Assembly: GCA_018829465.1 (NCBI GenBank)
Contig: JAHJTN010000012.1
Location: 248,001-312,000 of the forward strand
Reading direction: 5' to 3'
DNA: 64,000 bases
Source: Bacteroidota bacterium
GTDB lineage: Bacteria; Bacteroidota; Bacteroidia; Flavobacteriales; Flavobacteriaceae
The notes below the pieces were generated by a model, which searched no databases, was not told the DNA's origin, and saw nothing but the letters and a program-made list of their open reading frames with translations. The number at the start of each line of letters is the position of its first letter. Position 1 is the stretch's first letter. The translations under genes and the position numbers were made by a program. Positions 1 through 64,000 of the stretch are shown here, in pieces.

Positions 1-995
1 TCCAAATTTAGAAACTCATTGGCCGGTACATTTTCGGGTAAAATGTAGCTTCCTTCTGCCTTGAGCATCGCAGGAAATATGATACAGTGAAACACGATGT
101 TGTCTTTACCTATAAAGTGAATCAGTTGGGTATTTGCATCTTTCCAATAGGGTTCCCAATCTTTTCCGTGTTGCGCGGCCCATTCTTTGGTGGCAGAAAT
201 GTATCCGATAGGCGCATCAAACCATACGTAGAGTACCTTTCCCTCTGCACCGGGCAAAGGAACGGGAATGCCCCAATCCAAATCGCGGGTGACCGCTCGG
301 GGTTTGAGCGCATCGTCTAACCAACTTTTCACCTGTCCGTAAACATTGGGTTTCCATTCGGTATGGTCTTTCAAAATCCATTTTTTGAGCCAATCTTCAT
401 ATTCGTTTAAAGGCAAAAACCAATGGTTGGTTTCACGTAGCGTGGGTTTGCTTCCGGTGATGGCAGAACGCGGGTTGATGAGGTCTGTTGCATTGTGAGA
501 GGTGCCACAGCGTTCGCATTGGTCACCATAACTGTCTTCGTTGCCACATTTGGGACAGGTGCCTACCACAAATCTATCTGCCAAAAATTGGTTGGCTTTT
601 TCGTCGTATAACTGAGCCGTTACCTGCTCTATAAATTTGCCTTTATCGTAGAGTGTTTTAAAAAAATTTGCCGCAGTTTCGTGGTGAATTTTTGCAGAAG
701 TGCGAGAATAGTTGTCAAAAGTAATTCCGAAAGATTCAAAAGAAGCTTTGATAATTTTGTGGTATTTGTCCACCAATTCTTGCGGTGTGATGCCTTCTTT
801 CTTTGCTTTGATGGTGATAGGCACACCGTGTTCATCGCTGCCGCAAACAAAAAGCACATCCTTCCCCATTAGCCTAAGGTATCGCGCGTAAATATCTGCC
901 GGCACATAGACGCCTGCCAGATGGCCAATATGAATGGGACCGTTTGTATAAGGAAGCGCTGCCGTAATGGTATAGCGTTGCGGTTTTTGAGACAT
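1..995 (-). CDS. metG: Methionyl-tRNA synthetase, N-terminal part (runs off the window)
   Basis: Charges tRNA-Met with methionine in the cytoplasm. The antisense frame opens [20 protein letters not shown] and has the class I HIGH motif at residues 22-25 and a zinc knuckle with Cys147, Cys150, Cys160 and Cys163. About 331 residues are visible; the KMSKS loop, the anticodon-binding domain and any C-terminal tRNA-binding domain lie beyond the left edge. The ATG fits the family N-terminus and sits about 20 bases below a TATTTTTG box. It is divergent from yraN. The identification is firm; only the truncation limits it. Confidence 0.95.
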
Positions 996-1015
996 ATCTT
1001 CTTTTTTGTCAGCTG

Positions 1016-1023
1016 CAAAAATA
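1016..1023 (-). promoter_or_regulatory. Putative -7 promoter box of metG
   Basis: TATTTTTG on the minus strand matches the Bacteroidota TAnnTTTG element and lies 21 bases before the metG ATG. I see no convincing -33 TTTG partner, so this rests on one half-site and its position. Confidence 0.45.
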
Positions 1024-1111
1024 CGGATTCGAAAACGAAAATGATTATTCGGGCATACTTTTACGACATTGTGGGTAAATTTTATAATTTTAGTCTGATA
1101 AATTTTAATGT

Positions 1112-1477
1112 ATGGCAACACATAACGAGACCGGGCATAAAGGAGAAGCCATGGCTGCCCGTTTTTTGATGGAAAAAGGGTACAAGATTTTGGCGCGTAA
1201 CTACACTTTTCAAAAAGCGGAGGTAGATATTATTGCACAAAAAGATGACGTATTGGCTGTGGTAGAGGTAAAAACACGCAGCACAGCAGATTTTGGCACA
1301 CCGGAATCTTTTGTGAATAAGAAAAAAATAGGACTTTTAGTGCGCGCCATCGATCAATTTGTGATTGAAAACGATTTAGATGTATCGGTTCGATTCGACA
1401 TCGTCGGCATCGTGATTAAACCCGGAGAAAAACCGACGCTACACCACTTGGAAGACGCGTTTTATTTCTTTGAATAA
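1112..1477 (+). CDS. YraN/UPF0102 family endonuclease-like protein
   Basis: A 121-residue protein of the UPF0102 (YraN) family, which has a restriction-endonuclease-like fold and an unsettled cellular role. The family hallmarks are present: G-x-x-GE-x-x-A-x-x-FL near residues 8-20, an acidic residue in the AEVDIIA segment (about residue 39), and EVKTR around residues 52-56, which together resemble a D-ExK nuclease site. Length is normal. It is divergent from metG and followed by an unrelated ACT-like gene. No catalytic activity can be claimed from sequence alone. Confidence 0.9.
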
Positions 1478-1609
1478 ACATATTTTTATCACACATTGTT
1501 ATTTTTAACAAAATATATCAAAACTTTGTTTATTTTTGCCCTGTTATTTATACAATAAGTAGCACTTCGAACGAATGTTTAATAGTTTCTCAAAAAAACA
1601 ATCAGAAAC

Positions 1610-2272
1610 ATGAAAACTATTTCTTCTGTTGTAGAACAGTACATCAAGAACAAACCCTTTTTATTGAGCGCCCTATCGCAGGGTATTATTAATCTGACAT
1701 CGCTTTCGCGCAATATATTGCCTGAACTTGAAGAGGAATTGGGCAAAGAAGTGAAACAAGGTGCTGTGGTGATGGCTTTGAAACGCTTGTCCGGTGAATT
1801 GGATTTTCGTACCAATTACAAAATTTTGAAAGTATTGAAAAACATCGGCGAGATCACAGTGCGCTCTTCACTGACAGATTACACCTTTCTTTTGTCTGAA
1901 ACCATATTGAACAAACAGGCAGAATTGATTAAAGAACTCAATAAAAACAAGGAGGCTTTTTACACCTCATCGCGTGGTGTCAACGAGACCAATATCGTGG
2001 TCAGCAATTCTATGAATCGCTTGGTTGAATCTATTTTTGCAGGAGAGAAACTGACCCAAAAAACAGAAGGATTGTCATCTATTACGGTGAAACTCCCCGA
2101 GGAAAACATCGTGATTCCGGGTATTTATTATTTTATTTTTCAACGCCTGGCTTGGGAAGGTATTATTTTGAATGAGGTTATTTCGACCACCAATGAGTTT
2201 ACCATACTGGTCAACGATGAGCAGATAGACACCGCATTCAGAATCATCAAGGACCTCAAGACTTTGAAATAG
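1610..2272 (+). CDS. ACT-domain-like conserved protein
   Basis: A 220-residue soluble protein with no signal peptide or membrane segment. The first 60 residues look like a small helical region (SSVVEQYIKNKPFLLSALSQ, then a helix with EEELGKEVKQGAVVMALKRL). The C-terminal part (about 150-218) has the alternating strand-helix pattern of an ACT fold: SITVKLPEENIVIPGIYYFI, then FTILVNDEQIDTAFRIIKDL. Bacteroidota relatives are often labelled aspartate kinase, but no kinase domain is present, so a ligand-sensing role is more plausible. A TATTTTTG box at 1531-1538 may be its promoter. Function unknown. Confidence 0.6.
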   Translation: MKTISSVVEQYIKNKPFLLSALSQGIINLTSLSRNILPELEEELGKEVKQGAVVMALKRLSGELDFRTNYKILKVLKNIGEITVRSSLTDYTFLLSETILNKQAELIKELNKNKEAFYTSSRGVNETNIVVSNSMNRLVESIFAGEKLTQKTEGLSSITVKLPEENIVIPGIYYFIFQRLAWEGIILNEVISTTNEFTILVNDEQIDTAFRIIKDLKTLK

Positions 2273-2332
2273 GTTTGGTGAATACTTTTTTAAGCGTATG
2301 TATTGACTTTTTTCAAACAAAGAAGGTAATTT

Positions 2333-3376
2333 TTATTCCTTTTCTGCAAACACAGGTCTGTTTACCCAGCTAAACTTATTTGGTTTTTTGAATAAAATCC
2401 ACCAAAAAAAGAAAAGCGTTGTTGTATAGGCTAGAACGGTAAAAATCCAGCTTGGCAAAACACCGGAAAGATCTACGAGCACGCCGTCTAGCGGATACAA
2501 ACCAAATCCAAACAAAGCGGGCAGCCTGTACCAATAGTAGCAAGAGACCGCTGAGGCAGAAAAGATAGCTACCAATTCTTTTTTCTTGAAAAAGTAATTC
2601 AAAACCAGGTACAACACTATAGATGCAAGCATCCCGAGAAAAGGCATTTTGTAGATGCCTAACAATTGTCCGAAACTAGAGATACCGTCAACGTCGGGCA
2701 CTTGAAACCAACCCCAGACAAATCCGGGAAAAGTAGCTACCATCAAAAAGCCCGACACTTTGTGGACCTTGGTCTTTTTTGACGAGAAGGGCGTAATGCC
2801 CGGAGTCGAATCGGGACAAGGTGTCACACATCTATGACACCTATCGCAATGCGCATTGGGCAATGACAATTGATGGTTCAGTCCGTACAATTTTTCAACC
2901 GGGTGCACCGGACAAAGCCCCGAACACCAAGCGCTTTTCCATTCGAAGAAAAACCCCGTGACCACCGCAATCAATCCCAGCGAAAGGATAAGCATGGCGG
3001 TGTAAAACCCGTTCAAGTCAAAAAAAGCATGCCTAAGCGGAACGATGAGAAACAAGGCGATTACGGCAATCAAGTTCAACTTACCCGACTGCGAAATGGA
3101 CAATTTTTTTCTTTTCGAAATTCCCATATGTCGGGCAAAAAGCGCATTGGAAGCCATCGGGCAAACATTCCGCCAAATGCCAACGCCAACCACCAACAAG
3201 GCCGGAGCAACAGGAATCAGTATATTCCAAAACAGATGAATCCCGAGTTTTGGAAAGAAAATGAGGTTAAAAAGGATACTTGCCCCTACTATCCAAACGG
3301 CAATTTGAATGGCTCTCCAAATAAAAAGAGAACGGGCTGATAGCTGATGCGCTGTTTTTTTACTGGCTTTGTTCAT
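2333..3376 (-). CDS. Membrane polyferredoxin-like 4Fe-4S protein (NapH/NosR/CcoG type)
   Basis: A 347-residue integral membrane protein with several hydrophobic segments (about residues 20-40, 52-68, 104-118, 127-146, and more in the C-terminal third). It carries the half-motifs RNVCPMAS (Cys72) and AWCSGLCPVHP (Cys151, Cys155) typical of NapH/YccM-type quinol-linked proteins, and one ferredoxin-like cluster site CDRCHRCVTPCP (Cys177, 180, 183, 187). A role in membrane electron transfer is inferred; the partner is not visible. It is a single gene, convergent with the ACT-like gene. Confidence 0.7.
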   Translation of the reverse strand: MNKASKKTAHQLSARSLFIWRAIQIAVWIVGASILFNLIFFPKLGIHLFWNILIPVAPALLVVGVGIWRNVCPMASNALFARHMGISKRKKLSISQSGKLNLIAVIALFLIVPLRHAFFDLNGFYTAMLILSLGLIAVVTGFFFEWKSAWCSGLCPVHPVEKLYGLNHQLSLPNAHCDRCHRCVTPCPDSTPGITPFSSKKTKVHKVSGFLMVATFPGFVWGWFQVPDVDGISSFGQLLGIYKMPFLGMLASIVLYLVLNYFFKKKELVAIFSASAVSCYYWYRLPALFGFGLYPLDGVLVDLSGVLPSWIFTVLAYTTTLFFFWWILFKKPNKFSWVNRPVFAEKE

Positions 3377-3677
3377 GTTTTTGGTGTTTTTGAGATGTCC
3401 AAATTAAGTAGTCCGCTACAAACCCGTTTGTTCATTTAACTTATATTAACCTTTTTAAATCCTTATTAATCAGCAGAAAACTTTTTTTCATTAAGTTTTT
3501 TAACTTTTTAAACTAGTTTTGCCCAGCAATTCACAGATAAAGCAGCAAAGGAGAAACATCTCAAAAATCATTTCATAAGGTAACAACGGTTACATACAAA
3601 ACCTCTTTTTTTGCAGACCTTTGTATGCGTAAGTTCACACACAACCGATCGACCGAATGTTTAAACGACAATTAAAT
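3377..3677. other. Divergent intergenic region
   Basis: About 300 AT-rich bases between two divergent genes. I see a TAGTTTTG box at 3514-3521 on the plus strand without a good -33 partner, and a short dyad GTAAC-aacg-GTTAC near 3579-3593. No convincing RNA gene or repeat. Confidence 0.4.
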
Positions 3678-4298
3678 ATGAATACAGAAACCCAAACCCA
3701 ACTCTCGCGTTTGATTCAAGAATCCCTTGCCAATGCTATGACCTATGAAGCCTACCGGAAATTGGTTGACGATTTGCTCACCGAAGAAAAATCAACTGGA
3801 GACACACAATCTGAAAGCTTGTTAAATTATTCGCAACTCAATGTGCGCCGTATGTCGCGTTGGGATAAAACCCTGCGTGTGCCCGAGGAAGTTGAAAATC
3901 GGATTAAAAAATTTCAAGGAAAACAAACCTGGTTGGTCATCAACGAAGGCTGGTGTGGCGATTCTGCGCATTCCGTGCCGGTGATGCACAAACTCGCTTC
4001 TCTCAATGAAAATATCAGGTTTCGCGTTGTACTCCGTGATGAAAACGATGCTTTGATGGATCAGTTCTTGACCAATGGCGGTAAATCTATCCCCAAATTG
4101 ATAGTGTTAGATACTGAAACACTTGAAGTCATCAACGAATGGGGACCCCGGCCTACCGAAGCCACCCGTCTGGTGGAAGCATACAAAGCTGAGCACGGTA
4201 GCTTGGACGCTGCTTTTAAAGAAGATTTGCAGCTCTGGTACAACAAAGACAAAGGTCTAAGCACTATGGAAGATTTGGTTAAGTTACTGGACAGCTGA
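3678..4298 (+). CDS. Thioredoxin-like protein with WCGDS motif
   Basis: A 206-residue soluble protein. The C-terminal 130 residues have a thioredoxin fold with the active-site-like WCGDS at residues 92-96 (Cys93, Ser96), a monothiol CxxS variant, and a cis-Pro-like SIPKL segment downstream. An alpha-helical N-terminal extension precedes it. I chose the second ATG, preceded by AATTAAAT, over one seven codons earlier; either is possible. It would be a thiol or bacillithiol-linked protein by analogy, not a proven oxidoreductase. Its 3' end overlaps the 3' end of the convergent truB by 15 bases. Confidence 0.72.
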   Translation: MNTETQTQLSRLIQESLANAMTYEAYRKLVDDLLTEEKSTGDTQSESLLNYSQLNVRRMSRWDKTLRVPEEVENRIKKFQGKQTWLVINEGWCGDSAHSVPVMHKLASLNENIRFRVVLRDENDALMDQFLTNGGKSIPKLIVLDTETLEVINEWGPRPTEATRLVEAYKAEHGSLDAAFKEDLQLWYNKDKGLSTMEDLVKLLDS

Positions 4299-4970
4299 TA
4301 TAAAATCGTCAACGCTGATGGCGTCTGCTATAGAATAATCGCCAATTTGGGTTCGTCGTAAGGTTTTTAGATAAGCACCCGATTGCAGTGCTTTTCCGAA
4401 GTCGTGGGCCAAAGACCTGATGTAAGTACCTTTGCTACATACCACTTTAAAATCCACTTCGGGCATGTCGATGCGCGTGATGCTACATTCATAAATCGCT
4501 ACTTTTCTCGCTTCAATGTGAACTTCTTTGCCGGCTCTGGCCAAATCGTAGAGGCGTTGTCCGTCTTTTTTGATTGCAGAGAAAACGGGTGGCTTTTGTG
4601 CAATGACACCTTCAAAAGTTTTTGCGGCATTTTTCAGAGTCGTTTCGGTGATGTGATCTATAGCAAAGGTTTGATCTACTGCAGTTTCCAAGTCGTAACT
4701 CGGGGTGGTAGCACCCAAAAAAATGGTACCTGTGTAGGTTTTTTGTTGGGCTTGCAGGCTGTCTATTTGCTTGGTAAACTTTCCTGTGCAGAGGATTAAC
4801 AATCCCGTCGCCAACGGATCTAACGTGCCGGCATGTCCGACTTTGATTTTTTTTAAACCAAACACTTTTTTTAGGTGCCAACGGATTTTATTAACTACAT
4901 CAAAGGAAGTCCAACCCAAAGGTTTGTCGATTAACAATATCTGCCCATCAAGGAAATCTGCGGCGGTCAT
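4284..4970 (-). CDS. truB: tRNA pseudouridine(55) synthase
   Basis: Isomerises U55 in the T-loop of tRNAs. The 228-residue protein has the signature GHAGTLDPLATGLL with catalytic Asp51, the LLIDKPLGWTS motif near the N-terminus and the CSKGTYIRSLAHDFG segment of the family. It is shorter than the E. coli enzyme because it lacks the C-terminal PUA extension, as is common in Bacteroidota. It directly follows uppP (adjacent, no gap) in a leftward operon ftsX-DUF3098-uppP-truB. Confidence 0.95.
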   Translation of the reverse strand: MTAADFLDGQILLIDKPLGWTSFDVVNKIRWHLKKVFGLKKIKVGHAGTLDPLATGLLILCTGKFTKQIDSLQAQQKTYTGTIFLGATTPSYDLETAVDQTFAIDHITETTLKNAAKTFEGVIAQKPPVFSAIKKDGQRLYDLARAGKEVHIEARKVAIYECSITRIDMPEVDFKVVCSKGTYIRSLAHDFGKALQSGAYLKTLRRTQIGDYSIADAISVDDFISAVQ

Positions 4971-5756
4971 CTAATTGAGGGTTAACGGGTAAATAAAATA
5001 GTGAATCAACAAAATAGCCACGCCCAACACAATCCGATAATAGCCAAAAAATTTAAACCCGTGCTTGTTCAGGTATCCGATAAATGCTTTTATTGCCAAA
5101 ACGCCTACAATAAACGCGACCACGTTGCCCAACGCTAAAAATTGCCACTGCGCAGGGGTGATGGAAAAGCCATCGGAAAAGTAGTCGTAGAGTTTTTTGG
5201 CTGTCGCACCAAACATGGTTGGAACCGCTAAAAAGAAAGAAAATTCTGCGGCAGCTTTGCGGGTTAAATGCTGCGACATACCACCTATGATGCTCGCCGC
5301 ACTTCGTGAAACTCCCGGTATCATGGCTAAACATTGAAACAAGCCAATCTTGAAGGCGCTCGAGGTGTTTGGAAACAATTCTGTCCCCTGCTGAAACCAG
5401 TCGTCTATTTTCACCAAGACCAAGCCGCCCAAGACCAGCGATACGGCAACGACCAAAGGACTTTCCAAGAGTGTATCTATCACTCTGTTAAAAAGCAAAC
5501 CAAAGACAACAGCCGGAATAAAAGCAATGAAAATCTTTTTGTAAAACTGCAAAGATTGTAAAAACCGACGACCGTAAAGAACCAAAACAGAAAGGATAGC
5601 GCCCAGTTGGATGACAATGGTGAAAAGTTTGGTAAAATCATCTTGGGCAATGCCCAAAAAAGAAGAGACCAATATCATGTGACCTGTGGAAGAAACCGGC
5701 AAGTATTCCGTCAATCCTTCAACTATAGCCAACAAGAATGCTTCAAATACATTCAT
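4971..5756 (-). CDS. uppP: Undecaprenyl-diphosphatase
   Basis: Integral membrane phosphatase that regenerates the undecaprenyl phosphate lipid carrier for cell-wall synthesis. The 261-residue sequence starts [20 protein letters not shown], contains the conserved [14 protein letters not shown] motif (residues 14-27) and the second motif [13 protein letters not shown], and is hydrophobic throughout with about eight membrane spans. It overlaps the DUF3098 gene by four bases (translational coupling) and abuts truB. Confidence 0.95.
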
Positions 5757-6016
5757 GCTTTCTTGTTCGGATTCAGTAAAATAGCATACACTTCAATCGC
5801 AAAACCAATCAACACCAAAGTAGGCGCCAAACGAATTCTGCGAAAGCTAAAAATATCTTCGCTAAACACATTTGGGTCTTCGCTTCCGCCCCCCGCCATC
5901 AATACAAATCCTAGCGCAATGAGAATAATGCCCAAGAACATAAATTGGTAGTTTTTTTTACCAAATACGAAATCAGATTCACCGCTTGTCTTTTCTTTTT
6001 CGTTTCCTTTTGCCAT
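5753..6016 (-). CDS. DUF3098 small membrane protein
   Basis: An 87-residue protein of the Bacteroidota DUF3098 family. A charged N-terminus (about 18 residues) is followed by two hydrophobic segments: residues about 25-43 ([19 protein letters not shown]) and 64-80 ([18 protein letters not shown]). It lies between ftsX and uppP, the usual flavobacterial order, suggesting a role in the cell envelope or division, but no function is established. ATG overlap with uppP indicates one transcript. Confidence 0.85.
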
Positions 6017-6017
6017 A

Positions 6018-6896
6018 TCAATAATATAAATCGTCAGTTTTTAAATTTAGAAAACGCTGGGTTGCAAAAAAAGTGCTCAGCCAGGTTATGAGTACTCCAC
6101 CCGTCATTACACCCAGTGCCAAAACAACCAAAACAAGTGTTTCATCCAGCAGTTGAAGCTCCGGAAAACTCTTGTCTATGTAAAATAGCATACCTGCCAA
6201 AATACAAATGGCCACCAGCGCACCCAGTATCCCCAATTTGACACCTTGCCAAATGAAGGGTCTTCGGATAAACGATTTGGTGGCACCTACCATTTGCATG
6301 GTTTTGATAACAAATCTTTTTGAATATATAGCCAGCCTTAGGGAACTGTTGATAAGCAACACCACAATCAGAAAAAATACTGCACTCAAACCCAAGAGCC
6401 AAAACCCTATTTTTCTGACGTTTTCTGTGAGTAAACTTACCAAAGGCTCGTCGTAATTTACCTCGCCTACACCTTTGTACGAAAGCAAAGTGGTCGATAT
6501 TTCTGCAAGTTTTTCTTTGGATACAAACTCATATTTTATAAACAAATCTATAGAATTTTGAAGTGGATTATACCCCAAAAATTGCATAAAATCTTCGCCT
6601 ATTTCTGCTTTGTATTTTTCGGCAGCTTCTGCCTTACTTACAAATTGGGTTTCTTTGGTGAACGATGCCGTATCCAAATATTTTTGCACCTCTTCCATTT
6701 CTTTTTCGGTGGCAACATTTTTGAAGTAAACCGTAAGGGGAATTTGTTCTTTAAAGTGATTGGCCAAACGGTTGGCATTGAACAGTAGCACACCTAGCAA
6801 ACCTAGCAAAAAGAGCACCAAAGAAATACTCAACACTACCGAAAAGTAGGAAGATATCAGGCGTCTTTTGTTGTAGCGTTCTATAGAGGCAGCCAT
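6018..6896 (-). CDS. ftsX: Cell-division ABC transporter permease FtsX
   Basis: Membrane partner of the ATPase FtsE; together they link divisome state to cell-wall hydrolases. The 292-residue protein has an N-terminal cytoplasmic tail (MAASIERYNKRRLISSYFS), a first membrane span (about residues 21-44), a large periplasmic loop, and three C-terminal spans in the usual FtsX order. I use the inner ATG because the ten extra residues of the longer frame do not fit the family. ftsE is not adjacent. First gene of the ftsX-DUF3098-uppP-truB run. Confidence 0.9.
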   Translation of the reverse strand: MAASIERYNKRRLISSYFSVVLSISLVLFLLGLLGVLLFNANRLANHFKEQIPLTVYFKNVATEKEMEEVQKYLDTASFTKETQFVSKAEAAEKYKAEIGEDFMQFLGYNPLQNSIDLFIKYEFVSKEKLAEISTTLLSYKGVGEVNYDEPLVSLLTENVRKIGFWLLGLSAVFFLIVVLLINSSLRLAIYSKRFVIKTMQMVGATKSFIRRPFIWQGVKLGILGALVAICILAGMLFYIDKSFPELQLLDETLVLVVLALGVMTGGVLITWLSTFFATQRFLNLKTDDLYY

Positions 6897-7080
6897 AGTT
6901 TGTAAAAAATTGATGTAAAAGTACAAAAGTGTTTAGAATTGCCCTGACTTGGTTGGCGAATTATAGCACAAATATAAATTCATATACAATTTTTTTGGGC
7001 TGAACGGTCGGGTTTTTAGCCGTTTTGTTGTTCTACAATAAAAAAACAGCACAACAATTTTAATAATTAAAAAAAATAGT

Positions 7081-7088
7081 TAGATTTG
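7081..7088 (+). promoter_or_regulatory. Putative -7 box for the large T9SS gene
   Basis: TAGATTTG matches TAnnTTTG. A clear TTTG -33 box is lacking. If used, the transcript would carry a leader of about 200 bases that includes the 7162-7191 dyad. Confidence 0.4.
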
Positions 7089-7161
7089 TTATGCCCAAAT
7101 TTTTACCAAGATGAATCAGAGAACTTTACATCCCTGCATCTTATTGGTCTATTGAATGTTT

Positions 7162-7191
7162 CTGCGCAATAGTGGCGTGCACTTTGCGCAG
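7162..7191 (+). repeat. Inverted repeat in the 5' leader of the T9SS gene
   Basis: CTGCGCAA and TTGCGCAG form a perfect 8-bp stem around a 14-base loop, about 100 bases before the start codon. It has no following T-run, so it is not a terminator; an operator or leader hairpin is possible. Confidence 0.5.
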
Positions 7192-7287
7192 CTATACCTG
7201 TTTACCGGCTTTCGGCGGTTTTTCACCATCGCTGAAGCAATTTAAGAAGCGTATTTTTTTTGTTTTATCCCCCAAATTCTCCATAGT

Positions 7288-10200
7288 ATGAAAAAGAATT
7301 ACTTTCACTTAGGTTGTAAATTGTCAATAGCCCTTTTTCTTTCATTGACCATTCAAGTATATTCACAAACAACTCAAATTCATCAAGTTGATTTTGAATC
7401 TGGCGTTGATAGCTGGGCTTTGGCCGGTACCAACACATTCCGCTCAACAGGCGGTGCATACAAAAACAGCTTTAAATTGAGTATGGCCGTTAATGGAAGT
7501 ACGGCAACATCTCCCAATATCAACACTAGCGGTTTTGACAAGGTTGATATTGAGATGTTTATCCGTAGCAACGATGCTTCAACCAACCACACGGTCACCA
7601 TCCAATACAGACCCAATAACACTTCAGCATGGCAAGATATTCGAGTGGTTACCAAAGGCGATGGCACAAATAACCGCGACATAAATTTTAATGGGGGTTA
7701 TCACTACATTACCGCTACGCTTTTGGCCACCTCAACAACTTTTGGCAATAATGCCCAATTTAGGCTCATCACAAGTGTAAACAGTAATTTCAGAGAGTTT
7801 TTCATAGACTATATCACCATTTTCGGAACCAACTACAAAACCGTCTCAACGGCTCCGGGCGGGATTGCTTCAAACCTCGATTTGTGGTTGCGCGCCGATA
7901 TGGTAGATGGTGTTTCTGTACAAACGGACAATTCAGACGTAAACACTTGGATCGATTTTGGTCTTGGAAACAACGCCAAGGTAACCGACGCCACAAATCC
8001 TAATGTAGCAAGACCACAATACAGAAACAACGCCGTGCAAAACGTCAATTTTAACCCCGTTGTTTCTTTTGCCAACAACACGGCCACGGCACCTAAAGAA
8101 ACCACCTATCTGAACTCAAACAGACAATTTCTTTACGGCACTTCGGGCTTTCATACCAATGATTTTTTTGCGGTGGTGATTCCCGATACGCCTATCAGTA
8201 GCGGAACAAACCCTCCTATGGATGTCTTTACTTCGCAGCGCGTTTCCAGTAACCCTTATGATGAAGATATCACGGGATTTGGCTTTGGAAACTATTCCGC
8301 ACGGTTTTCCGGTGAAGTGATTGCGTATGCGCTCGGTACCAATCCCTCGCCCTCGCCCTCCAACCCAAATCTAAGAGGCTATGGAATCGCCGAAGTGAGT
8401 GGCAATACCTATAGCACTATCGGTATTGTAAATGCCAGAAACAACACCTCGGGCACCCAAGAACTATTTCTAAACGGACTTAACATAGGCAATACCGAAG
8501 TGGGTGTGCCCCAGTTTTCCAACGAAAACAACCGCAGGTTTTGGTTGGGAAGAAGCCAGGTTTTTGACGGCAGTTATAACGGACGTATCGCAGAGGTTGT
8601 CACCTATTCCTCCAGAAAAGACGATGTAGCCGAGCGTATTCGCATAGAAAGCTATTTGGCTGTAAAATATGGAATTACGTTGGGTGTAAATGGTATCAGC
8701 CAAAATTATCAGGACAGTAGCGGCAATATAATTTGGGATGCTTCATTTCCCGGATTCAACTTTGATATAGCCGGAATCGGTCGGGATGATGCTTCTCTAC
8801 TAAACCAAAAACAGTCTAAAAGCCAAAACAACGGGGTCAACCCACCTATCTTGACTATGGGTCTAGGCGATATTTTACCCACCAATACCGCAAACACAAA
8901 TACTTTTGACACAGACCGCGCCTTCTTGGTTTGGGGTTCAAATGGTTTGGATATGAACAATTCGGGAACGCCCATATCTTTGAGTTTTGGACCCGATGTT
9001 GTGACTACATCAACCGAAGTCCCCAACCGCAAATGGCGATTGGTTGAAACCGGAGGCAACGTACCCACCGTAAAAGTGTCTGTACCAACGACGGCAGTCT
9101 CAACAATTATTCCACCCGTTGGGAATGATGCTTTTGTGATGGTTGTAGCAGATGACCCCAATTTTACCACCAATATAGAAACAGTTTTTATGACGCAAAA
9201 TGGGGCTAACCAAGAGGTTTTGTTTGATTTTGACGGTGTAAAATACATCACTTTTGGCGTGGCACACGAAACCGTCACACCCCGACACCTGACTTTTGAT
9301 GGTTTCGATGATTTTGTCAGAACGGACAATGCCCCGGTTCTGAACACCAATTTTACCATGATGGGTTGGATACGCACACTCGGCCCCAATGCCACATCAT
9401 CAGACCAAACCATTGTTTCAAACACCGATGGTGGCAATGGATTTCTTTGGGTGATACGAAATAATGGCAGATTCCAATCATCTTGGGCGGGGGGTGGCAG
9501 TAATACAATTGAATCGTCTGTAAACATTCCTGTCAACGAGTGGCACCACTTGGCCGTTACCTTTGACGGCACTTTGGCACGGCTTTATATTGACGGCGTT
9601 TTGGACAAGTCTGAGCCCAAAAATGTACCGGCAGTTTTCTCAAATGTTTTCAGCATTGGTGCCGAGTTTAGAACCCAAGCAGACATTCGGAACTTTTTTA
9701 ATGGTAATTTAGAGGAAATCAGAATTTGGGATAGGACTTTGAGCCCTGAAGAGATTCGCTTCATCATGAATCAAGAAATTGAACAAGCAGGAAGCGGCAC
9801 CTTAGGAAAAATCATTCCCGGAAGTGTTACCAAAAATGACTTGGCAAGCCTAGATTGGAACAGGCTTACGGCTTATTATTCCATGAATTCATTCATTGGA
9901 ACACATATCAATGACGATTCTCAAAACAACCAACGCGGGCGACTTATAGTTCCAAACAAGGTACAGGTTTTCAACCAAACCGCTCCGCTTCCATACATAT
10001 CGGCAAATAATGGTGCCTGGAGCAATACTGCCACTTGGCGCGATGGAAACATCATGCCGATTCCCAACAGTACCTCTATTGTTGACGGGTTGACGACGGT
10101 TGATTGGAACATTGTAAGAAGCGCACATAATATATTTTCCAACGGAAATAAAACCCTATTGGGGTTGTTTGTAGATGCCAATGTGTTAGCCGCTCAAAAC

Positions 10201-11859
10201 GACTCTAAAATAGAAGTGAGCCATTATTTAAAACTAGATGGCGTCATCGACCTTGAAGGTCGGTCGCAACTGATACAAAACCAAGATTCGGATTTAGACC
10301 CCACAAGTGCCGGCATCTTGCAAAGAGACCAACAAGGCACTACGGATATTTTTAAATACAACTATTGGTCATCACCCGTAGGACTTCCAAACAACAGTAC
10401 AAACAACAACGACTACAGCTTAGACGGCGTACTCAGAGATGGTACCAATCCGGCAAATCCACTCAGCATCAACTGGATTTCGGGCTTGGACGGTGCTCCA
10501 ACGACACCTATCAGTATCAGTACATTTTGGACTTTCAAATTTGACAATTCACCTGGCTTTATCAATAACTGGATAAAAATCACCCCTACCGACCTTCTCA
10601 AACCCGGTATTGGTTACATTCACAAAGGCTCGGGTGCATCAGGAAGTTTTCAGAACTACGTTTTTCAAGGCAAACCCAACAACGGTCAAATTCAACACAC
10701 CATTTCGGGAACTATGCTCACGCTTTTCGGCAATCCGTATCCTTCAGCTTTCGACTATCGAACATTTATTTCGGATAACTTAACTGCCGTTGACGGAACC
10801 GTATATATGTGGGAACACTGGGGTGGCGGGACTCACAATTTGCTGGATTACCAAGGCGGATACAGCGTCTGCAATTTGATTGGTTGCGTACCAGCGCTTT
10901 CGCATCCGTCTGTGAATCAAACTGGCTCCGGTACCATCACTCCGGGTAGGTTTTTACCCGTGGGGCAGGCTTTTTTCCTTTTTGGCGATGCAGATGGCGG
11001 CACCATTACTTTTGACAACAGTTACAGGGCTTTCATCAAAGAAGACAACCCGCAGTCGAGCATTCATTTCGAAGCGAACAAACCGGACCTCTTATCGGTT
11101 TTCGAAGACCCGCATTTCAACGACAACCAAGAAGATTCGTTCAGTTCTTCACAGGCTCCTCCATCTATCCGCTATGAATACACCACCCCCGATGGCTTCA
11201 AAAGACAATTGCTTTTAGGCTTTCTTGATGGATTGGCCACAGACGATTATGACAAAGGATTTGATGCCAGAAACCTCGACCAGCAACTCAATGACATGTA
11301 TTTTGTGCAAAACGAAAACAAACTCTCCATACAAGGCGTAGGAGCACTCAACTTGCAAAAAACATATCCCTTGGGAATTACAGCAAATACAACTGGCACG
11401 GCTAGCTTAAAAATTCTTCAAACCAATAACATACCTACAGATGTACCCATCTACTTTTTTGACAAACAAACCCAAGAGCGCGTCAACCTTCGCGAACAAC
11501 CCCTGAATATTGAGATTTCTACTGTAGGGGAAATTCGCGATCGGTTTGAAATTCAATTTACGGATAGCACGCTTTCGGCAGAAGATTTTGAAGAAGTGTC
11601 TGAAAGCATCAAGTTGTTTTTCGAGCCGGAATCTCTAAAGCTCAAAATAGCTAATAACACTAGTGATTTCGAAATTACAGATGTCCAAATTTTTGACCTG
11701 TTGGGCAGAAGAATTCACGAATCAAATTCATTTTCGCCAAGCCAAAACAACATAGAACTCTTTTTGCCAAATGTATCTAGTGGCATTTATTTGGTAAAAA
11801 TGCAGTCGGTCACAGGACAGAAACTGACCAAGAAAACAACTTTTCAACTTCTAGACTAA
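7288..11859 (+). CDS. Large secreted LamG-domain protein with T9SS sorting domain
   Basis: A 1523-residue extracellular or surface protein. It has a Sec signal peptide ending near VYSQ (residue 27), a beta-rich N-terminal region (30-185), a segment starting LDLWLRADM near 195 that is typical of Bacteroidota surface proteins and probably lectin-like, a LamG/concanavalin-A-like domain at about 666-824 (HLTFDG, EWHHLAVTFDG, LYIDG), a long unassigned region, and a C-terminal type IX sorting domain (about 1440-1523, with FDLLGRRIH and SSGIYLVKM). Export across the outer membrane by the T9SS is inferred from that tail. Ligand unknown. Monocistronic, closed by a strong terminator. Confidence 0.88.
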   Translation: MKKNYFHLGCKLSIALFLSLTIQVYSQTTQIHQVDFESGVDSWALAGTNTFRSTGGAYKNSFKLSMAVNGSTATSPNINTSGFDKVDIEMFIRSNDASTNHTVTIQYRPNNTSAWQDIRVVTKGDGTNNRDINFNGGYHYITATLLATSTTFGNNAQFRLITSVNSNFREFFIDYITIFGTNYKTVSTAPGGIASNLDLWLRADMVDGVSVQTDNSDVNTWIDFGLGNNAKVTDATNPNVARPQYRNNAVQNVNFNPVVSFANNTATAPKETTYLNSNRQFLYGTSGFHTNDFFAVVIPDTPISSGTNPPMDVFTSQRVSSNPYDEDITGFGFGNYSARFSGEVIAYALGTNPSPSPSNPNLRGYGIAEVSGNTYSTIGIVNARNNTSGTQELFLNGLNIGNTEVGVPQFSNENNRRFWLGRSQVFDGSYNGRIAEVVTYSSRKDDVAERIRIESYLAVKYGITLGVNGISQNYQDSSGNIIWDASFPGFNFDIAGIGRDDASLLNQKQSKSQNNGVNPPILTMGLGDILPTNTANTNTFDTDRAFLVWGSNGLDMNNSGTPISLSFGPDVVTTSTEVPNRKWRLVETGGNVPTVKVSVPTTAVSTIIPPVGNDAFVMVVADDPNFTTNIETVFMTQNGANQEVLFDFDGVKYITFGVAHETVTPRHLTFDGFDDFVRTDNAPVLNTNFTMMGWIRTLGPNATSSDQTIVSNTDGGNGFLWVIRNNGRFQSSWAGGGSNTIESSVNIPVNEWHHLAVTFDGTLARLYIDGVLDKSEPKNVPAVFSNVFSIGAEFRTQADIRNFFNGNLEEIRIWDRTLSPEEIRFIMNQEIEQAGSGTLGKIIPGSVTKNDLASLDWNRLTAYYSMNSFIGTHINDDSQNNQRGRLIVPNKVQVFNQTAPLPYISANNGAWSNTATWRDGNIMPIPNSTSIVDGLTTVDWNIVRSAHNIFSNGNKTLLGLFVDANVLAAQNDSKIEVSHYLKLDGVIDLEGRSQLIQNQDSDLDPTSAGILQRDQQGTTDIFKYNYWSSPVGLPNNSTNNNDYSLDGVLRDGTNPANPLSINWISGLDGAPTTPISISTFWTFKFDNSPGFINNWIKITPTDLLKPGIGYIHKGSGASGSFQNYVFQGKPNNGQIQHTISGTMLTLFGNPYPSAFDYRTFISDNLTAVDGTVYMWEHWGGGTHNLLDYQGGYSVCNLIGCVPALSHPSVNQTGSGTITPGRFLPVGQAFFLFGDADGGTITFDNSYRAFIKEDNPQSSIHFEANKPDLLSVFEDPHFNDNQEDSFSSSQAPPSIRYEYTTPDGFKRQLLLGFLDGLATDDYDKGFDARNLDQQLNDMYFVQNENKLSIQGVGALNLQKTYPLGITANTTGTASLKILQTNNIPTDVPIYFFDKQTQERVNLREQPLNIEISTVGEIRDRFEIQFTDSTLSAEDFEEVSESIKLFFEPESLKLKIANNTSDFEITDVQIFDLLGRRIHESNSFSPSQNNIELFLPNVSSGIYLVKMQSVTGQKLTKKTTFQLLD

Positions 11860-11882
11860 ATAATTATTTGTGTATTAGCGAC

Positions 11883-11918
11883 AAAGCCGCCTCACAACAC
11901 TAGGCGGCTTTTTGTTTT
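11883..11918 (+). terminator. Rho-independent terminator after the T9SS gene
   Basis: AAAGCCGCCT and AGGCGGCTTT form a perfect 10-bp stem around a 9-base loop, followed by TTGTTTTT. The left arm starts with A's, so it may also serve the convergent metF transcript. Confidence 0.9.
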
Positions 11919-11937
11919 TGACTCAGCGGAATGTGTT

Positions 11938-12894
11938 TTAAAAAATCTCGCGAGCCACTGCTGCAATATTGTCAGACTTGCCCATAGAGTAGAAGTGTAA
12001 TACCGGTGCGGCTTTCTGAACGAGCTCTTTGCTCTGCGCCACACACCATTCTATGCCCACTTGCCGCACGGCTTTGTCGTCTTTGCACTTCACCACTTCC
12101 ATCACCAAATCATCCGGCAAATCTACCTTAAAACGATGCGGTATCAAATTGAGTTGCTTCTTGGTAGCCAATGGTTTTAGACCCGGAATGATGGGCACCT
12201 CAATACCGGCTGCCCGGCACTTTGCTTCAAATTCAAAAAATTTTTTATTGTCAAAAAACATCTGCGTCACAATGTAGTGTGCCCCGTTTTTAATCTTCTT
12301 TTTCAAAAAGTGCAAATCGCTTTCAAAACTTGGTGCTTCCATGTGTTTCTCCGGATATCCGGCCACGCCGATGCAAAAATCGGTTTGTGCAGAGTTTTTC
12401 AAATTATCGTCTAAATACTTACCTTGGTTCATGGCCACAATTTGCTTTACCAATTCCTCGGCATACACATGCCCGTTTTTTTCCGGCCTAAAATAGGTTT
12501 CGCTTTTCACTGCATCGCCTCTTAGCGCCACCACATTGTCTATGCCCAAAAAACCGAGATCAATCAAAAAATTTTCCGTATCCTCTTTGGTAAACCCACC
12601 ACACAAAATATGCGGCACCGCATCTACGCCATATCGGTTTTGCACCGCAGCACAAATCCCAACCGTTCCCGGCCTTTTTCGCGTCACCCGTTTCTCCAGA
12701 AAGCCGTTTGGCAACTCGTGGTAGTCGTATTCCTCTCGGTGATAAGTCACATCTATAAACGGTGGTTTAAAGTCCATCAACGGGTCTATGTTTTCAAAAA
12801 TAGACTGTATGTTTTGCCCTTTGAGCGGCGGTAAAATCTCGAATGAGAAAAGCGTTTTCCCTTCAGATTTCTGAATGTGATCGGTTATTTTCAT
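11938..12894 (-). CDS. metF: 5,10-methylenetetrahydrofolate reductase
   Basis: FAD enzyme that reduces methylene-THF to methyl-THF, the methyl donor for MetH. The 318-residue TIM-barrel protein has FSFEILPPLKG near the start (catalytic Glu of the MetF family), the VALRGD folate/FAD segment, and IVTQMFFDNKKFFEF further on. It follows the two metH genes on the same strand after a 231-base gap containing a palindromic repeat, so it probably shares the SAM-riboswitch-controlled transcript. Confidence 0.95.
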   Translation of the reverse strand: MKITDHIQKSEGKTLFSFEILPPLKGQNIQSIFENIDPLMDFKPPFIDVTYHREEYDYHELPNGFLEKRVTRKRPGTVGICAAVQNRYGVDAVPHILCGGFTKEDTENFLIDLGFLGIDNVVALRGDAVKSETYFRPEKNGHVYAEELVKQIVAMNQGKYLDDNLKNSAQTDFCIGVAGYPEKHMEAPSFESDLHFLKKKIKNGAHYIVTQMFFDNKKFFEFEAKCRAAGIEVPIIPGLKPLATKKQLNLIPHRFKVDLPDDLVMEVVKCKDDKAVRQVGIEWCVAQSKELVQKAAPVLHFYSMGKSDNIAAVAREIF

Positions 12895-12967
12895 GCGTTT
12901 ATGTTTTTAAATCAGTAGAATTCTCCATGGTTTTGCCTTGGATTTCCTATTTATTTGAACAAATTTT

Positions 12968-13070
12968 GGGCGTTTTTCAGCAAAATGCCTTGTAGCATTT
13001 GGCTGAAACCGGGCTATCCGCTTTAGTCCCCGCCATCGGGCGGGGCGCTACCGCTTCTATCCCTAACGCG
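12968..13070. repeat. GGGCGTT...CTATCCCTAACGC palindromic repeat, copy 1
   Basis: A 103-bp element between metF and metH. It starts GGGCGTTTTTCAGC, contains hairpins (TTTTCAGC with GCTGAAA; CCCCGCC-atc-GGGCGGGG), the block CGGGCTATCCGC and ends CTATCCCTAACGCG. The same start, block and end recur after trpB. The outer GCGTT/AACGC ends are complementary. Similar sequences are, from memory, scattered through flavobacterial genomes. Confidence 0.8.
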
Positions 13071-13125
13071 TTTGCTAACTGCAAAAATGCTATGCCTTCC
13101 AATCTGTGTGTGTTTTTGTAAAACT

Positions 13126-15873
13126 TTATAAATTTGGTTGCAACCATTTGGTCGCTTCCCCTACATCCATGTTTTTTCGTTGTGCAAAATGTGTCACCTG
13201 ATCAGGCAAAATTTTACCCAAACCAAAATATTTCGCTCTAGGATGTGCCAAATACATCCCCGAAACAGATGATGCCGGCCACATAGCTAAATTTTCCGTC
13301 AGTTTGACACCGATGTTTTTTTCGACATCCAAAACTTTCCAAATGGTTCTTTTCTCTGTATGATCGGGACAAGCAGGATAACCCGGTGCCGGACGAATTC
13401 CGATATATTTTTCTTTGATGAGGTCTTCGCTACTGAGTTTTTCCCCACTTGCATATCCCCAATATTCTGTACGCACCCGGTGATGTAGATATTCTGCAAA
13501 AGCTTCCGCCAACCGGTCAGACAGCGTTTTGGCCATGATGGCGTGGTAATCATCCAAATCTTTTGCATAGGCATCGGCTATGGCGTCTGTCTCAAATCCG
13601 GCCGTTACACAGAATAGCCCTACGTAGTCTTGCTTGCCGGTTTCTTTCGGTGCCACAAAATCGGCCAAAGCCAAGTTGGCCACACCTGCCGTTTTTACAC
13701 TTTGTTGACGCAGTGTAATCAGCTTATCTAGCGGTTTGCCGCTTGCGTCACATAAAGCAATATCGTCTGTATCTACTTGGTTGGCAGGGAAAAGTCCGAA
13801 AACGCCTTTAGGCTGTAGCGATTTGTTTTCTATCCAGCCGTGCAACATGTTTTGGGCGTCTTCATATACAGCCTTCGCTTGCTCCCCAACCACTTTGTCT
13901 TCTAAGATATTCGGAAACCTGCCGTGAAGTTCCCAAGCCTGAAAATATGGAGTCCAATCTAAAAAAGGCACCAATGCTTCCAAGTCCGGCTCAAGCGTTT
14001 TTACACCCAAAAAGTTTGGTTTTATAGGGCTAAATTCGGACCAATCCAATCGCAATCTATTGGCTCTTGCTTGCTCCAGCGAGTGGTATTTCTTTTCACT
14101 TTTTCGAGATGCATAGCCTTCAGAAAGCGCAGCGTATTCTTGCTTGATTTGATCGCGAAATTGGGTGTAGTTTTTCTTATTCACCAAATTTCCTGCAACG
14201 GATACCGCTCTTGAAGCGTCTAAAACATGCACAGCAGCTTGGCTGTACTCGGGGGCAATTTTAACGGCAGTGTGTAAGCGAGATGTTGTAGCACCACCTA
14301 TCATCAACGGAATTTCCAAACCTTGTTTCTCCAATGCTTGCGCCACGTACACCATTTCGTCTAGCGAAGGGGTAATCAATCCGCTGAGCCCGATGGCATC
14401 AACTTGTTCGCGCACGGCGGTTTCTATGATTTTTTCTAAAGGCACCATCACGCCGAGGTCAATAATTTCAAAATTGTTACAACCCAGTACCACGCCCACG
14501 ATGTTTTTGCCAATGTCGTGTACATCACCTTTCACGGTAGCCATCAAGATGCGCCCGGCATTTTTTCGCGCGCCGGCCTCTGCGGGAAATTTCTTTTTTT
14601 CTGCTTCTATGTAGGGCAACAAATAGGCAACGGCCTTCTTCATCACCCGAGCCGATTTGACGACTTGCGGCAAAAACATTTTTCCGGCGCCAAACAAATC
14701 GCCCACGATATTCATGCCGTTCATCAAAAAAATTTCAATGACATCCAAAGGCTTTTCCGACAACTGTCGCGCTTCTTCCACATCGATTTCAATAAATTCG
14801 TCCAGGCCCTTTATCAAGGCGTGCGAAATGCGCTCTTGCAAGGGAAACTGTCGCCATTCTTGCTGGGTCTTTTCACTTTTTTTGCCGGTGTCTTTTACCC
14901 GATCTGCATAGTCAAGCAACCTTTCTGTGGCGTCTTCTCGTCGGTCCAACAGTACATCTTCTACGCGTTCGAGTAATTCTTTGGGAATTTCATCATAGAC
15001 CTCCAACATTTCCGGGTTGACGATGCCCATGGTCATACCGTGTTTTATAGCGTGATACAAAAAGGCGGCGTGCATGGCTTCGCGAACCACGTTGTTTCCC
15101 CGAAAAGAAAACGACACATTGCTCACCCCGCCACTGACATTGGCGTAGGGCAAATTTTCTCGAATCCATTGTGTTGCCATAAAGAAATCGAGGGCATTTC
15201 GTCTGTGTTCTTCCATGCCGGTAGCCACCGGGAAGATATTGGGATCGAAGATGATGTCTTCGGGCGGAAAATGTGCATTGTTTACCAAAAGATCATAAGA
15301 ACGGCGGCATATTTCGATGCGTCTTTCTAGGGTGTCGGCTTGTCCTTTTTCGTCAAAGGCCATCACGACGACGGCCGCACCGTATTGCCGAATTTTTTTG
15401 GCCCGTGCTACGAAGATGCTCTCGCCTTCTTTTAGGCTGATGGAATTCACGATGCCTTTACCTTGAATCACTTTGAGCCCCGCTTCAATGATTTCCCATT
15501 TAGAGCTGTCTATCATAATAGGCACTCGGGCAATATCGGGCTCGGCTGCGATGAGGTGGAGAAAAGTGGTCATGGTTTGCACGCCGTCGAGCAAGGCCTC
15601 GTCCATGTTGATGTCTATGATTTGTGCGCCTCCTTCTACCTGCGCGCGCGCCACTTCCAGCGCCTGCTGATATTTTCCGTCTTGGATGAGCCTTAGAAAC
15701 TTTCGAGAGCCGGTTACATTGGTTCTTTCGCCGACATTGACAAAATTGGTTTCGGGGGTCAACTCAAAAGGCTCCAGCCCGGAAAGCTTTAGGGTTCGCT
15801 TTGTGCGACAGGCTTCTTCTTCTGCATCTTTTCCAAAGTCATCGGCTGGTTTTATAAAATCCGGGTTTGTCAT
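13126..15873 (-). CDS. metH: Cobalamin-dependent methionine synthase, C-terminal polypeptide
   Basis: Methyl transfer from methyl-THF to homocysteine via cobalamin. The 915-residue chain has the pterin-binding barrel (about 40-300; [13 protein letters not shown]), the helical cap, the cobalamin Rossmann domain with the DxHxxG motif GDVHDIGKN (His452 would be the lower cobalt ligand), and the C-terminal AdoMet activation domain with [15 protein letters not shown]. It lacks the homocysteine-binding barrel, which is supplied by the gene 10 bases upstream. The pair is the two-gene form of MetH found in Bacteroidota, not a frameshift: each part has its own start and an intact domain boundary. Confidence 0.95.
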
Positions 15874-15883
15874 AGAGATTTCT

Positions 15884-16882
15884 TTATACGAGTGTTTTTA
15901 AGCTTCTGGGTTGGTATTTTTTGACTTCTTCTGCAATCAATCGGATGTGCTCGGGTGTAGTACCGCAACAGCCCCCCACAATGTTGACCAAATGGTCTTT
16001 TAGATATTCGCGCAACAAGGCCTGCATTTCCTCAGGTGATTGGTCGTAATGGCCAAAATGATTCGGCAATCCGGCATTGGGATATACAGAAACATAGTGT
16101 TCTGCAATTCGAGAAAGCCTTTCTACATAAGGCTTGAGTTGGGCAGCACCTAAAGCACAGTTAAAACCCACGCTCAGCAAAGGCACATGCGATATGGATA
16201 TCAGAAAAGCCTCTACGGTTTGTCCGGAAAGGGTTCGGCCTGATGCATCTGTGATGGTGCCACTAACCATCAAAGGGATGTCTAAGTTTCTTTCGTTCTT
16301 TACCGCTGTAACAGCAAAAATGGCTGCTTTGGCATTGAGCGTATCAAAAATGGTTTCTATGAGCAATACATCTACACCTCCATCTAACAAGCCTTCAACC
16401 TGAGTTTTATAGGCTGTGACCAATTCGTCAAAAGTAACGGCCCGGTAGGCTGGGTCATTTACATCCGGCGACATGCTGGCAGTTTTGTTGGTAGGGCCGA
16501 TGGCTCCGGCTACGAAACGAGGCTTTTCGGGCGTGCGCGCTGTGAATTTTTGTGCCGCTTTCTTGGCCAATTTGGCAGAGGCTACATTGAGTTCGTAGGC
16601 CAAATTTTCCATTTGATAGTCAGCCATGGCTATGGTCGTTGCAGAAAAGGTGTTGGTTTCTATCAGGTCGGCGCCTGCTTCCAGGTATTTGCAATGGATG
16701 TCGAAAATGGCCTCGGGCTGCGTGAGCGAAAGCAAGTCGTTGTTTCCTTTTACAGAAACCGGAAAATCTCGAAATCTTTGGCCGCGAAAATCTTCTTCAG
16801 AAAATTTGTATTGCTGTATCATCGTGCCCATGGCACCATCCAGCACCAAAATACGATCCGCCAAAAGCGTGTGTAGTGTCAT
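15884..16882 (-). CDS. metH: Methionine synthase, homocysteine-binding N-terminal polypeptide
   Basis: A 332-residue homocysteine S-methyltransferase barrel. It has [13 protein letters not shown] near the N-terminus and the three zinc-ligand cysteines Cys242 (GFNCALGA), Cys305 and Cys306 ([10 protein letters not shown]). It binds and activates homocysteine and must work with the downstream polypeptide carrying the folate, cobalamin and activation domains. First gene of the operon, 18 bases below a SAM-I aptamer, so its expression should fall when SAM is plentiful. Confidence 0.94.
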
Positions 16883-16899
16883 TTTAAATATAAGTAAAG

Positions 16900-17031
16900 C
16901 ATCAAGGAAAGCTGAGGAAGTTAACTTCTCTCGGGTTATCTGCCCGAAATGAATCGGTAGAACGTAGCACCTTCTACGGGTGTAGGGTTGCTAAGGCTTC
17001 AATGGGTCTAATCCCTCAGCCTTTCTTGATA
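16900..17031 (-). promoter_or_regulatory. SAM-I (S-box) riboswitch controlling metH-metF
   Basis: Read on the minus strand it has the S-box core in order: GAGGGA, GACCCATTGAAGCCT, AGCAACC, then AAGGTGCTA and a TTC. The ends pair as helix P1: AUCAAGAAAGGC at the 5' end with GCUUUCCUUGAU at the 3' end. An internal hairpin (CGGGCAGATAACCCG) fits one of the peripheral helices. No separate terminator hairpin and U-run follows before the start codon 18 bases later, so control may act on translation initiation, or through an alternative fold I cannot resolve by eye. Confidence 0.92.
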
Positions 17032-17062
17032 ACGGTCATTAATAAATTATTGAACTTGGGTG

Positions 17063-17094
17063 CAAAGATAATACAATTGTGCAGAGATAAACAA
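17063..17094 (-). promoter_or_regulatory. Putative promoter of the metH-metF operon
   Basis: On the minus strand TTG (17094-17092) is followed 21 bases later by TATCTTTG (17070-17063), a perfect TAnnTTTG -7 box. The riboswitch begins about 32 bases further on, as expected for a transcript starting just before the aptamer. Confidence 0.7.
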
Positions 17095-17189
17095 GCGGCG
17101 CGTTTGGAAAACTTATATTTGGAAGTTATTGACAACCAAGAAGTTTGAATATTGACAAAAAAACACAAAGATGTTAAAAAAAATATTGT

Positions 17190-17271
17190 TATCTTTGTGC
17201 CGTTGTGTTTGAGCATTGTGCTCAGGTTGTAAAACCAATGAGAAGCTTTCCTGTAAAGGAAGCTTTTTTTG
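17190..17271 (+). ncRNA. Candidate small RNA with three hairpins and a terminator
   Basis: A TATCTTTG promoter box (17190-17197) is followed by a short non-coding stretch with three successive hairpins: GAGCA-ttg-TGCTC, GGTT-gtaa-AACC, and AAGCTTTCCT-gtaa-AGGAAGCTT with one bulged base, running into seven T's. Two loops are GUAA, the GNRA tetraloop class, which favours a real RNA fold. The transcript would be about 68 nt. There is no adjacent plus-strand gene it could lead: it lies between the metH promoter and the 3' end of a minus-strand gene. It could belong to a known flavobacterial RNA family; I cannot check. Confidence 0.6.
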
Positions 17272-17281
17272 TTTGCACCCT

Positions 17282-17713
17282 TCAGTTTTTGAGATAGAGC
17301 CATCTGTTTTTGTAATCGATAACGGCCTTGCTTCTCTTTAAAATATCTGCGCCGATAATGCCGTCAACCGTTTGTGCACCTTCTCGCGACAAAGCGGTAT
17401 TCACATGAACCATATCAAACAGTATCCACTTCGATTTTTTATGCGTCCACGATCCTATTTCGAGTCGGTTTTTTCTGCTGATTTTGGTGGGCATTTCCAA
17501 TGCGCCGGCACCCGCGGCTTTGTTTTCCGTTTCTTCAGAAATCAGGTGAAATTTTTTGATGGCGCTAAAATCTAAACAGGAATTAGACGCACCGGTGTCA
17601 ACTAAAAAACGTGCAGAAAGGCGATTGAGTTTGGCCACAATTTCCAAATGGTTGGTCTTGGTTATTACCAATCGTACGCGGGTGTAGCCCTTTTCGAGCA
17701 AGCTTTGTAACAT
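17282..17713 (-). CDS. Retropepsin-like aspartic protease (clan AA)
   Basis: A 143-residue single-domain protein with the aspartyl protease motif LVDTGAS (Asp39) followed by a hydrophobic-hydrophobic-Gly pattern (DGIIGADIL, about residues 113-121), as in retropepsin-like bacterial proteins. No signal peptide. Such proteins would act as dimers, each giving one Asp. The inner ATG is chosen because a TATCTTTG box (17737-17730) lies directly against the earlier ATG, so a transcript from it would hardly include that codon. Substrate unknown. Confidence 0.75.
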   Translation of the reverse strand: MLQSLLEKGYTRVRLVITKTNHLEIVAKLNRLSARFLVDTGASNSCLDFSAIKKFHLISEETENKAAGAGALEMPTKISRKNRLEIGSWTHKKSKWILFDMVHVNTALSREGAQTVDGIIGADILKRSKAVIDYKNRWLYLKN

Positions 17714-17729
17714 ATAAGTTTTTAGCAAG

Positions 17730-17761
17730 CAAAGATAAGACTAATGTTTTTTCTATTTTTG
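17730..17761. promoter_or_regulatory. Back-to-back promoter boxes
   Basis: TATCTTTG on the minus strand (17737-17730) serves the protease gene and TATTTTTG on the plus strand (17754-17761) serves the DUF4197 lipoprotein gene. Both match TAnnTTTG. Their -33 regions would overlap each other's -7 boxes, so the two genes probably compete for or share RNA polymerase binding. Confidence 0.55.
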
Positions 17762-17794
17762 ACCCGAAAAATATTAACACAAACCCAGTTTTTG

Positions 17795-18499
17795 ATGAAA
17801 AAATTTACAATCGTTTTCACCGTGCTGTTTTTAACCTCTTGTGCAGAAATGCAACAAGTTATAAACCAGTTACCCGGCACTACCGTTACAGATGCAGACA
17901 TTGCGGCCGGTCTGCGTCAGGCACTCGATTTGGGTATCCAGCGGCAAGTGTCTAAATTGACTGCTGAGGACGGTTTTTACAAGAATGAATTGGTCAAAAT
18001 TCTTTTGCCCGAAGAACTACAAAAAGTAGATAAAGGGCTTCGAGCCGTGGGGTTGGGAAGTTTGGCAGACCAAGGCTTACTGCTGATGAATCGGGCAGCA
18101 GAATCTGCCGTTAAAGAAGCTACACCTATTTTTATCAATGCCATAAAAGAGATGCGTTTTGCCGATGCCAGAAATATACTACTAGGCCCGGATAATGCGG
18201 CAACCAACTACCTTATAGACAAAACCCAAACAGCTTTGTACCAAAAGTTTCAGCCCATCATACAAAGTTCTTTTGCAAGAGTAGGTGCAGATCAGGTTTG
18301 GAGCAACATCATCAGCAGGTACAACGACATCCCCTTGACCACCGACGTAAACCCCAATCTTACAGATTATGTAACCACTCAGGCTTTGGAGGGTGTATAT
18401 ACCATGATTGCGCTTGAAGAAAAAGCGATCAGAAACAACGCAGCAGCTAGAACTACAGCCGTTTTGCAACGCGTATTTTCATTACAAGACCAACCATAA
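17795..18499 (+). CDS. DUF4197 lipoprotein
   Basis: A 234-residue lipoprotein. The N-terminus MKKFTIVFTVLFLTSC ends in a lipobox with Cys16, which decides the start over an earlier in-frame ATG that lies upstream of the promoter box. The mature part is helical and matches the DUF4197 family (TDADIAAGLRQALDLGI near 31-47, then a long series of amphipathic helices). Function unknown; probably periplasmic-facing at a membrane. TatD follows after 6 bases, so the two may be co-transcribed. Confidence 0.85.
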   Translation: MKKFTIVFTVLFLTSCAEMQQVINQLPGTTVTDADIAAGLRQALDLGIQRQVSKLTAEDGFYKNELVKILLPEELQKVDKGLRAVGLGSLADQGLLLMNRAAESAVKEATPIFINAIKEMRFADARNILLGPDNAATNYLIDKTQTALYQKFQPIIQSSFARVGADQVWSNIISRYNDIPLTTDVNPNLTDYVTTQALEGVYTMIALEEKAIRNNAAARTTAVLQRVFSLQDQP

Positions 18500-18505
18500 A
18501 TCGTT

Positions 18506-19273
18506 TTGAATTTAACAGACACACATACACACCTGTACAGCGAAGCTTTTGACCACGATCGGGACGAGGCCATCCGCCGCGCGTTTGAAGCCGGGGTGCA
18601 AAGATTTTTTTTACCGGCTATAGATGCTTCCCATATTTCGGCCATGCAAGACTTGCATCAAAAATATCCTGAAAATACTTTTTTAATGGCAGGCTTGCAT
18701 CCCACACATGTAAAAGCAAATTATTTGGACGAATTGAAACGCGTATCCGAAATGTTGGAAACAGACAAATGCGTGGGCGTGGGCGAAACCGGTATCGACT
18801 TGTACTGGGACAAAACCTTTTTGAAAGAACAGCAAGCGGCTTTTCGGTATCAAATACAATTGGCCAAAAAACATCGTCTGCCCATTGTAATTCATTGTCG
18901 GGATGCTTTTGATGAGGTTTTTGAGGTGATGGCATCCGAAAAGTCGGACGATTTGTGGGGAATTTTTCACTGTTTTACTGGCAGCTATGCACAGGCGCAA
19001 ACGGCTATTTCACTGGGATTGAAATTGGGAATTGGCGGTGTGGTTACTTTTAAAAACGGCAAATTAGATCAGTTTTTACATCAAATCCCAATAGAGCACA
19101 TTGTTCTTGAGACAGATTCGCCCTATTTGGCACCTGCGCCCCACAGAGGACAGCGCAATGAAAGTGCCTATTTAAAAATAATTTGCGAACGCGTTGCCGC
19201 TTGCTATGGGCTGATGCCAAAGGAAGTGGCGGAGATTACCACCCAAAACGCCAAGGCGGTATTTAGATTTTAA
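18506..19273 (+). CDS. tatD: TatD family metal-dependent DNase
   Basis: A 255-residue TIM-barrel hydrolase related to TatD/YcfH, a metal-dependent 3'-5' exonuclease family. Metal ligands are recognisable: DTHTHLY at residues 5-11, the GETGIDLYWD segment, PIVIHCRDA, FHCFTGS, and ETDSPYLAP near the C-terminus. Length is normal. The frame starts at TTG (no closer ATG fits), giving NLTDTHTH, which matches family N-termini. Confidence 0.92.
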   Translation: MNLTDTHTHLYSEAFDHDRDEAIRRAFEAGVQRFFLPAIDASHISAMQDLHQKYPENTFLMAGLHPTHVKANYLDELKRVSEMLETDKCVGVGETGIDLYWDKTFLKEQQAAFRYQIQLAKKHRLPIVIHCRDAFDEVFEVMASEKSDDLWGIFHCFTGSYAQAQTAISLGLKLGIGGVVTFKNGKLDQFLHQIPIEHIVLETDSPYLAPAPHRGQRNESAYLKIICERVAACYGLMPKEVAEITTQNAKAVFRF

Positions 19274-19332
19274 CATAATATTAGTCTCAAATTTCTTTTA
19301 AATTTGTTCATTTGTTACAGAATACCAACCCA

Positions 19333-20475
19333 TTGAATCCAATAGACTACATTAGGCCGTATCATGACCACGAAGTGCATGATGCCTTACAAGAACACTG
19401 CAAACATCCTATGATCAAGGCATTGCTCGGTTTTGCATTGCCCGAGAAATCTTCAGATGAGATTTTGCAGATTTTAGATAGCTGTCATTCCATTCGCGAT
19501 TTTCAGACCAAGATTATCTATCCTGCCGTCATGAGGATTTTGGATAAAAGTTCGGAAGGACTCACTTCTTCAGGCTTTGAAAAATTGACTCCCGGACAAC
19601 CCTATTTATTTATTTCGAACCACCGAGATATAGTCTTGGACACCTCCTTGTTGAATGCCATACTCTACGAGAAAAATTTGTTGATGACAGCTTCGGCTAT
19701 TGGAGACAATTTGGTACACAAACCCTTTTTGATGGCACTGTCCAGGCTGAATCGTAATTTTTTAGTCCAGCGAAAACTCACGCCCAAAGAGATGTTGGAG
19801 AGTTCTAAAATGCTCTCTGAATACATCAAGCAGTTGCTTACCCAGGACAAACGTTCTGTTTGGATTGCCCAACGAGAGGGCAGGACTAAAGACGGAAACG
19901 ACCAATCGCAACAAGGGGTTTTAAAAATGTTGGCCCTTGCCAAAGGAGAAAAGTCACCCGTTGATTATTTCAAAGGTTTTAAATTGGTACCCGTAGCCAT
20001 TTCTTATGAATACGACCCCACAGACAGGCTCAAAATGCCGGAGCTTTTGGCCAAGCATTTTGACGAACCATATATAAAGACAAACAACGAAGATTTCAAT
20101 TCCATACTTCAAGGGGCGTTGGGTAACAAAAAGCGAATTCACATAGCAGCCGGAGAAGTTTTTGACCAAGAATGGGATGCGATAGCCGCTCAAGAAAGTT
20201 TGCCTAACAAACAGTTGGCACTCACGGCCGATTTTATAGACCAAAGCATTCACAGGTATTATCACCTGTGGCCATCCAACTATATTGCCTACGATATCTA
20301 TCACCGTACAAATCGGTTTTCGGCACACTACGACGAGAAAGAAAAAAGGCAATTTGAGCGCCGATTGGAAAAGCGTATAGACATGCAAAATGAAGTAATG
20401 CTCAATAGTTTTTTGTTAATGTACGCCAATCCGGTGATTAATAAACTGGCTTTGGAAAAAGCAAATGCGCAATAG
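19333..20475 (+). CDS. Glycerolipid acyltransferase-like protein
   Basis: A 380-residue protein of the PlsC/PlsB-like acyltransferase group. The catalytic NHxxxD motif appears as SNHRDIVLD, followed by the substrate-binding block WIAQREGRTKDG. It likely transfers an acyl chain to glycerol phosphate or a related lipid at the membrane, but the acceptor is uncertain. There is no ATG near the N-terminus; TTG at 19333 gives MNPIDYIRPYHDHEV, like relatives, while an earlier TTG at 19312 adds seven residues. It overlaps ansA by 11 bases. Confidence 0.8.
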   Translation: MNPIDYIRPYHDHEVHDALQEHCKHPMIKALLGFALPEKSSDEILQILDSCHSIRDFQTKIIYPAVMRILDKSSEGLTSSGFEKLTPGQPYLFISNHRDIVLDTSLLNAILYEKNLLMTASAIGDNLVHKPFLMALSRLNRNFLVQRKLTPKEMLESSKMLSEYIKQLLTQDKRSVWIAQREGRTKDGNDQSQQGVLKMLALAKGEKSPVDYFKGFKLVPVAISYEYDPTDRLKMPELLAKHFDEPYIKTNNEDFNSILQGALGNKKRIHIAAGEVFDQEWDAIAAQESLPNKQLALTADFIDQSIHRYYHLWPSNYIAYDIYHRTNRFSAHYDEKEKRQFERRLEKRIDMQNEVMLNSFLLMYANPVINKLALEKANAQ

Positions 20476-21493
20476 AACCCACATCCTTCTCATATATACC
20501 GGTGGTACTATCGGGATGACGCGGCATGTCAAAACGAAAACGCTCAGGCCTTTTGACTTTGGAAGCTTGTTAGAGAACATACCCGAGCTTAAATTACTAG
20601 ATTGTAGTATAGAAACCTTTTCTTTTGATCCGCCGATAGATTCTTCAAACATGGATCCGGATCATTGGTACAAAATGGGCTTGCTTATTGCATCCAACTA
20701 TGACAAATTTGATGGTTTTGTAATCTTGCACGGTTCAGACACCATGTCATACACCGCCTCGGCGCTCAGTTTTATGTTGGAAAACTTGACAAAACCGGTT
20801 ATTTTGACCGGTTCACAACTCCCTATAGGTGATTTGCGGACAGATGCCAAAGAAAACATGATAACGGCCATACAGTTGGCAGCGTTGCGTGAGGAAGACC
20901 GCGCCCTGATACAAGAAGTAGGATTGTATTTTGAATACAAATTGTATAGAGGCAACCGAACCACCAAGATAAACGCAGAACACTTTCAAGCTTTTGCCTC
21001 GCTCAACTATCCGCCTCTAGCAGAATCGGGGGTTCACTTAAAAGTATTTGAAGAAAATTTGTGGAAAAGAAATGCCCGTTTTCGTTTCAAAGCGCACAAC
21101 AGCTTGTCGGACAAAGTGGGTTTGTTAAAAATATTTCCCGGCATGCGGCCGGACTATGTGCGTCATTTTTTAAACAATCCGGCCTTGGAAGGATTGGTGA
21201 TAGAAACCTTTGGTGCCGGAAACGCCCCTACGGCAGACTGGCTGCTGGAGATTTTGGAAGCTAAAATTAAAGAGGGCTTAAAGATTGTAAACGCCACGCA
21301 ATGTTCGGGCGGTTCGGTGAGTATGGGACAATATGAAACCAGCCAACGGCTGAAAGATGTCGGTTTGTTGTCGGCAAAAGACATGACAACGGAGTCGGCT
21401 ATCACAAAGATGATGTATTTGTTGACAAAAAATTTGGGGGATAAAGAATTCAAAATCACTTATGAAACTTCTTTGTGTGGAGAAATCTCATAA
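20465..21493 (+). CDS. ansA: Type I L-asparaginase
   Basis: Cytoplasmic hydrolysis of L-asparagine to aspartate and ammonia. The 342-residue chain has both family signatures: YTGGTIGM with nucleophile Thr12 and Thr15 region near the N-terminus, and HGSDTMSYTASAL around residue 89. No signal peptide, consistent with type I. It overlaps the preceding acyltransferase gene, so the two are probably one transcript. tRNA-Ser follows about 70 bases downstream. Confidence 0.93.
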   Translation: MRNRTHILLIYTGGTIGMTRHVKTKTLRPFDFGSLLENIPELKLLDCSIETFSFDPPIDSSNMDPDHWYKMGLLIASNYDKFDGFVILHGSDTMSYTASALSFMLENLTKPVILTGSQLPIGDLRTDAKENMITAIQLAALREEDRALIQEVGLYFEYKLYRGNRTTKINAEHFQAFASLNYPPLAESGVHLKVFEENLWKRNARFRFKAHNSLSDKVGLLKIFPGMRPDYVRHFLNNPALEGLVIETFGAGNAPTADWLLEILEAKIKEGLKIVNATQCSGGSVSMGQYETSQRLKDVGLLSAKDMTTESAITKMMYLLTKNLGDKEFKITYETSLCGEIS

Positions 21494-21539
21494 AATTAAC
21501 TGAAATAATTTCTTCAAGAGAGATTTTTTTTGTTATTTG
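21483..21539 (+). terminator. Possible branched terminator after ansA
   Basis: AAATCTC pairs with GAGATTT across a 40-base loop that itself contains GAAAT-a-ATTTC, and the right arm continues into eight T's. The long loop makes this weaker than the other terminators here. Confidence 0.4.
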
Positions 21540-21560
21540 GCACACTATTCACAAGCCTGC

Positions 21561-21648
21561 AGAGAGGTGGCCGAGTGGTCGAAGGCGCACGCCTGGAAAG
21601 TGTGTATACACCACAAGTGTATCGAGGGTTCGAATCCCTTCCTCTCTG
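21561..21648 (+). tRNA. tRNA-Ser (anticodon GGA)
   Basis: An 88-nt type II tRNA. AGAGAGG pairs with CCTCTCT as the acceptor stem and the discriminator is G, as usual for serine. The D arm starts GCCGAG; the anticodon stem CACGC/GTGTG encloses loop CTGGAAA with anticodon GGA; a long variable arm (about TATACACCACAAGTGTATC) precedes T-arm GAGGG-TTCGAAT-CCCTT. CCA is not encoded. Confidence 0.95.
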
Positions 21649-21655
21649 CAAGTTT

Positions 21656-21682
21656 TTTGTTTAAAATATTTTTTTATATTTG
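21656..21682 (+). promoter_or_regulatory. Putative promoter of the ExbB/ExbD operon
   Basis: TTTG, then 15 bases, then TATATTTG (a perfect TAnnTTTG box), 50 bases before the exbB start. The spacer is shorter than the usual 17-23. Confidence 0.5.
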
Positions 21683-21731
21683 GAAACTATTAAAACCTTA
21701 AACTAAATTTAAACTTTTAAGACTTAGAGCA

Positions 21732-22514
21732 ATGAAAAGATTATTTTCTATTTTGACCCTTGCAGGTGTAATGGCCTTCAGCACTGTTAATGCCACTGCG
21801 ATTTCAACTCCTGCCGACAACCTCGTCACTATTGTAGCTGTGGATGATGCAGTTGCATTTCAAGATGCCACTCCGGCTGCCAGTGAAGGATTCCACCAAG
21901 AATTAAAAAAGCGCTTTATTGAAGGTGGTCCCGGATTTATGGGGATTGTATTGATTTGTTTGATTCTCGGATTGGCTATTGCTATTGAAAGAATCATCTT
22001 TCTTAATTTGGCTACTACAAATAGCAAAAAATTGGCACAGTCTGTAGAAGATGCCTTGGCTTCCGGTGGTGCGGAAGCTGCCAAAGAAGTTTGCAGAAAC
22101 ACCAAAGGCCCTGTTGCTTCTATCTACTATCAAGGTATCGACCGATTGGATGAAGGTATCGATGCTGCCGAAAAAGCTGTTGTTGCTTATGGCGGTGTTC
22201 AAATGGGACAACTTGAGAAAAATGTCTCTTGGATTTCACTCTTTATCGCCTTGGCGCCTATGCTTGGTTTCATGGGTACGGTAATCGGTATGATTCAGGC
22301 ATTCGATAAAATTGAAGCAGCCGGCGACATGCAACCCTCTCTAGTAGCAGGTGGTATTAAAGTAGCACTTTTGACAACGGTATTTGGTTTGATTGTTGCT
22401 ATTATTCTTCAGATTTTCTACAATTACATCGTGGCTAAAATAGACAGCATTGTGAACGATATGGAAGATGCTTCTATTACCTTGATTGATATCTTGGTAG
22501 CACACAAAAAGTAA
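21732..22514 (+). CDS. exbB: MotA/TolQ/ExbB proton channel family protein
   Basis: Inner-membrane channel subunit that uses the proton gradient to energise outer-membrane transport or envelope work together with ExbD and TonB. The 260-residue protein has an N-terminal hydrophobic segment (a signal or first span, 1-22), a span at about 73-93, and the conserved C-terminal block with two spans (ISLFIALAPMLGFMGTVIGMI near 168-190 and IKVALLTTVFGLIVAIILQIFYN near 207-230). First of four closely spaced genes. Confidence 0.9.
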   Translation: MKRLFSILTLAGVMAFSTVNATAISTPADNLVTIVAVDDAVAFQDATPAASEGFHQELKKRFIEGGPGFMGIVLICLILGLAIAIERIIFLNLATTNSKKLAQSVEDALASGGAEAAKEVCRNTKGPVASIYYQGIDRLDEGIDAAEKAVVAYGGVQMGQLEKNVSWISLFIALAPMLGFMGTVIGMIQAFDKIEAAGDMQPSLVAGGIKVALLTTVFGLIVAIILQIFYNYIVAKIDSIVNDMEDASITLIDILVAHKK

Positions 22515-22539
22515 TTGAGAACTCATAAAATTTACACTC

Positions 22540-22989
22540 ATGAAAAGTAATAAATTATCAACCCTGTTTATCGTAGTCGTAGCAGTATTGAGTTTTATCT
22601 TCCTCGGGCGGATAATCAGTACGGGTGATGAGGCGATTAGCGCGGGTAGCTCAGATTTACAAGGCGGTTTGGTATCTCCTTTTATATACCTTGCTTATTT
22701 TGTAATGGCAATTATCATTTTTTTAGTTGTTGTATTTGTGTTGAGACAACTCTTTACCCACAAGGAAGCACTTAAGTCTGCCTTGTTGTCAAGCGGATTG
22801 TTTTTAGCAGTTGTGCTGATCGGTTTTTTCGCATCTTCGGGAAATGAGGTTGTGAAAAATGGCGAGCAAATTGTCTCTGCTTATGGCGATCGCTGGGTAG
22901 GTGCAGGTCTTATCATTTTCTACATTCTCGCAGCTGTTGCCATCGGTTCCATGTTTTTATTCGGAATCAAGAAAACACTTAAAAACTAG
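22540..22989 (+). CDS. Small membrane protein of the ExbB/ExbD operon
   Basis: A 149-residue protein with four predicted membrane spans (about 8-23, 46-66, 80-97 and 120-142) and almost no soluble domain. I do not recognise a named family. Its place between exbB and two exbD genes with short gaps argues that it works with the proton channel, perhaps as an extra subunit, but that is inference only. Confidence 0.7.
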   Translation: MKSNKLSTLFIVVVAVLSFIFLGRIISTGDEAISAGSSDLQGGLVSPFIYLAYFVMAIIIFLVVVFVLRQLFTHKEALKSALLSSGLFLAVVLIGFFASSGNEVVKNGEQIVSAYGDRWVGAGLIIFYILAAVAIGSMFLFGIKKTLKN

Positions 22990-22994
22990 AAATT

Positions 22995-23603
22995 ATGGCA
23001 AAAAGAGATGCACCGGAAGTGAATGCGGGCTCGATGGCAGATATTGCCTTCCTGCTTTTGATATTCTTTCTGGTAACTACAACCATAGAAGTGGACTCCG
23101 GTATTAGCCGACTTTTACCACCCATGCAACCCCCTGAAGAAGAACCTGAAATTATCAAGCAAAAAAATATTTTTCAGGTGATTGTGAACAGAACAGACCA
23201 GTTGTTGGTTGAAGATCAATTGATGGGGCTGTCTGACATAAAAGAGGCAACAAAGAAGTTTATCGATAACGGTGGTGGTGTTGGTGAAGATGCTTGCAGC
23301 TACTGCCAAGGCATGCGCGACCCATCTTCTTCTGACAATCCAAGTAAAGCAGTTGTTTCACTTCAAAATGACAGAGAAACATCATACAAGATGTATATAT
23401 CTGTTCAAAATGAACTCGTGGCGGCTTACACAGAACTCAGAAATGAATACGCCGAACGTACCTATGGAAAATCTTATGAAGAGATTCTGACAGAGTTTGA
23501 CAAAGTTTACTTAGGCAAAAACGACAAGCTGAAAGAACAAATCGAGGATATCAAGAAAAAATATCCGCAGATTATATCAGAAGCCACTACAAAAAACAAT
23601 TAA
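22995..23603 (+). CDS. exbD: ExbD/TolR biopolymer transport protein 1
   Basis: Single-span inner-membrane partner of ExbB. The N-terminus has the ExbD pattern EVNAGSMADIAFLLLIFFLVTTT with the essential membrane Asp (Asp16). At 202 residues it is longer than classic ExbD (about 140): the periplasmic part carries an inserted segment with ACSYCQGM (a CxxC pair, about residues 98-101) and a long charged C-terminal helix. It lies 5 bases from the previous gene. Confidence 0.88.
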   Translation: MAKRDAPEVNAGSMADIAFLLLIFFLVTTTIEVDSGISRLLPPMQPPEEEPEIIKQKNIFQVIVNRTDQLLVEDQLMGLSDIKEATKKFIDNGGGVGEDACSYCQGMRDPSSSDNPSKAVVSLQNDRETSYKMYISVQNELVAAYTELRNEYAERTYGKSYEEILTEFDKVYLGKNDKLKEQIEDIKKKYPQIISEATTKNN

Positions 23604-23624
23604 TTTTAATTAAAACACGGATTC

Positions 23625-24110
23625 ATGTCACGATTTAAAAAAGGCAAAGGCAAAGGAACACCTGGCATTTCTACAGCCTCATTACCGGACATCGTATTTA
23701 TGTTGTTGTTCTTCTTCATGGTGGCCACGGTGATGCGCCAAAACACCCTGATGATTGAAAACAAGCTTCCTATGGCCAACCAAGTAGAAAAATTAGATAA
23801 AAAAGATCTCATTATCTATATCTACGCGGGTAAACCCAGTAGCCAGTATAAATCTACTTACGGCTCGGAAGCCAGAATTCAACTCAATGATAAATTTGCA
23901 GATGTGAGTGATGTCAAAGCGTTTATCCTTGCCGAACGCGCCAGTAAACGAGAAGAGCTCATCCCTTTCCTCACAACAGCACTTAAAGTGGATAGCGAAA
24001 CCAATATGGGACTGGTCGGAGATATCAAACAGCAGCTTCGCGAAGTAGATGCGCTAAAGATTAACTACACCACCCGTAAAGGTGACGTTCAAGGTAATTT
24101 TAACAATTAA
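23625..24110 (+). CDS. exbD: ExbD/TolR biopolymer transport protein 2
   Basis: A second, shorter ExbD of 161 residues. A basic N-terminus (MSRFKKGKGKGTPG) precedes a span with SLPDIVFMLLFFFMVATVM, including the conserved membrane Asp (Asp22). The periplasmic domain is compact and lacks the CxxC insert of its neighbour. Two unequal ExbD proteins next to one ExbB suggests a hetero-oligomeric channel. It is the last gene before a strong terminator. Confidence 0.88.
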   Translation: MSRFKKGKGKGTPGISTASLPDIVFMLLFFFMVATVMRQNTLMIENKLPMANQVEKLDKKDLIIYIYAGKPSSQYKSTYGSEARIQLNDKFADVSDVKAFILAERASKREELIPFLTTALKVDSETNMGLVGDIKQQLREVDALKINYTTRKGDVQGNFNN

Positions 24111-24134
24111 GTCTTAAAATTCTTGTATATTAAC

Positions 24135-24168
24135 ATCCGCTTCCTTGATTGGGAGCGGATTTTTTTTT
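24135..24168 (+). terminator. Terminator of the ExbB/ExbD operon
   Basis: ATCCGCTTCC and GGGAGCGGAT form a 10-bp stem (one G-T pair) with a 6-base loop, followed by eight or more T's. The longer reading frame of the next gene would begin inside this hairpin, which supports its later start. Confidence 0.92.
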
Positions 24169-24187
24169 GAGACCAAACATTCTTCCA

Positions 24188-25414
24188 ATGAAAAGCGCAC
24201 ATTGTATTTATTTTATCTTGTCATTATTATTGTTACAAGCCTGTGGAATCAATAAACTTAAGACTTTTGAATTTCCCCAACCCGAAGATACGCGAGATAA
24301 ACCCATTCAAACCCAAACCAAAAAAACCTACGCGCTAAACAATGTCTTTGCAGACAACGAGTTTGACGGTGCAAGACTCAACAATTTTGAGCGTGTGAAT
24401 GACTCCACCTACGCCGTTACCATACTTCCCGAGAACGAACCCATCAACAGCAGCCCACATTATGCATTCCGCATTTGGAGCCAAAAGCCGGACACGATTT
24501 TTATTCAACTCCGCTATCCGACCAGCAAGCACCGATATTGGCCCAAACTGAGCCCAGACGGTCAACATTGGCAACCGATAGACAGTACCGATTTTACCCT
24601 CTTGAAAAATGGGGAAATCGCCCAATTGCGGGTGGGTATTCATCAAAAACCGTTGTGGATTGCCGCCCAAGAATTGCACAATAGCACCGCCGCCAAAGAG
24701 TGGGCTTCCGCGCTTGCAACAGACACACGCGTTCATATAGATTTGGCCGGAAAGAGTAAGCTGGGACGCTCTTTGATGGTGCTAGACATCTATGAAGAAT
24801 CACCAAATGACAAAGATTTAATTGTCATACTGAGTAGGCAACACCCGCCCGAGGTGACCGGCTATTTGGCTATGCAAGCCTTTGTTGAAGAGCTCTTGCA
24901 AAACAACAAACTCGCTTCCGATTTTATCAAAAAATATCGCATCTTAATTTTTCCAATGGTAAATCCTGATGGGGTCGATTTGGGCCATTGGCGTCACAAT
25001 GCAGGTGGAGTTGATCTCAACAGAGACTGGGCTTTTTACAGGCAACCCGAAGTGAACCAAGTAGTCAACTTCATTGTAAACACGGCTAATAGAGACAAAA
25101 ATAAGGTCATTCTCGGACTCGATTTTCACTCCACCCAAGAAGATTTGTATTATACTATTGCTGACGAGCACCACTCTATCTTGTATCCTTTCAAAGATTA
25201 TTGGTTGCAGAGCATAGACCTCGCACTACCCGGTTATACACCCGATGACCATCCCGATCCGTTCGGGCAACCCGTTACCAAAGCTTGGTTTTTTAAACAA
25301 TTTCGAGCAGATGCAGTCATTTATGAGATAGGCGATGAAACACCCCGCAGTTTTATCAAAACCAAAGCGGAAACAGCTGCCCGTGAGATGATAAAATTAC
25401 TCATCCTGAGATGA
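24188..25414 (+). CDS. M14 family zinc carboxypeptidase lipoprotein
   Basis: A 408-residue lipoprotein (signal MKSAHCIYFILSLLLLQAC, lipobox Cys19). A beta-rich N-terminal domain (about 30-180) precedes the M14 domain. Zinc ligands are visible as RQHPPE (HxxE) and LDFHSTQED; NPDGVDLGHWRHN and GVDLNRDW give the substrate-binding Asn-Arg, and the C-terminal EIGDETPR supplies the likely catalytic Glu. It should trim C-terminal residues from peptides in the periplasm or at the surface. Single gene after a terminator, before a repeat tract. Confidence 0.88.
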   Translation: MKSAHCIYFILSLLLLQACGINKLKTFEFPQPEDTRDKPIQTQTKKTYALNNVFADNEFDGARLNNFERVNDSTYAVTILPENEPINSSPHYAFRIWSQKPDTIFIQLRYPTSKHRYWPKLSPDGQHWQPIDSTDFTLLKNGEIAQLRVGIHQKPLWIAAQELHNSTAAKEWASALATDTRVHIDLAGKSKLGRSLMVLDIYEESPNDKDLIVILSRQHPPEVTGYLAMQAFVEELLQNNKLASDFIKKYRILIFPMVNPDGVDLGHWRHNAGGVDLNRDWAFYRQPEVNQVVNFIVNTANRDKNKVILGLDFHSTQEDLYYTIADEHHSILYPFKDYWLQSIDLALPGYTPDDHPDPFGQPVTKAWFFKQFRADAVIYEIGDETPRSFIKTKAETAAREMIKLLILR

Positions 25415-25445
25415 AAATATAAGAACTCTAAAAGATAATATATAG

Positions 25446-25669
25446 ATGAAACGCCCATGTAAGAATATTATCACACAGGTGGATGATTATATTCAATTAA
25501 ACATCAATTACTTGAAAAATATAAACAGATAAAAATGCCAATCCACCGATGCTGTTACAGTTTGGGAGAGGGTATTTGTTTTAGCAATTAAGGATAAAAC
25601 CTCACAGGTTTTTAAAACCTGTGAGGTTTAAAAGACATTACAGGGCCACGATGAGTTAGGGCGTTTCAT
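25446..25669. repeat. GAAACGCCC element, diverged and interrupted copy
   Basis: Left arm ATGAAACGCCCATGTAA at 25446 and right arm TTAGGGCGTTTCATG ending at 25670 are complementary, but lie 200 bases apart instead of about 40. The extra DNA includes unrelated sequence and the palindrome at 25597-25629, so this looks like a copy split by later insertion. Confidence 0.75.
25597..25629. repeat. CTCACAGG palindrome (REP-like), copy 1
   Basis: AAACCTCACAGGTTTT and AAAACCTGTGAGGTTT form a perfect 16-bp inverted repeat with one central base. The same palindrome flanks the transposase gene in the trp operon. No T-run follows, so it is not a simple terminator. Confidence 0.9.
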
Positions 25670-25744
25670 GTCTATACAGATTGCAATCGAAGTATGACCG
25701 ATAAAAACACTTGTATTGAGCGAAGTCGAAATAAATAAAATAAA

Positions 25745-25924
25745 CAGATGAAACGCCCATGTAAAAATTTTGCACACAGGAGTATGATTATCCTAGGGCG
25801 TTCCATCTGACCAATAAGAATAAATAAAATAAACAGATGAAACGCCCATGTAAAAATTTTGCACACAGGGGCATGATTATCCTAGGGCGTTCCATCTGAC
25901 CGATAAAACAATAAATATAAACAG
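25745..25924. repeat. Two tandem GAAACGCCC elements leading into a start codon
   Basis: Units start at 25745 and 25834 (period 89) and the first 12 bases of a third unit (CAGATGAAACGC at 25922) carry the start codon of the next gene. Each unit reads CAGATGAAACGCCCATG, a 30-base AT-rich middle, TAGGGCGTTCCATCTGAC, then an A-rich tail GATAAAA...ATAAA. The outer arms CAGATgAAACGCCC / GGGCGTTcCATCTG can pair. Confidence 0.92.
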
Positions 25925-27256
25925 ATGAAACGCTTTTTAAAAAGATTGAGCTTGGTGTTGCTTATAGGCTTGCTCATAGCCATCGTGTATCAATATCCCA
26001 AGCTAAATATACTGACCGGCTATTCCGCTAAAAACATGAATTCGGCTGTTTTTCTGGCCCATAGAAATTTTGCTTTTGCAGACAGTACAGACAATAACTT
26101 TTTCCCGGTGAGTTTGGCTCACGATCAAATGAATTTTGAAACAAAACACACCAAGGCAAGTGTTTGGGGACTTATGAAAAGAGAAGCTTTCTACAGAGAC
26201 GGCGTGGGCAGCGTTTTACTGATAGACAAAGAGGATGAAAACAGGTCTTTTCTAAGGCCTGACCGAAAACCTGTTGAAGTTGCCCTGCCATATCCTTACG
26301 GAGAATTGCCCCAAAAAGACACCCTTTTCCCCGAAATCGATTATTCAAAATTAGAAAATGCCGTAGCAGATGCTTTTCAACCCCAAAATAAGACCCGTGT
26401 GGTTTTGATCATCTACAAAGATCAAATAATTGCCGAGGCATACGCGCCGGGCTTCGATAAAAATTCAAAAATATTGGGTTGGTCTATGACCAAAAGTCTT
26501 ACCGCCACCATCTATGGTATTTTGCAAAGCCAAGGCAAACTGTCTGTACACAACAAGGTTGAAATAGAAGTTTGGCAAAACGACAACCGGTCAAACATTA
26601 CACTGGACAACCTGCTCCGCATGAGCAGCGGTTTGGCTTGGGACGAAAACTATTTTACCATGTCCGATGTGACGCGTATGCTGTATTTAGAGAAACACAT
26701 GTCGCAGGCACAAATCCGCAAGGCACAAAACCATTTGCCTGCTACTTTTTGGAACTATTCCTCCGGAACTTCAAATTTACTGTCGGGTTATCTCAAAAAA
26801 TATTTTGCAACCGAACAACAATATATGGATTTTTGGTACACCGATTTTATCGATAAAATTGGGATGCATTCCACCGTTATAGAAACCGATCTTTCCAACA
26901 ATTATGTAGGTTCGTCCTATGCGTGGGCAACACCACGCGATTGGGCAAAATTTGGTCTGCTGTATTTGCATCGTGGCCGTTGGAATGGTGAACAAATTTT
27001 TGACCCGGAATGGGTCGATTACGTGACGAAACCAACGGAACATTCAGACGGTCAATACGGTGCTCACTTTTGGTTGAACGCGGGTAAAACTTACCCCGAT
27101 GCGCCACCAGATTTGTATTCCGCCAACGGTTTTCAAGGCCAGCATGTTTTTGTGATTCCTTCCAAAGACATGGTAATTGTCCGCATGGGATTGGCTGAAT
27201 ATCCGAATTTTGACACCAACGCCTTTCTAGGCAAAATCACCGCTATCATTCAATAA
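25925..27256 (+). CDS. Serine hydrolase (class C beta-lactamase-like)
   Basis: A 443-residue protein anchored by an N-terminal span (about residues 10-25, LVLLIGLLIAIVYQYP). The penicillin-binding/beta-lactamase fold is shown by GWSMTKSLTA with the SxxK pair (Ser-Met-Thr-Lys) and the second motif YSSGTSN (Tyr-x-Ser-like). Closest functional class would be periplasmic esterases or D-aminopeptidases of the AmpC group; true beta-lactamase activity is not implied. Its ATG and MKR codons lie in the end of the 89-bp repeat just upstream. Confidence 0.85.
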   Translation: MKRFLKRLSLVLLIGLLIAIVYQYPKLNILTGYSAKNMNSAVFLAHRNFAFADSTDNNFFPVSLAHDQMNFETKHTKASVWGLMKREAFYRDGVGSVLLIDKEDENRSFLRPDRKPVEVALPYPYGELPQKDTLFPEIDYSKLENAVADAFQPQNKTRVVLIIYKDQIIAEAYAPGFDKNSKILGWSMTKSLTATIYGILQSQGKLSVHNKVEIEVWQNDNRSNITLDNLLRMSSGLAWDENYFTMSDVTRMLYLEKHMSQAQIRKAQNHLPATFWNYSSGTSNLLSGYLKKYFATEQQYMDFWYTDFIDKIGMHSTVIETDLSNNYVGSSYAWATPRDWAKFGLLYLHRGRWNGEQIFDPEWVDYVTKPTEHSDGQYGAHFWLNAGKTYPDAPPDLYSANGFQGQHVFVIPSKDMVIVRMGLAEYPNFDTNAFLGKITAIIQ

Positions 27257-27292
27257 AAAAAAGCCGTTTCCGAGCTTGCCCGAAAACGACTG
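27254..27292 (-). terminator. Terminator of the bacilliredoxin gene
   Basis: On the minus strand AGTCGTTTTCG pairs with CGGAAACGGCT (two G-T pairs) over an 8-base loop and is followed by eight T's. It overlaps the stop of the convergent serine hydrolase gene. Confidence 0.85.
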
Positions 27293-27313
27293 TAAAGATT
27301 TTCCATCGAATTG

Positions 27314-27724
27314 TTAGCAAAATTCTTCGTAGGCGTTTACTAAATTGTCTGCAATGATTTCTGCCGGACGGCCTTCAATATGATGACGCTCCAACATATG
27401 CACCAATTCGCCGTCTTTAAACAAGGCAATGCTAGGTGATGAGGGCGGAAACGGCACCATGTGTTGGCGTGCGGCATCTACGGCTTCGCGATCCACACCG
27501 GCAAAAACGGTGACCAAATGATCTGGTTTTTTGCTGTTTTGCACAGACATTTTGGCGGCAGGGCGTGCGTTAGCAGCAGCACAACCACAAACAGAGTTGA
27601 CCACAACCAGGGTGGTGCCTTTGCTTTCAATGGCTTTATCTACGTCTGCGGCAGTGAATAATTCTTTGAAACCTACTTGCGACAAATCATCGCGCATCGG
27701 TTTAACTAATTCTGGAGGATACAT
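27314..27724 (-). CDS. BrxA/BrxB family bacilliredoxin
   Basis: A 136-residue thioredoxin-fold protein of the YphP/YqiW family, which removes bacillithiol (or another small thiol) from proteins. The active-site motif is SVCGCAAANARPA with a CGC pair, diagnostic for the family. The start MYPPELVKPMRDDL matches relatives; an ATG eight codons earlier overlaps the TATCTTTG promoter box and would not be on the mRNA. Confidence 0.92.
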   Translation of the reverse strand: MYPPELVKPMRDDLSQVGFKELFTAADVDKAIESKGTTLVVVNSVCGCAAANARPAAKMSVQNSKKPDHLVTVFAGVDREAVDAARQHMVPFPPSSPSIALFKDGELVHMLERHHIEGRPAEIIADNLVNAYEEFC

Positions 27725-27745
27725 AAGACAAATTTTTTTAGGACA

Positions 27746-27753
27746 CAAAGATA
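27746..27753 (-). promoter_or_regulatory. Promoter -7 box of the bacilliredoxin gene
   Basis: TATCTTTG on the minus strand, a perfect TAnnTTTG match, 22 bases before the chosen start codon and overlapping the rejected upstream ATG. Confidence 0.6.
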
Positions 27754-27805
27754 CAAAATCGTTAAAACACTTTTACGTTTGGAAAAAATTCATACTTCAG
27801 AAGCC

Positions 27806-29473
27806 TCAAGAAAACATGAGAATTAACAACTGCGCGCCTATGATTCGCAATATCATCGTAAGCGGATATACGGTTGCATATGTGGCAGAAGGGATGTCAT
27901 TGCCTGCCAATTTTATGGCAAAATTGAGCGCCGGCGGATCGGTAGATGCGCCCGCTAAAAGGCCACATACCTCAAAAAAGGTTTTTTTGAAATACTTTTT
28001 TGCAATATAACCGACAAGCAAAAGTGGTACTATGGTGATGATAACGCCAAAGAAAATCCAATACCAACCCGAATTTTCTGTAAAGGCACGAAGCAAGTTG
28101 TGTCCACTGCCTAATCCAACACTTGCCAAAAAGAGCGCGATGCCCAATTCTCGCATCATCATGTTGACGCTAAAAGTGGTATAATTGTTCAGATACAGCT
28201 TGTTGCCATATCTACTCAACAATAGGGAGGCAATTAGCGGTCCGCCGGCCATACCGATTTTGACGGGCACGGGGATATTGGGAACTGCAATGGGAATACT
28301 GCCTAAGATAATTCCTAACACTATACCAAAAAAGATAGGAGCCAAATCTGGGGTTTCCAATTTTTTAAGGGAATTTCCTAAAATGCTTGTGATTTTTGCA
28401 ACACCGGTTTCTGTACCTACAACCCGGACAACATCTCCCAGTTGTAAGTGAAGATTGCCATGCGGAATCATTTCAATGCCGGCACGTTTGACACGCACCA
28501 GGGTAAAATTGTGTTGGTATAACTCGGGAGTGCTGCCAATTTTATTGTGGGTGACTTCCTTGCGCGTAACCACCACTTGGTTGCCAACCAAATTGCTTTC
28601 GGGCTCGGCTTTTAGGTTTAGATGACTTTCATCACCAATCAACAATTTGAGTTTTGGCACCAAATGCTTTTGAGTTACTACCAGTAAAGTGTCTCCTTCC
28701 GAGACTTCTTGGGTTGGTCTGGGCGTAAGAATTTCACCTTTGTGCATCATTCGGGATACCACTATGGGTTCTTCTATCATGTCAAATATTTGACTCAGTT
28801 TTTGACCTTCCAATTGTTTGTTTTCTACCGTCAAATGGATAGAAACCACTTTGTTCTTTTTAAAAAAAGCCAGCTTTCTGTGTAATTCGTTTTCCCTTTC
28901 AATATCTATTTTAAATATTTTTTTTAAGATCAAAAAAGAAGCAATGATTCCGAAAACGCCGAAAGGATAGGCCACGGCATAAGCGAGTGTAATGAGTGAA
29001 GCATCTACATCATGCCTGTTCAAGCTACTCAGGCTGGCTTGTGCGGCACCCAAACCCGGGGTATTGGTCACAGCGCCACTCATGATGCCGGTCATTACAA
29101 AAATATCGGTGTTGCTCAAATAGAAAAGAAACAAAGTGATACAGATGCCAAGACCCACAATGGCGGTTGCCATTAGATTGGCCGGTAACCCCGATTTTTT
29201 TAGAGAAACAAAAAAGCCCGGACCCACCAACAAGCCAATAGCATAAACAAAGAGCACAAGGCCGAATTCCTTTAAAAAGTGCTCGGTTTCCATGTGAACT
29301 GTCAGACCCAAGGCAGAAACGATAATCCCTACAAACAATACCCAGGTTACCCCCAGAGAAACACCAAAAATTTTGAGTTTGCCCAGCCATATGCCTGTAG
29401 AAATCACAAGTCCGTAAATCACCACAGTTTGGGCAATACTTTGCGATTGAAATAAATCCAGAAACCAATTCAT
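27806..29473 (-). CDS. AspT/YidE-type putative transporter with two TrkA-C domains
   Basis: A 555-residue inner-membrane protein of the aspartate:alanine exchanger family. Two blocks of about five spans (residues about 10-180 and 380-555) flank a cytosolic middle (about 200-370) with two RCK_C/TrkA_C-like domains (KLSQIFDMIEEPIVVSRMMH and NKIGSTPELYQHNFTLVRVK regions). The repeated PGLGAAQ / TDPPALNFA motifs in the two halves fit the family. Substrate cannot be told from sequence. The start MNWFLDLF is used because the longer frame adds 20 residues unlike the family. Confidence 0.85.
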   Translation of the reverse strand: MNWFLDLFQSQSIAQTVVIYGLVISTGIWLGKLKIFGVSLGVTWVLFVGIIVSALGLTVHMETEHFLKEFGLVLFVYAIGLLVGPGFFVSLKKSGLPANLMATAIVGLGICITLFLFYLSNTDIFVMTGIMSGAVTNTPGLGAAQASLSSLNRHDVDASLITLAYAVAYPFGVFGIIASFLILKKIFKIDIERENELHRKLAFFKKNKVVSIHLTVENKQLEGQKLSQIFDMIEEPIVVSRMMHKGEILTPRPTQEVSEGDTLLVVTQKHLVPKLKLLIGDESHLNLKAEPESNLVGNQVVVTRKEVTHNKIGSTPELYQHNFTLVRVKRAGIEMIPHGNLHLQLGDVVRVVGTETGVAKITSILGNSLKKLETPDLAPIFFGIVLGIILGSIPIAVPNIPVPVKIGMAGGPLIASLLLSRYGNKLYLNNYTTFSVNMMMRELGIALFLASVGLGSGHNLLRAFTENSGWYWIFFGVIITIVPLLLVGYIAKKYFKKTFFEVCGLLAGASTDPPALNFAIKLAGNDIPSATYATVYPLTMILRIIGAQLLILMFS

Positions 29474-29574
29474 GATATTAGTATATGCGTTGATAACAAA
29501 AAAACGTGAAAAACGGCCTAAAACCCGAAACAAGTTTTGACCGTTTCTCTATTCACTGTTCATTTCTCTTTCGG

Positions 29575-31425
29575 CTATTCCGGTTGCAAACCCCAATGCT
29601 CCGGTGAGCGCCATAGGGCAGACAACAGCAACTCGCGCATAAACAAAAATTCTTTTGGCAATTTATCATACATCCTGGAAAAGAGTTCTTCGTGCGACAT
29701 AACTTCTGTTTTCCAGAGTTCTCTGTCAACTTCCATGATTTTTGCAAAATCTTCTTTGCTAAAGTTGTCCAAGCCTTTCCATTCCAAATCTTTGTGGCAT
29801 GGCATCCAACCTATGGGACTTTCTTTTGCGGCTGCTTCACCTTTTATTCTTTGCACTATCCATTTCAACACCCGCATGTTTTCACCAAAGCCCGGCCAAA
29901 GAAATTTTCCGTTTTGATCTTTTCTAAACCAGTTGACGCCAAAAATGCGGGGTGGGTTGGGCAGGTCACGGCCAAAATCGAGCCAGTTGTTTACATAATC
30001 TCCCACATGATAGCCCATAAAAGGAAGCATGGCATACGGATCTCGTCTTACTTTTCCGATTTCGCCAAACGCTGCTGCGGTTGTCTCACTACCCATAGTG
30101 GTGGCCAAATACACACCAAAATTCCAGTTGAAAGATTGATAGACCAAAGGAACGGTGGTGGTTCTCCTTCCGCCAAAGACGAAGCCTTCTAGATGAACGC
30201 CATCGGGGTTTTCCCAATTTTTGTCTATAGCCGGATTTTGGTAAGCCGGTGCAGTGAAGCGCGCATTGGGATGCGCAGCCGGTTTGTCGCTATTCGGATT
30301 CCACGGTTTGCCGTGCCAATCTATCAAACCTTCAGGAATTTCCTTTGTCATACCTTCCCACCAAACATCTCCGTCCGGTGTGAGGGCTACATTGGTGAAA
30401 ATGGTGTTGGCTCTGATAGATTCCATTGCGTTGGGGTTGGTATCAAAATTTGTACCCGGTGCAACACCAAAGTATCCTGCCTCAGGATTGATGGCTACCA
30501 AGTGTCCGGATTTGTCCTTGTGAATCCAGGCGATGTCGTCACCTACGGTGGTTACTTTCCAGCCTGACATCTCTTTTGGAGGAATCAGCATCGCAAAATT
30601 TGTTTTGCCACAGGCACTGGGAAACGCCGCACCCAAGTAGGTTTTTTCCCCTTTGGGTGATTCTACACCCATAATGAGCATGTGTTCTGCCAACCAACCT
30701 TCTTCTCTACCCATTACAGAGGCGATGCGCAAGGCAAAACATTTTTTACCCATCAGTGCATTGCCGCCATAACCGCTTCCGTAAGAAATGATTAATCTTT
30801 CTTCAGGGAAATGTGAAATGTATTTGGTGTTTGGATTACAAGGCCATAAGACATCCTCTTGACCGGGTTTTAAGGGTGCGCCTACCGTGTGAACACATTT
30901 TACGTAGTTATTTTTTTCCAGATAGGGCAAAACTTCATTTCCCATACGTGTCATAATGCGTGTGTTCACCACTACGTATTCGGAATCTGTCACTTGCACA
31001 CCATATCTGGCATAGGGTGAACCGAGCGGTCCCATACAAAAGGGAATTACATATAGGGTTCGGCCTTCCATGGCATCTGTAAGCAAGTTGTTGAGGATGT
31101 GTTTCATTTCATCCGGAGACATCCAGTTGTTGGTAGGGCCGGCGTCTTCTTTTCTGCGGCTGCAAATAAAGGTTTTATCCTCTACACGTGCCACATCGCT
31201 CGGATCGCTGAAACAGGCAAAGCTATTGGGTCTCTTTTCTTTATTGAGTCTGATAAAGGTGCCTTTTCGAACCAATTGCTCGCACAGTCCGTCGTATTCT
31301 TCTTTGGAGCCATCACACCAATGTATGGTTTTTGCCCCCATTTGTTTTGCCAAACCATTAACCCAATTGTCAATGGCACTTTTGCTTTTCATAAGCCCGA
31401 GTGGAGAAATTTTTACGTCGTACAT
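29575..31425 (-). CDS. pckG: Phosphoenolpyruvate carboxykinase (GTP)
   Basis: Converts oxaloacetate and GTP to phosphoenolpyruvate, GDP and CO2, the entry to gluconeogenesis. The 616-residue chain has the GTP-type kinase-1 P-loop [13 protein letters not shown], the metal-binding GDDIAW segment and [20 protein letters not shown]. Length is right for the GTP class, not the ATP class. The start [10 protein letters not shown] replaces a longer frame with 14 extra residues. Monocistronic. Confidence 0.95.
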
Positions 31426-31694
31426 AACTTTAAATTTAGAAGGGTAAATTACTGTTTTACTACACAAATTTCTATCTCCTTAACACAGTTTTGTATGACA
31501 AATATCATTGTTGGCGGTTGCATATATCCCGCAATCGTTGTAATCACTCATTTTTTTTAAAAGAGATGTGTTAAAGTTTTTTGGCTGTAAATATAGATTA
31601 GTCAAGATTTAACATGTTTTTGTGCTAAATTATCTTTAACTTCATACTTCATTTGCATAAAAACAAAAGCATTCTAACCTTAAAATCCGATGTC

Positions 31695-32255
31695 ATGAAA
31701 ATTTTAAACCTTTGGGCAGTGCGCCCCGCATTCTCCATACTGCTCCTAATACTTTTGCAGATGGCTTGCAACCAAAAACAAGAAACTACAGATCTGGTTG
31801 TAAGTAATTCCGAGTTTGAAACACCGTCCTTTCAACTGGGCATTGTGGTTAAAGATTTAGATGAATCGGTTGCATTTTACAAAAACGTGATCGGGATGGT
31901 GGACAGCCGGCAGTTTGACATCAATGCGGAATTCGGTAAAAATTCGGGCCTTTCAGACAGCATACCTTTTAAGGTGACTGCACTCAAACTGGAAGACAGC
32001 CCGACTGCGCCCGAATGGAAACTGGTTGTTTTTGACAGCATTCACCTCAAAGGTTTTCCCAAGCGAATACAAGATGATGTGGGCGTGCAATACACTACCC
32101 TGCTTGTCAAATCGGTTGCGCCTTTCTTAAAAAGATTTGAACAACACGGCGTGAAAACACTTGGCAAAACCCCATTTAAACTGCCCAACGGCAAAAATTT
32201 TGTACTCATTCAAGACCCGAACGGCATTTTTATCGAGCTTATCGGGGGAGATTGA
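31695..32255 (+). CDS. VOC (glyoxalase-like) lipoprotein
   Basis: A 186-residue protein whose N-terminus (MKILNLWAVRPAFSILLLILLQMAC) is a lipoprotein signal with a lipobox Cys25. The mature part is one vicinal-oxygen-chelate domain: FQLGIVVKDLDESVAFYKNVIGM, then VLIQDPNGIFIELIGGD at the end, where the last Glu would be a metal ligand. Exported VOC proteins are common in Bacteroidota and their substrates are mostly unknown. Single gene, followed by a palindromic repeat. Confidence 0.82.
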   Translation: MKILNLWAVRPAFSILLLILLQMACNQKQETTDLVVSNSEFETPSFQLGIVVKDLDESVAFYKNVIGMVDSRQFDINAEFGKNSGLSDSIPFKVTALKLEDSPTAPEWKLVVFDSIHLKGFPKRIQDDVGVQYTTLLVKSVAPFLKRFEQHGVKTLGKTPFKLPNGKNFVLIQDPNGIFIELIGGD

Positions 32256-32301
32256 TGGCTTATAAAATATACCTTTAACCCCGACTTAAACCTAAACGCG
32301 A

Positions 32302-32338
32302 CCATACCCGAAAGGTTTCCAAAACCTTTCGGGTATGG
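32302..32338. repeat. CCCGAAAGG palindrome, copy 1
   Basis: CCATACCCGAAAGGTTT and AAACCTTTCGGGTATGG form a perfect 17-bp inverted repeat around CCA. A related copy lies between trpC and trpF. No T-tract follows, so I class it as a REP-like palindrome and not a terminator. Confidence 0.9.
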
Positions 32339-32401
32339 CATGCCAAACTTTTAACAAAAATTTAAAGCATCCCTTGTTGTTCATTATATTTATACTCTTA
32401 C

Positions 32402-32417
32402 ATTTGTATCTACAAAT
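32402..32417. promoter_or_regulatory. Candidate MarR operator
   Basis: ATTTGTA-tc-TACAAAT is a perfect 16-bp palindrome 16 bases before the marR start codon, the size and type of site bound by MarR dimers. Autoregulation of the marR-nitroreductase-YceI group is inferred. Confidence 0.6.
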
Positions 32418-32432
32418 ATTGTTTATACAATC

Positions 32433-32870
32433 ATGTTGCAAACAAAACAAATGTCACTGCCTAAACGAACGGTAATCAACTTGCTGATTACTGCCAATAA
32501 CGCATCGGACAAAGTCAATGAATTGCTAAAGCCTTTCGACATTTCCAGCGAACAGTTCAACGTGCTCCGAATCCTGCGGGGGCAAAGAGGTGTAGCGGCC
32601 AATATGTGTACCATACAAGAACGCATGATTGCCAAAATGAGCAACACCACCCGTTTGGTTGAAAAACTGCTCAAAAAAGGATTGGTCAATCGCAATATTT
32701 GCCCGCAAAACCGACGAAAGGTTGAAATTACCATCACCCCAAAAGGATTGGATTTATTAAAAGAAATTGACCCACTGATTTTATCCTTTGAAGAGGATTT
32801 TGTGAGTGGCCTGGGCAAAGATGAATTGGAAACCTTAAACCAATACTTAGAAAAACTTCAAAGAAATTAA
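32433..32870 (+). CDS. MarR family transcriptional regulator
   Basis: A 145-residue winged-helix regulator. The recognition helix region reads MCTIQERMIAKMSNTTRLVEKLLKKGLV, followed by the wing RNICPQNRRKVEITITPKG (basic residues at the wing tip), as in MarR. No ligand can be predicted; Cys residues at about 67 and 89 could make it redox sensitive. It is the first of three genes (regulator, nitroreductase, YceI), a grouping that suggests response to quinones or other electrophiles. Confidence 0.9.
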   Translation: MLQTKQMSLPKRTVINLLITANNASDKVNELLKPFDISSEQFNVLRILRGQRGVAANMCTIQERMIAKMSNTTRLVEKLLKKGLVNRNICPQNRRKVEITITPKGLDLLKEIDPLILSFEEDFVSGLGKDELETLNQYLEKLQRN

Positions 32871-32880
32871 ATCAAAATTC

Positions 32881-33531
32881 ATGGACACACAAACTGTTTC
32901 TCAGTCACTTATTGAATGTCTCGAATGGCGCTATGCCACCAAAAAATTTGACGCATCCAAAAAAATACCGAAAGAAACGCTGGAAACCCTAAAAACGGCA
33001 CTTCAGCTCACAGCATCTTCATACGGCCTGCAGGCGTATAAGATTTTTATTATAGAAAATCCTGAAATCAGACAGAAATTACTACCATTTTCTTGGAATC
33101 AAAATCAAATAGTGGACGCTTCACAAGTGCTCGTATTTGCCAACCAATTGGAAGTAGGCGACGCAGATGTAGATGCATACATTAAAAATGCCAGCCAAAC
33201 ACGCAACGTTCCGGTTGAAAAAATGAAACCCTATGCCGATTTTATGAAAGCCAACATCAAGTCTGTTCCCGCAGAAGCCAAAGCGTTTTGGAATGCCAAA
33301 CAGACCTACATTGTGCTTGGCAATTTGCTGACTGCAGCCGCTGCGCTTAAAATTGATGTATGCCCGATGGAGGGATTTGATCCTGCGGCCTATGACGAGA
33401 TACTAGGCCTTAAAGCGCAAGGGCTCACAGCCGCTGTTGTAGCGCCGATTGGATACCGCTCTGGCGAAGACCCAACCGCCCATTTGGCTAAAGTCCGCAA
33501 GCCTAAAGAAGAATTATTTGTTACACTATAA
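32881..33531 (+). CDS. NfsB-like NAD(P)H-dependent nitroreductase
   Basis: A 216-residue FMN enzyme of the nitroreductase family. The FMN-binding start is seen in EWRYATKKFDASKKI and LQLTASSYGLQAYKIFII, and the C-terminal block has CPMEGFDPAAYDEILGLK and GYRSGEDPTA. It would reduce quinones or nitro compounds in the cytoplasm as a dimer. It follows marR by 10 bases and is probably repressed by it. Confidence 0.9.
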   Translation: MDTQTVSQSLIECLEWRYATKKFDASKKIPKETLETLKTALQLTASSYGLQAYKIFIIENPEIRQKLLPFSWNQNQIVDASQVLVFANQLEVGDADVDAYIKNASQTRNVPVEKMKPYADFMKANIKSVPAEAKAFWNAKQTYIVLGNLLTAAAALKIDVCPMEGFDPAAYDEILGLKAQGLTAAVVAPIGYRSGEDPTAHLAKVRKPKEELFVTL

Positions 33532-33560
33532 AACCTCGTTTAATTTAAATTCTCATTGTT

Positions 33561-34133
33561 ATGAAGAAAAATTTGTTTAAAGGTGCGTTAATCGCACTCG
33601 TCACAGTTGCAGCAGTCGCTTTCAACGACGTAGAAAAAAAAGAAGTCATTTTAGAAAAAAGTAAAGTAACCTGGAAAGGATATAAAGTAACCGGTTCGCA
33701 CTATGGTACCGTGGCTTTAAAATCCGGTAACTTTATTTTTGATGGTGACAAACTCACCGGAGGCACTTTTGTGGTTGACCTCACCACCTTGGAAAGTCAA
33801 GACCTAAGCGGTGAATACAAAGCCAAATTAGAAGGACATTTGAAATCACCTGACTTTTTCGGTGTAGAAAGCCATCCGGAAGCTACTTTGGAAATTACCA
33901 AAGCTACACCAAACGGAAAAAATGCCTACAACGTAGAAGCAAATCTGACCATCAAAGGACAGGCAAAACCCATCTCTTTCCCGCTTTCTGTCTATGGTAG
34001 CAAAGCGACGGCTACACTTAAAATTGATAGAACAGAATACGGTTTGCGCTACGGTTCTGCCAGTTTTATAGACAACATAGGCGACAAAGCCATCTACGAT
34101 GAATTTGACTTGGTTGTAGATGTAGAATTCTGA
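33561..34133 (+). CDS. YceI family periplasmic lipid-binding protein
   Basis: A 190-residue protein with an N-terminal signal-like segment (MKKNLFKGALIALVTVAAVAF) and one YceI beta-barrel: SKVTWKGYKVTGSHYGTVALKSG, LEGHLKSPDFFGVESHPEATLEI, then VNLTIKGQAKPISFPL-type strands. The family binds polyisoprenoids or related amphiphiles in the periplasm. Third gene of the marR group, closed by a terminator. Confidence 0.92.
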   Translation: MKKNLFKGALIALVTVAAVAFNDVEKKEVILEKSKVTWKGYKVTGSHYGTVALKSGNFIFDGDKLTGGTFVVDLTTLESQDLSGEYKAKLEGHLKSPDFFGVESHPEATLEITKATPNGKNAYNVEANLTIKGQAKPISFPLSVYGSKATATLKIDRTEYGLRYGSASFIDNIGDKAIYDEFDLVVDVEF

Positions 34134-34169
34134 TTAATTTTCAAATACAACTCCAAAAAATTGCTAAAC

Positions 34170-34212
34170 AAACCCCTGAAAATCAATACGATTTTCAAGG
34201 GTTTATTTTTTT
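34170..34212 (+). terminator. Terminator after yceI
   Basis: AAACCCCTGAAAATC and GATTTTCAAGGGTTT make a 15-bp stem with one mismatch and a 5-base loop, followed by A and eight T's. Confidence 0.9.
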
Positions 34213-34256
34213 TGTATATTTATGGGGAAAAATTTTGTTGTCTAATATTCAAAACC

Positions 34257-34853
34257 ATGAAAACATCCATCATCGCCGTCTGTTTTTTAACATTTGTTGT
34301 GGGCTTTGCACAAACTCAAATACCCGATGCAGCTACCCAAATCAAAATAGCCTTACAAGCTGCTCCGGAAGATAAAAGAGACGCTGCTACCGTATTGGGT
34401 TTTGAAGAGAGTGGTGCCGTAGTTACCCTAAAAGCCGGCACTAATGAGTTCATCTGCTTAACAGACGATCCTTTTAACGAAGGTTTCAACGCCGCTTGTT
34501 ATCACAAATCTTTAAGTGATTTTATGGCAAGGGGTCGCGAACTCAAAACAGCCGGAAAAACGTCAAATGAAATTTTTGAAATCAGAGAAAATGAGGCTAA
34601 GTCAGGCACGCTAAAAATGCCAGAACAACCGGCCACGCTCTATGTGCTTTACGGTAGAGACGCCCGTTTTGATCCGCAAACAGACAAAGTCGTCGATGCT
34701 TTTTACCGTTGGGTAGTCTATATTCCTTGGGCGACACCTGAAAGTTCCGGATTGCCCACAAGCCCGATGGTAGATGGCGGCCCTTGGATTATGTTTCCCG
34801 GAACCCACAGCGCACACATTATGATTACGCCACCAAGAATAGATCAGAATTAA
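34257..34853 (+). CDS. Secreted hypothetical protein
   Basis: A 198-residue protein with a clear signal peptide (MKTSIIAVCFLTFVVGFAQT, cleavage near residue 19). The mature part has two Cys (about 63 and 76, in FICLTDDPF and ACYHKSLSD), a LKTAGKTSNEIFEIRE helix and a His-containing end (PGTHSAHIMITPP). I do not recognise a named family. The start follows the yceI terminator, which an earlier ATG would overlap. It lies just upstream of the trp leader but is separated by its own promoter. Confidence 0.7.
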   Translation: MKTSIIAVCFLTFVVGFAQTQIPDAATQIKIALQAAPEDKRDAATVLGFEESGAVVTLKAGTNEFICLTDDPFNEGFNAACYHKSLSDFMARGRELKTAGKTSNEIFEIRENEAKSGTLKMPEQPATLYVLYGRDARFDPQTDKVVDAFYRWVVYIPWATPESSGLPTSPMVDGGPWIMFPGTHSAHIMITPPRIDQN

Positions 34854-34924
34854 TCACAGCAGTTTTTACACTTCTCCAACATATTTGTTAAAAGGTAAAT
34901 TTCTTAACCGGACATCCATTTTTA

Positions 34925-34957
34925 TTTGGAAAATCCAAAACATTCTTTATACATTTG
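34925..34957 (+). promoter_or_regulatory. trp operon promoter
   Basis: TTTG (34925-34928), 21 bases, then TACATTTG (34950-34957), a good Bacteroidota -33/-7 pair. Transcription should begin about five to seven bases later, only a few bases before the leader peptide ATG. Confidence 0.75.
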
Positions 34958-34966
34958 CCATTCATT

Positions 34967-35020
34967 ATGAAAACAACACAAAACATCTGGTGGTGGAAAA
35001 ACTTACGTCAACCGTCGTGA
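34967..35020 (+). CDS. trpL: trp operon leader peptide
   Basis: A 17-codon frame, MKTTQNIWWWKNLRQPS, with three consecutive Trp codons at residues 8-10. It begins about ten bases after the promoter box and ends at TGA right where an antiterminator arm begins. Three Trp codons in 17, in front of trpE and a terminator, identify it as an attenuation leader. A ribosome stalled at these codons would leave the GTCGTGA segment free. Confidence 0.9.
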   Translation: MKTTQNIWWWKNLRQPS

Positions 35021-35079
35021 GCTAAGCTACCTTTGTTTCAAAACATATAAAAGGCTTGTCATCACGACAGGCTTTTTTT
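35014..35079 (+). promoter_or_regulatory. trp attenuator: antiterminator and terminator
   Basis: Terminator: AAGGCTTGTC (35051-35060) pairs with GACAGGCTTT (35066-35075) over loop ATCAC, then a T-run. Antiterminator: GTCGTGA (35014-35020, including the leader stop codon) is perfectly complementary to TCACGAC (35062-35068), which covers the terminator loop and the start of its right arm. The two folds exclude each other. A ribosome reaching the stop codon would hide GTCGTGA and allow termination; one stalled at the Trp codons would not. Confidence 0.88.
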
Positions 35080-35102
35080 GTTTTATAAAAAATTTTAAAC
35101 CT

Positions 35103-36503
35103 ATGGCCGATTTTAATTTTAACACACACACCAAGAAAATTCTTGCCGACACCATCACGCCGGTGAGTGTTTATTTGAAAATACGAGATGTTTTCCCCAA
35201 CAGCTTGTTGCTCGAAAGCTCTGATTATCACGCCAACGACAACAGTTTTTCATACATCTGTTGCAATCCCGTTGCATCGATTTCTGTTAAAAACAAACAG
35301 TTGCACCGCCAATATCCCGATGGCTCGTCCGATGTAGTTGAGCTCGATTCAACATCCAATCTGCCAACGCTGATCGATGCTTTTGCCAAGCGGTTTTCCG
35401 CCCAAAAAAACGGCTACAAATTCATCACCCACGGGCTTTTCGGCTATATTAGTTACGATGCCGTTCAGTATTTTGAGCAAGTTGAGATCACAGAAAAATC
35501 AGGAAAATTGGATGTTCCGGATTTGTATTATGCGGTGTATCAAAATGTGATCGCCATCAACCATTTCAAAAACGAAGCCTATATCTTTTGTCACGCGCTC
35601 GGCGATGAAAACAACATTTCCCAGATTGAACAACTCCTGCAATCCAAGAACATCCCGAGCTATCATTTTTTAAAACAATCGGAGGCCGTTTCCAATCTGA
35701 CCGACGCCGAATTCAAAGAAAATGTCGCCGTTGCCAAAAAACATTGCCACCGCGGCGACGTGTTCCAATTGGTGCTTTCCCGTCGTTTTCAACAAGCCTT
35801 TAAGGGTGACGAATTCAACGTGTACCGCGCTTTGCGGAGCATCAATCCGTCGCCCTACTTGTTCTTTTTCGATTACGGCGATTTCAAGATTTTCGGTTCG
35901 TCGCCCGAAGCGCAATTGGTCGTCAAAGACCGCAAGGCAGAGATCCACCCGATAGCCGGCACCTTTAAAAGAACGGGCGATGATGAGCAAGATGCCGCCT
36001 TGGCCAAGCAACTTTCCGAAGACCAAAAGGAAAACAGCGAGCACGTGATGCTGGTCGATTTGGCGCGAAACGATTTGAGCCGGAACGGGCATGACGTTAC
36101 CGTTGAGAAATACAGAGAGGTACAATATTTTTCGCACGTCATCCACTTGGTATCCAAGGTAACCGGGCATTTGCACCCCGACAGCATCACCATGCAGGTC
36201 GTGGCCGATACCTTTCCCGCGGGCACTTTGAGCGGTGCGCCCAAACACATGGCGATGCAACTGATAGACAAATACGAAAAAACCAACCGAGGGTTTTACG
36301 GAGGCGCGCTCGGGTTTATGGATTTTGAAGGCAATTTTAACCACGCTATCATGATCCGCACTTTTATGAGTAAAAACCACCAACTGTATTATCAGGCGGG
36401 AGCCGGAATCGTCGCCGATTCTAATGAAGAAAGTGAAATGCAGGAAGTTTACAACAAATTGGGCGCGCTGAACCACGCCTTGGAAATGGCAGAAAATATT
36501 TAA
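35103..36503 (+). CDS. trpE: Anthranilate synthase component I
   Basis: Converts chorismate to anthranilate using ammonia from TrpG. The 466-residue chain ends with the chorismate-binding domain: FQLVLSRRFQ, FGSSPEAQLVVKD, HPIAGTFKRTGDDEQDA, LVDLARNDLSR, and PAGTLSGAPKHMAMQLI, all family signatures. The N-terminal part contains the LLESSD motif used for Trp feedback binding in TrpE (LLLESSDYHANDNSFSY). First structural gene, 23 bases after the attenuator T-run. Confidence 0.95.
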   Translation: MADFNFNTHTKKILADTITPVSVYLKIRDVFPNSLLLESSDYHANDNSFSYICCNPVASISVKNKQLHRQYPDGSSDVVELDSTSNLPTLIDAFAKRFSAQKNGYKFITHGLFGYISYDAVQYFEQVEITEKSGKLDVPDLYYAVYQNVIAINHFKNEAYIFCHALGDENNISQIEQLLQSKNIPSYHFLKQSEAVSNLTDAEFKENVAVAKKHCHRGDVFQLVLSRRFQQAFKGDEFNVYRALRSINPSPYLFFFDYGDFKIFGSSPEAQLVVKDRKAEIHPIAGTFKRTGDDEQDAALAKQLSEDQKENSEHVMLVDLARNDLSRNGHDVTVEKYREVQYFSHVIHLVSKVTGHLHPDSITMQVVADTFPAGTLSGAPKHMAMQLIDKYEKTNRGFYGGALGFMDFEGNFNHAIMIRTFMSKNHQLYYQAGAGIVADSNEESEMQEVYNKLGALNHALEMAENI

Positions 36504-36514
36504 GATTTTTTTTT

Positions 36515-37084
36515 ATGAAAAACATATTAGTCATCGACAATTACGACAGTTTCGTTTACAATTTGGTACATCACTTAGAGCGATTGGGTTGCCAAGTGAC
36601 TGTTTGGAGAAATGACCAATTCGAGTTGGCGGATGTCGCCGAATTTGATAAAATTTTGCTGTCGCCCGGTCCCGGCATTCCCGATGAGGCCGGTTTGTTG
36701 AAAGCGGTTATCGAAAAATATGCGCCTACAAAAAGCATCCTCGGCGTGTGTTTGGGCCAGCAAGCCATAGGCGAAGTTTTTGGCGGAACTTTACAGAATT
36801 TAGACAAAGTGTATCACGGTGTTGCTACACCTATTCAAATCGAAGCTACCGATGAGCCATTGTTTGCAGGTATTCCCATAGAAATAGAAGTCGGGAGATA
36901 CCACTCCTGGGTGGTTGCCAATCCGTTGCCCGAAGTGTTGGAAGCCACTTCATTTGATGCCAACGGACAGGTCATGTCGCTCAGGCACCGAAAGTATGAT
37001 GTGAGGGGCGTGCAATTCCATCCCGAATCGATTTTAACGCCGATGGGCGGAAAGATGTTGGAGAATTGGGTGAATAAATATTAA
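36515..37084 (+). CDS. trpG: Anthranilate synthase component II (glutamine amidotransferase)
   Basis: Supplies ammonia from glutamine to TrpE. The 189-residue class I amidotransferase has the nucleophile motif GVCLGQQAIGE (Cys79), and the His-Glu pair in VQFHPESILTP near the C-terminus. The start MKNILVIDNYDSFVYNL is typical. It follows trpE by 11 bases, the only tight junction in this operon. Confidence 0.95.
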   Translation: MKNILVIDNYDSFVYNLVHHLERLGCQVTVWRNDQFELADVAEFDKILLSPGPGIPDEAGLLKAVIEKYAPTKSILGVCLGQQAIGEVFGGTLQNLDKVYHGVATPIQIEATDEPLFAGIPIEIEVGRYHSWVVANPLPEVLEATSFDANGQVMSLRHRKYDVRGVQFHPESILTPMGGKMLENWVNKY

Positions 37085-37233
37085 GTATTGCGTACAAAGT
37101 ATTAAGATATTATGCCAAACCAAGTTAGCTGATTATAATTCTATGTGAAACTCCGCGCCTCCTTCGTGTTCCTTTGTGGTAAAGCAATTCTACAAAGCTT
37201 CAAAAAGAAACAGCAAATTGAAAGAAAAAAATT

Positions 37234-37293
37234 ATGAAATGCCCACTGCAAATATTTCAATGCAAACCGAAAATGATAAATTGGGCATTACAT
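37234..37293. repeat. GAAATGCCC variant of the 89-bp element
   Basis: Left arm ATGAAATGCCCA and right arm TTGGGCATTACAT. Relative to the standard copy both arms carry matching changes (C to T on the left, G to A on the right), so the pairing is kept. Confidence 0.8.
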
Positions 37294-37344
37294 TCCTGTG
37301 CTGAGCGCAGTCGAAGCATGACCGATAAAAACAAATAATATAAA

Positions 37345-37436
37345 CAGATGAAACGCCCATGTAAAAATTTTGCACCCAGGAGTATGATTATCCTAGTGCG
37401 TTCCATCTGACAGATAAAAATAAATAACATAAACAG
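37345..37436. repeat. GAAACGCCC element ending at the trpD start codon
   Basis: CAGATGAAACGCCCATG ... CCATCTGACAGATAAAAA, then an A-rich tail and CAGATGAAACAG, in which ATG is the trpD start. The distance from one CAGATGAAAC to the next is 89, as in the tandem copies upstream of the serine hydrolase. The right arm has one mismatch (AGTGCGTT). Confidence 0.9.
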
Positions 37437-38429
37437 ATGAAACAGATATTAAACCGATTGATCAACCAGGAAGTGCTTTCCAAAGCGGAAGCCAAAACGG
37501 TCTTGATCAACATTTCAAACGGGCAGTACAACAGCAGCCAAATCGCCTCTTTTCTGACGGTTTACATGATGCGCAGCATTACCGTGGAAGAATTGGAAGG
37601 TTTCCGCGATGCGCTCCTCGAACTCTGTATTGCCATCGATTTGAAAGATTTCAATGCCATCGATTTGTGTGGCACGGGCGGTGACGGAAAAGACACTTTC
37701 AACATCTCCACCACAGCCGCTTTTGTCACGGCGGGAGCGGGCATCAAAGTGGCCAAGCACGGCAATTATGGGGTTTCGTCCATCTCCGGTTCGAGCAATG
37801 TCATGGAAACTTTGGGCATTAAATTCACCAACAATGCCGATTTTTTGAAAAAAAGCATCGATGAGGCCGGGATTTGCATCCTGCATGCACCCTTGTTTCA
37901 TCCGGCCATGAAAAACGTGGCACCCATCCGAAAAGAACTGGGCGTAAAAACCTTTTTCAACATGCTCGGCCCGATGGTCAATCCGGCTTTTCCGCAAAAT
38001 CAGGTGGTGGGCGTTTTTAACCTCGAACTGGCAAGAATGTATGGCTATTTGTATCAAAATACCGATAAGAATTTCACGATTCTCCACGCTTTGGACGGTT
38101 ATGATGAAATTTCATTGACCGGAAATGCCAAAGCCATTTCAAAGACCAGCGAGAGCATGATCAGTCCCGCAGACTTCGGGTTGGAACCGCTTCAACAATC
38201 AGATATAAAAGGTGGTGAAACGGTCGAAGCTTCGGCGCAAATTTTTTTGGATGTCTTGTCCGGCAAAGGGACAAAATCGCAAAACGATGTGGTTTGTGCC
38301 AATGCTGCCATGGCGATTGCAACGGTTACAAAATGTACGCCAATGGAAGGTTTTGAATTGGCGAAAGAAAGTTTATTGTCTGGAAAAGGTTTTGAAGCTT
38401 TGAATAAATTACAAGATTTAAGCAAGTAA
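37437..38429 (+). CDS. trpD: Anthranilate phosphoribosyltransferase
   Basis: Transfers phosphoribose from PRPP to anthranilate. The 330-residue chain has the PRPP-binding glycine-rich loop DLCGTGGDGKDTFNIST, KHGNYGVSSISGSSNVME, and the anthranilate-site FFNMLGPMVNPA. Its ATG lies in the end of the 89-bp repeat. Downstream, trpC is 1.4 kb away because of an accessory gene and an inserted cassette. Confidence 0.95.
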   Translation: MKQILNRLINQEVLSKAEAKTVLINISNGQYNSSQIASFLTVYMMRSITVEELEGFRDALLELCIAIDLKDFNAIDLCGTGGDGKDTFNISTTAAFVTAGAGIKVAKHGNYGVSSISGSSNVMETLGIKFTNNADFLKKSIDEAGICILHAPLFHPAMKNVAPIRKELGVKTFFNMLGPMVNPAFPQNQVVGVFNLELARMYGYLYQNTDKNFTILHALDGYDEISLTGNAKAISKTSESMISPADFGLEPLQQSDIKGGETVEASAQIFLDVLSGKGTKSQNDVVCANAAMAIATVTKCTPMEGFELAKESLLSGKGFEALNKLQDLSK

Positions 38430-38682
38430 CAATTTGAATGATTGAATGATTGAAAAATTAAAAGATTATGACAAAATCATTTGAAGAATTTGAAGTTTAT
38501 CCCAAAGGAATTCTATCGACTAAAATAGTCTTTAAATTTTTAGAAAATAAAGCTTTTGAAAGAGAATATAATTTTAAAGGTCAAATAAAAAGAGCCGTTA
38601 TTTCAATAACTAATAACATCGCCGAAGGTTCAGAATATAATAACAACAGGCAACTCATTAGTTAGGTGTAATATAAACAGAT

Positions 38683-39453
38683 ATGAATAATAACATTAAA
38701 AACAGAATTTTGGGACCTGTAATGATTCCTGGCAAAAAAATGCTAAGGTATCATGATGAAATTGGTTTTTATGAATTGGTTATTCCTGCCGAAGCGATAG
38801 AATTTTATCGGAATAAATTCCATTCAGAGAAAAAAGAGAATAGGATCAATATTCAACATGAAGAAACAGTAAAGGAAGGTGTTAGACTTTCCGATTCTTT
38901 TTTAATTGATAGCAATAATCGACAATCATTACCATTAGAATTTCAAGACTTACCGAATGGAACTTGGATGATTGAATACACATTTGAAAATCCGGAACTA
39001 CTAATTCAATATGAAAATAATGGAATGAGAGGATTTAGTGTTGAAGGTAAATTTACCATTGAAGGCGAAGACGGCAAGAAATACACCATTCAAGAAAATT
39101 TTAAGAGAATGAATAAATTATCAGATTTATTGTCTTTTGAAATTTGGGTGCATGGCGGAGGTGCAGAAGATTGTGGAAGAAAAGAACATGGAGAAGCTCA
39201 TTTTGAACTTAAAGAAAAAAATACACGAAGACCTTTAGGGAAAATAACAATGCCATCTTTAGAATTATGGCTAAAATCTGATTTCAAGCAAAGAATTGAA
39301 TTAATGACAGTTCAAAACAAAGCCGACATTTCAAAAAAAGATAAAAAAGGAATGGTAAGATGGCTTGAATTAAATGATAATGAAAACTTACTTATTTGCC
39401 ACAAAGAATGGAATGAAAGTAATAAGGATAACAAAAGAACTACTATGATATGA
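38683..39453 (+). CDS. Cassette-encoded protein, possible XkdF/S78-like domain
   Basis: A 256-residue soluble protein, clearly AT-richer than the trp genes. Residues about 10-128 resemble, from memory, phage XkdF-type (Peptidase_S78_2) proteins: GPVMIPGKKMLR, a helix AEAIEFYRNKF, NIQHEE (His59), LSDSFLID (Ser72), LPNGTWMIEY and RGFSVEG (116-122). A His and a Ser in these positions would fit a protease dyad, but this is by eye. The C-terminal part has HGEAHFEL (169-176) and a Trp-rich helix MVRWLELNDNENLLICHKEW, vaguely like DUF4160. Cassette proteins are often defence, toxin-antitoxin or stress functions. Function unknown. Confidence 0.55.
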   Translation: MNNNIKNRILGPVMIPGKKMLRYHDEIGFYELVIPAEAIEFYRNKFHSEKKENRINIQHEETVKEGVRLSDSFLIDSNNRQSLPLEFQDLPNGTWMIEYTFENPELLIQYENNGMRGFSVEGKFTIEGEDGKKYTIQENFKRMNKLSDLLSFEIWVHGGGAEDCGRKEHGEAHFELKEKNTRRPLGKITMPSLELWLKSDFKQRIELMTVQNKADISKKDKKGMVRWLELNDNENLLICHKEWNESNKDNKRTTMI

Positions 39454-39460
39454 ATACTAC

Positions 39461-39586
39461 ACCTAACAGCACCTACCCAAAAGGCGGGGTTTCGTGTTCC
39501 AAAGACAGTTTTGAGGTTAATCAAACAGTAGTTTTTCAAATCAAGTTTTGTAATAAAAGTCCCGCCCTTCGGGTAGCTGCAAAACG
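39461..39586 (+). other. attC-like recombination site of the cassette
   Basis: R''-like ACCTAAC (39461-39467) is followed by AGCACCTACCC, AAAA, GGCGGGG; after a 70-base loop come TCCCGCC, CTTC, GGGTAGCTGC, AAAACG. GCACCTACCC pairs with GGGTAGCTGC at 9 of 10 positions and GGCGGG with CCCGCC perfectly. The R' half (GTTAGGT) is at the other end of the cassette, as expected for an integrated copy. Closed length would be about 132 bp, within the known attC range. The spacers next to R'' and R' are unequal. Confidence 0.75.
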
Positions 39587-39804
39587 ATATTTGAAAATCT
39601 CAACAGGAAGTTGCGCAGAAGTTAGAAGTATGCTAATATTATCTCGGGAACTTGGCTTTTGTTCCCAAACAGAAATCGAAGAAGGCTATAAAACAAGTAT
39701 AGAAATATCTCAAAACTTGTCCAATTTTATAAAATATTTAAGTTCTAAAATCAAAGACAAATTTTTATTTAGGTTGGATTTTTTCAATCTTTAAATTATA
39801 ATAA

Positions 39805-40587
39805 ATGAACATCCTCGAAAAGATAATAGCCGACAAAAAAAGAGAAATCATGCTCAAAAAATCCGTCATTCCGGTAGCGCAACTGGAAGCTTCGGTTTTG
39901 TTTGAAAGAACGGCGCTTTCGCTGTGCGAAAATTTAAAAGAAAAGCCCTTTGGCATCATTGCCGAGCACAAACGCCGGTCGCCGTCCAAAGCGGTTATCA
40001 ACCAAAGTTTTTCGGTGGAAGAAGTGGTAAAAGGCTATGAAGATGCAGCTGCGGCCGCAATCTCCGTACTCACCGATGGTAAGTATTTTGGCGGCTCCTT
40101 AGACGATTTGATCCTGGCAAGGGCTTCCGTCAACATTCCGCTATTGCGCAAAGAATTTATCGTAGATGAATACCAAATCCTCGAAGCCAAAGCACACGGT
40201 GCTGACCTGATTTTGCTGATTGCCGCGGTTTTAACACGTACCGAAATCAAGCAGTTGTCCGAATTTGCCAAAGGTCTCGGTTTGGAGGTATTGCTCGAAG
40301 TGCACAACCGCGAAGAACTCCAAAAGGCCGTCATGCCGGGTTTGGATTTGATAGGCGTCAACAACCGAAACCTAAAAACTTTTGAAGTAAGCATCGATAC
40401 AAGTAAGCAATTGGCAGCAGACATCCCTGATGATTTCACCAAAGTTTCCGAAAGCGGCATCAGCAATGTCTCTTCGATCAAAGAATTGATGCCGTTTGGG
40501 TTTAAGGGTTTCCTCATCGGCGAGAATTTTATGAAAACGGACGACCCGGGCGGAGCGGCGAAAGAATTTATAAACCGTATTCGTTAA
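39805..40587 (+). CDS. trpC: Indole-3-glycerol-phosphate synthase
   Basis: Closes the indole ring from CdRP. The 260-residue TIM barrel has IIAEHKRRSPSKAVI (catalytic Glu and Lys region), LLRKEFIVDEYQ (catalytic Lys), LLEVHNREEL, GVNNRNLKTF and SESGISN, all standard. It is a single-function protein, not fused to TrpF. Its start lies 10 bases after the broken four-helix gene, and transcription must pass through that accessory DNA. Confidence 0.95.
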   Translation: MNILEKIIADKKREIMLKKSVIPVAQLEASVLFERTALSLCENLKEKPFGIIAEHKRRSPSKAVINQSFSVEEVVKGYEDAAAAAISVLTDGKYFGGSLDDLILARASVNIPLLRKEFIVDEYQILEAKAHGADLILLIAAVLTRTEIKQLSEFAKGLGLEVLLEVHNREELQKAVMPGLDLIGVNNRNLKTFEVSIDTSKQLAADIPDDFTKVSESGISNVSSIKELMPFGFKGFLIGENFMKTDDPGGAAKEFINRIR

Positions 40588-40594
40588 AAAAACC

Positions 40595-40629
40595 TAAACC
40601 CGTAAGGTTTCTAAAACCTTTCGGGTTTA
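40595..40629. repeat. CCCGAAAGG palindrome, copy 2
   Basis: TAAACCCGTAAGGTTT and AAACCTTTCGGGTTTA form a 16-bp inverted repeat with one mismatch and a 3-base loop, immediately after trpC. Confidence 0.85.
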
Positions 40630-40644
40630 AAAAGTTAAATTCCT

Positions 40645-40733
40645 ATGAAACGCCCATGTAAAAATTTTGCTCACAGGAGTATGATTATCCTAGGGCGTTA
40701 CATCTGACCGATAAAAATAAATAATAAAAACAG
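40645..40733. repeat. GAAACGCCC element ending at the trpF start codon
   Basis: ATGAAACGCCCATG ... TAGGGCGTTACATCTGACC, then an A-rich tail and CAGATGAAACTA containing the trpF start. Length and internal order match the trpD and serine hydrolase copies. Confidence 0.9.
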
Positions 40734-41348
40734 ATGAAACTAAAAATATGTGGCCTTAAATTTTCCGAAAACATCCAGGCGGTTGCCGGTTTGGCACCCG
40801 ATTATATGGGTTTTATTTTTTGGGAACAATCGCCGCGCTTTTTTACCGGAAACATACCCGAACTTCCCAAAAACATCAGGAAAACCGGTGTTTTTGTCGA
40901 TGCGCCGATAGATGATGTGCGGGAAAAGATCGAAAAACACCAATTGCAAGCCGTTCAGCTACATGGCAAAGAAACACCCGAATATTGCCGGCAATTGGCA
41001 ACTTTAAAAGTCGAGATTATCAAAGTCTTTTCGATAGGTGCAACCTTCGATTTTTACCAATTAGAAGCCTACGAAGAAGTCTGCGATTTCTATCTGTTCG
41101 ACACCAAAGGCAAATTGCCGGGCGGAAACGGTTATGTTTTCGATTGGGAAGTTTTAAAAAAGTACAACAGCCCCAAACCTTTTTTCCTGAGTGGCGGCAT
41201 CGGATTGGATGAAGTGGAACAAGTGAAAAAAATACGCGAAGCCGATTTGCCGGTTTATGCCATCGATGTAAACAGTAAATTTGAAACCGAACCGGGCTTA
41301 AAAAGCATTGAAAAACTACATATTTTTAAAAAAGAACTAATAAAATAA
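40734..41348 (+). CDS. trpF: Phosphoribosylanthranilate isomerase
   Basis: Amadori isomerisation of PRA to CdRP. The 204-residue barrel starts MKLKICGLKFSENIQAV with the catalytic Cys6 in KICG, and has GFIFWEQSPRF, VQLHGKETPEYC, FLLFDTKGKLPGGNG-type block (catalytic Asp in FDTKG) and FLSGGIGLDEV. Its first codons ATG-AAA-C coincide with the repeat end. Confidence 0.95.
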   Translation: MKLKICGLKFSENIQAVAGLAPDYMGFIFWEQSPRFFTGNIPELPKNIRKTGVFVDAPIDDVREKIEKHQLQAVQLHGKETPEYCRQLATLKVEIIKVFSIGATFDFYQLEAYEEVCDFYLFDTKGKLPGGNGYVFDWEVLKKYNSPKPFFLSGGIGLDEVEQVKKIREADLPVYAIDVNSKFETEPGLKSIEKLHIFKKELIK

Positions 41349-41361
41349 AACCAACGAGACC

Positions 41362-41530
41362 CGAAAGGTATCAAAACGAGACCTCACAGGTTTTCAAAAC
41401 GAGACCTCACAGGTTTTCAAAACCTGTGAGGTCTGTAAAGAATTCAAACAAAGAAAAGAAAAAAATTCAAAACCTGTGAGGTCTGTAAAGAATCAAACAA
41501 AGAAAAGAAAAAAATTCAAAACCTGTGAGT
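41362..41530. repeat. Cluster of CTCACAGG palindromes and half-units upstream of the transposase
   Basis: In order: one GACCCGAAAGGTATCAAAAC half-unit, two GAGACCTCACAGGTTTTCAAAAC left halves, the second completed to a full palindrome by CCTGTGAGGTCTGTAAAGAA, then two more right halves (AAAACCTGTGAGGTCTGT, then a degenerate AAAACCTGTGAGTCT) separated by AAACAAAGAAAAGAAAAAAA. It looks like repeated partial duplication of one palindrome. Confidence 0.88.
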
Positions 41531-41547
41531 CTACTAAACCCTAGATT

Positions 41548-42099
41548 ATGAAATATCAGCCTTTAGAATCCGGACATCTCTATCATATTTTTAATAAAGG
41601 TAATAACAGAGAAACGATATTTAAAGAACCTAAAAACTATATTTATTTTCTTTCTTTGATAAAAAAATATTTGCTTGATGATATGGAATTATTCGCATAT
41701 TGTTTAATGCCCAATCACTTTCATTTTGTTCTAAAAATAAATGAATCTTCTAAAAATCCCTCGCGACTGCTATCGAATCTATTTAACGCCTATTCAAAGT
41801 CTATTAATAAGATGTATAATCGAGAAGGGAGTCTTTTTAAAGACAGGTTTTCCCGTAAGAAAGTTGAAGATGAAATATATTTAAAAAAACTCATAATTTA
41901 TGTGCATACCAACCCTTTACACCATGGATTTGATGAACCATTTAACCAGTATAAGTATTCATCTTATAAAAGTTATATTGAAAATGATGCATATTTAGTG
42001 AAATTTGAAAACATAAAAGATTTGTTTTTCGACTTGGATAATTTTGAATATTGCCATCAGGAAAAAGAAATGCAACAATCGTATCAATTTGAAGAATAA
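41548..42099 (+). CDS. REP-associated tyrosine transposase (Y1/IS200-like)
   Basis: A 183-residue single-strand DNA transposase of the RAYT group. It has the HUH motif in YCLMPNHFHFVL (His57, His59) and the downstream helix with the likely nucleophile, NLFNAYSKSINKMY (Tyr82), followed by GSLFKDRFSRKKV, all typical. AT-rich compared with the trp genes. It has no IS ends of its own and sits between clusters of CTCACAGG palindromes, the arrangement expected for a RAYT with its REPs. It is inserted between trpF and trpB in the same direction. Confidence 0.88.
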   Translation: MKYQPLESGHLYHIFNKGNNRETIFKEPKNYIYFLSLIKKYLLDDMELFAYCLMPNHFHFVLKINESSKNPSRLLSNLFNAYSKSINKMYNREGSLFKDRFSRKKVEDEIYLKKLIIYVHTNPLHHGFDEPFNQYKYSSYKSYIENDAYLVKFENIKDLFFDLDNFEYCHQEKEMQQSYQFEE

Positions 42100-42133
42100 T
42101 TTATTTTAGAACTATTAGCATCCCTCACTAAAA

Positions 42134-42207
42134 GACCTCACAGGTTTTGAAAACCTGTGAGGTCTGTAAAGAATTTAAACAAGAAAGGTTTCAAAACCTG
42201 TGAGATC
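42134..42207. repeat. CTCACAGG palindrome downstream of the transposase
   Basis: A full palindrome (GACCTCACAGGTTTT / AAAACCTGTGAGGTC, one central G) followed by CTGTAAAGAATTTAAAC and an extra right half (TTTCAAAACCTGTGAGATC). With the cluster on the other side it brackets the transposase gene. Confidence 0.88.
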
Positions 42208-42236
42208 CATATTAAAGACTTAAAAAAATTACACCT

Positions 42237-43418
42237 ATGAGTTACCACGTCAACGAAAAAGGCTACTACGGCGAATTTGGCGGTGCCTACATCCCCGAAA
42301 TGCTCTACCCGAATGTAGCCGAATTGCGCGAACAATACCTGTCTGTCATGCTGCAACCCGACTTCCAATCGGAGTTTCGCGCCTTGCTCCGCGATTATGT
42401 CGGCAGGCCCACGCCGCTTTATTTTGCCAAAAGATTGTCTGAAAAATACAACACCAAAATCTACCTCAAACGCGAAGATTTGTGCCATACCGGCGCGCAC
42501 AAAGTCAACAACACCATCGGGCAGATACTCATGGCGCAACGCCTCGGCAAAACCCGCATCATCGCCGAGACCGGGGCTGGGCAACACGGTGTGGCCACCG
42601 CCACGGTCTGTGCGTTGATGGGTTTGCAATGCATCGTCTATATGGGCGAAATCGACATCGAAAGACAAGCACCCAACGTAGCCCGGATGAAAATGCTCGG
42701 TGCCGAAGTCAGGCCCGCCAAATCGGGTTCGCGTACCCTCAAAGATGCCACCAACGAAGCCATCCGCGATTGGATCAACAACCCTGTGGACACGCATTAT
42801 ATCATCGGTTCGGTCGTTGGGCCGCATCCCTACCCGGATATGGTGGCGCGGTTTCAGTCGGTCATTTCCGAAGAAATCAAATACCAACTGCTCGAAACCG
42901 AAGGTAGGGACATCCCCGATTATGTCATCGCCTGTGTGGGCGGCGGTAGCAATGCCGCAGGGGCGTTCTATCACTTTTTGGATGATGAACGCGTACACCT
43001 CATAGCCGTGGAAGCCGCAGGTAAAGGTATCGATACAGGAGAGAGCGCGGCCACTTCGGTTTTGGGAAAAACCGGCATTATACACGGCAGCAAAACCCTC
43101 TTGATGCAAACCCCGGACGGACAGATCACCGAACCCTATTCCATTTCTGCCGGGTTGGACTATCCTGGTGTCGGGCCCATGCACGCACATTTATTTCGTA
43201 GCCGCCGGGCCGAATTTATATCCATCACCGACGACCAAGCCATGCAGTGGGGGCTTGAATTGTCCAAAACAGAAGGCATCATCCCGGCCATCGAATCGGC
43301 ACATGCCTTTGCCGTGTTAGATGAGAAAAAATTTAAGCCCACCGACGTGGTCGTCATCAACCTGTCGGGGCGGGGCGACAAAGATTTGAATACGTATATC
43401 AAATATTTTAATTTTTAG
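42237..43418 (+). CDS. trpB: Tryptophan synthase beta chain
   Basis: PLP enzyme joining indole and serine. The 393-residue chain has [14 protein letters not shown], the PLP-lysine motif [48 protein letters not shown] and GLDYPGVGP. Its stop codon TAG is immediately continued by a GGGCGTT repeat, whose first G is the last base of the stop. A long antisense frame here is a codon-bias shadow. Confidence 0.96.
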
Positions 43419-43489
43419 GGCGTTCCCCCGCCAACGGCGGGGGTCGGGCTATCCGCGGCACACGGTGCCTTGCTGCTATCCCTAACGCG
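43418..43489. repeat. GGGCGTT...CTATCCCTAACGC palindromic repeat, copy 2
   Basis: GGGCGTT, a strong hairpin CCCCCGCC-aac-GGCGGGGG, CGGGCTATCCGC, GGCAC-ac-GGTGCC, then GCTATCCCTAACGCG. It shares ends and the central block with the copy between metF and metH, while the hairpin stems differ. Confidence 0.85.
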
Positions 43490-43507
43490 AAGAGTGAATT
43501 TTCAAAT

Positions 43508-43583
43508 GAGACCTCACAGGTTTCAAAAAACAAAAAACAGACCTCACAGGTTTCAACCCCGATGCTTCGGGGCTGTGAGGTCT
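43508..43583. repeat. CTCACAGG repeat with nested hairpin upstream of trpA
   Basis: One left half (GACCTCACAGGTTTC) is followed by a complete unit GACCTCACAG ... CTGTGAGGTC whose interior is a second stem CCCCGA-tgct-TCGGGG. No T-run follows (it ends in A's). Confidence 0.85.
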
Positions 43584-43602
43584 AAAAAAAAGATAAAAAG
43601 AA

Positions 43603-44364
43603 ATGAACCGGATCAAACTCAAATTACAAGAAAACAAGAAACTGCTGTCTATCTATTTCACGGCAGGCTTTCCGAACCTAAACGACACAGTTCCCATACT
43701 GCAGGCCTTGCAGGAAAACGGGGTGGACATGGTCGAAATCGGGTTGCCGTTCAGCGACCCTTTGGCAGACGGACCGACGATACAAGCGAGCTCTACCCGG
43801 GCTTTGCACAACGGCATGACTTCCGATAAACTCTTCGGTCAACTCAAAGACATTCGAAAAACCGTGCATATCCCGCTCATCATCATGGGTTATTTCAACC
43901 CGGTGATGCAGTACGGGGTGGAACGGTTTTGCCAAAAATGCCGGGAAATCGGCATCGACGGGCTCATCATTCCCGATCTGCCGGTGGACGTCTATGAAGA
44001 AAATTACAAACCGCTTTTTGAACAATACGGCCTGGCCAATATTTTTCTGATCACCCCGCAGACTTCCGAAGCACGCATCCGGTTTATCGACTCGGTTTCG
44101 GACGGATTTATCTACATGGTGAGCAGCGCGAGCGTCACGGGTGCCAAAGGCACATTCGGAGCGGAACAAAAACAGTATTTTGAGCGCATCGCAAAGTTGG
44201 ACCTCAAAAATCCGCAAATCGTAGGCTTTGGCATAAGCAACCGCGAGACCTTTGCACAAGCCACAAAGCAAGCAAAAGGGGCCATCATCGGCTCGGCATT
44301 TATCAAATTTTTGGAGGAAAACGGCCTTGAAAAAATTGGGGCGTTTGTGAGTGACATTCGATAG
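43603..44364 (+). CDS. trpA: Tryptophan synthase alpha chain
   Basis: Cleaves indole-3-glycerol phosphate to indole, which is channelled to TrpB. The 253-residue barrel has FTAGFPNLND, MVEIGLPFSDPLADGPTIQ (catalytic Glu47 region), the Asp in GLIIPDLPV, and GFGISNRE. Last gene of the operon; a terminator follows. Confidence 0.95.
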   Translation: MNRIKLKLQENKKLLSIYFTAGFPNLNDTVPILQALQENGVDMVEIGLPFSDPLADGPTIQASSTRALHNGMTSDKLFGQLKDIRKTVHIPLIIMGYFNPVMQYGVERFCQKCREIGIDGLIIPDLPVDVYEENYKPLFEQYGLANIFLITPQTSEARIRFIDSVSDGFIYMVSSASVTGAKGTFGAEQKQYFERIAKLDLKNPQIVGFGISNRETFAQATKQAKGAIIGSAFIKFLEENGLEKIGAFVSDIR

Positions 44365-44365
44365 T

Positions 44366-44402
44366 AACCGAAAAAGGCTTTAGATTTCTAACGGTTTTTT
44401 TT
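44366..44402 (+). terminator. trp operon terminator
   Basis: AACCG and CGGTT pair around an inner TAGA-tt-TCTA stem, with eight T's at the end, two bases after the trpA stop. Confidence 0.75.
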
Positions 44403-44440
44403 ATACCTTGTGAGACTTAAACCTTTAAAATTTACGAATC

Positions 44441-44614
44441 ATGGGAAAAGGAGATAAAAAAACTCGAAGAGGTAAAATTGTGACGGGTTCATATGGCAAA
44501 CTTCGCCCGCGCAAAAACGAAAAAATAGTCGTTGTTGAAGCCAAGGTGAAAGTTGAAAAGCCAAAGATTGAAAAGCCGGCTGCAAAAGCCAAAAAGGCAA
44601 AAGCTAAAGAATAG
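44441..44614 (+). CDS. Small ribosomal protein THX (bTHX)
   Basis: A 57-residue very basic protein, MGKGDKKTRRGKIVTGSYGK then LRPRKNEK and a Lys/Ala/Pro-rich tail. The first 35 residues match the Bacteroidota 30S protein THX, which binds near the head of the small subunit. The KAKKAKAKE tail is typical. It lies between the trp terminator and the convergent dprA, and is too short for many gene callers. Confidence 0.88.
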   Translation: MGKGDKKTRRGKIVTGSYGKLRPRKNEKIVVVEAKVKVEKPKIEKPAAKAKKAKAKE

Positions 44615-44629
44615 GTGCAGATTCGTTTG

Positions 44630-45739
44630 CTAGATAACCTCAAAAACCTTGCCCGGAAGCGGACGAATGACACCTTGCAGCTCCATATTGAGTAGCAAAG
44701 TCGCTACCTTGTTCGTGGGCATTTCACAACCCAGTGCAATGAGGTCTATGGGTTGTTGGCCTTGGTTGTTTAAAAAATCGAACAATTTTTGCTCTTCATG
44801 GGTGAGTTGTACAAACAGTTGTTTTTGAATGGGTTTGCTTTTTTCCAATTCGGGCAAATCCCAATTGAGCCAATACACCAAATCTGCAGCACTACTGATT
44901 AGATGTGCTTTTTCTGAACGTATCAATTGGTTGCAGCCACTGCTGTATTTGTCAGTCACCCTACCCGGAACTGCGAACACATCCCTGTTGTAGGAATGGG
45001 CAATATCTGCCGTGACCAAGCTGCCCCCTTTTTCGGCAGATTCTACAACAATGGTAGCCTCAGACATGCCGGCTATGATCCGATTTCGCTGCAAAAAATT
45101 TTCCCGTTCGGGTTGCGAAGTACTCCAAAAATCGGTGACCAATCCGCCGTTTTTAAGAATTTCAGTTACATATTTTTGATGTATTTTGGGGTAAATCTGG
45201 TTCAGCCCGTGTGCCAGGCAAGCGATGGTTTGCAAGTTGTTTTTAACGGCCTGTTTGTGTGCCTGTATGTCCACACCATAGGCCAAACCACTCACGATAA
45301 CCGGCTCAAAAGGTACCAACTCTGCAAGTAAGGTTTCGCAAAACGCCATTCCATAGGTCGTAATATTTCTTGTGCCAACTATGCTGATAATTCTTTTTTT
45401 ATCAAAATTGATGTTTCCCTTGGTAAACAGCAATACAGGGCCGTCTATACAATGTTTGAGCTTTTCCGGATAGCCAGATTCGTCAAATGTTTGAACACAG
45501 ATAGATTCATCATCAATAAATTTCATTTCTGATTCGGCTTCTTTCAAAAAACGACTGCCCGACGACAATTCTTTGTAAATTGATACGCCAATGCCATCTA
45601 TTTTGAGCAAACGGTCTTTTTTTTCTTTAAATACTTGCTCAGCACTGCCGCAGTGTGCAATGAGTTTCTTGGCCGTGATGTCGCCAATTTTAGAGATGCG
45701 CTGCAACGCCAATCTATATAAAAGTTCGTTTGCTGTCAT
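44630..45739 (-). CDS. dprA: DNA-processing protein DprA
   Basis: Binds incoming single-stranded DNA and loads RecA during natural transformation. The 369-residue protein has an N-terminal helix-hairpin-helix part (RISKIGDITAKKLIAHCGSA), the Rossmann-like core with SIVGTRNITTYG and VSGLAYGVDIQAHKQA, and a C-terminal winged helix (about 305-369, QQPIDLIALGCEMPTNKVATLLLNMELQG). All three domains are complete. Confidence 0.93.
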   Translation of the reverse strand: MTANELLYRLALQRISKIGDITAKKLIAHCGSAEQVFKEKKDRLLKIDGIGVSIYKELSSGSRFLKEAESEMKFIDDESICVQTFDESGYPEKLKHCIDGPVLLFTKGNINFDKKRIISIVGTRNITTYGMAFCETLLAELVPFEPVIVSGLAYGVDIQAHKQAVKNNLQTIACLAHGLNQIYPKIHQKYVTEILKNGGLVTDFWSTSQPERENFLQRNRIIAGMSEATIVVESAEKGGSLVTADIAHSYNRDVFAVPGRVTDKYSSGCNQLIRSEKAHLISSAADLVYWLNWDLPELEKSKPIQKQLFVQLTHEEQKLFDFLNNQGQQPIDLIALGCEMPTNKVATLLLNMELQGVIRPLPGKVFEVI

Positions 45740-45818
45740 GTTTCAAAAATAAAAGAAAACTTTTCAATAAATGTTAATAAAAACAACGACATATGTTTTC
45801 AAAAAATAGATTTTGTCC

Positions 45819-45826
45819 TAAATTTG
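45819..45826 (+). promoter_or_regulatory. Promoter -7 box just before the SPOR protein start
   Basis: TAAATTTG matches TAnnTTTG and ends five bases before the chosen ATG, so the mRNA would have almost no 5' leader. The earlier in-frame ATG lies upstream of this box. Confidence 0.5.
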
Positions 45827-45831
45827 TGCTT

Positions 45832-46737
45832 ATGCACTTAGAAAATTACATCAGCGATTTACTCTACACCCACGATTGTGTGGTCGTCCCCGGTTTTGGG
45901 GCCTTTCTCACCCGTTATCAGACCGCAGAATTAGATAAAAATACCCACACTTTTTACCCGCCCAAAAAGACTGTGGGCTTCAATATCCGTCTGCAAGAAA
46001 ATGACGGCGTTTTGGCGCATCGCATTGATAAGGAAACCAAAAATGGCCTCAAAAAATCTGTAGCTTTTATAGAAAAAGAAGTCGCAGTTTGGCAGCAGCA
46101 TTTAGCGCAAAACAAGTTTCTATCGCTCGAAAAATTAGGCGATTTTTCAGTTGACAACCTTGGCAAATGGCAATTTGTGCCGTCTGCAAATGTCAATTTC
46201 CTTCCCGAATCTTTCGGTTTGAGTGCTGTGGTTTCTAAACCTTTGGTCAACAAACCTGTCAAGCGAATTGTACCTATTCAAGAAACAAAAACACCATCTA
46301 CTTGGTACAAATATGCTGCCGTGGCGGCTGTGGCTGTGAGTGTTGGCGGTTTTTTAGGATTCAATTATTACAACCAACAGGTGTCGCAATACAATTTGGC
46401 AGAAAAGCAAAAAGCTGATAAAATGCTACAACAACGCATACAAGCCGCTACATTTCAGCTCAATGCCTCAGAAACGCCAGTTACCATTCAAATTGTTTCT
46501 AAAAGTTATCCGTACCACGTGATTGCCGGTGCTTTTCGCGAAGAAGAAAACGCCCACAAAAGAATGGAGGAACTCATCCAAAATGGCTATCAAGCGCGTT
46601 TGCTTGGTACCAATACATACGGTTTACACCAAGTGGCATTTCAAAGTTTTTCCGATAAATCAACAGCGCTCGAATTTCTTGAAGAAATCCGCACACAGGT
46701 CTTTTCCGATGCTTGGATGTTGATTGAAAACCGCTAA
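45832..46737 (+). CDS. HU-CCDC81/SPOR domain membrane protein
   Basis: A 301-residue protein. The N-terminal 130 residues (MHLENYISDLLYTHDCVVVPGFGAFLT) match the HU-like CCDC81-type domain found in Bacteroidota SPOR proteins; a single span follows (about 166-183, YAAVAAVAVSVGGFLGFNYY), then a linker and a C-terminal SPOR domain (about 220-301, SYPYHVIAGAFREEENAHKR). SPOR domains bind denuded peptidoglycan at division sites, so a role in septation or cell-wall organisation is likely. Confidence 0.85.
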   Translation: MHLENYISDLLYTHDCVVVPGFGAFLTRYQTAELDKNTHTFYPPKKTVGFNIRLQENDGVLAHRIDKETKNGLKKSVAFIEKEVAVWQQHLAQNKFLSLEKLGDFSVDNLGKWQFVPSANVNFLPESFGLSAVVSKPLVNKPVKRIVPIQETKTPSTWYKYAAVAAVAVSVGGFLGFNYYNQQVSQYNLAEKQKADKMLQQRIQAATFQLNASETPVTIQIVSKSYPYHVIAGAFREEENAHKRMEELIQNGYQARLLGTNTYGLHQVAFQSFSDKSTALEFLEEIRTQVFSDAWMLIENR

Positions 46738-46865
46738 CATTCGCGTCCTTTTACCTACCCCGAAGGTTCTTTAAATACGCATCTGACTTTGGATTGTTTT
46801 TGCGTTGGGATGTTTTTGCCCCCAATACACAGCGAGTCCTTATTAAAAAATTACTTTTGTTCCCG

Positions 46866-46912
46866 ATGAAAACACTTGTATTGAGCGCAGTCGAAATAAA
46901 TAAAATAAACAC
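46866..46912. repeat. TTGAGCGCAGTCGAA module with A-rich tail before a start codon
   Basis: AAAACACTTGTATTGAGCGCAGTCGAAATAAATAAAATAAACAC, then the ATG-AAA of the bioF-like gene. The same string occurs at about 25707-25744 in front of a GAAACGCCC element, so this is the right end of that repeat family without its palindromic part. Confidence 0.8.
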
Positions 46913-48046
46913 ATGAAAAGAATTCCCAAATCGCTGCTCAAAAAACTTGAAAATCGAAAAGAGATTGGGACTTTCAGAACACTGAAAACAAAAACGGCTT
47001 TAGTAGATTTTTCTTCAAACGATTATTTGGGATTGGCGCGCTTGGATGCCATTTCGGTTCGCGCCAAACAAATTTTGACAGATTTGGGCCATTCTGCCAA
47101 CGGGTCAACCGGATCGCGCTTGCTTACAGGACACCATCCGCTTTTTAAAAAAGTTGAGCAGCAGATAGCTACATATCATGAAGCCGAAACCGCGCTGGTT
47201 TTCAATTCCGGTTACGATGCTAACATCGGACTTTTTTCTGCACTTCCGCAGCGCAACGACCTCGTTTTTTACGATGCATTTGTGCACGCTTCCATCCGTG
47301 ACGGTTTGCGACTTTCGAGGGCAAAATCATATAGTTTTAGGCACAATGATTTTGAAGATTTAGCACGTAAGATAGAAAAATTAACTTCCGCATCCTCAGT
47401 TTGGGTGGTCACCGAAGCCGTGTTTTCAATGGATGGCGATTCGCCCGATTGGAAAAGCTTAGCAGCCATCTGCAACCGCTTTGAGGTGCATCTCATCATA
47501 GATGAAGCGCACGCCACAGGGGTTTTAACGCAATTAACAGAAATATACAAGCAAACAACTATAGAAAACCATCTTACAGCCCGCGTGGTCACTTTCGGAA
47601 AAGCCTTGGGTTGCCACGGCGCAGCAGTTTTGGGCAATGCATCGCTCAGAGATTACCTCATCAATTTTGCCGGGAGTTTTATATACACCACAGCACTTCC
47701 GCCAGCGGCATTGGCCACCATTGCGGCAGCTTATGAAAAATTACAAGACAAGATTGGGCTTGAAAGTTTGCATCAAAACATTGATATTTTTAACCGAAGT
47801 GTGGTGAATTTGGACTTAAAACAACATTTTATACTGAGCCAATCAGCCGTACATTGCTGCATTGCCCCGGGCAACGAACACGTAAAAATGCTGAGTATGC
47901 AATTCGAAAAATCGGGCTTCGATGTCCGCCCCATCCTTTCACCCACAGTGGCCGCCAGAAAAGAAAGACTTCGCTTCTGCCTACACGCATTCAATACTGA
48001 AAATGAAATAGAAAGCGCACTCAAGCTGCTCGCAACGCTGTTGTGA
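46913..48046 (+). CDS. BioF-like PLP-dependent aminotransferase (alpha-oxoamine synthase family)
   Basis: A 377-residue class II aminotransferase. It has FSSNDYLGLA, GSTGSRLLTGHHPL, IIDEAHATGVL (Asp to the PLP nitrogen) and the PLP-lysine in TFGKALGCHGAAV, all as in 8-amino-7-oxononanoate synthase. BioF in biotin synthesis is the best guess; serine palmitoyltransferase- or Kbl-like roles are possible because no other bio gene is near. Its start is in the A-rich end of a repeat. Confidence 0.82.
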   Translation: MKRIPKSLLKKLENRKEIGTFRTLKTKTALVDFSSNDYLGLARLDAISVRAKQILTDLGHSANGSTGSRLLTGHHPLFKKVEQQIATYHEAETALVFNSGYDANIGLFSALPQRNDLVFYDAFVHASIRDGLRLSRAKSYSFRHNDFEDLARKIEKLTSASSVWVVTEAVFSMDGDSPDWKSLAAICNRFEVHLIIDEAHATGVLTQLTEIYKQTTIENHLTARVVTFGKALGCHGAAVLGNASLRDYLINFAGSFIYTTALPPAALATIAAAYEKLQDKIGLESLHQNIDIFNRSVVNLDLKQHFILSQSAVHCCIAPGNEHVKMLSMQFEKSGFDVRPILSPTVAARKERLRFCLHAFNTENEIESALKLLATLL

Positions 48047-48104
48047 AAAAAATATTGTTTTGCGTTTGATAAGTTTATATATTTGATACATAAAAAAAAA
48101 GCAA

Positions 48105-49094
48105 ATGAAGCAATTCTACGTTTTCACTTTACTTTCCGTTTTATTTTATGTTCCGGTTGCCAAAGGACAGGCAATCCCGCTTACGGAGGTGTTTAACTAT
48201 GCCGTGGGTAGTAACCTTGGTGGACAGGGAGGTTGGGCAAACCAAAACTCCGGGGATGAAGTAACCGTTCAGTCCGGGAGCCTTTCTTATGAGGGCCTGC
48301 TCATTTCAACTGACAATTCAGTCACTTTCTCCGGGGGCGGTATCGATCCGCAACTGCCGTTCGATGTGCAATCAGGCAATACGGTCTATGCTTCTTTTAT
48401 CTTCCGTGTAACCGATTTGTCAACGCTTACCGACACCAACGGGGGTTATTTTGCCGGTTTTGGGCAAAGTACGACCACTTTTGGAGCAACGGTTTGGCTC
48501 AGGACTGCCGGAGCACAATTTAACATTGGCATCAACAAAGCAACTGCGGTAAATGAAAATACTTGGCTGCCTACAAATTTTGACACCAACACCGACATTT
48601 TTGTAGTCATCGCGTATGATTTGGCCATAGGAGAAGCTAGAATTTGGGTCAATCCTGTTCCAGACGATTTAGAAGTGGAGACTCCACCTACACCCAACGG
48701 AACTGCCAACCTGAACACAACCCGGACCAGCTTGAGTCGGTTTTTTCTTCGGCAAGACTCTGCCACCGAAACACCCACCATTGTTTTTGACGAATTGAGG
48801 GTCGGGACAACTTGGGCGGCAGTCACCCCAAAAGACCCTACAATGTCCTTAGTGGATAATTTTAAAAACAGTTTTGCGGTATTCCCAAACCCCGCCACCA
48901 ATGGTTTTGTAAACATCAGTTCGGCTTCACTTTCACCCAAAGATATACATGTATATGACGTGTTGGGCAAACTTCTTGTCAAGCAGACCATTTCCGGAAC
49001 AAGGCTCAACATTGAAAACCTAAAAGCCGGCGTGTATATTTTAAAAGTGGCACAAGACGGCCGCACCGAAACCAAAAAACTCGTCATTAGATAA
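48105..49094 (+). CDS. Secreted beta-sandwich protein with T9SS sorting domain
   Basis: A 329-residue exported protein. A signal peptide (MKQFYVFTLLSVLFYVPVAKGQ) precedes a beta-rich domain (about 25-245) with a lectin-like pattern, then a C-terminal type IX sorting domain (about 255-329: FAVFPNPATNGFVNI, IHVYDVLGKLL, LKAGVYILKV). Cargo function unknown. The next gene also encodes a T9SS cargo with a very similar tail. Confidence 0.85.
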   Translation: MKQFYVFTLLSVLFYVPVAKGQAIPLTEVFNYAVGSNLGGQGGWANQNSGDEVTVQSGSLSYEGLLISTDNSVTFSGGGIDPQLPFDVQSGNTVYASFIFRVTDLSTLTDTNGGYFAGFGQSTTTFGATVWLRTAGAQFNIGINKATAVNENTWLPTNFDTNTDIFVVIAYDLAIGEARIWVNPVPDDLEVETPPTPNGTANLNTTRTSLSRFFLRQDSATETPTIVFDELRVGTTWAAVTPKDPTMSLVDNFKNSFAVFPNPATNGFVNISSASLSPKDIHVYDVLGKLLVKQTISGTRLNIENLKAGVYILKVAQDGRTETKKLVIR

Positions 49095-49191
49095 TTGAAA
49101 TTTAATCTTTTGATAATCTTTTTGCAAAGCAAAATGCCCCATACTTCTTTAAGTTTGTATGCTGTTTTAAACCTTTTAAACCTATATGATT

Positions 49192-50907
49192 ATGAAAAAA
49201 ATTTACTTATTGTTCTTTCTGCTTTCTGGTACATTACTCTTTGGGCAAACCGCGGGGGTAAATGTGTTTATCAACGAGATACACTATGACAATGCAGGTA
49301 CCGACGTTGGAGAGGGCGTGGAAATTGCCGGGCCTGCCGGAACCGATTTGACAGGCTGGTCTCTTGTCGCTTACAACGGTAATGGAGGCGCGTCTTACAT
49401 AACAGTCGATCTTATCGGAAGTACCATCCCTAATGAAGGTGGATCCGGTTTTGGGACTTTATTTTTTGCAATGACTGGTTTACAAAATGGCGCACCCGAT
49501 GGAATTGCCCTAACAGACGGGACTAACGTCCAATTTCTCAGCTATGAAGGGTCTTTTACAGCCGCTGACGGTCCCGCTTCAGGGCTAACATCCACAGATA
49601 TAGGCGTTGTTGAGCCTGGGTCGCCAATTGGCGAATCCCTCCAACTCATTGGAACAGGTTCTTTGGCTTCCGATTTTACTTGGACAGGTCCGGTTGCAGA
49701 ATCTCCCGGATCGATAAATACCAATCAAACATTTAGTGCTTCACTCGACCCATCTGTCACGATACTCACACCTTCCGATGGCACAACTTTCCCTCCCGGC
49801 ACGCCGAATGTCAACGTCACCCTTTCCGTTCAAAATTTTACCGTGGCAACCCCTTCCGCAGGCGATGGGTTCATCAAATATACCGTTGATGGCGGTGCTC
49901 CGGTTGACAAGTTCGACACGGCGCCCATCTCGCTGAGCCTTCCTTCAGGTCCGCACACCGTTGTTGTGGAATTGGTTGACAATGCCGGCGCAAGTTTGTC
50001 GCCGCAAACCTCAAGCACCACAAGCTTTACCATCGCCACCTTGACGCCCATCGCAGATATTGCTACCCTGCGCGCACAGCCTACCGGAGCAGGTAATTTT
50101 TATCAACTCAATGGAGAGGCCGTTGTCAGTTTTGCAGTAGCCAACAGAAACCAGATTTTTATGCAAGACGCTACTGCCGGTATCTTGATAGACGATGCGG
50201 CCAATACTATAGCAACTGCTTACGCACCAGGAGACGGGATGACCGGTTTGAAAGGGACTTTAAGTGTGTTTGGTGGCATTGTTCAGTTTGTGCCGATTGA
50301 AGACCCGGGCACGCCTTCTTCTAACGGAAAAACTGTGAGTCCGCAAGTAGTGACCTTGGCCGACTTGAATGTGAATTTTGACAATTATGAATCGCAAATA
50401 GTTAAAATTATCGGCGTAACCATAGACGCAACCAACGTAACTTTTACAACGGCTTCTGCGACGAATTATCCCATCAATGTAGGCGCAGATGCTTCCATAC
50501 TGAGGACACAACACCCCGAATCTGGTTTGGAAGGCGTTGCTATTCCTGTAACACCTATCGATCTTTTCGGTATCGTATCCGAATTTGGCGGTGCATCTCA
50601 ATTGTTCCCTTTTTATGATTTTGTAAACTCGCCTCCACCGGCCCTGCTTTCAACCGATGATTTTTCGTTCGATACGGCTTCTTTCAAGATTTATCCAAAC
50701 CCGGTAAGCACTGGTATCGTCAACATTGTTTCGGCCCAAAACGGCAGTAAGACCGTTGCTGTTTATGACATACTCGGCAAAGAAATGTTGCGTACCCAAC
50801 TCAACGGCACTACGCTCGATGTGAGCCAACTCAACAATGGGATTTACATCTTGAAAATTGAAGAAGACGGCAAAACAACCAGCAAAAAACTGATTGTTCA
50901 GCAATAA
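49192..50907 (+). CDS. Lamin-tail/DUF5689-type secreted protein with T9SS sorting domain
   Basis: A 571-residue exported protein (signal MKKIYLLFFLLSGTLLFGQT). Residues about 24-185 match a lamin-tail-domain fold (VFINEIHYDNAGTDVGEGVE, LTGWSLVAYNG). A middle segment (about 187-285) resembles chitobiase-like/Ig repeats. Residues about 290-480 resemble DUF5689/OB-fold domains (FYQLNGEAVVSF, IFMQDATAGILIDD). The end (about 495-571) is a sorting domain with FKIYPNPVSTG and LNNGIYILKI. The third codon ATG is preferred as start. Confidence 0.85.
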   Translation: MKKIYLLFFLLSGTLLFGQTAGVNVFINEIHYDNAGTDVGEGVEIAGPAGTDLTGWSLVAYNGNGGASYITVDLIGSTIPNEGGSGFGTLFFAMTGLQNGAPDGIALTDGTNVQFLSYEGSFTAADGPASGLTSTDIGVVEPGSPIGESLQLIGTGSLASDFTWTGPVAESPGSINTNQTFSASLDPSVTILTPSDGTTFPPGTPNVNVTLSVQNFTVATPSAGDGFIKYTVDGGAPVDKFDTAPISLSLPSGPHTVVVELVDNAGASLSPQTSSTTSFTIATLTPIADIATLRAQPTGAGNFYQLNGEAVVSFAVANRNQIFMQDATAGILIDDAANTIATAYAPGDGMTGLKGTLSVFGGIVQFVPIEDPGTPSSNGKTVSPQVVTLADLNVNFDNYESQIVKIIGVTIDATNVTFTTASATNYPINVGADASILRTQHPESGLEGVAIPVTPIDLFGIVSEFGGASQLFPFYDFVNSPPPALLSTDDFSFDTASFKIYPNPVSTGIVNIVSAQNGSKTVAVYDILGKEMLRTQLNGTTLDVSQLNNGIYILKIEEDGKTTSKKLIVQQ

Positions 50908-50927
50908 ATTTTTGCTAATCACATTTA

Positions 50928-50956
50928 AAAACCCGCCATTTGGCGGGTTTTGTTGT
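50928..50956 (+). terminator. Terminator after the lamin-tail protein
   Basis: AAAACCCGCCA and TGGCGGGTTTT form a perfect 11-bp stem with a 2-base loop, followed by GTTGTTTT. Confidence 0.9.
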
Positions 50957-50987
50957 TTTATAGATATAGGTTGCCCTTCCAACCTGT

Positions 50988-51075
50988 CATGCTGAACGCG
51001 TTTCAACATCTCACTGAAGGGAATGTCACCCCGAGCGCAGTCGAGGGGCAAGACCCTGAAATAAATTCAGGGTGA
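50988..51075. repeat. CCCTGAA/TTCAGGG hairpin repeat, copy 1
   Basis: GTCATGCTGAACGCGTTTCAAC, then a CCCCGAgcgcagTCGAGGGG hairpin and ACCCTGAA-ataaa-TTCAGGGT followed by GACAG. Related copies occur near 57034 and 63042. Confidence 0.8.
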
Positions 51076-51311
51076 CAGTTCGGAGAGATGTTGGGTGACA
51101 GTTTAGAGTGATGTTGAGTGACTGTTGAATAGGTCGTTTTCTACTTCAAAGAAACCTTCTTGATTTTCAATATTTTTACCGTAACGCATAAGCATCACAC
51201 AAGCTTTTACAATGGGTTCTAGCATCTGGATATCAATACATACAAAAAAATAAGGTCTCTATACATATAGCTACAATGGCAAGAAAATCATAAAAACCTG
51301 ACAAATATCAT

Positions 51312-51340
51312 TTTGTATATATATTTTTGCCGTAACTTTG
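51312..51340 (+). promoter_or_regulatory. Promoter of the metal-resistance gene group
   Basis: TTTG, 17 bases, TAACTTTG: the best -33/-7 pair in the window. The ATG lies five bases after the -7 box, so the first transcript would be leaderless or nearly so. Confidence 0.75.
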
Positions 51341-51345
51341 TAGCC

Positions 51346-51765
51346 ATGTTTAAGACAACCACAAAATTGGCCTCTGTTTTTATGGCACTCGTCGTGTTGG
51401 TGTCCACTACATCTTTTACAGTCTATCAGCATTTTTGCGGTGATGAAATCACGGATGTAGCGGTTTTCAAACACGCTGAAGGCTGCGGTATGGAGGTCGC
51501 TGTTGTTGAAATCCCGGAAAACACTTGCCATACACCTAAAAAATCTTGTTGCAATGACCGTGTGGTTTCAATTCAAGGTCAAGATCAGGTGAATCCGGCT
51601 ACGCAAGCTTTATCAATTGACCACCAAGTCTTTTTGGCGGCAGTTATTTACAGTTTCGACTATTTATTTTTAGACACTTCCAAAAATGTTTCGGAGACAT
51701 TTCACTACTACCCGCCTCCGATTGTTCAAGACATTACTGTACTTCATCAGGTTTTCCGCATTTGA
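51346..51765 (+). CDS. HYC_CC_PP family protein
   Basis: A 139-residue exported protein (signal about residues 1-25, MFKTTTKLASVFMALVVLVS). It has the three short motifs that name the family: a His-x-Cys version in YQHFCGD, CC in KKSCCND, and PP in YYPPPIV. In Bacteroidota these genes commonly precede copper or heavy-metal RND pumps, as here, and the conserved His and Cys suggest metal binding, though the role is unproven. The start is fixed by the promoter box five bases upstream. Confidence 0.82.
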   Translation: MFKTTTKLASVFMALVVLVSTTSFTVYQHFCGDEITDVAVFKHAEGCGMEVAVVEIPENTCHTPKKSCCNDRVVSIQGQDQVNPATQALSIDHQVFLAAVIYSFDYLFLDTSKNVSETFHYYPPPIVQDITVLHQVFRI

Positions 51766-51853
51766 TTTTAGAATGAAACAGCCTTATTTAGGCTTCGTTT
51801 AACTGAGTATTTTTCAATTTCTCAGCGATTTTTTCATTCTTAAAATCAAAAAA

Positions 51854-54800
51854 ATGCTTTCAAAAGTCATACGTTATTTTCTAGAAAACAGATTGGTCAC
51901 TTCCCTGCTGCTGTTGTCGTTTATTTCATGGGGGTTGATGACGGCTCCGTTCAATTGGAACACCGGATTTCTTCCCAAAGACCCTGTGCCTGTTGATGCC
52001 ATTCCCGACATCGGCGAAAACCAGCAAATCGTTTTCACCAATTGGCCCGGACGTTCTCCACAAGACATTGAAGATCAAATCACCTATCCGCTCACTACTT
52101 CTCTGCTAGGCATACCGGGTGTAAAATCCATTCGGAGTTCATCGGTGTTCGGGTTTTCGATGATCAACATCATTTTTAGTGAAGATGTCGAGTTTTACTG
52201 GTCGCGTACACGGGTACTCGAAAAACTGAATTCACTGCCGGCAAACCTGCTTCCCAACGATGTCCAACCCATTTTAGGTCCGGACGCAACGGCATTGGGA
52301 CAGGTCTATTGGTACACGCTGGAAGGGCGTGATTCGCTGGGCAATGTCACTGGCGGATGGGATTTGCACGAACTGCGCACCATCCAAGATTTTTATGTTA
52401 AATATGGATTGAATGCGGTGGAAGGTGTGTCGGAAGTGGCTTCGGTGGGCGGCTATGTGCAGGAATATCAAATCGATGTAAATCCGGAAGCTTTGAAAGC
52501 CTACCGAATCGGTTTAGACAAAGTGGCTTCCGCAGTTAAAAACAGCAACCGTGACATTGGTGCACAAACGGTGGAAATCAACAAAGCAGAATATTTGGTT
52601 CGCGGTTTGGGTTACGTAAAATCGATTGCAGACATAGAAAACGCGGTTGTGGCGGTCAACAACAACATTCCAATTTTAATCAAAGATATAGCCGTGGTTC
52701 ACTTGGGCCCGGCACCACGCCGTGGTGTGTTGGACAAAGGTGGCGCGGAGGTTGTGGGTGGTGTGGTTGTAGCTCGATACGGTGCCAATCCGCTGGCAGT
52801 CATCAATCAGGTGAAAGAAAAAATCAAAGTACTCGCCCCCGGTTTGCCTACCAAAGTATTGAAAGACGGAACCGTCAGTCGAGTAACCATCGTTCCCTTT
52901 TACGACCGCACCCAACTGATCCACGAAACCATCGGTACGCTGGAAACGGCACTTTCACATGAGATTCTCATCAGTATTTTGGTGGTCATCGTGTTGGTGC
53001 TTAACCTGCGAGCTTCCATCTTGATATCGAGCTTGTTGCCCGTTGCCGTTCTGATGACTTTTGTGGTGATGCGCTATACCGGTGTGGATGCCAACGTGGT
53101 CGCGCTTTCGGGAATCGCCATCGCCATCGGCGTGATGGTGGACGTGGGCATCGTGTTTGTCGAAAACATCATTCGGCATCTCGAATTACCCGAAAATAAA
53201 GGGAAAAAAGGCAAAGCCATGCTCGAGCTTATTCACAGTTCAACCACGGAGGTGGCTTCTGCCATCACCACGGCTTTGGCGACAACCGTCGTCAGTTTCT
53301 TGCCGGTGTTTTTTATGGAAAACGCGGAAGGTAAATTGTTCAGGCCGCTTGCTTTCACCAAAACCTTTGCGCTGTCTGCATCCTTTATATTGGGAATCGT
53401 CGTTTTGCCTACGCTGGCTTATTGGTTTTTCGCCACCGGTTCCAAAAAACAAAAAACAAAAAAAATAGGGAACATCAGTCTGGCTGTCGCCGGCGTTGTA
53501 TTCGCCATCTACTTCGGCATGTGGCTTCCATTGGCGTTGACTATCATCGGTTTAAAAAATATTTTTCATGACCAACTTCCGCAAAAATTTGGGAAATACA
53601 CCACCGAAATAACCCTCGGTATCGTGTTGGTAGTGACAGTCTTTTTCCTGACGGAAGAGTGGATGCCACTTGGACATGGCAATAACCTGATTGTCAATTT
53701 TCTTTTTGTAGTAATTTTGCTTTCCCTGATCTTGGGTGTTTTGATGACCATCGTACACTTTTACGAACCCATCCTGAAATGGTGTTTGGAGAATAAGAAA
53801 AAATTCTTGCTTATTCCCGGATTTTTTGTGACACTCGGAATTATTATTTGGCTCGGTTTTGCCACAACGTTCGGGTGGATTTCCTATGGTTTTGACAAGT
53901 TGGGGGTCAACATTCGCACTACTTCGGTATGGTCGGGCATCTCCAATACTTTTCCCGGCGTAGGCAAAGAATTTATGCCTCCACTCAATGAAGGTAGTTT
54001 CTTGCTGATGCCCACCTCGATGCCGCACGCAGGGGTCGAACAAAGCAAAGATGTTTTGCAAACTTTAGATCGTGCTTTGGCCAACATTCCCGAAGTGGAC
54101 ATGTCGGTCGGAAAATTGGGACGAACCGACAGTGCGCTCGATCCGGCACCGATTTCGATGTATGAAACCATTGTCAATTACAAATCGGAATATATTGCAG
54201 ACGAGGATGGGCATCGACTTACCTTCAAAACTGATCGAAACGGAAAATTTGTGCTGCAATCCGGTGAAACGGTCACACAAGCAGAAGCCTTGACAAAAGG
54301 GGTTTCTCAAAAGAATTTGATTAGAGATAAAAATGGGGAATATTTTCGAAACTGGCGACCACAAATCAAAAACCCCGACGATATCTGGGAAGAAATCGTA
54401 CGTGTTACCAAGCTCCCCGGCGTGACTTCCGCACCCAAATTGCAGCCCATCCAAACGCGACTGATCATGTTGCAAACCGGCATGCGCGCACCCATGGGCA
54501 TCAAAGTTTACGGCCCCGATTTGAAAACCATTGAGGCCTTTGGCATGCAAATCGAATCGATTTTAAAAGAAGTTCCTTCGGTCAAAACGGAATCGGTTTT
54601 TGCCGACCGTATCGTCGGAAAACCTTATCTCGAACTCAACATAGACCGAAGCAAAATTGCGCGATACGGATTGAGCGTGGAGCAGCTACAACAAGCCATT
54701 GAAGTGGCCATCGGCGGCATGCCCGTCACGACTACCGTGGAAGGAAGAGAACGTTTCCCTGTTCGGGTCCGCTATCCGAGAGAGTTGCGCGACAATCCGG

Positions 54801-55699
54801 AACAAATCAAAAATATCCTGATTCCAACCCCAACCGGTGTACAAATTCCGTTGGGAGATTTGGTCAAGGTAGAATACGTTCGCGGTCCGCAAATGATTAA
54901 AAGTGAAGATACCTTTTTGGTAGGCTACGTGCTGTTTGACAAAAAAGGAGACCGCGCAGAAGTGGATGTGGTGGAAGAAGCTCAACGATTTATCGATCAA
55001 AAAATTCAATCAGGCGAATTGAAAGTTCCCGCGGGTATCAGCTATAAGTTTTCCGGCAGTTATGAGAACCAAATCCGAGCCACGAAACGCCTTGCGATTG
55101 TTATTCCAATCAGTCTATTGCTCATCTTTTTGTTGTTGTATTTCCAATTCAAAACCGTCACGGCTTCCGCCATTCACTTTTCCGGCGTTTTTGTTGCTTT
55201 TGCAGGCGGATTCTTGATGATTTGGCTGTACGGTCAAGGTTGGTTTATGAATTTTGACATAGCCGGCATCAACATGCGCGATCTGTTTCAGATGCACACC
55301 ATCAACCTGAGTGTGGCGGTTTGGGTCGGGTTTATCGCCTTATTTGGAATCGCCACGGATGACGGTGTGATCATGGGAACCTACATTCACCAGGTTTTTG
55401 AAGAACGCAATCCGCAAACAGTGCCCGAAGTTCGTGCCGCCGTGTTGGAAGCCGGTAAAAAACGGGTGCGTCCGGCCATGATGACTGCGGCTGTTGCCAT
55501 CATCGCTTTGTTGCCGGTATTGACTTCCTCCGGAAAAGGATCGGACATCATGATACCGATGGCGATTCCGACTTTTGGCGGGATGTTGTTGCAAGTGATG
55601 ACGATGTTCGTAGTTCCTGTTTTTCAATCGATTTGGCGGGAAAATGCAGTTACATCGCCCTCTTTTATACCGGAAAACAAAGGCGTTTCAAAAAGTTGA
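51854..55699 (+). CDS. cusA: CusA/CzcA-type heavy-metal RND efflux pump
   Basis: Inner-membrane proton-driven pump exporting Cu(I)/Ag(I) or divalent metals through TolC-like channels. At 1281 residues it is longer than E. coli CusA (1047). Family marks: [30 protein letters not shown] near the start, [14 protein letters not shown] in TM4, [16 protein letters not shown], and [13 protein letters not shown] near the C-terminal TM bundle. The extra length is mainly a hydrophobic insert at about 527-690 (four or so spans) and a charged insert near 780-835. Substrate (copper versus Co/Zn/Cd) cannot be settled, but the neighbours favour copper. Confidence 0.93.
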   Translation: [1281 protein letters not shown]

Positions 55700-55723
55700 T
55701 ATTCAAGTTTAAAAACTTTTCAA

Positions 55724-56965
55724 ATGATACAAAAGATAAAAAAATATGGATTGTTGAATCTCTTTCTGCTTTTGACGACAGTGTCTAACCAAGCACAATC
55801 ATTGGACGATTATTTAAAAATCGCGGCGGAGAACAATCCGGGTGTGAAAGCGGCTTATTTGGAGTTTGAAGCATCCATGCAGCGCCTGCCACAAGTGAAC
55901 AGTTTACCCGATCCGACCCTGAGTATGAGTGCGCTCGGACAGATGATTGAAACCCGTGTGGGTACGCAAGAAGCTCGATTTTCACTCATGCAATCTTTCC
56001 CTTGGTTTGGTACGCTCAAAGCCAAAAAAGAAGTGGCCGCCTTGGAGGCGGATGCCAAATTTCAAGCCTATTTGGATCGCAGGAATGAACTGTTTTTTAA
56101 AGTAAAAACGGCCTACTACGAACTCTATGAAGTGAAGTACCACATCTTTCACACCATGGAAAACGGGCAAATTCTGAAAACACTTCGGACACTGGCTTTA
56201 AGCAAATTTGAAAACGGTACGGCACCGATGACCGATGTTATCCGGGTTGATATCATGGAAAACGACAACCGCACGGACGTCGAAATTTTTCGGGATTCAA
56301 GAAAACCACTCGAAGTACAATTCAATCGCTTGCTCAACCGACCCGACACCTTAACCGTGTCGATCCCAGATTCGATTCCGATGTTGTTTGACAAGGAAAT
56401 CTTATTGTCTCAACAAAACTTTGAAAACAACCCGAATCTGCAACAGTGGGACAAGAAAATGCTGGCAGCACAGGCACAGGAAAAAGTCGCTGTCAAAAAT
56501 GGTCTTCCAAACATAGGTTTGGGTATCGATTACAGCATCATCAGCGAGCGTTCGGATGTCAATTTTTCGGATAACGGGCAAGATGCCATCATGCCGGTAG
56601 TGAGTATTTCGCTTCCCATTTTCAGGAAAAAATACAAAGCCGCACAGCAAGAGGCCAACTTGTTGCAAAAAGCCTATTCGGAAATGAAAACGGAGACGGA
56701 AAACCAATTGACAAGCGCCTGGGAAACCAATTTGTTTGAATTGGAGAAAGCGCAAATACAGATTGAATTGTATCAGCAACAAATCATCAAAACCCAACAA
56801 ACCATCGATTTGTTGCTGTCGGCGTACAGCAATGGAACTACTGATTTTGAAGAAATTTTGCGGATGCAACAGCAATTGTTAAAATATCAAATGGAAATCT
56901 CGACTGCCTTTAAAAACTATCAAGAGGCCCGAGCCAAAGCAGATTATTTAATAGGAAAAGAATGA
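55724..56965 (+). CDS. TolC-family outer-membrane efflux protein
   Basis: A 413-residue outer-membrane factor forming the exit duct of the RND pump. A signal peptide (about 1-24) precedes two long helical hairpin halves typical of OEP/TolC proteins (LDDYLKIAAENNPGVKAAYLEFEA near the N-terminus; LLQKAYSEMKTETENQLTSAWETNLFELEKAQIQIELYQQQ in the second half). It is 24 bases after cusA, so co-transcribed with it. Confidence 0.9.
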   Translation: MIQKIKKYGLLNLFLLLTTVSNQAQSLDDYLKIAAENNPGVKAAYLEFEASMQRLPQVNSLPDPTLSMSALGQMIETRVGTQEARFSLMQSFPWFGTLKAKKEVAALEADAKFQAYLDRRNELFFKVKTAYYELYEVKYHIFHTMENGQILKTLRTLALSKFENGTAPMTDVIRVDIMENDNRTDVEIFRDSRKPLEVQFNRLLNRPDTLTVSIPDSIPMLFDKEILLSQQNFENNPNLQQWDKKMLAAQAQEKVAVKNGLPNIGLGIDYSIISERSDVNFSDNGQDAIMPVVSISLPIFRKKYKAAQQEANLLQKAYSEMKTETENQLTSAWETNLFELEKAQIQIELYQQQIIKTQQTIDLLLSAYSNGTTDFEEILRMQQQLLKYQMEISTAFKNYQEARAKADYLIGKE

Positions 56966-57033
56966 TTATATGATTAAAAAATTTAAAACGACAAAAATCA
57001 TGGAAGCGACTTTCAAAAATAGCACGCGCTACT

Positions 57034-57102
57034 GTCACCCTGAATTTATTTCAGGGTCTCAGCTATGTTTGATTAAGATGCTGAAACGAGTTCAGCATGA
57101 CA
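57034..57102. repeat. CCCTGAA/TTCAGGG hairpin repeat, copy 2
   Basis: TGTCACCCTGAA-tttat-TTCAGGGT, then AAGATGCTGAA-acgag-TTCAGCATGACAG. Same parts as copy 1 in a different order. Confidence 0.82.
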
Positions 57103-57340
57103 GATTAAGCGGCTTTAGCATAGTCGGTTGTAGGAGATTCACAAACCCCCTAATTTGAAAATATAAAAGTAGTGGGTGAAAAGAACATCTAAATATGTTT
57201 GGTACATTACTGATAAATAGTATCAAAAAAATAACCAATAAAGTATAACATGCAACATATAACGTATAATCAATAACACAATACCTAATGGCTAATGGCT
57301 TTTATAAAATTATTGCTTCTACTCTAAAAAATAACAAATC

Positions 57341-57453
57341 ATGAAACGCCCATATAAAAATTTTCCACAAAGGAGCATGATGAGTTGGGGTGTTCCATGC
57401 CTGTGCTGAGCGCAGTCGAAGCATGAACGCTTAAAATCAATAAAAATAAACAC
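57341..57453. repeat. GAAACGCCC element, G-U variant, ending at the adaptor start codon
   Basis: ATGAAACGCCCATATAAAAA ... TTGGGGTGTTCCATGCC, then CTGTGCTGAGCGCAGTCGAA, and tail AATCAATAAAAATAAACAC followed by ATG-AAA. In this copy the right arm has GTGTT in place of GCGTT, turning one pair into a G-U wobble. Confidence 0.85.
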
Positions 57454-59295
57454 ATGAAAACGCTTTTTAAAAACAAATACGTGCTTCTCGGAGCCACCCT
57501 GTTTATCGGATTTTTATTGGGTTGGCTTATCAAACCATCCAATCATCATCCCGATAGCTATCGGGACGAATCATCCGAACATCAACACAATGGGGCGACA
57601 TACAGTTCAACCATCGGACAAACTGAAAATCAAATTTGGACATGTTCTATGCACCCGCAAATCCGTATGAATGAACCCGGGCAATGCCCGATTTGTGGAA
57701 TGGATTTGATTCCTGCGGCAGGTGGAGGTGATTCAGACGCAAATCCGATGGCACTGGAAATGACCGAAAATGCCATGAAGCTGGCCAACATTCAGACGAC
57801 AGTCGTCGGGAGCGAGAGTCTATCGGCTACGCGTGAAATTCGCCTCAACGGAAAAGTACAGGCTGATGAACGAAAAGTCTATGTGCAATCGTCACACATT
57901 CCCGGACGTATCGAGCAGTTGAATGTCAATTTTACAGGTGAACCGGTCTTCCGCGGAAAAGTGCTCGCGATGGTCTATTCACCCGAATTGGTCACGGCGC
58001 AACAAGAACTTTTGCAGGCAAACAAAATCAAATCTACACAACCCGAATTGTTCAATGCCGCGAAAAACAAGCTCATAAACTGGAAACTTTCAGAAACGCA
58101 GATCAACCGCATATTAGAAAACGGCAAACCCATCGATCGTTTCCCGATTTTGTCGGATGTCAACGGTATTGCGGTGGAGAAAAAAGTGAATTTGGGCGAT
58201 TATGTACAACGCGGTACACCGGTTTATGAAATAGCCGATTTGTCGAGTGTGTGGTTGCAGTTTGAAGTCTATGAAAGCGATTTGCCTTGGGTGAAAGTAG
58301 GTGATAAAGTCAGCTATACGTTGTCATCGATTCCCGGAGAAAAATTTGAAGGTGTTGTGGCATTTATCGATCCGGTGATCGATCCGCAAACGCGCGTAAC
58401 CATGGCACGGGTGGAAGTGAAAAATCCGAAAGGAACTTTTAAACCCGAAATGTTCGCCACAGGAAAAGTCAAAAATGAGCTGAAAACTTCTTCAACAGCT
58501 TCGCTTTCCGTTCCAAAATCGGCGGTGATGTGGACGGGTGAACGCTCGGTGGTATATGTAAAAACCGCAACGGACACAAAAGTGTATTTCAGCTTGCGCG
58601 AAGTCACTTTGGGAGCCTCTTTGGGCGATGCTTACGAGGTGAAATCCGGTTTGGAAGCCGGTGAGGAAATCGTCACTTACGGAACGTTTACGGTGGATGC
58701 GGCGGCTCAATTGGCGGGCAAACCCAGCATGATGCGCCCCGAAGGCGGTGCAGCCATGACCGGGCACAACCACGGTGGGATGAATATGGACACAAACCCC
58801 ACAAGCGAAAAAACAACTACCAAAACAACCGGCGAAACAAAGGTCTTATCCAAAGAAGCCAAAGCCGCCGTAGAAAAATTGGTCAACCAATATATTTTGG
58901 TAAAAAACGCCTTGGTAAAAGATAATTTAACCGAAGCAGACAAGCAAGTCAAATCCTTGCAAAAAGCTGTTTCGGGAACCAGCATGGCTTTATTTAAAGG
59001 AGACAACCACAACAAATGGATGGATTATCAAAAACGGATGAATGCGCAGACAACTCAATTTTTACAAACCAAAAAAATCGATGAAGCCCGAACTGTTTTT
59101 ATTGAACTGTCTAACATCCTGATAGAAATGACGCACGATTTCGGACCGTTTGAGCAAACGTTTTACATACAATATTGCCCGATGGTCAACCAGAATAAGG
59201 GTGCCGAATGGCTGAGTATTTCCAAAACCGTTGAAAATCCGTATTACGGAGCCAAAATGAATGACTGCGGAGAGGTCACAAAAACAATTCAATAA
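57454..59295 (+). CDS. cusB: CusB-type periplasmic adaptor with metal-binding N-domain and DUF3347 C-domain
   Basis: A 613-residue membrane-fusion protein linking CusA to TolC. N-terminal anchor (about 8-25), then a heavy-metal-binding domain with WTCSMHP and GQCPICGMDLIP (about 62-88), the HlyD-like barrel-sandwich and beta domains (about 100-420; VNLGDYVQRGTPVYEIADLS), a His/Met linker (MTGHNHGGMNMD), and a C-terminal DUF3347 domain (about 466-613) with FYIQYCPMVNQNKGAEWLS and ENPYYGAKMNDCGEV. The CPM and C-G motifs suggest a second metal site. Its start is in a repeat end. Confidence 0.92.
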   Translation: MKTLFKNKYVLLGATLFIGFLLGWLIKPSNHHPDSYRDESSEHQHNGATYSSTIGQTENQIWTCSMHPQIRMNEPGQCPICGMDLIPAAGGGDSDANPMALEMTENAMKLANIQTTVVGSESLSATREIRLNGKVQADERKVYVQSSHIPGRIEQLNVNFTGEPVFRGKVLAMVYSPELVTAQQELLQANKIKSTQPELFNAAKNKLINWKLSETQINRILENGKPIDRFPILSDVNGIAVEKKVNLGDYVQRGTPVYEIADLSSVWLQFEVYESDLPWVKVGDKVSYTLSSIPGEKFEGVVAFIDPVIDPQTRVTMARVEVKNPKGTFKPEMFATGKVKNELKTSSTASLSVPKSAVMWTGERSVVYVKTATDTKVYFSLREVTLGASLGDAYEVKSGLEAGEEIVTYGTFTVDAAAQLAGKPSMMRPEGGAAMTGHNHGGMNMDTNPTSEKTTTKTTGETKVLSKEAKAAVEKLVNQYILVKNALVKDNLTEADKQVKSLQKAVSGTSMALFKGDNHNKWMDYQKRMNAQTTQFLQTKKIDEARTVFIELSNILIEMTHDFGPFEQTFYIQYCPMVNQNKGAEWLSISKTVENPYYGAKMNDCGEVTKTIQ

Positions 59296-59339
59296 TTATA
59301 ATAAACATGCGTAACTGTAATCTTTTAAATTTTATAAAA

Positions 59340-59795
59340 ATGAAAAATTCAATCCACTTGATGAGCACCTTACTGATAGGCGTTGCCTTCATATCCTGCA
59401 ACAATGCTCCAAAAAATCAAGAAAAAGTTGACAAATCAACCACTCAAATTGAAGCGCAACCACAAGTTGAAAAAACAAACACAGAAGAAATTTCTAATCC
59501 GACCAAGGTGTATCAGGTTGGCGAACAAGTGCCCAACGACTTGGTGTGTATGGTGAATAATGCCTTTATGGGAAGACCCCAGATAGCCGTACCCGTCAAT
59601 GGCAAAACGTATTATGGCTGTTGCGAAATGTGTGTTGGTACATTAACTAACGATAAAACTGCCAGAACAGGCATTGATCCTTTTAGTAAAACGCCTGTAG
59701 ATAAAACCGAAGCTTATATTGTGTTAATGAAAGCAGAAGGAGAAGTTGCTTACTTTGAATCAAAAGAAAATTTTTTAAATTATAAAAAAAAGTGA
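59340..59795 (+). CDS. Metal-binding lipoprotein with TRASH/YHS-like motif
   Basis: A 151-residue lipoprotein (MKNSIHLMSTLLIGVAFISC, lipobox Cys20). After a Glu/Lys/Gln-rich linker comes a compact Cys motif: LVCMVNNAFMG, then GKTYYGCCEMCVGTL, close to the TRASH/YHS pattern for copper or other soft metals. It lies between the adaptor gene and the multicopper oxidase, so a periplasmic copper chaperone is a reasonable inference. The start is set by the lipobox. Confidence 0.78.
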   Translation: MKNSIHLMSTLLIGVAFISCNNAPKNQEKVDKSTTQIEAQPQVEKTNTEEISNPTKVYQVGEQVPNDLVCMVNNAFMGRPQIAVPVNGKTYYGCCEMCVGTLTNDKTARTGIDPFSKTPVDKTEAYIVLMKAEGEVAYFESKENFLNYKKK

Positions 59796-59950
59796 TTTTT
59801 TTAATAAACACCCATTGTGCCTTTTGATTTCAAATTCATCAGTTCGGGTGTTTCGATGGGAAGAAGAAACACCTGGACTGGCGCTTTTTCTTATACTTTT
59901 GATCAAAATGTACAACGGGTTAGCAAACATGATTTCATAAATTTCCATAA

Positions 59951-62365
59951 ATGAAAAATATAAATTTTTTTAAAATATATATTTACCTGTTTGCCTTATT
60001 TAGTGCAAGTATAGGTATTCAAGCACAGGCAAAAAAATCAGTTCAAGGTAATGTAAACAACCTTCCAGTAAAAGAATATACAATTACCATTAAAGAAGCA
60101 GTAGTAAACAAAGCAGGAAAAGAGGTAAAGGGCATGACCATCAATGGAACCATTCCCGGGCCCACTTTAGAGTTTACTGAAGGAGAATATGCTATCATCC
60201 ACGTTAAAAACAACATGGACGAAGAGACCTCTATACATTGGCACGGACTTTTATTGCCTAATTTTTATGACGGTGTGCCTTATTTGACCACACCTCCAAT
60301 TGAGCCGGACCATACGCAAAAATACGAGTTTCCTATTAAACAATCGGGGACGTATTGGTACCATTCCCATACCATGTTGCAAGAACAAAGCGGCGTTTAT
60401 GGTTCAATAGTTATACAACCTAAAGAAAAAACTTTGGACTACGATAAAGAACTGGTTTTAATGTTGTCTGACTGGACCAATGAAAAACCGATGAATGTAC
60501 TCCGAAACCTAAAGCGTGGTAACGAATGGTATGGGATAAGAAAGGGAACATCAACACCACTTAATCAAGTCATAGCACGAGGAGCATTAGGGGCACAACT
60601 CAATTTTTGGAAACAGCGTATGGAAGGGGCAGATATTGCCGATGTGTACTATCCTGCGTTTTTGATTAATGGAAAAGAGTCGGTAAATTATCCGGATTTT
60701 AAACCTGGAGAAAAAATAAGGCTTCGCATTATTGATGGGGCAGCCTCTACTTCTTTTTGGATGACCTTTGGTGGTAAAACACCAACATTAATATCTGCCG
60801 ATGGGCTAGATGTTGTTCCTGTTGCCCATAACAAGACCTTTATTGGTGTTGCAGAAACCTACGATTTTATTGTAACCATTCCTGAAGACGGGAAAATAGA
60901 GTTTAAAATTACGGCCCAAGATGGTTCCGGAACCGCATCCGCTTTCCTTGGAAACGGCAAAGTATTACCTGCCATGGATATTCCAAAACCGGATAAAATT
61001 GGAATGATGCAAAAAATGGCTAAAATGGACATGAAAATGGGAGCACATGCTTTAAAATATCGTCCAAGTAAAGATGAAAGCGTCGAAATGAAAAATGAGT
61101 ATGGTATGCAAATGAAAGATGATATGGATGGTATGAATATGAACGAATCAAAAGATTCAAAAATGAAGGAGATGGAACATGGTGATATGAAAATGATGGA
61201 GAAATCAAAGGATTCTTCAAAAATGGACAAGAAAATGAATCATTCAAATATGGGAGGAATGAACATGAATGACGATATGAAAGACATGAAAATGGATCAT
61301 GCTGAGATGGCAGGAATGAAAGATGCCAAGAAAGATAAAATGGACGGAATGGATTTGTTTTCTGAATATAACTATGACTATTTAAAATCCAAAAAAAAGA
61401 CTGCGTATGATGCTTCAATTCCAGTCAATGATATTTTACTGAATTTAACAGGAAATATGAACCGGTATATATGGAGTATGAACGGGGTTCCACTATCCGA
61501 AGCAGATAAAATTAAGATAAAAGGCAATGAGGTAACACGAATTACTTTTAATAATTTAACCATGATGCATCACCCAATGCACTTGCACGGTCATTTTTTT
61601 AGGGTCATCAATAAAAATGGGGAATATTCACCATTAAAACATACGGTCAATGTACCACCCATGGAGGAGGTTACCATTGAGTTTTATGGTAATGAATATG
61701 GCGATTGGTTCTTCCATTGCCATATCCTTTACCACATGATGGGCGGTATGGCACGTGTTTTTAGTTATGATACCCCAAGGGACGTACGAATGAAAGGGTA
61801 TCCTGTTTCCAAACTGGTCGCTGAAACCGATCTTTTTTATTCTTGGGGAATGCTTGACGTATCGTCACAAAACACGACCCTTAATCTAGTAGCTTCAAAC
61901 ATGAGAAACCAATTCAATGCTTCGGTTGAATATGGCTACAATGAAAATCTGGAGGCAGAATTTACTTACGAAAGGTACCTACATGATTATTTAAGGGTAT
62001 TTGGCGGTGTAAATATTGAAAATGAAATTGACGACAGTTTTAATAAATTTAAAACGGTTGCTGTTGCCGGTATCAGGTTTTTAACCCCTTATTTGTTTAG
62101 CCTCGATGCCAGAATTGATAGCGACTTAAGACCAAGAATTGGTGTTGGTCGAAGTATCATGTTGTTTCCAAGATTTGCTGTATTTGGCTATTACGAATAC
62201 CAATTGGATCTGGGATGGGTAAATGACCTCCCCACCAATAAGGATTATGTTTCGGAAACTGTATGGAGTGCAGGAGCAGAATACTTCCTCTCTAGGAACT
62301 TTTCGTTAGCGGGAAGTTACGACAACCGTTTTGGTGCTGGTGGAGGACTATCCGTGAGATTTTAA
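59951..62365 (+). CDS. Multicopper oxidase (CopA-like) with C-terminal beta-barrel-like extension
   Basis: An 804-residue periplasmic oxidase probably converting Cu(I) to Cu(II). Signal peptide to about residue 25. Copper ligands: HWHG (about 96-99), HSHTMLQEQ (about 138-146), HPMHLHGHFF (about 541-550) and HCHILYHMMGGM (about 589-600). Between the oxidase cores a Met/His/Lys-rich stretch (about 352-467) has many MxxM and MxH repeats for copper binding. Residues about 640-804 are an extra beta-rich domain with alternating aromatic strands ending in Phe, like the CopB-type outer-membrane barrel. The usual CopA and CopB genes may thus be fused. Confidence 0.88.
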   Translation: MKNINFFKIYIYLFALFSASIGIQAQAKKSVQGNVNNLPVKEYTITIKEAVVNKAGKEVKGMTINGTIPGPTLEFTEGEYAIIHVKNNMDEETSIHWHGLLLPNFYDGVPYLTTPPIEPDHTQKYEFPIKQSGTYWYHSHTMLQEQSGVYGSIVIQPKEKTLDYDKELVLMLSDWTNEKPMNVLRNLKRGNEWYGIRKGTSTPLNQVIARGALGAQLNFWKQRMEGADIADVYYPAFLINGKESVNYPDFKPGEKIRLRIIDGAASTSFWMTFGGKTPTLISADGLDVVPVAHNKTFIGVAETYDFIVTIPEDGKIEFKITAQDGSGTASAFLGNGKVLPAMDIPKPDKIGMMQKMAKMDMKMGAHALKYRPSKDESVEMKNEYGMQMKDDMDGMNMNESKDSKMKEMEHGDMKMMEKSKDSSKMDKKMNHSNMGGMNMNDDMKDMKMDHAEMAGMKDAKKDKMDGMDLFSEYNYDYLKSKKKTAYDASIPVNDILLNLTGNMNRYIWSMNGVPLSEADKIKIKGNEVTRITFNNLTMMHHPMHLHGHFFRVINKNGEYSPLKHTVNVPPMEEVTIEFYGNEYGDWFFHCHILYHMMGGMARVFSYDTPRDVRMKGYPVSKLVAETDLFYSWGMLDVSSQNTTLNLVASNMRNQFNASVEYGYNENLEAEFTYERYLHDYLRVFGGVNIENEIDDSFNKFKTVAVAGIRFLTPYLFSLDARIDSDLRPRIGVGRSIMLFPRFAVFGYYEYQLDLGWVNDLPTNKDYVSETVWSAGAEYFLSRNFSLAGSYDNRFGAGGGLSVRF

Positions 62366-62383
62366 TAATTAAAAAAATAAGTT

Positions 62384-62572
62384 ATGATGTACACGTGGAT
62401 TATAGTATTTGGAGTAATTGCCCTAGGAATTATTCTATATGCAGGTAAAAACGGAAGTAAAATCCTTAAGAGGGAAAGTCCCTTAGAAATTTTGGACAGA
62501 CGGTATGCAAGTGGTGAAATATCCAAAGAAGAATATGAAGAAAGAAAACAAGCTATTAACTTAAAAAAATAA
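62384..62572 (+). CDS. Small SHOCT-domain membrane protein
   Basis: A 62-residue protein: one span (about 3-20) and a C-terminal SHOCT motif, SPLEILDRRYASGEISKEEYEERK. SHOCT tails are short oligomerisation or tethering helices. It is common next to copper genes in Bacteroidota. It starts 18 bases after the oxidase stop and four bases before the DUF302 gene. Confidence 0.85.
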   Translation: MMYTWIIVFGVIALGIILYAGKNGSKILKRESPLEILDRRYASGEISKEEYEERKQAINLKK

Positions 62573-62576
62573 AAAG

Positions 62577-62963
62577 ATGAGCTATTATTTTAATAAAACA
62601 ATCAACGGCACTTTTGAAGAGGTTATAGATAAAGTGACCAAAAGATTAAAAGATGAAGGTTTTGGGATTCTTACAGAAATAGATATTACCCAAACTTTGA
62701 AGAAAAAATTGGATGTCGATTTTAAGAAGTACCGCATACTGGGTGCTTGTAATCCGCCTTATGCGCATAAAGCATTGCAAGCAGAGGATAAAATAGGGAC
62801 CATGTTGCCCTGCAATGTGATTGTACAGGAAATCGGTGAAGGTGTAATTGAAGTAGCTGCCGTGAATCCAATGGCATCGATGCAGGCTGTGGAGAATGAA
62901 AAATTGAATGATGTTGCCAAAGACATAACTGCGATGCTTGAAAATGTAATAGCAAAATTATAA
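62577..62963 (+). CDS. DUF302 protein
   Basis: A 128-residue soluble protein of the DUF302 family: FEEVIDKVTKRLKDEGFGIL, KKKLDVDFKKYRILGACNPPYAHKAL, and VIEVAAVNPMASM. The Cys-Asn-Pro motif is conserved. Often beside metal or redox genes; function unknown. No signal peptide. Confidence 0.9.
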   Translation: MSYYFNKTINGTFEEVIDKVTKRLKDEGFGILTEIDITQTLKKKLDVDFKKYRILGACNPPYAHKALQAEDKIGTMLPCNVIVQEIGEGVIEVAAVNPMASMQAVENEKLNDVAKDITAMLENVIAKL

Positions 62964-63041
62964 TGTCCCAATGGAATTGAGGAAACAAAAATCATATAAA
63001 TCAAAAATTGATTGTCCGCAAAGAAGCATAAATTTATAAAG

Positions 63042-63143
63042 AGCGTCATTCTGTCCCGAAAGCTTTCGGGATTGTTTAGAATCTCATAATATTGTAAAGC
63101 AACACAATAAGGTGAGTCCCTGAAACAAGTTCAGGGTGACGTG
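63042..63143. repeat. CCCTGAA hairpin repeat, copy 3, with CCCGAAAGC palindrome
   Basis: TCCCGAAAGC and GCTTTCGGGA share a central GC to give a perfect 18-bp palindrome (63054-63071); later TCCCTGAA-acaag-TTCAGGGTGAC. It fills most of the gap before the DUF3347 gene. Confidence 0.8.
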
Positions 63144-63190
63144 AAAAAGATATAACCAAAAATGAATATAATTAATTAAAATTAAAAAAA

Positions 63191-63853
63191 ATGAGAAAAT
63201 TAAAATTATCAATGGGAGTTTTAGCAATAGCATTTGCAGCCCTAACAGTAATGTCTTGTAAAGACAACAAAAAAGAGCACGATGATTCAGATGGGCATCA
63301 TACTGAAATGGATTCTGAAGTAAACCACATGGAAATGAAAAATGAAAGTGAAGAACATCATCATGAGGATGCTGATGATGAACATGATGGAGGGTCTGCA
63401 GCCGAATCAAGAGATATAAAAGTATCCACTCAAAAAAATGCGGCGACTTCAGCAATTATTGATGGCTACTTGCAAATTAAGAATGGATTAGTTGCCGATA
63501 ATAAGGACAATGCCGCAAAAGGTGGAACAGCGTTACTTGCAGCCTTTTCAAACTTTGATATGTCACAACTTAATGAAGAACAACACAAATCTTACATGGA
63601 CATAGTTGAAGATGCAAAAGAACAAGCAGAACATATTGTAAAAAGCCCTATTGACCATCAACGAGAGCATTTTGAAACTTTGAGTACGGATATTTCTGAT
63701 TTAATAGCATTATTGGGTACCGACAAAACCCTGTATCAAGATTACTGCCCAATGAAAAAGGTAAGTTGGTTGAGTGAAACAAAAGATATTAAAAATCCAT
63801 TTTTCGGGAGTGAAATGTTGACTTGTGGCTCTGTTAAAAAGCAAATTAATTAA
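63191..63853 (+). CDS. Standalone DUF3347 lipoprotein with His-rich linker
   Basis: A 220-residue lipoprotein (MRKLKLSMGVLAIAFAALTV then MSC, lipobox Cys23). Residues about 25-75 are rich in His, Asp and Glu (HDDSDGHHTEMDSEVNHMEM, then EEHHHEDADDEHDGG), a likely metal-binding linker. The rest is a DUF3347 domain with YCPMKKVSWLSETKDIKNPFFGSEMLTCGSV, the same motifs as in the tail of the CusB-type adaptor. It probably buffers copper in the periplasm. Confidence 0.88.
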   Translation: MRKLKLSMGVLAIAFAALTVMSCKDNKKEHDDSDGHHTEMDSEVNHMEMKNESEEHHHEDADDEHDGGSAAESRDIKVSTQKNAATSAIIDGYLQIKNGLVADNKDNAAKGGTALLAAFSNFDMSQLNEEQHKSYMDIVEDAKEQAEHIVKSPIDHQREHFETLSTDISDLIALLGTDKTLYQDYCPMKKVSWLSETKDIKNPFFGSEMLTCGSVKKQIN

Positions 63854-64000
63854 ATGAAAATTGTTAAAATCATAGTATTGGTTTTACTGGTAGTGTTCGT
63901 GGGAATTCAGTTTGTTCCCACGGTACACAACCAAAGTGAGCGTACACCCAAGGCAGATTTTATGTTGGTTAATGATGTTCCAAAAGATGTTAAGAACAAG
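63854..64000 (+). CDS. Haem-binding domain protein, N-terminal fragment
   Basis: Starts at the base after the previous stop. The 49 visible codons read MKIVKIIVLVLLVVFVGIQF then VPTVHNQSERTPKADFMLVN, an N-terminal anchor followed by the beginning of what resembles the PF14376 haem-binding family (one CxxCH site expected later). The gene runs off the right edge, so the motif itself is not seen. Confidence 0.65.
   Translation, partial: MKIVKIIVLVLLVVFVGIQFVPTVHNQSERTPKADFMLVNDVPKDVKNK

Follow-up and report, generated by a model that had tools for sequence, protein, structure and literature searches.

Within the 64,000-nucleotide stretch of Bacteroidota DNA that we analysed (the window), five genes begin exactly where a short repeat ends. 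The right end of the repeat directly precedes the ATG of genes at positions 25925, 37437, 40734, 46913 and 57454, and all five proteins begin with Met-Lys, as had been proposed in an earlier reading made from the letters alone (the sequence-only reading). The gene names given there fit the Pfam matches, namely a beta-lactamase-type serine hydrolase, trpD (Glycos_transf_3), trpF (PRAI), a bioF-like aminotransferase (Aminotran_1_2) and a CusB-type adaptor (HlyD_D23), with the identities of trpD and trpF resting on these matches. The features described here all lie on the plus strand and were read from the sequence, full copies of the element also being delimited by parsing. The serine hydrolase gene follows a tandem pair in which copy 1 (89 nt, 25748..25836) abuts the ATGAAA of copy 2 (88 nt, 25837..25924), which stands directly before the start codon. 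Copies of 89 nt also directly precede trpD (37348..37436) and trpF (40645..40733), and both of these loci were compared with their orthologues. The trpD copy has an upstream partner, a diverged element (37234..37347) with left end ATGAAATGCCCA, right arm TGGGCATTACAT, a hairpin module and, by eye, a compensated stem. A palindrome lies about 20 nt upstream of the insertion point of the trpF copy, and two related genomes have palindromes of the same kind at this place. Directly before the CusB-type gene is a copy of 113 nt with a hairpin module (57341..57453), and directly before the bioF-like gene a tail-only remnant (...TATTGAGCGCAGTCGAAATAAATAAAATAAACAC, 46863..46912), so that the description of the repeats as elements of about 89 bp holds at three of the five genes. 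Upstream of the tandem pair lies a composite repeat of about 300 nt (25446..25747), which has the same left end, an element-type tail and a ACCTCACAGG palindrome inside. Repeats of this composite build, reaching about 300 nt and carrying the element's left end, recur elsewhere in the genome (L038 from 7672; L079 from 4147), all three with an unrelated middle plus the ACCTCACAGG palindrome.

The observation that a repeat of about 90 bases stands before start codons is therefore confirmed, and the phenomenon is larger than was claimed. Its outline needs correction: the element runs from ATGAAACGCCC to a tail ending in TAAACA[G/C], both junctions carry ATGAAA, and arrays occur in which every copy has an ATGAAA of its own. 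The left end (ATGAAACGCCC) and the right end (...AATATAAACA[G/C]) do not form terminal inverted repeats, the inverted arm lying about 30 nt inside the right end. The 14-mer singled out by the sequence-only reading has 12 matches in the window at up to two mismatches, three of them exact, where 0.41 are expected and no shuffle reaches 12; six of the 12 are on the minus strand, and several of these six are right arms of the same copies.

A 24-base core pattern matches 123 times in the 3.07-Mb genome to which the window belongs (backward control, 3), and 0-2 times in each of 59 other genomes, where controls likewise give 0-2. Copies were parsed around 100 of the 123 matches, in 61 stretches including the window (1,026,532 bases), a sample of about a third of the genome that was chosen around pattern matches and is non-random. 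Parsing yielded 115 copies with a right arm and a right junction, or 114 after one minus-strand reading in the window was dropped. Lengths in these 114 range from 86 to 189 nt, with 75 copies of 88-92 nt, 30 of 111-116 nt and nine others, and a GTGCTGAGCGCAGTCGAAGCATG-type hairpin module is present in 36/114 by a motif test. The 76 copies of 86-92 nt give the consensus ATGAAACGCCCATGTAAAAATTTTGCACACAGGAGCATGATTATCCTAGGGCGTTCCATCTGACCGATAAAAAACAATAAATATAAACAG with a mean identity of 0.89. Arrays are common: 36/114 copies are directly followed by another element, 29 by one of the same type and seven by a related or more diverged one. Array neighbours are at least 0.96 identical in 6/29 pairs, and all such pairs average 0.83 against 0.75 for random pairs. 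A second element type (ATGAAACGAGCCATGCTAAAAAGT...GCGAGTTCCAT...AACAG) has the same junctions and often stands directly behind the main type (L033, L040, L042, L056, L073, L077). Taken together, more than 100 copies of the roughly 90-base sequence probably form one family of short, non-coding, non-autonomous mobile elements, the mobility being read from the comparison of genomes presented below.

The right end of the element is tied to a fixed hexamer. When the end was placed from the tail alone (113/115 copies have a tail with at most three mismatches), the next six bases were ATGAAA in 106/115 copies; this placement is free of the bias of our earlier junction finder, which took only NTGAA sites. 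Without the 36 copies that another element follows, 78 terminal copies remain. In 70 of them the right end meets the start codon of an open reading frame (ORF) that is 60 codons or longer, and in eight it does not. By the calls of our own simple gene finder, 54 of the 70 end at a called start, 12 are in frame with a called gene for which another start was chosen, and four precede uncalled ORFs. The hexamer at these gene starts is ATGAAA in 69/70 and ATGAAT in one, compared to ATGAAA at 87/710 other ATG genes from the same fetched stretches (Fisher p 1e-53). Gene starts are also enriched among ATGAAA sites as such: element-bearing sites divide 70:8 between starts and intergenic positions, and other sites outside gene interiors 168:187 (odds ratio 9.7, p 6e-13; 66:12, odds ratio 6.1, p 6e-10 when the four uncalled ORFs are moved). 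No copy has its midpoint inside a called gene (0/115), and the next called gene lies on the same strand for 72/79 terminal copies (the dropped copy counted) and on the opposite strand for seven. These counts strongly support the suggestion of the sequence-only reading that the repeat could target ATGAAA sites; that reading had named, as evidence against itself, a majority of copies away from start codons or in random antisense orientation, and the majority is at ORF starts and on the same strand. On the antisense strand, the same 106/115 copies follow TTTCAT, which corresponds to insertion 3' of a fixed short target. ATGAAA stands at both junctions and is nearly always the same hexamer, so that a target duplication and a sequence borne by the element look alike. 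The proteins encoded downstream, inspected by eye for 60 element-bearing genes, are varied in function. One copy (L046, about 14834) ends at an ORF of 26 codons whose start region has a GC-rich inverted repeat (CCGCCTCAGTTAGTGAGGCGG); this ORF is perhaps a leader peptide with an attenuator.

Comparison with two genomes of the same genus suggests that the element was inserted into leaders that already existed. Each of these genomes has one match to the core pattern, with three mismatches (control, 0). Orthologues were sought with one joined query for 28 likely-conserved genes among the 60, and 25 had at least one. A comparison of orthologous loci had been called for in the sequence-only reading; the 25 genes gave 45 leaders of up to 200 nt in the two relatives, and neither the element's core nor its right arm was found in any of them. 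At ftsQ, the sequence left of the element is colinear with the relative up to the relative's own ATGAAA, and likewise at glpD, queA, mgl and trpF. Left flanks are more similar to the corresponding orthologous leader than to mismatched ones (p 0.008, 45 comparisons), the true match ranking first of 28 in 8/45 cases (queA, mgl and glpD in both relatives; trpF and ftsQ in one), and element tails show no excess match to the same leaders (p 0.38, 45 comparisons). Many flank pairs are unmatched, in part because the flank is the tail of another element; for this reason no flank match is expected, or seen, at leuB, thrC and trpD. At serC and mlaE the flanks look native, yet the orthologous leaders do not match. 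For 22 genes whose orthologues could be anchored at residue 1, ATGAAA opens the gene in at least one relative in 15 cases and only ATGAAG in two, and neither is present in five (fumC, ech, blaI, lrp and lolA). The hexamer therefore usually predates the insertion, and the five exceptions mean that the target may not always pre-exist. Given these comparisons, we consider it likely that the element is an insertion between the native leader and the ATGAAA of a host gene.

Two kinds of internal pairing are conserved in the element. The first is an imperfect stem between the left arm ATGAAACGCCC (25748..25758 in copy 1) and the right arm GGGCGTTCCAT (25796-25806), supported by pair counts over 114 copies and by single-strand folds, and kept by paired changes. 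Pair 8 is G-C in 62 copies, A-T in 26, G-T in 17 and A-C in seven. Pair 4 is a fixed A-C mismatch in 107/114 copies, which is a G-T on the antisense strand. Related element types of the same genome have, by eye, compensated versions of the stem such as ATGAAACATCCA/TGGATGTTCCAT. The second involves a guide-like hexamer, CATCTG (25804..25809 in copy 1), which is the complement of the CAGATG found at the right junction (25834-25839). In 70/78 copies that lack the hairpin module, the triplet following CAT is complementary to the tip, the final three bases ahead of the right ATG; shuffling gives 52.4 such copies on average and 61 at most. The combination is CTG/CAG in 60 copies and GTG/CAC in ten, with two mixed combinations in one copy each. 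The three tip-complementary bases together with ATGGAA can pair with the tip plus TTTCAT with one G-T, which would give this stretch a putative guide role. Where pairs depart from Watson-Crick, a G-U on the sense strand is the commoner outcome: guide pair 2 has 19 G-T and no A-C, stem pair 8 has 17 to seven, and stem pair 2 has 20 G-U-keeping changes to one, although this is the same base change as at guide pair 2. These departures therefore speak for a hairpin at the RNA level too, two of the three positions being the same change. The single-strand folds of two copies have z-scores of -4.0 as sense DNA, -5.1 as antisense DNA and -5.7 as RNA.

The element does not encode a conserved protein. 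The first copies contain an ORF of 20 codons, and a conserved small protein was considered and rejected because of frame-shifting indels and of lengths that spread over all three frames (45/36/33 of 114). The small ORF opened by the left ATG varies by copy (15, 20, 22, 26, 28 codons and others), and its frame closes before the gene in 109/114 copies, with shuffles giving much the same (mean 103, maximum 110). Stops in all three frames are present in 109/114 copies, which exceeds the shuffled expectation (mean 86, maximum 100).

To our knowledge, Bacteroidota hardly use Shine-Dalgarno pairing. Scored with a leader matrix built from 710 native genes (native mean 0.85), element tails reach a mean of 3.16 (n=70, median at the 89th percentile), the displaced left flanks average 1.67 (n=38), and sequence lying farther upstream averages -0.94; since the tails closely resemble one another, the score should not be read as 70 independent observations. 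The predicted unpaired probability of the ATG behind the tail is 0.28, compared to 0.45 in 200 native genes, and that of the element's left ATG is 0.15; over the -6..+6 stretch no difference is predicted (0.53 vs native 0.50, p 0.39). The proposal in the sequence-only reading of a mobile translation-initiation cassette stands in part. The tails score as strong leaders, and we infer that the tail acts as the leader of the host gene, but the more-paired ATG predicted by the folding model argues against a plain benefit as a better leader. A further point against the cassette comes from the other Bacteroidota treated next, in that more than half of the readable terminal copies in Alkalitalea stand at sites with no gene start.

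Related elements occur in other Bacteroidota. An exact 22-mer is found at eight loci in Bacteroidales/Bacteroidia metagenome-assembled genomes (MAGs), Paludibacter, Alkalitalea saponilacus, Niabella and a Draconibacterium MAG, and the 14-mer ATGAAACGCCCATG, at up to one mismatch, has 3-31 matches in each of eight further genomes (controls 0-1). A strict pattern run over 395 genomes of the phylum was found in our genome and one other, and most genomes therefore lack the form searched. In the copies from elsewhere the interior is variable and the left end recurs, and by eye many have a hairpin after a second ATG and an A-rich tail. The fetched loci hold 73 distinct copies, of which the 65 not cut by a contig end are testable; 35/65 reach, within 60-190 nt, an ATGAAA that opens an ORF of at least 60 codons, compared to 0/65 on the reverse strand and 6/65 at positions 600 nt downstream. 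The arrangement is absent in two of the genomes, G455 (0/4) and G453 (0/2). In G455 (L207, L215, L223, L231, L272), left ends are followed by long degenerate repeats (GGTTGGAAGTTGGAGG and similar) with no clear right end. In Alkalitalea, 20 matches leave 14 readable terminal copies once three array-internal copies, one followed by an element-like sequence (L236), one with an unclear junction (L238) and one that is coding-like (L246) are set aside. Read by eye from listed NTGA[AG] sites, the tip meets ATGAA- in 13 of the 14 and ATGAGA in one; six of the 14 open a long ORF and eight stand at sites without a gene start. Since Alkalitalea tips often abut ATGAA- with no gene, the target would be the hexamer, with a start codon not required. 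Tip and guide, which were read by eye outside our own genome (automated guide extraction was unreliable for G454 and G451), are complementary there too, in other letters: TTG/CAA in Alkalitalea, TCG/CGA in Niabella and CTA/TAG in 2/4 copies of one MAG, with a TCG/CGG combination in Alkalitalea that keeps a G-U. The match is imperfect in 2/4 copies of G450 (CTA/CAG), in G351 (ATG/CAG and TTG/CAG) and in one Alkalitalea copy.

The reading that best joins these observations, and that we hold to be the probable one on the strength of the sequences, is that the repeats are short non-autonomous mobile elements that insert immediately 5' of ATGAAA and swap leaders. Exact junctions, ATGAAA specificity, absence at orthologous sites, orientation, the stem and the tip/guide complementarity are established at the level of sequence. 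Movement would be in trans and would depend on an enzyme that works on folded single strands; an HUH mode like that of IS200/IS605 is our best guess for it, though a doubtful one. Insertion would occur immediately 5' of ATGAAA or, seen on the other strand, 3' of TTTCAT. The native leader would then run into the element's own left ATGAAAC, opening a short upstream ORF (uORF) that is nearly always closed inside the element, and the A-rich tail (...AATATAAACA[G/C]) would take over as leader for the host gene. Every insertion adds a further ATGAAA, in front of which later copies could insert, giving arrays. Copies would survive at start codons through the tail working as a leader. A broader version, possible but in our estimate short of an even chance, is a selfish family spread across Bacteroidota that targets the ATGAAA of Met-Lys genes, with translation signals swapped, stops in all frames serving as insulation, and a built-in guide. 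In this broader version the host leader would be spent on the element's dummy start, the tail would be the replacement leader, and the guide, complementary to tip and target, would direct a strand-transfer enzyme; the fixed A-C mismatch of the stem (107/114 copies) could prevent the element from presenting its own target on the opposite strand.

The main rival is an origin as a regulatory leader. A cis-acting RNA, in which the uORF, the stem and the CATCTG/CAGATG hairpin sequester the start codon, may have spread through its regulation by translational coupling. The tip/guide complementarity in 70/78 module-free copies would be expected of such an RNA, as would the retention of sense-strand G-U (19:0 at guide pair 2, 17:7 at stem pair 8), an ATG more paired than in native genes and the RNA fold of two copies (z -5.7). 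However, the end and frame of the uORF are not conserved, the 60 downstream proteins inspected by eye are varied, 8/14 readable terminal Alkalitalea copies have no gene start at the junction, the fixed A-C at stem pair 4 is a G-T on the antisense strand, and a scan of window positions 25300-26000 gave no Rfam family at the gathering score. We regard the regulatory origin as unlikely.

We judge it similarly improbable that the element is a REP-like repeat mobilised by the transposase of the window itself. The single Y1 (IS200-like/RAYT) gene found in the genome lies in the window between trpF and the next trp gene (41548..42099); from profile matches and inspection of its flanks, it is a candidate helper at most. 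Its best NCBIfam match is REP_Tyr_transpos, at 64.5 bits and below the cut-off of 80. A link to this gene would fit the hairpins and the guide-like stretch of the element, and the way it inserts, beside a fixed stretch of a few bases and with no terminal inverted repeats, is reminiscent of single-strand Y1 transposition. The RAYT gene is, however, flanked on both sides not by the element but by other palindromes of the ACCTCACAGG kind (ACCTCACAGGTTTT..AAAACCTGTGAGGT), a kind that stands before trpF in both relatives as well, where the element is absent. Y1 genes are present in all ten genomes tried, element-poor ones included, so that Y1 number does not follow copy number, and 12 Y1 loci in other genomes (of 25 matches), inspected with about 1.5 kb of flank, are without a convincing element end; one left-end match with three mismatches near a Y1 locus (L197) was taken for chance. 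On the inferred leading strand lie 25/43 elements and 21/68 element-free ATGAAA genes (p 0.006, a post hoc comparison with a noisy local skew), an excess that replication-linked insertion could give, but against all genes the difference is not significant (277/599, p 0.15, with the same noisy skew).

Other sources of a mobilising enzyme were sought as well. IS110 recombinases (PF02371) have no match in our genome, and the element has no match in viral contigs, plasmids or phages. Among the matches listed in the 1.03 Mb, a search for split halves, itself noisy, gave no autonomous copy and no parent insertion sequence with the same ends; 38/142 tails lack a counted copy and are, by eye, other element types, array members, flanks of counted copies or native leaders. 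Reverse transcriptases have two matches in the genome, on contigs C25 and C43. Contig C25 (L189), which has a reverse-transcriptase ORF of 583 aa, is by eye GC-rich unlike the rest of the genome and is possibly foreign or contaminating.

Spread without a dedicated enzyme, through recombination between leaders at ATGAAAC, whether homologous or microhomology-based, appears quite unlikely to us. The ATGAAA common to both junctions would provide the homology, and the near-identical array neighbours (6/29 pairs) are what unequal exchange predicts; occupation of 70 gene-start sites, a conserved stem, tip/guide pairing and families in other orders would not be expected from 6-7 bp of microhomology. 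Least probable is non-specific insertion followed by selection, with copies lost everywhere but at start codons, where the tail would work by chance: the harm of insertion inside genes and the 70/78 terminal copies at gene starts agree with it, but selection for a start codon accounts for the ATG and not for the AAA (69/70 vs 87/710), and the Alkalitalea tips meet ATGAA- in 13/14 cases by eye, gene or no gene.

Rickettsia palindromic elements are small palindromic repeats that enter genes without destroying them, standing in frame inside the coding sequence; the element described here differs in being inserted in front of the start codon. Like miniature inverted-repeat transposable elements (MITEs) and other small repeats, as these are outlined in the available portions of two reviews (PMC2229807, PMC10969869), it is short, non-autonomous, present in many copies, mostly intergenic and hairpin-forming. 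In size and number it is what a MITE should be, non-autonomous, shorter than 200 bp and repeated (114 copies, the longest of 189 nt, with no conserved frame). ERIC, Correia/NEMIS, RUP and MITEs typically have terminal inverted repeats and target duplications, according to the same portions of these reviews (PMC2229807, PMC10969869), whereas our element has no terminal inverted repeats at its junctions and ATGAAA is the sequence common to both ends. The term 'start codon' is absent from the main text of both reviews. With REP sequences and their RAYT (TnpAREP) transposases, as far as the available parts of PMC6006769 and PMC3733652 describe them, the element shares dispersed imperfect palindromes, a guide-like stretch and a Y1 gene in the genome. 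It is unlike them in its longer unit of about 90 nt, in its position directly at start codons and in that the RAYT here has a different palindrome; neither a GTAG nor a CGTC tag is in the consensus of 76 copies on either strand. The ends of IS200/IS605 elements are similar in inserting beside a fixed short sequence, in their hairpins and in a guide pairing with the flank (PMC6006769, in the part available), but here no transposase is inside or linked, and the pairing also covers the element's own last three bases. The nearest published phenomenon that we found is the TAACTGA direct repeats, present in some Bacteroidetes among others, which likewise end right before start codons by a mechanism described as not known (PMC4679880, in the part available). 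Those are tandem 7-mers, in contrast to an element of 90 nt with defined ends and a target hexamer, and TAACTGA is absent from the consensus of 76 copies on either strand. A literature search, with most subscription journals outside its coverage, found no description of the element. What would be new among small non-autonomous mobile repeats is the combination of an ATGAAA target with the swap of leaders.

If this reading is true, dozens of genes, many of them core genes (trpD and trpF and, by our own reading of the proteins, leuB, pheT, queA, ftsQ, serC and others), would in this one organism be translated from a leader brought by a mobile element. The copies would then amount to a natural genome-wide experiment on what translation initiation needs in Bacteroidota. 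They would also point to an undiscovered mobilising enzyme with ATGAAA specificity, and would mean that a parasite can enter an essential position without loss of the gene.
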